The notes beneath the pieces were generated by a model. It was not told the origin of the DNA, ran no database searches, and worked only from the letters and a program-made list of their open reading frames with translations. The position numbers were made by a program, and so were the translations under genes. A DNA stretch of 12,710 nucleotides from JAGLHV01 sp023132075 [NCBI: bacterium] (GTDB lineage Bacteria; CBDUZB01; JAGLHV01): the NCBI GenBank assembly GCA_023132075.1, contig JAGLYT010000016.1:1-12710 (forward strand), in the 5' to 3' direction. Of this stretch, positions 1 to 12,710 are shown one piece after another (position 1 is the stretch's first letter; each line of letters starts with the position of its first letter).

Positions 1-704
1 TCTACTGAGTGTTGGACAAACTGCCGACCAAAATTTCTGGAACAGAAGAAACAATTGTAAGGACATCCTCGACTGGAAAACAACATAAACTCAAGAGCTT
101 TTTTGCGCTTATTATTTTGTTGAATATAGTGCCAGTGCGCACTATAGGGAGGGAAAGAAGTCCGGTAATCATCAATATCTATCAAATCATACGGTGGAAT
201 TGGAACCTCGGAGTCCATATCTTTTACCCGGAGTCCTGGTTTTACGACGAAATCCTCACCTTTTCTGTAGCCAATTCCGCCAAGATTATCAAGAGAGTGA
301 TGATCTAAAAGGTGTTCCGTTAACTCAGCAACTACTGGCTCGGCATCACCGGTGCATAGCGCATCTACTTCAATAAACTTCAAAAAGGTCTCTGGCATTG
401 TTGAAGCAACACTCCCCCCGGCTATAATCGGGATAGAGTCTCCATATTTCTGACGAAATAATGGAACAAACTCTTTCCAAAAATAGTAGGATGTAGAGAT
501 TCCCCCAATCCCAAGGAGAGAGAAATCTATCTTTGCTATTGCCTGTAAGGCTTCGCAAGGACTATATTTATGAACCTGGGAATCAACTATTTGCACCTTA
601 TGCCCTTTTGCTTTGAGTATCGCAGCTACACACAGAAGACCGGAAGGTACGTAGCTAGGTTTTCGACCCCGGTATCTTGGGTGCAACAATAATATCTTTG
701 CCAT
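1..704 (-). CDS. B12-binding radical SAM protein, N-terminal part (cut by left window edge)
   Basis: An open frame of 234 codons runs from an ATG at 704 to the window edge without a stop. AGGAG lies 5 bases before the start. The first ~150 residues look like a cobalamin-binding (Rossmann-like) domain: start MAKILLLHPRYRG, then LLGIGGIS, IIAGGSVAS near the middle and ALCTGDAEPVV, which is the usual order in BchE/P-methylase-type enzymes. A radical SAM cluster motif CPYNCFFC follows, with cysteines at about residues 214, 218 and 221 that would bind the [4Fe-4S] cluster cleaving S-adenosylmethionine. The rest of the catalytic barrel lies outside the window. Such enzymes do methylations, cyclisations and other carbon-skeleton reactions, and the substrate cannot be told. 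It starts 24 bp after the preceding radical SAM gene, so it is probably the next gene of the same operon. Its base composition (about 45% G+C in sampled lines) is richer than most of the locus. Confidence 0.88.
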   Translation of the reverse strand, partial: MAKILLLHPRYRGRKPSYVPSGLLCVAAILKAKGHKVQIVDSQVHKYSPCEALQAIAKIDFSLLGIGGISTSYYFWKEFVPLFRQKYGDSIPIIAGGSVASTMPETFLKFIEVDALCTGDAEPVVAELTEHLLDHHSLDNLGGIGYRKGEDFVVKPGLRVKDMDSEVPIPPYDLIDIDDYRTSFPPYSAHWHYIQQNNKRKKALEFMLFSSRGCPYNCFFCSRNFGRQFVQHSV

Positions 705-728
705 AACTTCTCCTGGAAAATTTACCTT

Positions 729-1529
729 TCAATAACCTGTTGCTACTCCCCAGAATTTACAGTAACTGCACAGAGGTATTCTATCCCTCTTGCCTTCTAT
801 GTGGTATTTTAACCATTCTTTTCTTTGAGGGCTATTCCAGATATCTACCAAAGGAGTTTTATTTGCATCTCCGATAACTCCCAATCCTAATGGGTCAAAC
901 CTCACACAGATAGAGACTTTCCCATCTCTGCTGATAACCATATGACTGAGTATATCCAGGCAAATTCCTATCTCGGGTATTGTTGGTTTTTTCTTATATT
1001 TAAAACTCCCCATCGGAGAATGCAGAACTCTTGTGGCAATGAGGACATCTAATTTCTTATATCTTTCTAAATCTACATTCCCCAATGCTCTGATGATAGT
1101 GAAAGGTTTTCTGTCTCCTTTTATTTTTAAGAATTCTTTAATTAATTCATACTGTTTGTCCGCTTCCTCATCATTTTCAAATACTGAAATGGTTATTGTA
1201 TTCAAATTGTCTATAATTTCATCAGCTTTTTCCACTATCAGTTTACCATTAGTATCCACGCACTTTATCTGCCTGTTAAACAGTTTAATCGCATCCCCAA
1301 ATCTCGGATAGAGGAGAGACTCACCATTGTTATGAAGCTGAACCACTATTTCTTCCGGTAACTGCTTGGCTATGGACTTTACCAATTCAAAATCCATATC
1401 TCCGTATTTCAGCGCAATCTCGGGATATTCTCTTTCTATTTTTCTCCTCCCACACATCCAGCAATTCTTATTACATCGCGTAGTTAATTCTATATTTACC
1501 GTAGTAAGCCCATTGAAACAGCAATCCAC
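729..1529 (-). CDS. Radical SAM protein with SPASM-like C-terminus
   Basis: The 266-residue protein opens with a strand and then the cluster motif TRCNKNCWMC (C19, C23, C26), the radical SAM CxxxCxxC signature. LHNNGESLLYP at 65-75 corresponds to the GGE-type SAM-binding segment. The C-terminal third holds further cysteines, C190 (GICLD), C208 (SICVRF), C254 and C257 (CSYC), after a typical GDANKTPLVDIWNSPQRKEW stretch. This pattern is that of SPASM/Twitch domains, which bind auxiliary Fe-S clusters. The start is GTG at 1529, with GAGGG about 4 bases upstream. Small SPASM proteins of this kind occur in polysaccharide and peptide-modification operons. Here it lies 86 bp after the class IV aminotransferase and 24 bp before a B12-radical SAM gene, so a role in modifying a sugar or lipid-linked glycan is plausible but inferred. 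Confidence 0.86.
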   Translation of the reverse strand: MDCCFNGLTTVNIELTTRCNKNCWMCGRRKIEREYPEIALKYGDMDFELVKSIAKQLPEEIVVQLHNNGESLLYPRFGDAIKLFNRQIKCVDTNGKLIVEKADEIIDNLNTITISVFENDEEADKQYELIKEFLKIKGDRKPFTIIRALGNVDLERYKKLDVLIATRVLHSPMGSFKYKKKPTIPEIGICLDILSHMVISRDGKVSICVRFDPLGLGVIGDANKTPLVDIWNSPQRKEWLKYHIEGKRDRIPLCSYCKFWGVATGY

Positions 1530-1615
1530 TTTTCCCTCTCTATTACAAAAATATCTTTATTTTATTCTGCTCTTAAAAAAACATCTAAAATCTATCATCT
1601 ATTTGTTTTCTCAAC

Positions 1616-2596
1616 TTAAAAAGAATAAGGAGTAGGAGCACCTGCCCTGCTTTTTTGTAGAATTTTATTATACCGTTTAATTTGTTTTGTTATATCAACC
1701 CCAACGTTCTTACTCCACTTATCCAGCAGTATTTTGGTAATTTTTCCCATTCTCTTATCAGCAATACTGATACTATTTAAACTCGTAACAGGCAATATAC
1801 AAAAGGGGGTTCCGGTCATAAATGACTCATCTGCAGTATATACGTCATACGGTTCTATATTTCTCTCTACGCACTCTAAATCCAACTCTTCTGCCAACTC
1901 AAAGATATAAGCCCTGCTTATTCCTCTTAATACATTTCTGCCCTCAGGTGTTATAATTATACCGTCTTTTACTATGAAGAAGTTATCACCTGTCCCTTCT
2001 GCTATAAAACCATCAGGGTCAAGCAACAATGCCCAGTTATTATTTCCTTTATATTGCGAAACCTCTATATTTGCCAACTGGTAATAAATCCTGCTTCTAT
2101 TTTTTATTTTCGGGTCAAGTAGACATGCAGGAATTGTCCTCTGAGAAGGAATAACAGCATTAATGCCTGTATTAAAAAGTTTTCCCATACCTATAACCGT
2201 CCACTTTAGAGGAAAATCAGCAATTGTAACTGTCGGCTCTAATTTCCCGTCAAAAACATGGGCATAAATGCTTAAAGGACCGCGGCTCACATTTATCATT
2301 AATCTGTGTTCATCGTCATCATTAAATAATGGAGCATTTTTTTCAATTACTTCATAACAAAGTTTTTCCATTTTCGCTATAGGTATCTTTAAAGGAATTC
2401 TCAAGATTTTAATTCCTGTATATAACCGTTGAAGATGTTCCCGTAATTTAAACTGTTTTTTATTAAAAGACCTGGTCATTTCAAAAACCATATCACCGAA
2501 CATCAATGCAGAATCATATATAGATATTCCGGCTTCTGTTTCGGGAACAAATTTTCCATTACAATAAACTAATCGTTGTTTTTTTTGAGTTTTCAT
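1616..2596 (-). CDS. PLP-dependent class IV aminotransferase (IlvE / D-amino-acid transaminase-like)
   Basis: A full-length fold-type IV aminotransferase of 326 residues. The N-terminus has VYCNGKFVPETEAGISIYDSALMFGDMVFE, and the PLP lysine is most likely the first K of DPKIKNRSR, matching the family KxxN pattern. AEGTGDNFFIVKDG and then RNVLRGISR give the cofactor glutamate and the phosphate-binding loop. The best start is ATG at 2596, because AGAGGT sits 6-7 bases before it. The in-frame ATG at 2611 has no ribosome site. Family members move amino groups between branched-chain or D-amino acids and 2-oxo acids, or act as aminodeoxychorismate lyases; sequence alone does not separate these. It lies 65 bp after the methyltransferase inside the sugar operon, which suggests it makes an amino acid or amino-acyl decoration rather than serving central metabolism. 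This is inference. Confidence 0.88.
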   Translation of the reverse strand: MKTQKKQRLVYCNGKFVPETEAGISIYDSALMFGDMVFEMTRSFNKKQFKLREHLQRLYTGIKILRIPLKIPIAKMEKLCYEVIEKNAPLFNDDDEHRLMINVSRGPLSIYAHVFDGKLEPTVTIADFPLKWTVIGMGKLFNTGINAVIPSQRTIPACLLDPKIKNRSRIYYQLANIEVSQYKGNNNWALLLDPDGFIAEGTGDNFFIVKDGIIITPEGRNVLRGISRAYIFELAEELDLECVERNIEPYDVYTADESFMTGTPFCILPVTSLNSISIADKRMGKITKILLDKWSKNVGVDITKQIKRYNKILQKSRAGAPTPYSF

Positions 2597-2661
2597 ATCA
2601 TTACCTCTCATTAAGGATTTTTAGTTTTACCTTTAAATTTTATCTAATTTACCCGGTACAC

Positions 2662-3327
2662 TCATTTTTTTAGTCCAAACATATATATCCAGTTATTATT
2701 AGTTTGATTCTGTTTGCTATCTTCCAGATAATTAATTATTAACTCCGTAACATCAGATTTAAAATAACTTAATAAACTCTCCGGTTTTGGAAGAATTTCT
2801 TTACCAACAAAATTGCTGTCTAACGGCGGGAAATTTTGCTGAATTAATAGATATCCATTTTTATCTATTAATTCTATAATGTTTTGGCAAACCCTATCAA
2901 TCTTAGAAAATACATACCAAAACAACCCTCTAACAATAACGAGATGATATTTTCTTCCTTTCCAATTTTGCGCATAAAGATCCCGGGTGATATCCATTAC
3001 TTCAAAGTCTGTATGAGAAAAAAGTTGTTTCGCTCTATTAACGGCCGTAGGAGAAAGATCAACACCCAAAACACTTCCATCTTTTTGACACAATTTGCCT
3101 GCTTCCTTTGTGAAATATCCCAATCCACACCCAACATCCAAAATACTTTTATAAGGAGCTCTTTTTTCTAATATATTTAGGGCAATCTTACAATCTAAAA
3201 GATAGGGGTCTTTATCCTGATGCCATGGAATTTCCTTCGATTTTTGATACATTTGCTCAAATTGCCCAATAAACTTTCCGTCCTTAAATACATAATCATG
3301 ATAATCATCAGAGTTAATGACAGACAT
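2662..3327 (-). CDS. Class I SAM-dependent methyltransferase
   Basis: A 221-residue soluble protein with the classical methyltransferase core. Motif I is SILDVGCGLGYFTKEAG (about residues 62-78), and the acidic SAM-ribose loop is LGVDLSPTAV about 20 residues later. FEVMDITRD follows as the next core strand, and YHLVIVRGLFWYVF is motif IV-like. A C-terminal strand NGYLLIQQNFPP completes the fold. The start is set at ATG 3327, which has AGGTGG 7-8 bases upstream. The in-frame GTG at 3339 falls inside that ribosome site and is less likely. The N-terminal segment, with YQKSKEIPWHQDKDPYLLD, resembles sugar-O-methyltransferases and 3-demethylubiquinone-type enzymes. The gene lies 38 bp after neuB and before the aminotransferase, so O- or N-methylation of the sugar acid or its side chain is a reasonable guess. 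The substrate is not known. Confidence 0.87.
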   Translation of the reverse strand: MSVINSDDYHDYVFKDGKFIGQFEQMYQKSKEIPWHQDKDPYLLDCKIALNILEKRAPYKSILDVGCGLGYFTKEAGKLCQKDGSVLGVDLSPTAVNRAKQLFSHTDFEVMDITRDLYAQNWKGRKYHLVIVRGLFWYVFSKIDRVCQNIIELIDKNGYLLIQQNFPPLDSNFVGKEILPKPESLLSYFKSDVTELIINYLEDSKQNQTNNNWIYMFGLKK

Positions 3328-3365
3328 ATCCGCACCCACCTATATGAAATATTTTACAGTTTCTA

Positions 3366-4220
3366 TTACAATTTTCTGGGATAAAGATAATCAAAATGTG
3401 GTTTTAATTTATCACGCACTACCTTTTCGTCCTTTGTAACTCTTTTTACCCCATCCCCCATTGCCTTTTCTATAATCCTAATATCTCTTACTAATTTTAT
3501 AACCCCCCCTGATTCTAAAGATGCTGCCTGATCAGAACCATACATAGTCCTATCCAGGGTTATGTGTCTCTCAATAGAAGTAACTCCCATAGCTACCGCT
3601 GCAAGCGAAATTTGTAAACCGATTTCATGCCCTGAATACCCTACCTTGCAATTATATCTTTTCCTGAGTGATTGAATAACCTGCAGATTTGCATCTCCAT
3701 CTTTCATGGGATAAGTACTATTGCAATGCATTAATTCAAAAGGACATTTTTTATTTTTGAAAATATCTACCGCTTTATCTATTTCCTCAAGGGAACTCAT
3801 CCCTGTTGAAATAAAAGTATATTTTTTTTCATCTGCTACTAAATTAAGTAATTCCCAATGGGTTAACATCGCTGAAGCAATTTTGTTATATTTCAAATTA
3901 TATTTTTCTAAGAACCGTTGACTATCTATATCCCAGGCTGAAGCAAACCATTCAACATTTTTTTCCTTACAATATCTGTTTATTTCATTATACTCCTCTT
4001 CCCCAAACTCAAGCCCTTCTTTTTGTTCCTTTTGAGTCGTACCCCATGGACTTTCCCGATGAGAATCAAGGTATTCTTTTGTATAAACCTTATCTATCGT
4101 TCTCTTTTGAAACTTAACCGCATCACAACCTGAAAATACAGCTAAGTCAATTAATTTCTTAGCTATTTGCAAGTCTCCGTTGTGATTAATCCCTATCTCC
4201 GAAATAATAAATACTGTCAT
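3366..4220 (-). CDS. neuB: N-acetylneuraminate synthase-like (NeuB) aldolase, short form without SAF domain
   Basis: This enzyme would condense phosphoenolpyruvate with a hexosamine to form a nonulosonic acid. The TIM-barrel signatures occur in order: SEIGINHNGD (7-16), VKFQKR (36-41), FASAWD (92-97), ISTGMSS (137-143), ELMHCNSTYP (162-171), GYSGHEIG (194-201) and ERHITLD (217-223). H198 and H219 are 21 residues apart, as are the two metal-ligand histidines (215 and 236) of the meningococcal enzyme. The protein stops at 284 residues, about 60 short of usual NeuB, so the C-terminal antifreeze-like SAF domain that helps bind the sugar is absent. GSDQAASLE replaces the common GPDHxxSLE. The ATG at 4220 has a strong GGAGG 6 bases upstream. 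The gene lies 54 bp after neuA. A short SAF-less branch of this family is likely, rather than recent truncation, because the C-terminus is tidy. The exact sugar is unknown. Confidence 0.86.
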   Translation of the reverse strand: MTVFIISEIGINHNGDLQIAKKLIDLAVFSGCDAVKFQKRTIDKVYTKEYLDSHRESPWGTTQKEQKEGLEFGEEEYNEINRYCKEKNVEWFASAWDIDSQRFLEKYNLKYNKIASAMLTHWELLNLVADEKKYTFISTGMSSLEEIDKAVDIFKNKKCPFELMHCNSTYPMKDGDANLQVIQSLRKRYNCKVGYSGHEIGLQISLAAVAMGVTSIERHITLDRTMYGSDQAASLESGGVIKLVRDIRIIEKAMGDGVKRVTKDEKVVRDKLKPHFDYLYPRKL

Positions 4221-4274
4221 ATTGTACCTCCATGTTTTCTAACTTTCCCTTAAAAAATTTTTCTTCAAATTCTG

Positions 4275-4997
4275 TTATTTCTTCACTACTTTTTTCGTGC
4301 AAAATATTTTCTGCATAAAATACTCACATATATCTATATCCTCTACTGTATCTATTTCAAAAGATTTTCTATAATCCATTATGTACATTTCGATTTTTCC
4401 TCCGAAACGATTATTAAACTTTTCTAAAATCGCCGGTTTAAAAATATAAATAGAACCGTTTTCCAAATACAAAGGCTGTCTATTTTGTCTGTTGCCCCTA
4501 TTATTATAATTATAGTTTAAACTCATCAATTTCTTATCCTCTTTCTTCCATATACAAAAATCTTCCAGGGCTGCTGCCGAAAAAAGGGAATCTGCTTTTT
4601 TAGATATAAAAAGTCCTATTGCATTATCAATATCCTCGCTTGTTCTCACCGGAGAAGTAGCCTGAAGAAAAACTATTATGTCAATTGTTTTTTTATTAAA
4701 TTTTTTGATATAACTTATTGCATGTAATAAAGCTTGTTCTGATGAAGAAATATCCGTAGCCAGTTTCTTAGGACGCTTTATGATTTCTGCATCTGACTTT
4801 CCGGAAACCTTTAGAATCTTTTCATCATCAGACGACACATAAACTTTTCCTATATATTTACTTGCTTTTGCCTGTTCTATTGACCAGGCAATAAGTGGTT
4901 TTCCACAAAAACTCATAAGATTCTTTCCGGGAATTTCTTTCGAACCTCCCCGGGCAGGAATGATACATATAATATTTAACCCTTGTTTTTTTTTCAT
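4275..4997 (-). CDS. neuA: CMP-N-acylneuraminate cytidylyltransferase (NeuA-like)
   Basis: A 240-residue CMP-sugar synthetase that would use CTP to activate the acid made by NeuB. The nucleotide-binding motif IPARGGSKEIPGKN is at residues 13-26. VYVSSDDEKI (52-61), a RPxxLATD segment, FLQATSPVRTSEDID (110-124), LENGSIYIF (178-186) and FEIDTVEDI (213-221) follow in the family order. Length is normal for this family. The start chosen is ATG 4997, with AAGGAAG about 7 bases upstream. It lies one base after the TAG stop of the SpsF-like gene, so the two are probably translationally coupled. The in-frame ATG at 5024 overlaps that gene and has no spaced ribosome site. The preferred sugar acid (neuraminate, legionaminate, pseudaminate or a related acid) cannot be read from the sequence. 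Confidence 0.9.
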   Translation of the reverse strand: MKKKQGLNIICIIPARGGSKEIPGKNLMSFCGKPLIAWSIEQAKASKYIGKVYVSSDDEKILKVSGKSDAEIIKRPKKLATDISSSEQALLHAISYIKKFNKKTIDIIVFLQATSPVRTSEDIDNAIGLFISKKADSLFSAAALEDFCIWKKEDKKLMSLNYNYNNRGNRQNRQPLYLENGSIYIFKPAILEKFNNRFGGKIEMYIMDYRKSFEIDTVEDIDICEYFMQKIFCTKKVVKK

Positions 4998-4998
4998 A

Positions 4999-5847
4999 CT
5001 AACACTTCCTTTTATAACTGGCATCCCTTAAAGTACTAGATATTCTCTTACTTAAATGAGACTTAACAGTATTCATGGTTTCCTTTAAATGAGGATGACT
5101 ATCCACATAATAAATTGCTTCCCGGCAGCCAAACAAAGGATTATCAGGATAGAATGCATCAAAAACCGTTTTCAATACTCCCATATCTTCGGGATAGTCA
5201 GCAATAAAACGCAATTCAGGCCTCGTTATTTCTATTGGTGCTTTATATAAAGAAATTTTATACTTCTCTAAATGATTATGTACATAAGCAAGAGGGTTTT
5301 CTGCCTTTTTTAATGAATCATCCCTTTTTTCAAAACTGTCTATAAACAAATATCCTTTTGCAATTCGTACGTCTATCCCTAAAGGAAATGTTCTGGTTTG
5401 CCCCACACCATTTGTTGTATAATCCGCTCCTGTTTCCAAATGGAAGCGTATAATACTGTCAATTACTTCAGGATCATGCATAGGGGCATCCCCACAAAAC
5501 CGCAAATAATTGTCTGCAGAATATTTCTCCATTACATCATACATGCGTTTACAAACATCTACCTCATCTCCTCTTTCACAGACGACATTCTCCTGTTTAC
5601 AAAACTTCGAAATACAGTTATCCTGTTCTCTATTCGAAGTGGCAATAACGATGTTATCTACGAGGTGTGCCGCTCGAATTCTGTCAATAATATGACCTAA
5701 AATCGGGCGGTTACATAAGGGCATAAGAGCCTTGCCGGGTAATCGGGACGAACTCATACGCACCTGAACAAGAGCTATAACTCTGTGCATTTTTTTTTGC
5801 GTCAGAGTCTCAACTATAATCGGCAATTTAGCAATTCTTTTTCTCAT
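4999..5847 (-). CDS. spsF: SpsF-like cytidylyltransferase family protein
   Basis: A 282-residue nucleotidyltransferase of the SpsF/CMP-KDO synthetase-like group. ALVQVRMSSSRLPGKAL (25-41) is the hallmark nucleotide-binding loop. IVIATSNREQDN (66-77), YLRFCGDAPMHDPEVID (114-130), YTTNG and PLGIDVRI follow. In many relatives the fourth motif reads GDCPLIDP. The ATG at 5847 overlaps the preceding stop in an ATGA (5844-5847), so coupling is expected. The family usually begins at the equivalent of M20 (ATG 5790), but no ribosome site precedes that codon. The first 19 residues may therefore be an extension or the annotated start may be wrong. The gene sits directly before neuA, giving the operon two CTP-using enzymes. 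SpsF-type proteins often accompany NeuB/SpsE-type synthases, but their precise acceptor is poorly defined. Confidence 0.85.
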   Translation of the reverse strand: MRKRIAKLPIIVETLTQKKMHRVIALVQVRMSSSRLPGKALMPLCNRPILGHIIDRIRAAHLVDNIVIATSNREQDNCISKFCKQENVVCERGDEVDVCKRMYDVMEKYSADNYLRFCGDAPMHDPEVIDSIIRFHLETGADYTTNGVGQTRTFPLGIDVRIAKGYLFIDSFEKRDDSLKKAENPLAYVHNHLEKYKISLYKAPIEITRPELRFIADYPEDMGVLKTVFDAFYPDNPLFGCREAIYYVDSHPHLKETMNTVKSHLSKRISSTLRDASYKRKC

Positions 5848-6656
5848 TCAAGGTCATCCCACTGAAGAAGTTCTAAAGCTTTCAAATCACGAATAACTTT
5901 TTTACCCATGATTTTATGAAAATATTTTGGTTCCACTCCCCCGGCCGGACGCTTAATTTCCAGATATTCTTCTTTCAAAATATCTCCTTTTGAGATATCC
6001 CTGGCAAGATGTATGCTCCTATACATCTTCTTTCTTGCCTTTTCATCCGGTCTTCCTGAAACTTCAGTTAATCCCATTTCAATATCACGAATTCCTCTTA
6101 CCAAATCTTTCAAATCATCAGGTTCGAGAGAAAAAAAATGATCCGGCCCTTCCAGGTTTTTATCAATGGTTATATGTTTTTCGATAATCTTTGCTCCAAG
6201 AGCAATTGCTGCATAATCATCTGAGTCCCATCGATACGGTGTAACGACAAAATCAATATTATGTTTATCATAAAATTCAACATAATTTTTTATTAAAGAT
6301 AAAATTTCAGGACAAACGTTTTCAATAAAAAACCTTAATCTTGGTAACACAATATCAGACACGTCTATCCCACAATGTTTATTTATCCAACCTAAAATTT
6401 TTGTCTGGGTAAGAATCTTTTTCTCTATTTCCAACCAATTACCTTCACATTGAAACGGAGTTTTTAAAGAATCATCATTAATTATACCATATCTTTTTAC
6501 TCCAAATAAAGAACAATTTATAATTTGTTTCCCGTTTTTTATAAAAACCTTATGTCCCCGTTTAACAGCATCTTTAATTAACCGTTCAATGCCATATCCT
6601 TCTTTTAACAATAAAAATGTACATTTCTTTCCTTCTCTATCAACTTTTGGAAACAT
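5844..6656 (-). CDS. Chimeric frame: second part of an unknown glycan-biosynthesis protein fused to NeuB C-terminus (probable pseudogene part)
   Basis: A 270-codon frame with two unlike parts. Residues 1 to ~148 (CTFLLLKEGYGIERLIKDAV through VTPYRWDSDDYA) resemble the second half of a large surface-carbohydrate protein of a type I cannot name. They continue the frame of the gene at 7273-6695 if one base is added in an A7 run at 6706-6712. From ~149 the sequence is unmistakably NeuB/SpsE-like: AAIALGAKIIEKHITIDKN, EGPDHFFSLEPDDL, then a complete SAF domain (SIHLARDISKGDIL, KRPAGGVEPKYF, IMGKKVIRDLKALELL). Only the last third of the barrel is present. One metal histidine (H161) remains; the other and the PEP-binding part are gone, so it cannot be a working synthase alone. 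The ATG at 6656 has no ribosome site. The join is around 6195-6215. It may be a deletion fusion, or less likely a scaffold with a SAF domain. Confidence 0.7.
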   Translation of the reverse strand: MFPKVDREGKKCTFLLLKEGYGIERLIKDAVKRGHKVFIKNGKQIINCSLFGVKRYGIINDDSLKTPFQCEGNWLEIEKKILTQTKILGWINKHCGIDVSDIVLPRLRFFIENVCPEILSLIKNYVEFYDKHNIDFVVTPYRWDSDDYAAIALGAKIIEKHITIDKNLEGPDHFFSLEPDDLKDLVRGIRDIEMGLTEVSGRPDEKARKKMYRSIHLARDISKGDILKEEYLEIKRPAGGVEPKYFHKIMGKKVIRDLKALELLQWDDLE

Positions 6657-6694
6657 ATCTATTTTTTTATGTTTATAATTAAAATACAGTTTTT

Positions 6695-7273
6695 TTATAT
6701 ACTTATTTTTTTAAAATAATTCTTCAAACATTCAATGAATTTTCCTTTAAAACCATGGCTTTCTGTCCTTTTAATTTCGATTATAGAAAATGGTATAGAA
6801 TATTTTTTACAAACTATGGGAACAAGTCGGGGAAACAAACTGTAATTCTGCTTCCAGAACAACAAAGTAAAATCTACTTCCTCTTTCTTAAACTCTTTAC
6901 TCACATAAATTATCGCGGAAGGTTTAACCTGTTCTACCAGACCCGACAACATCTTGCTGCGGCCAATTACAGGATCTATCATGTTTTTCAAGAAAAGGTA
7001 ATATAGGGTTGCCAATTTTAATTTTATTTTTTTTGCCCAGGGAAAAAGTTCAAAGAGAAATTCATCAAACCGATTAAACCAATCAAGTTGTAAAGTAAAA
7101 TAATCACTCATTTCTTTTAACATTTTTACCGGAGAATAATAATCATTTAAAAAATAATATTTGATTCCTCTCTTGTCTAATTCATAACAAACTTTCGGAG
7201 TCAAAGCAATGATTTTACTGTTTTCTTCAAATTTCAAATCCTGGCTGTATGTTTCCAGCAAATAAGTTTTCAT
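6695..7273 (-). CDS. Unknown glycan-biosynthesis protein, N-terminal part (frameshifted)
   Basis: A 192-residue frame starting MKTYLLETYSQDLKFEENSK, with LTPKVCYELDKRGIKYYFLNDYY, then a helical stretch FDEFLFELFPWAKKIKLKL and IIYVSKEFKKEEVDF. I do not recognise the family. The layout (short strands alternating with helices, KPSAIIYVSKE) fits the N-terminal lobe of a GT-B-like glycosyl- or phospho-transferase, which is inference. AAGG lies 7 bases before ATG 7273, and the flippase stop is two bases upstream, so coupling is likely. The frame ends in TAA just after an A7 run (6706-6712). Adding one A there opens the frame through 6656 into the next ORF, giving a protein of about 476 residues. 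The two ORFs are therefore best read as one broken gene, or as one gene needing slippage on the A7 tract, or as a sequencing error. Confidence 0.72.
   Translation of the reverse strand: MKTYLLETYSQDLKFEENSKIIALTPKVCYELDKRGIKYYFLNDYYSPVKMLKEMSDYFTLQLDWFNRFDEFLFELFPWAKKIKLKLATLYYLFLKNMIDPVIGRSKMLSGLVEQVKPSAIIYVSKEFKKEEVDFTLLFWKQNYSLFPRLVPIVCKKYSIPFSIIEIKRTESHGFKGKFIECLKNYFKKISI
6706..6712 (-). other. A7 frameshift site joining two ORFs
   Basis: On the minus strand the end of the 7273-6695 frame reads TAT TTT AAA AAA ATA AGT ATA TAA. With eight A instead of seven, it reads TTT AAA AAA AAT AAG TAT ATA and stays open through two more A-rich stretches into the ATG at 6656 and beyond. No ribosome site precedes 6656. 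A7 is a classical slippery sequence, so low-level slippage could still give full-length product. Simple mutation or a homopolymer error is at least as likely. Confidence 0.65.
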
Positions 7274-7275
7274 AT

Positions 7276-8787
7276 TTATGCCTTTTTAAAATTTTTAATT
7301 TTCTCAGCTGTAAAACCAATAAATTCCCTGATAAAATTAATTATTTTTTCTTTAGAAAAATATTTTCTGTATCCTATTGAAATAACTATACTCCAGATAA
7401 TTACTTGCATTGATAAAGAAATAAGAGCAAAGAACCAGGGATTTAATACTGTCAAACCAAGTAAATTATGAAAAACAGTAAACATCATACTTATTAAAAA
7501 AGGAAACACAATCAAAGGTAAGAAAAAAACAAACTCCTTGCTCTGAACAAAAACATACTTTCGGATTAAGAAATAAGCGACAAAGGTAACTAAGCCTTGA
7601 CTGATTACAGTTACCCAGGCAATACCGTAAATACCATATCCTAAACGAATAACAAGCAAATCAAAAACCACATTTAAAACTAATCCAACAATATAAATAG
7701 TGGTAGAAATTGCTTGTTTATTAACAACTTTTGAAGAAAGAATGAGATTAGGAATAACTATAAGAGATGCCAAATAAAGATTGCATGATAATATATAAAA
7801 GAGAAACATACTTTCTTTATAGTTAATAGTAATCAAATTTACTAAAAAATAAAAACAGGTTTGAAAAAAAGGAATTGCTAAAGCAGTACAGACTGCTAAA
7901 TAAACGCTAATTCTTTTGGTATCACTAAATGCATCGATAATTTTTTTTTCTCTTCCGGATTTTTCCCATAATATCGGTTGAAGAACCCTTCCAAAATCAG
8001 CAAAAATATCCCCTCCAAATCTAACAAATCCTATTGCATAAACATAAAGACCTAAATCCCTTAATGTCAAAGATGCAGCAATAATAGTCCTATCTGCTAT
8101 TGCATATCCCCAGAAAACAAAAGATCCTATACTCAAAACAATTCCAACTTTAAATAGTCTCTTAATTTCCCCCCAATCAAATTGAAATTTATATCCAAGT
8201 GAACTTTTTTTAAAATAATAAAATCCTGTAACAATTGCTCCAATAATCGGAGCAATTAATATTGCATAAATTCTAAAATAGAATATTAAAGCAATTAAAG
8301 CTATAAAAATTGATACCGCATTAATTAAATTACCTTTAGCAACTAAAGTAAATTTTTGTTTGGAAAAATTTGTTTGCACACAATAATTAACTAAACGAGT
8401 CATAATAAAACTAATCGCTGTAATTATCAATCCAATCTTTATTACAGGATTATCGAAAAAAAATGAAGCACAAAAGACAACAAAAAAAGGAATAATAGAA
8501 TAAAGCAGACTTGCGGAAATAGATATATTTTGTATTCTTAGCATTTCCTTTTCATTGTTCTTCCCCAAAAAATAAGAAATTTCCCGTTGCCCGGCAGAAA
8601 AAATACCGGGATTTAAAAAATTTGCATAAGTCAACCACAAAGAAAGAAAACCAACTATTCCATATTCTTCCGGTAAAAGAAAAGCAGCTATGATTACATT
8701 TCTTGGTATATAAATAAAGCCGGTAATTATTTTTACAATATTAAATTTTGCTGATTGTTTAATAACATCAGTTATGTTAATCTGCAT
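7276..8787 (-). CDS. Polysaccharide flippase (Wzx/RfbX type, MOP superfamily)
   Basis: A 503-residue, very hydrophobic membrane protein with about 12-14 predicted transmembrane helices spread over its whole length. The start VIKQSAKFNIVKIITGFIYI, followed by AAFLLPEEYGIVGFLSLWL, is typical of oligosaccharide repeat-unit translocases. Later features are RTIIAASLTLRDLGLYVYAI and a central ADFGRVLQPILWE. The length is as expected for the family (about 420-510). It would flip undecaprenyl-linked repeat units or lipid-linked sugars from the inner to the outer leaflet. AAGGG lies 4 bases before ATG 8787. It stands 55 bp after the wrecked pseB, and the next gene begins 2 bp after its stop, so it is central in the operon. 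The substrate is expected to be a glycan carrying the acidic sugar made by the downstream genes, which is inference from context. Confidence 0.9.
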   Translation of the reverse strand: MQINITDVIKQSAKFNIVKIITGFIYIPRNVIIAAFLLPEEYGIVGFLSLWLTYANFLNPGIFSAGQREISYFLGKNNEKEMLRIQNISISASLLYSIIPFFVVFCASFFFDNPVIKIGLIITAISFIMTRLVNYCVQTNFSKQKFTLVAKGNLINAVSIFIALIALIFYFRIYAILIAPIIGAIVTGFYYFKKSSLGYKFQFDWGEIKRLFKVGIVLSIGSFVFWGYAIADRTIIAASLTLRDLGLYVYAIGFVRFGGDIFADFGRVLQPILWEKSGREKKIIDAFSDTKRISVYLAVCTALAIPFFQTCFYFLVNLITINYKESMFLFYILSCNLYLASLIVIPNLILSSKVVNKQAISTTIYIVGLVLNVVFDLLVIRLGYGIYGIAWVTVISQGLVTFVAYFLIRKYVFVQSKEFVFFLPLIVFPFLISMMFTVFHNLLGLTVLNPWFFALISLSMQVIIWSIVISIGYRKYFSKEKIINFIREFIGFTAEKIKNFKKA

Positions 8788-8842
8788 AATTCCCTTTTTT
8801 ATAAATATCCCTCATATATAAACAAATATCACCCATGAATTA

Positions 8843-8958
8843 TTAAATTTCAATAAACTCCATTTTTAATGGGGTTGCTTTGGAAATATTTTTCTTAATT
8901 TTTTTCCCAATACTAATCTCAAATATTTGGGTGGCAATCCGGCATCGGGTCTTATACC
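8843..8958 (-). pseudogene. C-terminal remnant of a PseI/NeuB-type synthase SAF domain
   Basis: After the pseB residues IMGIRP the frame does not go on with the family GEKLHE. It turns into DAGLPPKYLRLVLGKKLRK, which matches the SAF-domain tail of pseudaminate/neuraminate synthases (family form: RPGYGLPPKYLxxxLGKKxxxDI). With one A added to an A5 run near 8890-8894, the frame continues NISKATPLKMEFIEI and stops at TAA 8845-8843, which completes the usual GTPLKWELI-type end. Only about 35 residues of the synthase remain, so it has no activity. The join lies about 8944-8955. I read this as the scar of a deletion that removed the genes between pseB and pseI. Confidence 0.72.
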
Positions 8959-9480
8959 CATGATATTCATTTTGCATTTAGGCGCAATTAATTTAGCCAA
9001 ATCAACAATTTTCATACTCGGCATTTTAGGAATAAAAATTTCCCCTTTTTGCATCATTCCAATAGACTTAATAACAAATTCTACTCCTTGCTCAAGGGTC
9101 ATCCAAAATCGTGTTATTCTTTCATCCGTTATAGTAATAACACCCTTTAACTTCTGTTTTCTAAATAACGGCACCACACTACCTCTGCTACCTAAAACAT
9201 TACCATAACGAACACAACTCACCTGAGTTTTACAATTTACACTTACATAGGAGTTAGCAGCAATAAATATCTTCTCCATACACATTTTTGCCGCCCCATA
9301 TAAATTAATGGGATTCACTGCTTTATCCGTACTTAATGCTATTACTTTACTAACATTACAATCTATTGCAGCCTTTATAACATTTTGTGCACCAACAACA
9401 TTAGTCTGAACTGCTTCAAAAGGATTATACTCACAAACAGGAACCTGCTTTAACGCAGCCGTATGTACTACAACATCCAC
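8866..9480 (-). CDS. pseB: UDP-GlcNAc 4,6-dehydratase (PseB-like), central/C-terminal fragment
   Basis: This open frame of 204 codons carries most of the catalytic SDR domain of a UDP-N-acetylglucosamine 4,6-dehydratase (5-inverting type), which makes the first intermediate of pseudaminic acid. Recognisable segments are HTAALKQVP, YNPFEAVQTNVVGAQNVI, STDKAVNPINLYGAAK with K53, Y61 and K65, VRYGNVLGSRGSVVP, TDERITRFWMTLEQGVEFV and KMPSMKIVDLAKLIAP. The D-K to Y spacing of 8 residues matches the D132/K133...Y141 set of H. pylori FlaA1. The GTG at 9480 is not a real start: the N-terminus lies in the overlapping frame at 9704-9468, and the family's linking residues (usually AFEG or similar) are missing. 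The last ~30 residues come from a PseI-type protein. It is best called a pseudogene fragment. The N-terminal nucleotide-binding loop is in the other frame. Confidence 0.78.
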   Translation of the reverse strand: MDVVVHTAALKQVPVCEYNPFEAVQTNVVGAQNVIKAAIDCNVSKVIALSTDKAVNPINLYGAAKMCMEKIFIAANSYVSVNCKTQVSCVRYGNVLGSRGSVVPLFRKQKLKGVITITDERITRFWMTLEQGVEFVIKSIGMMQKGEIFIPKMPSMKIVDLAKLIAPKCKMNIMGIRPDAGLPPKYLRLVLGKKLRKIFPKQPH

Positions 9481-9704
9481 ACTCTGGACAACCTATCTTT
9501 ATCCCTCATATTACCAATTAAAAACCTCAAACGTTTATCAAATTTAAATTTATGTTCCATTTCATACTGTTTAAGTTCGTCACGGCTAAAAATTCTTATA
9601 AGCTTTGGATTGTATTTTTTGAGCATTATCTCGGTAAATTTCTGACCAAAAGAACCCGTTCCCCCGGTAAGCAAAATAATCTTATCTTTCCAATTAATTC
9701 CAAT
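9468..9704 (-). pseudogene. pseB: PseB-like dehydratase, N-terminal fragment (frameshifted, no ATG)
   Basis: The frame reads GINWKDKIILLTGGTGSFGQ, then KFTEIMLKKYNPK, FSRDELKQYEMEHKF and RLRFLIGNMRDKDRLSR, which is the N-terminal NAD-binding half of PseB with its TGGTGSFG loop. It stops at 9470-9468 after SRVWML. Normal PseB goes on with about four more residues and then VDVVIHAAALKQ, which is found here one frame away (from 9480). The DNA fits loss of 10 bases near 9480. AAGGAG is followed after AATT by ATT at 9704-9702 where the family's Met is expected, in the same spacing as the flippase's AAGGG-AATT-ATG. The start codon thus seems to have become ATT, or a rare ATT/TTG start is used. This marks decay. 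Confidence 0.72.
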
Positions 9705-9737
9705 AATTCTCCTTCCTTCTATTGATAATTTATGCTT

Positions 9738-10238
9738 TTATTCTACCAACCCTGATAAAACTTTTACTAAATTTTCTGTTTTTTCCGATATTTTTTTTAT
9801 CCTTTTTAATCTATCCTGATATACTTCCGCAATATTTTTTTCCTCCTTATTTGTAAAAAGACTTGAAGATTTATTGAGCATTCCTTGCGTTTTCACAATT
9901 TTCTCTGTGGTTTTTTGCATCCGTTGAAGTAAGCCATTTTTTAAACAATTAATAACAATTTTTAAAACATCCAGATTTGCCTGATAAAAATTTTTTCTTT
10001 CTCCTTTAATCCATACCTTTCTTACCGCATTCCATCTCTCCAATTCCCGAATATTTACACTGGCATTACCCTTGCTAACCTTCAACTTATCAACCATATC
10101 ATCTAAAGACAACGGCCCGGGGCTTAAAAATAACAAGGCATATAGCTGGCCAACTATGCGATTTATACTCAAACTCTCGCTTAATTGTCCAATTGTAGCA
10201 ATAAATTCTTCTTCAACTACCTTAAGTTTCGAATCCAT
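9738..10238 (-). CDS. GbsR/MarR-family transcriptional regulator
   Basis: A 166-residue DNA-binding protein. Residues ~27-87 form a winged helix-turn-helix: RIVGQLYALLFLSPGPLSLDDMVDKL (helix and turn), VSKGNASVNIRELERWNAV (recognition helix) and a wing at VWIKGERKNFYQA. This pattern, with GPLSLDDMVDKLKVSKGNAS, is that of the GbsR subgroup. The last ~75 residues are helical and charged and probably form a dimerisation coiled coil. AAAGG sits 8 bases before ATG 10238. It heads the operon: a strong promoter with a perfect palindrome lies about 600 bp upstream, and the pseB wreck starts 34 bp after it. Regulators of this group are known from glycine-betaine control. Control of the sugar operon, perhaps with self-regulation through the palindrome, is inferred from position. 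Ligand unknown. Confidence 0.85.
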   Translation of the reverse strand: MDSKLKVVEEEFIATIGQLSESLSINRIVGQLYALLFLSPGPLSLDDMVDKLKVSKGNASVNIRELERWNAVRKVWIKGERKNFYQANLDVLKIVINCLKNGLLQRMQKTTEKIVKTQGMLNKSSSLFTNKEEKNIAEVYQDRLKRIKKISEKTENLVKVLSGLVE

Positions 10239-10288
10239 AAATAAAGCCTTTCTTTTAATTTAGCAACATCAAAAATGTTTTATTTTTT

Positions 10289-10331
10289 GGTAACCGCAGG
10301 CTTTCTTGTCCGTCTCTGGAGGAAACCTGCG
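10289..10331. repeat. 43-bp hairpin-forming repeat, copy 1
   Basis: Begins GGTAACCGCAGG and ends AAACCTGCG. It is 40/43 identical to the copy at 10443-10485. The ends pair imperfectly (CGCAGG with CCTGCG) with an inner CTCTGGAG-type hairpin. All three differences are transitions toward A/T in this copy, and they weaken the stem. Confidence 0.85.
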
Positions 10332-10416
10332 TTTTTATGTAATAATTTCTTTTAAATCAAAATCCAACGAATCTTTAAACTCATACTCTTCCCAATGAGC
10401 AATTAAAACTTTTCTT

Positions 10417-10437
10417 ACAGACCGTGTCATAACCCTG
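10417..10437. repeat. 21-bp repeat, inverted copy of 10616-10636
   Basis: ACAGACCGTGTCATAACCCTG here matches the reverse complement of 10616-10636 at 18 of 21 bases (AGAGACTGTGTCACAACCCTG). It lies just before the second 43-bp repeat, so the repeat family extends beyond the main inverted element. Confidence 0.7.
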
Positions 10438-10442
10438 CTTTA

Positions 10443-10485
10443 GGTAGCCGCAGGCTTTCTTGTCCGCCTCTGGAGGAAGCCTGCG
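10443..10485. repeat. 43-bp hairpin-forming repeat, copy 2
   Basis: Begins GGTAGCCGCAGGCTT and ends GAAGCCTGCG, so the nine terminal bases CGCAGGCTT / AAGCCTGCG pair perfectly, with CCTC/GAGG as an inner stem. It looks like the less decayed copy of a REP- or MITE-like dispersed palindrome. Its first ten bases also recur inverted at 10643-10652. Confidence 0.85.
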
Positions 10486-10503
10486 TAATTTCTCCGTCAA
10501 AAA

Positions 10504-10646
10504 CGCAACCTGAACAAACTGTGTCACAATCAATGTAGTTGCCCAATTTATTGGGCTAATGAATATCTTTTCTGACGGGCGTCATAAATGCCGCCACTAC
10601 AATTGTTTCAAAAATCAGGGTTGTGACACAGTCTCTGAAGGTTGCG
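10504..10646. repeat. Nested inverted-repeat element
   Basis: The 26-bp ends 10504-10529 (CGCAACCT...ACTGTGTCACAA) and 10621-10646 pair in 20 positions. Inside are a perfect GCCCAAT/ATTGGGC hairpin at 10541-10556 and near-complementary stretches CAATGTAGTTG (10531-10541) and CACTACAATTG. The outer pair GGTAGCCGCA (10443-10452) and TGCGGCTACC (10643-10652) encloses both this element and 43-bp repeat copy 2 in a 210-bp unit. There is no transposase gene, so it is a non-coding mobile or palindromic element, if mobile at all. Confidence 0.75.
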
Positions 10647-10825
10647 GCTACCAAATTCTCATTATTACCATTATTTTCCCCACATAATGAAAAAATTCTT
10701 TTTTATTTATAACACTTTTTTGAGTCTTTATTATTTTATTTTTGACATTACCTTTAATTTTGTACATCTGTCGCTTTGAAAAATTAAAAAATAGACAATT
10801 TCTGACAATATCTTTCATTTGTATC

Positions 10826-10843
10826 GTTTAGAATGTTCTAAAC
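10826..10843. promoter_or_regulatory. Perfect palindrome, probable operator
   Basis: GTTTAGAATGTTCTAAAC: 8-bp arms GTTTAGAA / TTCTAAAC around a 2-base centre. It starts 2 bases after the -10 box of the adjacent minus-strand promoter and covers the expected transcription start (about 10839), which is the position for a repressor site. Size and symmetry fit a dimeric winged-HTH protein such as the GbsR-like regulator encoded next. That link is inference. Confidence 0.7.
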
Positions 10844-10845
10844 AT

Positions 10846-10874
10846 ATTATATGCCGAAAACTCCATTCTGTCAA
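10846..10874 (-). promoter_or_regulatory. Consensus sigma70 promoter
   Basis: Minus strand: TTGACA (10874-10869), exactly 17 bases, TATAAT (10851-10846). Both hexamers match the vegetative sigma-factor consensus perfectly, and the spacing is ideal. It lies 31 bp past the stop of the DegT aminotransferase gene and points to the regulator and the sugar operon. It therefore probably starts a new transcription unit. Confidence 0.8.
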
Positions 10875-10904
10875 TAGAAAAAAATACAAATAGTCATAAC
10901 AATC

Positions 10905-12071
10905 TTATTTTTTCTTTTTTAAAATCATTAATTTATTCTTAATCTTTTCGGTAACGGTCTTTATCTGCTGTTTTTTTAGTTCCGGACACATGGGAAGTGA
11001 CAGTACTTCTTTTGTTGCTTGTTCGCTTTGCGGGAAATCACCTTTTTTATAACCTAAAAATTTAAATGCTTTTTGCAAATGTAAAGGCAAAGGATAATGT
11101 ATTGCGGTAGCAATTCCTTCTTCTGCTAATAATTGTTTAATCTTATCCCTGTTTTTTAAACGAATCGTATATTGATTGAAAACATGTTTCATCTCTTTGT
11201 TTGCCTCAGGTAAAATAACACCTGTTTCTTTCAATAAATCATTATACATTTTTGCTATTTCAATCCGTTTATCAAGCCATTTATCTAAATATTTTAATTT
11301 AACCCTTAAAACAGCTGCCTGTAACGCATGCAGCCGGCTATTACTACCAATGATAGAATGACTATATTTTTTTTCTGAACCATGTTGACGCAACATCTTA
11401 ATTTTAACAGCAGTTTTTTTGTCATCGGTAAGAATCATTCCCCCATCACCATATCCTCCCAAATTTTTTGAAGGGAAAAAACTTAAACAACCGATATCCC
11501 CTATTGCCCCGGCTTTCTTTCTTTTTATACTCTGAGCCTTTATCGCATATATTCCACCTGTCGCATATTGGGCACCGATTGCCTGAGCAGCATCTTCGAT
11601 TATTTTTAGTTTATATTTTTTGGCTATTTTAAGGATTGAGTTCATTTCGGCAGGTTGGCCGTAAAGATGTACAGGAATTATAGCTTTTGTCCTTGCAGTT
11701 ATTTTTTCTTCTATTTTCTTTACATCGATATTATAAGTTTTTAAATCTATATCCACAAAAACAGGTTTTGCCCCTCGCAAAATTATTGACTCTACAGTAG
11801 CCGCAAAAGTAAACGGCACGGTTATTACTTCATCTCCGGGACCAATATCATACGCCATCAAAGAAAGAATCAAAGCATCTGTACCGGACGCTACCCCAAC
11901 AGCAAATTTAACACCACAATACCGGGCAATTTCTTTTTCCAATGATTCCACTTCAGGACCAAGAATAAAACAAGTACTATCCAAAACCCTTTTAATAGCA
12001 ATGTCCACTTCTTTTTTAATCGATTTATATTGAGCCTTTAAATCTATCAACGGAATTTTTGTTTTAATCAT
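10905..12071 (-). CDS. DegT/DnrJ/EryC1/StrS-family sugar aminotransferase
   Basis: A 388-residue PLP enzyme that would transfer an amino group, usually from glutamate, to a keto-nucleotide sugar. The N-terminal IPLIDLKAQYKSIKKEV, the substrate loop FILGPEVESLE and the cofactor loop ASGTDALILSL are typical. VPFTFAATVE, IPVHLYGQP, EDAAQAIGA (D160 to the pyridine nitrogen), SFFPSKNLGGYGDGG (K202 the PLP lysine) and RQHGSEKKYSHSIIGSNSRLHALQAAVL follow. It is longest in one place: between GAQY and KKAGAIGD about 15 extra residues (ATGGIYAIKAQSIKR) interrupt a segment that is usually only 2-4 residues. GAGG lies 6 bases before ATG 12071. It looks like WbpE/QdtB-type enzymes; whether it is PseC-like or acts on another sugar cannot be said. 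It lies before the promoter of the sugar operon and may be transcribed with YfhO. Confidence 0.92.
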   Translation of the reverse strand: MIKTKIPLIDLKAQYKSIKKEVDIAIKRVLDSTCFILGPEVESLEKEIARYCGVKFAVGVASGTDALILSLMAYDIGPGDEVITVPFTFAATVESIILRGAKPVFVDIDLKTYNIDVKKIEEKITARTKAIIPVHLYGQPAEMNSILKIAKKYKLKIIEDAAQAIGAQYATGGIYAIKAQSIKRKKAGAIGDIGCLSFFPSKNLGGYGDGGMILTDDKKTAVKIKMLRQHGSEKKYSHSIIGSNSRLHALQAAVLRVKLKYLDKWLDKRIEIAKMYNDLLKETGVILPEANKEMKHVFNQYTIRLKNRDKIKQLLAEEGIATAIHYPLPLHLQKAFKFLGYKKGDFPQSEQATKEVLSLPMCPELKKQQIKTVTEKIKNKLMILKKKK

Positions 12072-12138
12072 TTCTTTCCTCTCTCATTATTTCCCCCCCC
12101 ACCCATTTTACGATAATAACAAAAAGCGAGCAAAAAGT

Positions 12139-12157
12139 AAAAGGATATCTTCCTTTT
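12139..12157 (-). terminator. Possible weak terminator hairpin
   Basis: AAAAGGA and TCCTTTT form a 7-bp stem around a 5-base loop. On the minus strand it is followed by ACTTTTT. It lies between the YfhO end and the DegT gene. With only two G-C pairs it would be a weak terminator, and it may be chance in A+T-rich DNA. Confidence 0.25.
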
Positions 12158-12289
12158 TATGTTTAACTTGCCTAGAATATGCCTTCTCGTTTAGGAACGC
12201 TCGCCTCCCGGCGAAACCGAGGGAAGTCACTGATTTTCTGCCCTTTGTCAATTTTTCTTTTTTAAAAGTCAGAAGAATATCTGACACTA

Positions 12290-12710
12290 TCACGAATAAA
12301 GCTTAAAACAAAATTTAGTTCCCCAACCTGCCAGAACAAACAATATAAATAAAGTAAAATAAAGTCCTATTTTAAAAGTCACAGGTTTATAAATAAAGTT
12401 TATTTTATTTGTTCCTTTGTTTAAATATACTGCCCGTAAAGCATAATTTGCCCGATAGATTTTATCTCTTTTTCCGTTTATATAAACCCGCCAACCGGAA
12501 TAATAAGTATCAGTTAAAATCAGCCAGCTGTTTCGTCTTAAATCAGCCTGAATTTTCACTTTATTGGATTGATAATCCGTAATCCTAACATTATCCGAAT
12601 TATTTAGACATTCCGGATTGTATTTTCTTTCAGATTTATTATCCGGTATTTTCTTTTTTTGTGTAACAGCATTTTTTTCCAACACTACTTCCCGTAGAGG
12701 TTTATATTCC
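12290..12710 (-). CDS. YfhO-family membrane protein, C-terminal part (cut by right window edge)
   Basis: The frame is open from the window edge (first full codon 12709-12707) to TGA at 12292-12290, giving 139 residues. It matches the C-terminal end of YfhO-type proteins, large multi-spanning membrane proteins that relate to GT-C-type glycosyltransferases and are involved in lipid or surface-sugar modification. The residues EYKPLREVVLEKN, VRITDYQSNKVKIQADL, LILTDTYYSGWRVYINGK, IYRANYALRAVYLNKGTNK and FIYKPVTFKIG correspond to the soluble beta-rich end of the family. One transmembrane helix (GLYFTLFILFVLAGW) and a short tail close the protein. The N-terminal membrane domain lies outside the window. 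The stop overlaps a GTG-started 61-codon frame, which I do not accept as a gene. Its place before a sugar aminotransferase fits a surface-glycan role. Confidence 0.85.
   Translation of the reverse strand, partial: EYKPLREVVLEKNAVTQKKKIPDNKSERKYNPECLNNSDNVRITDYQSNKVKIQADLRRNSWLILTDTYYSGWRVYINGKRDKIYRANYALRAVYLNKGTNKINFIYKPVTFKIGLYFTLFILFVLAGWGTKFCFKLYS

Follow-up and report, generated by a model that had tools for sequence, protein, structure and literature searches.

Two apparent gene fusions, each ending in the 3' part of a NeuB-family synthase gene, are very probably what deletions left behind in a variable surface-sugar island of an uncultured bacterium, ordinary scars and not a new fused-protein system. 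They lie in the window, the whole 12,710-nucleotide stretch of DNA that was analyzed, one of the 389 contigs of a draft genome with a completeness of 86.7%. Two genomes of the same genus, G001 (assembly completeness given as 94%) and G002, were used for comparison. The left flank, DegT-CudC-pseB, is common to G001, G002, and the window, with 92 to 94% DNA identity to contig C90 of G002; the right flank matches G001, and the middle is mostly unique. With a high degree of confidence, which applies to the deletion-scar explanation as a whole, the region represents a variable cassette of a surface-glycan island that has conserved ends on both sides and has lost genes. The left conserved end is DegT-CudC-pseB and the right is spsF, neuA, and a neuB lacking SAF. 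The features of the window are as follows.

10905-12071, minus strand: DegT-type aminotransferase, left conserved flank (Pfam PF01041)
9738-10238, minus strand: CudC/MarR-like regulator, left conserved flank (adjoins pseB in three of three genomes)
8946-9698, minus strand: pseB remnant, first ~250 codons, C terminus missing (alignment with intact G002 pseB)
8946-8957, minus strand: junction 1, a 12-base Ile-Arg-Pro codon stretch common to pseB and pseI (G002 alignment)
8843-8957, minus strand: pseI 3' remnant, later part of the SAF region (84% identity over ~115 bases to the G002 pseI end)
7276-8787, minus strand: Wzx-type flippase, 503 aa, open (PF13440, E 8.6e-16)
6695-7273, minus strand: first piece of a broken glycan-biosynthesis/glycosyltransferase-like gene, 192 aa (aligns with L014 and L032)
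6216-6710, minus strand: probable second piece of that gene, in another frame, stopping before the C-terminal domain (profile comparison)
6201-6215, minus strand: junction 2, approximate, between the glycosyltransferase-like gene and the last NeuB barrel helix (start of the NeuB match)
5844-6212, minus strand: NeuB-family 3' remnant with a complete SAF domain (PF08666, 36.5 bits)
4999-5847, minus strand: SpsF/CMP-transferase-like gene, edge of the right flank (homology to G001 up to 5795)
4275-5024, minus strand: NeuA/PseF-like cytidylyltransferase, right conserved flank (profile matches and G001 comparison)
3366-4220, minus strand: SAF-less NeuB-family synthase, 284 aa, right conserved flank (PF03102 positions 1-241 of 241)

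The DegT gene shares 92% DNA identity with its counterpart on G002 contig C90 and 80% with that on G001 contig C312, and its protein is 93.8% identical to that of G002 at a dN/dS of 0.20; the SpsF-like gene has a dN/dS of 0.23 against G001. The flippase is the sole whole gene between the two scars. A contig scan for its relatives gave 44 pattern matches and no relatives, and its intactness is judged from the open frame alone.

The first fusion (8866-9698, minus strand) consists of a UDP-GlcNAc 4,6-dehydratase (PseB) gene followed directly by the 3' end of a gene for PseI. Past the same left flank, G002 contig C90 carries intact pseB (L015:3276-4253), pseC, pseG, and pseI (L015:14620-15669), all four above their NCBIfam cutoffs (TIGR03589, TIGR03588, TIGR03590, and TIGR03586). 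The comparison of syntenic loci proposed in the original prediction yields, for this fusion, intact counterparts of both genes. They are whole, separate, and in the same order and strand, with the junction motifs 11,527 bases apart. The window tracks G002 pseB as far as the motif (8957-8946), beyond which it tracks G002 pseI. Taking G002 as a proxy for the parent, the motif is identical at 10 of 12 bases between pseB and pseI, and similarity this high is found in just 0.095% of pseB-by-pseI breakpoint pairs; the claim that the joins exceed chance thus has a figure for junction 1 and none for junction 2. Both marks of a short-repeat deletion, a relative with both genes whole and a shared sequence at the breakpoint, were found for this fusion. 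Past the join site, pseB is whole in G002, and in G001 the contig ends about 45 codons later.

Fusion 1 also carries disabling lesions relative to its intact relative, as would be seen in a pseudogene. The pseB remnant has ATT where G002 has an ATG start and changes frame near 9480-9485; the pseI remnant changes frame near 8899-8905, about 18 codons past the start of the tail. Two length differences from G002, of 10 nt and 1 nt, are both frame changing. Against TIGR03589, the open reading frame (ORF) 8866-9480 scores 285.8 bits, under the 407.75 cutoff (G002 pseB scores 482.6), and fusion 1 offers no full-length open PseB frame above that cutoff. Its tail begins about 67 bases inside the 174-base SAF match of G002 pseI, and ORF 8866-9480 has neither a NeuB nor a SAF match in Pfam at E≤1 and no catalytic TIM barrel. 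To judge from the sequence, the joined frame is dead. The original prediction of two fusions with SAF tails therefore holds as to the two joins, and PseB does run into the end of PseI, but fusion 1 has no Pfam SAF match at that threshold and, with its ATT start and two frame changes, is not one open frame.

Three lesions in fusion 1 and one frame change deduced in fusion 2 all fall inside the scarred genes (2,260 bases), with none in the other ORFs across 9,231 bases, most of which were judged by open frame only; under uniform placement such clustering has a chance of about 0.0015 (0.0076 for three lesions). Relative to G002, the pseB fragment has a dN/dS of 0.05 in its 5' part and 0.16 in its 3' part, compared with 0.18 to 0.20 for CudC and DegT in the flank and 0.42 for a short YfhO tail. 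Six amino acid changes in pseB are specific to the window, four are specific to G002, and seven are undetermined. Neither relaxed selection nor the raised dN/dS or lineage-specific acceleration of a pseudogene was seen in the pseB fragment against G002, which counts against the deletion-scar explanation. The fragment bears no trace of prolonged drift, so it could only have been inactivated recently, and the loss itself is probably recent.

In the second fusion (5844-6656, minus strand), an unrelated stretch of 147 aa continues into the C-terminal part of a different NeuB-family synthase, confirming that the two tails stem from two synthases, PseI in fusion 1 and another family member in fusion 2. 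The NeuB match begins at residue 148-149 of the ORF, and the alignment with the solved PseI structure 8h2c extends back, weakly, to residue 122. The tail covers positions 188-237 of 241 of the NeuB Pfam profile, followed by the whole SAF domain, and only positions 211-325 of 329 of TIGR03569; no TIM barrel was found, the first ~210 residues and with them most of the catalytic barrel being absent.

The stretch preceding this tail had been described as an unknown glycan protein; it is indeed unrelated to the NeuB part but probably forms the second part of a longer gene, of which ORF 6695-7273 is the first. That ORF aligns with residues ~19-170 of two proteins of 546 to 629 aa, L014 and L032. The second piece alone aligns, weakly, with family residues 300-343 (profile comparison; pairwise E 0.003-0.007, probability 5-9%), and both pieces together give an E value of 2.6e-07 over 306 columns versus 1.1e-05 for the first piece alone, figures that come without a shuffled control. 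Though read in different frames, the two ORFs match, one after the other, roughly the N-terminal 55% of a glycan-locus protein of ~620 aa. From these alignments, ORFs 6695-7273 and 6216-6710 would once have been one glycosyltransferase-like gene, which was apparently cut by a deletion.

Neither parent gene of fusion 2 yielded a close relative, with 386 genomes searched for the glycosyltransferase-like pieces and 372 for L014, their paralog in the same genome. Only distant relatives of the pieces and of L014 turned up, namely, L014 itself, L032, L034, and L035 in genome G358, and L033, which is why the position of junction 2 is approximate. DNA alignment of the fusion 2 tail with the region upstream of spsF in G001 shows no clear relatedness. 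A contig scan with the fused ORF gave 68 pattern matches and no relatives, but such a scan is sensitive to close relatives only, and NeuB tails escaped it as well. Two matches were rejected as chance: a further match on G002 contig C136 (E 9.6e-4; its 80-aa frame has four stops) and Dimer_Tnp_hAT on ORF 6695-7273 (E 0.00095; 19.4 bits against a cutoff of 21.4), the latter because this ORF aligns with glycan-locus proteins.

We propose that an ancestor carried a pseudaminic acid operon (pseB through pseI, with the flippase) like the one that G002 retains. One deletion, of about 11.5 kb if the ancestral operon had the G002 length, would have brought pseB and the end of pseI together at the short common coding motif. 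A second would have fused the middle of the glycosyltransferase-like gene with the end of a different NeuB synthase gene, and small lesions would have interrupted the reading frames, leaving one open flippase gene flanked by two dead remnants. Short-homology deletion, as originally suggested, is borne out for fusion 1 by the G002 comparison, and fusion 2 probably arose by the same route. Within one genus, the ends of the cassette persist and the middle varies, and the remnants show its former content and how a surface-sugar cassette loses genes. Gene callers will report fusion proteins here, which should be labeled neither dehydratase nor sialic acid synthase.

That the loss of the pseudaminic acid genes was also favored by selection, e.g., by a change of surface sugar under phage or predator pressure, is a tentative addition to this explanation, to which we give about one part in four of our belief. 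The mosaic locus, with a left flank like those of G002 and G001, a right flank like that of G001, and a mostly unique middle, agrees with it, as does a dN/dS not yet relaxed, which is consistent with recent loss. However, the scars occur in one genome only, no genome of the same species was found, and drift accounts for the same data. A swap of one surface sugar for another, which would fit the mosaic layout, is plausible.

An assembly chimera, in which contigs of different strains were joined at short common motifs so that the fusions exist in no cell, is improbable. The fragmented, incomplete draft and the position of junction 1 within a short conserved coding motif would suit it, but the common stretch of 12 bases is shorter than the overlaps that assemblers normally use, and the genes concerned bear independent small lesions. 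Furthermore, the missing NeuB halves were not found on other contigs: the genome has three NeuB-family matches, including the SAF-less synthase and a frame on contig C135 that, from its sequence and neighbors, reads as a DAHP synthase rather than a sialic acid synthase. Nor did an 11.4-kb DNA query of the G002 operon find any further pse piece in the assembly, giving only the pseI tail and a DegT cross-match (2 matches; 40 of 178 candidates scored), an absence that is not firm given the completeness of the genome. One more SAF match is present in this genome, on C179 (E 5.0e-4), with no NeuB match there.

The original prediction also allowed a selected role for the SAF fragments. The third synthase is, as it stated, intact, a full-length NeuB in which a Pfam scan shows no SAF domain, and fusion 2, an open frame upstream of it, retains a SAF domain that is complete; were this domain expressed and selected to serve that synthase in trans, a deletion scar would have come to regulate a sugar synthase or to complete it as a subunit. 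This is highly improbable, as G001 retains the SAF-less synthase (93% amino acid identity, dN/dS 0.11) with no SAF match at E≤0.001, its top solved relative, the NeuB-type protein 6ncs, is itself just 290 aa, and the fused architecture occurs in no other genome searched (the 147-aa first half is in 1 of 386 genomes, its own, and of 40 other genomes, the 12 with a tail match all have it starting at residue 147 or later), with no conserved family fusing the two domains among those searched. Fusion 1 cannot act in trans, having no start, no frame, and no detectable SAF domain.

The deletion-scar explanation can be set against systems already described. No description of pseB-pseI fusions was found in the literature searched, which is no proof of absence; likewise, no literature was found on sialic acid synthase together with "SAF domain," and passages of PMC3688519 hold nothing on deletion scars like these. 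NeuB-family synthases with a SAF/antifreeze-like domain (8h2c, 1vli, and 1xuu) align with the fusion 2 tail over the last barrel helix and SAF, whereas the tail lacks everything before. The pseudaminic acid operon (PseB, PseC, PseG, and PseI) is retained by G002 at the syntenic place, whereas all that the window retains of it is the greater part of a broken pseB plus the final ~115 bases of pseI. In Haloquadratum walsbyi, repeat-mediated deletions and deletion-coupled insertions are described, surface-glycan regions included (PMC3119063); these scars are a close precedent for those seen here, which differ in that one scarred genome is involved, species of the same genus rather than strains were compared, and a pseudaminic acid-type operon was lost.

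The two joined genes of this locus are very probably best explained as deletion scars in a variable glycan cassette. The features concerned are as follows.

8843-9698, minus strand: fusion 1, a pseB/pseI join, placed by alignment to the genes of G002

5844-7273: fusion 2, GT-like pieces followed by a NeuB-family tail with SAF, placed by profile comparison, TIGR03569 and the SAF domain

The window is contig C68 of a draft genome, G000 (1,874,619 bases in 389 contigs, 86.71% complete), and the phylum-level comparison consisted of two congeneric genomes, G001 (94% complete) and G002 (97%). ORFs were listed, positions 5780 to 10300 were read as sequence, and proteins were scanned against Pfam and NCBIfam.

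The left flank is shared with G002 at 92 to 94% DNA identity (YfhO tail, DegT, and a CudC-like regulator). In G002 it is followed by an intact pseB, pseC, other sugar genes, pseG, a PseH-like acetyltransferase gene (the product scores below its cut-off), pseI, and a flippase gene. The first approximately 250 codons of fusion 1 are pseB, with 96% (5' part) and 92% (3' part) amino acid identity to the intact G002 gene. In the alignment, the window tracks G002 pseB into a 12-base stretch coding for Ile-Arg-Pro and then reads as pseI. Ten of these 12 bases are identical between pseB and pseI of G002, a relative rather than the parent, and stretches at least as similar make up only 0.095% of all pseB-by-pseI breakpoint pairs there. 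As the motif lies in the same frame in both genes, the join alone preserves the frame. Deletion at short homology, the mechanism put forward in the original prediction, is thus supported for fusion 1, since the syntenic G002 locus has both genes intact with their motifs 11,527 bases apart and the join falls inside the shared stretch. When the 11.4-kb G002 operon was used as a DNA query against G000, only the pseI tail and a DegT cross-match were found among the best 40 of 178 candidates, a search that would miss a diverged copy. An assembly chimaera behind the joins is unlikely; that the missing genes were sought by DNA or among the best candidates makes it very slightly less so, and lowers confidence in deletion by as little.

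Relative to G002, fusion 1 has ATT in place of the ATG start, is 10 nt shorter in pseB near 9480-9485, and is 1 nt shorter in the pseI tail near 8899-8905; the joined frame is therefore dead, and the ORF called from GTG at 9480 is a mechanical product of ORF listing. The pseI tail starts approximately 67 bases inside the 174-base SAF match of G002 pseI, and ORF 8866-9480 gave no SAF match in Pfam at an E value of ≤1. These three small lesions and a fourth, presumed in fusion 2, all lie within the 2260 bases of the scarred genes; the 9231 bases of other ORFs showed none. Six of those ORFs were set against relatives at the codon level, and most were judged by open frame as listed. Under uniform placement, the chance of such clustering is 0.0015 for four lesions and 0.0076 for three, as a rough guide. 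The dN/dS of pseB against G002 (0.05 in the 5' part and 0.16 in the 3' part) is no higher than in the flanks (DegT, 0.20; CudC, 0.18; the short YfhO tail, 0.42), and its changes (6 window specific, 4 G002 specific, and 7 unassigned) give no clear window excess, so the break would be recent; dN/dS cannot tell drift from selection at this remnant. At 0.30 to 0.41, synonymous divergence in pseB exceeds the 0.17 of DegT and CudC, possibly a result of allele exchange close to the edge of the cassette.

In fusion 2, ORF 6695-7273 and frame 6710-6216 align in order with GT-like proteins of 546 to 629 aa, namely, L014 (contig C143 of G000, truncated by the contig end), L033 (G001, 619 aa), and L032 (G358, 629 aa). 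Pairwise E values were 1.1e-05 for the ORF alone (4.7e-05 with a broader family), 0.007 for the frame alone (0.003 with the broader family), at respective probabilities of no more than 5% and 9%, and 2.6e-07 for the two combined over 306 columns (3.3e-06 with the broader family). Judged from these profiles, they probably represent one gene whose frame has changed and which was cut before its C-terminal domain. From residue 148-149, ORF 5844-6656 is a NeuB-family synthase covering positions 211 to 325 of 329 in TIGR03569 plus the whole SAF domain; a weak alignment to the solved PseI 8h2c extends back to residue 122, so the NeuB edge is not sharp. No close relative of either side was found among the genomes searched.

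All-window DNA comparison within the genus (best 40 candidates per genome) showed left homology running into pseB, to 8946 in G002 and 9163 in G001, and right homology to G001 from 5795 downward (spsF, neuA, the SAF-less neuB, and an aminotransferase gene). Between these ends, the candidates compared gave only the pseI tail (G002) and a short 77% match at 6649-6722 to contig C53 of the same genome (E value, 4.8e-4); G001 has a radical SAM protein gene upstream of spsF instead. On this comparison, the locus is laid out as a variable cassette with conserved ends on either side. Approximately 490 bases at 10262-10753, which separate the DegT gene from that for CudC, are missing from this position in G002 and G001. 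They are made up of short repeat modules with inverted repeats, resemble dozens of G002 sites and several in G000 and G001, and look like small dispersed repeats inserted as a cluster. Within 2613-3371, a methyltransferase gene (2662-3339) separates the aminotransferase gene and the SAF-less neuB, which directly adjoin in G001 (contig C10), so it was gained in the window or lost in G001. The radical SAM gene at 729-1529 has a second partial match (73% identical) at the end of contig C143, where a methyltransferase-like ORF and L014 are also located; in G001, contig C387 combines a match to the radical SAM gene with a member of the GT-like family of L014. A 686-aa frame in G002 (L015:7392-9452) combines an SpsF-like cytidylyltransferase N terminus, read from sequence, with a glutamate-1-semialdehyde-aminotransferase-like domain (residues 260 to 685).

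A selected role for the SAF fragments, also proposed originally, found no support. In sialic-acid synthase, each subunit receives substrate-binding residues from the antifreeze-like domain of its partner (PMC7591256). A SAF domain on its own could therefore, in principle, assist a SAF-less NeuB, and that of fusion 2 might act in trans on the one encoded downstream. This is most improbable: the SAF-less neuB is well conserved in G001 (93% identity; dN/dS, 0.11), yet that assembly has no SAF match at an E value of ≤0.001; a solved structure exists for a 290-aa NeuB-type protein (6ncs); and the fused architecture occurs in no other genome searched. G000 has a second SAF match of its own, in a 293-aa frame lacking any NeuB match (L059, contig C179, 8777-8911; E value, 5.0e-4).

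Deletion scars, the preferred reading, are of a known kind. For Haloquadratum walsbyi, PMC3119063 describes deletions at short direct repeats as well as the exchange of unrelated sequences at a single site, with sialic-acid genes among those that may be present or absent, and the scars in the window would be a new instance of the same kind of event, in a bacterial lineage.
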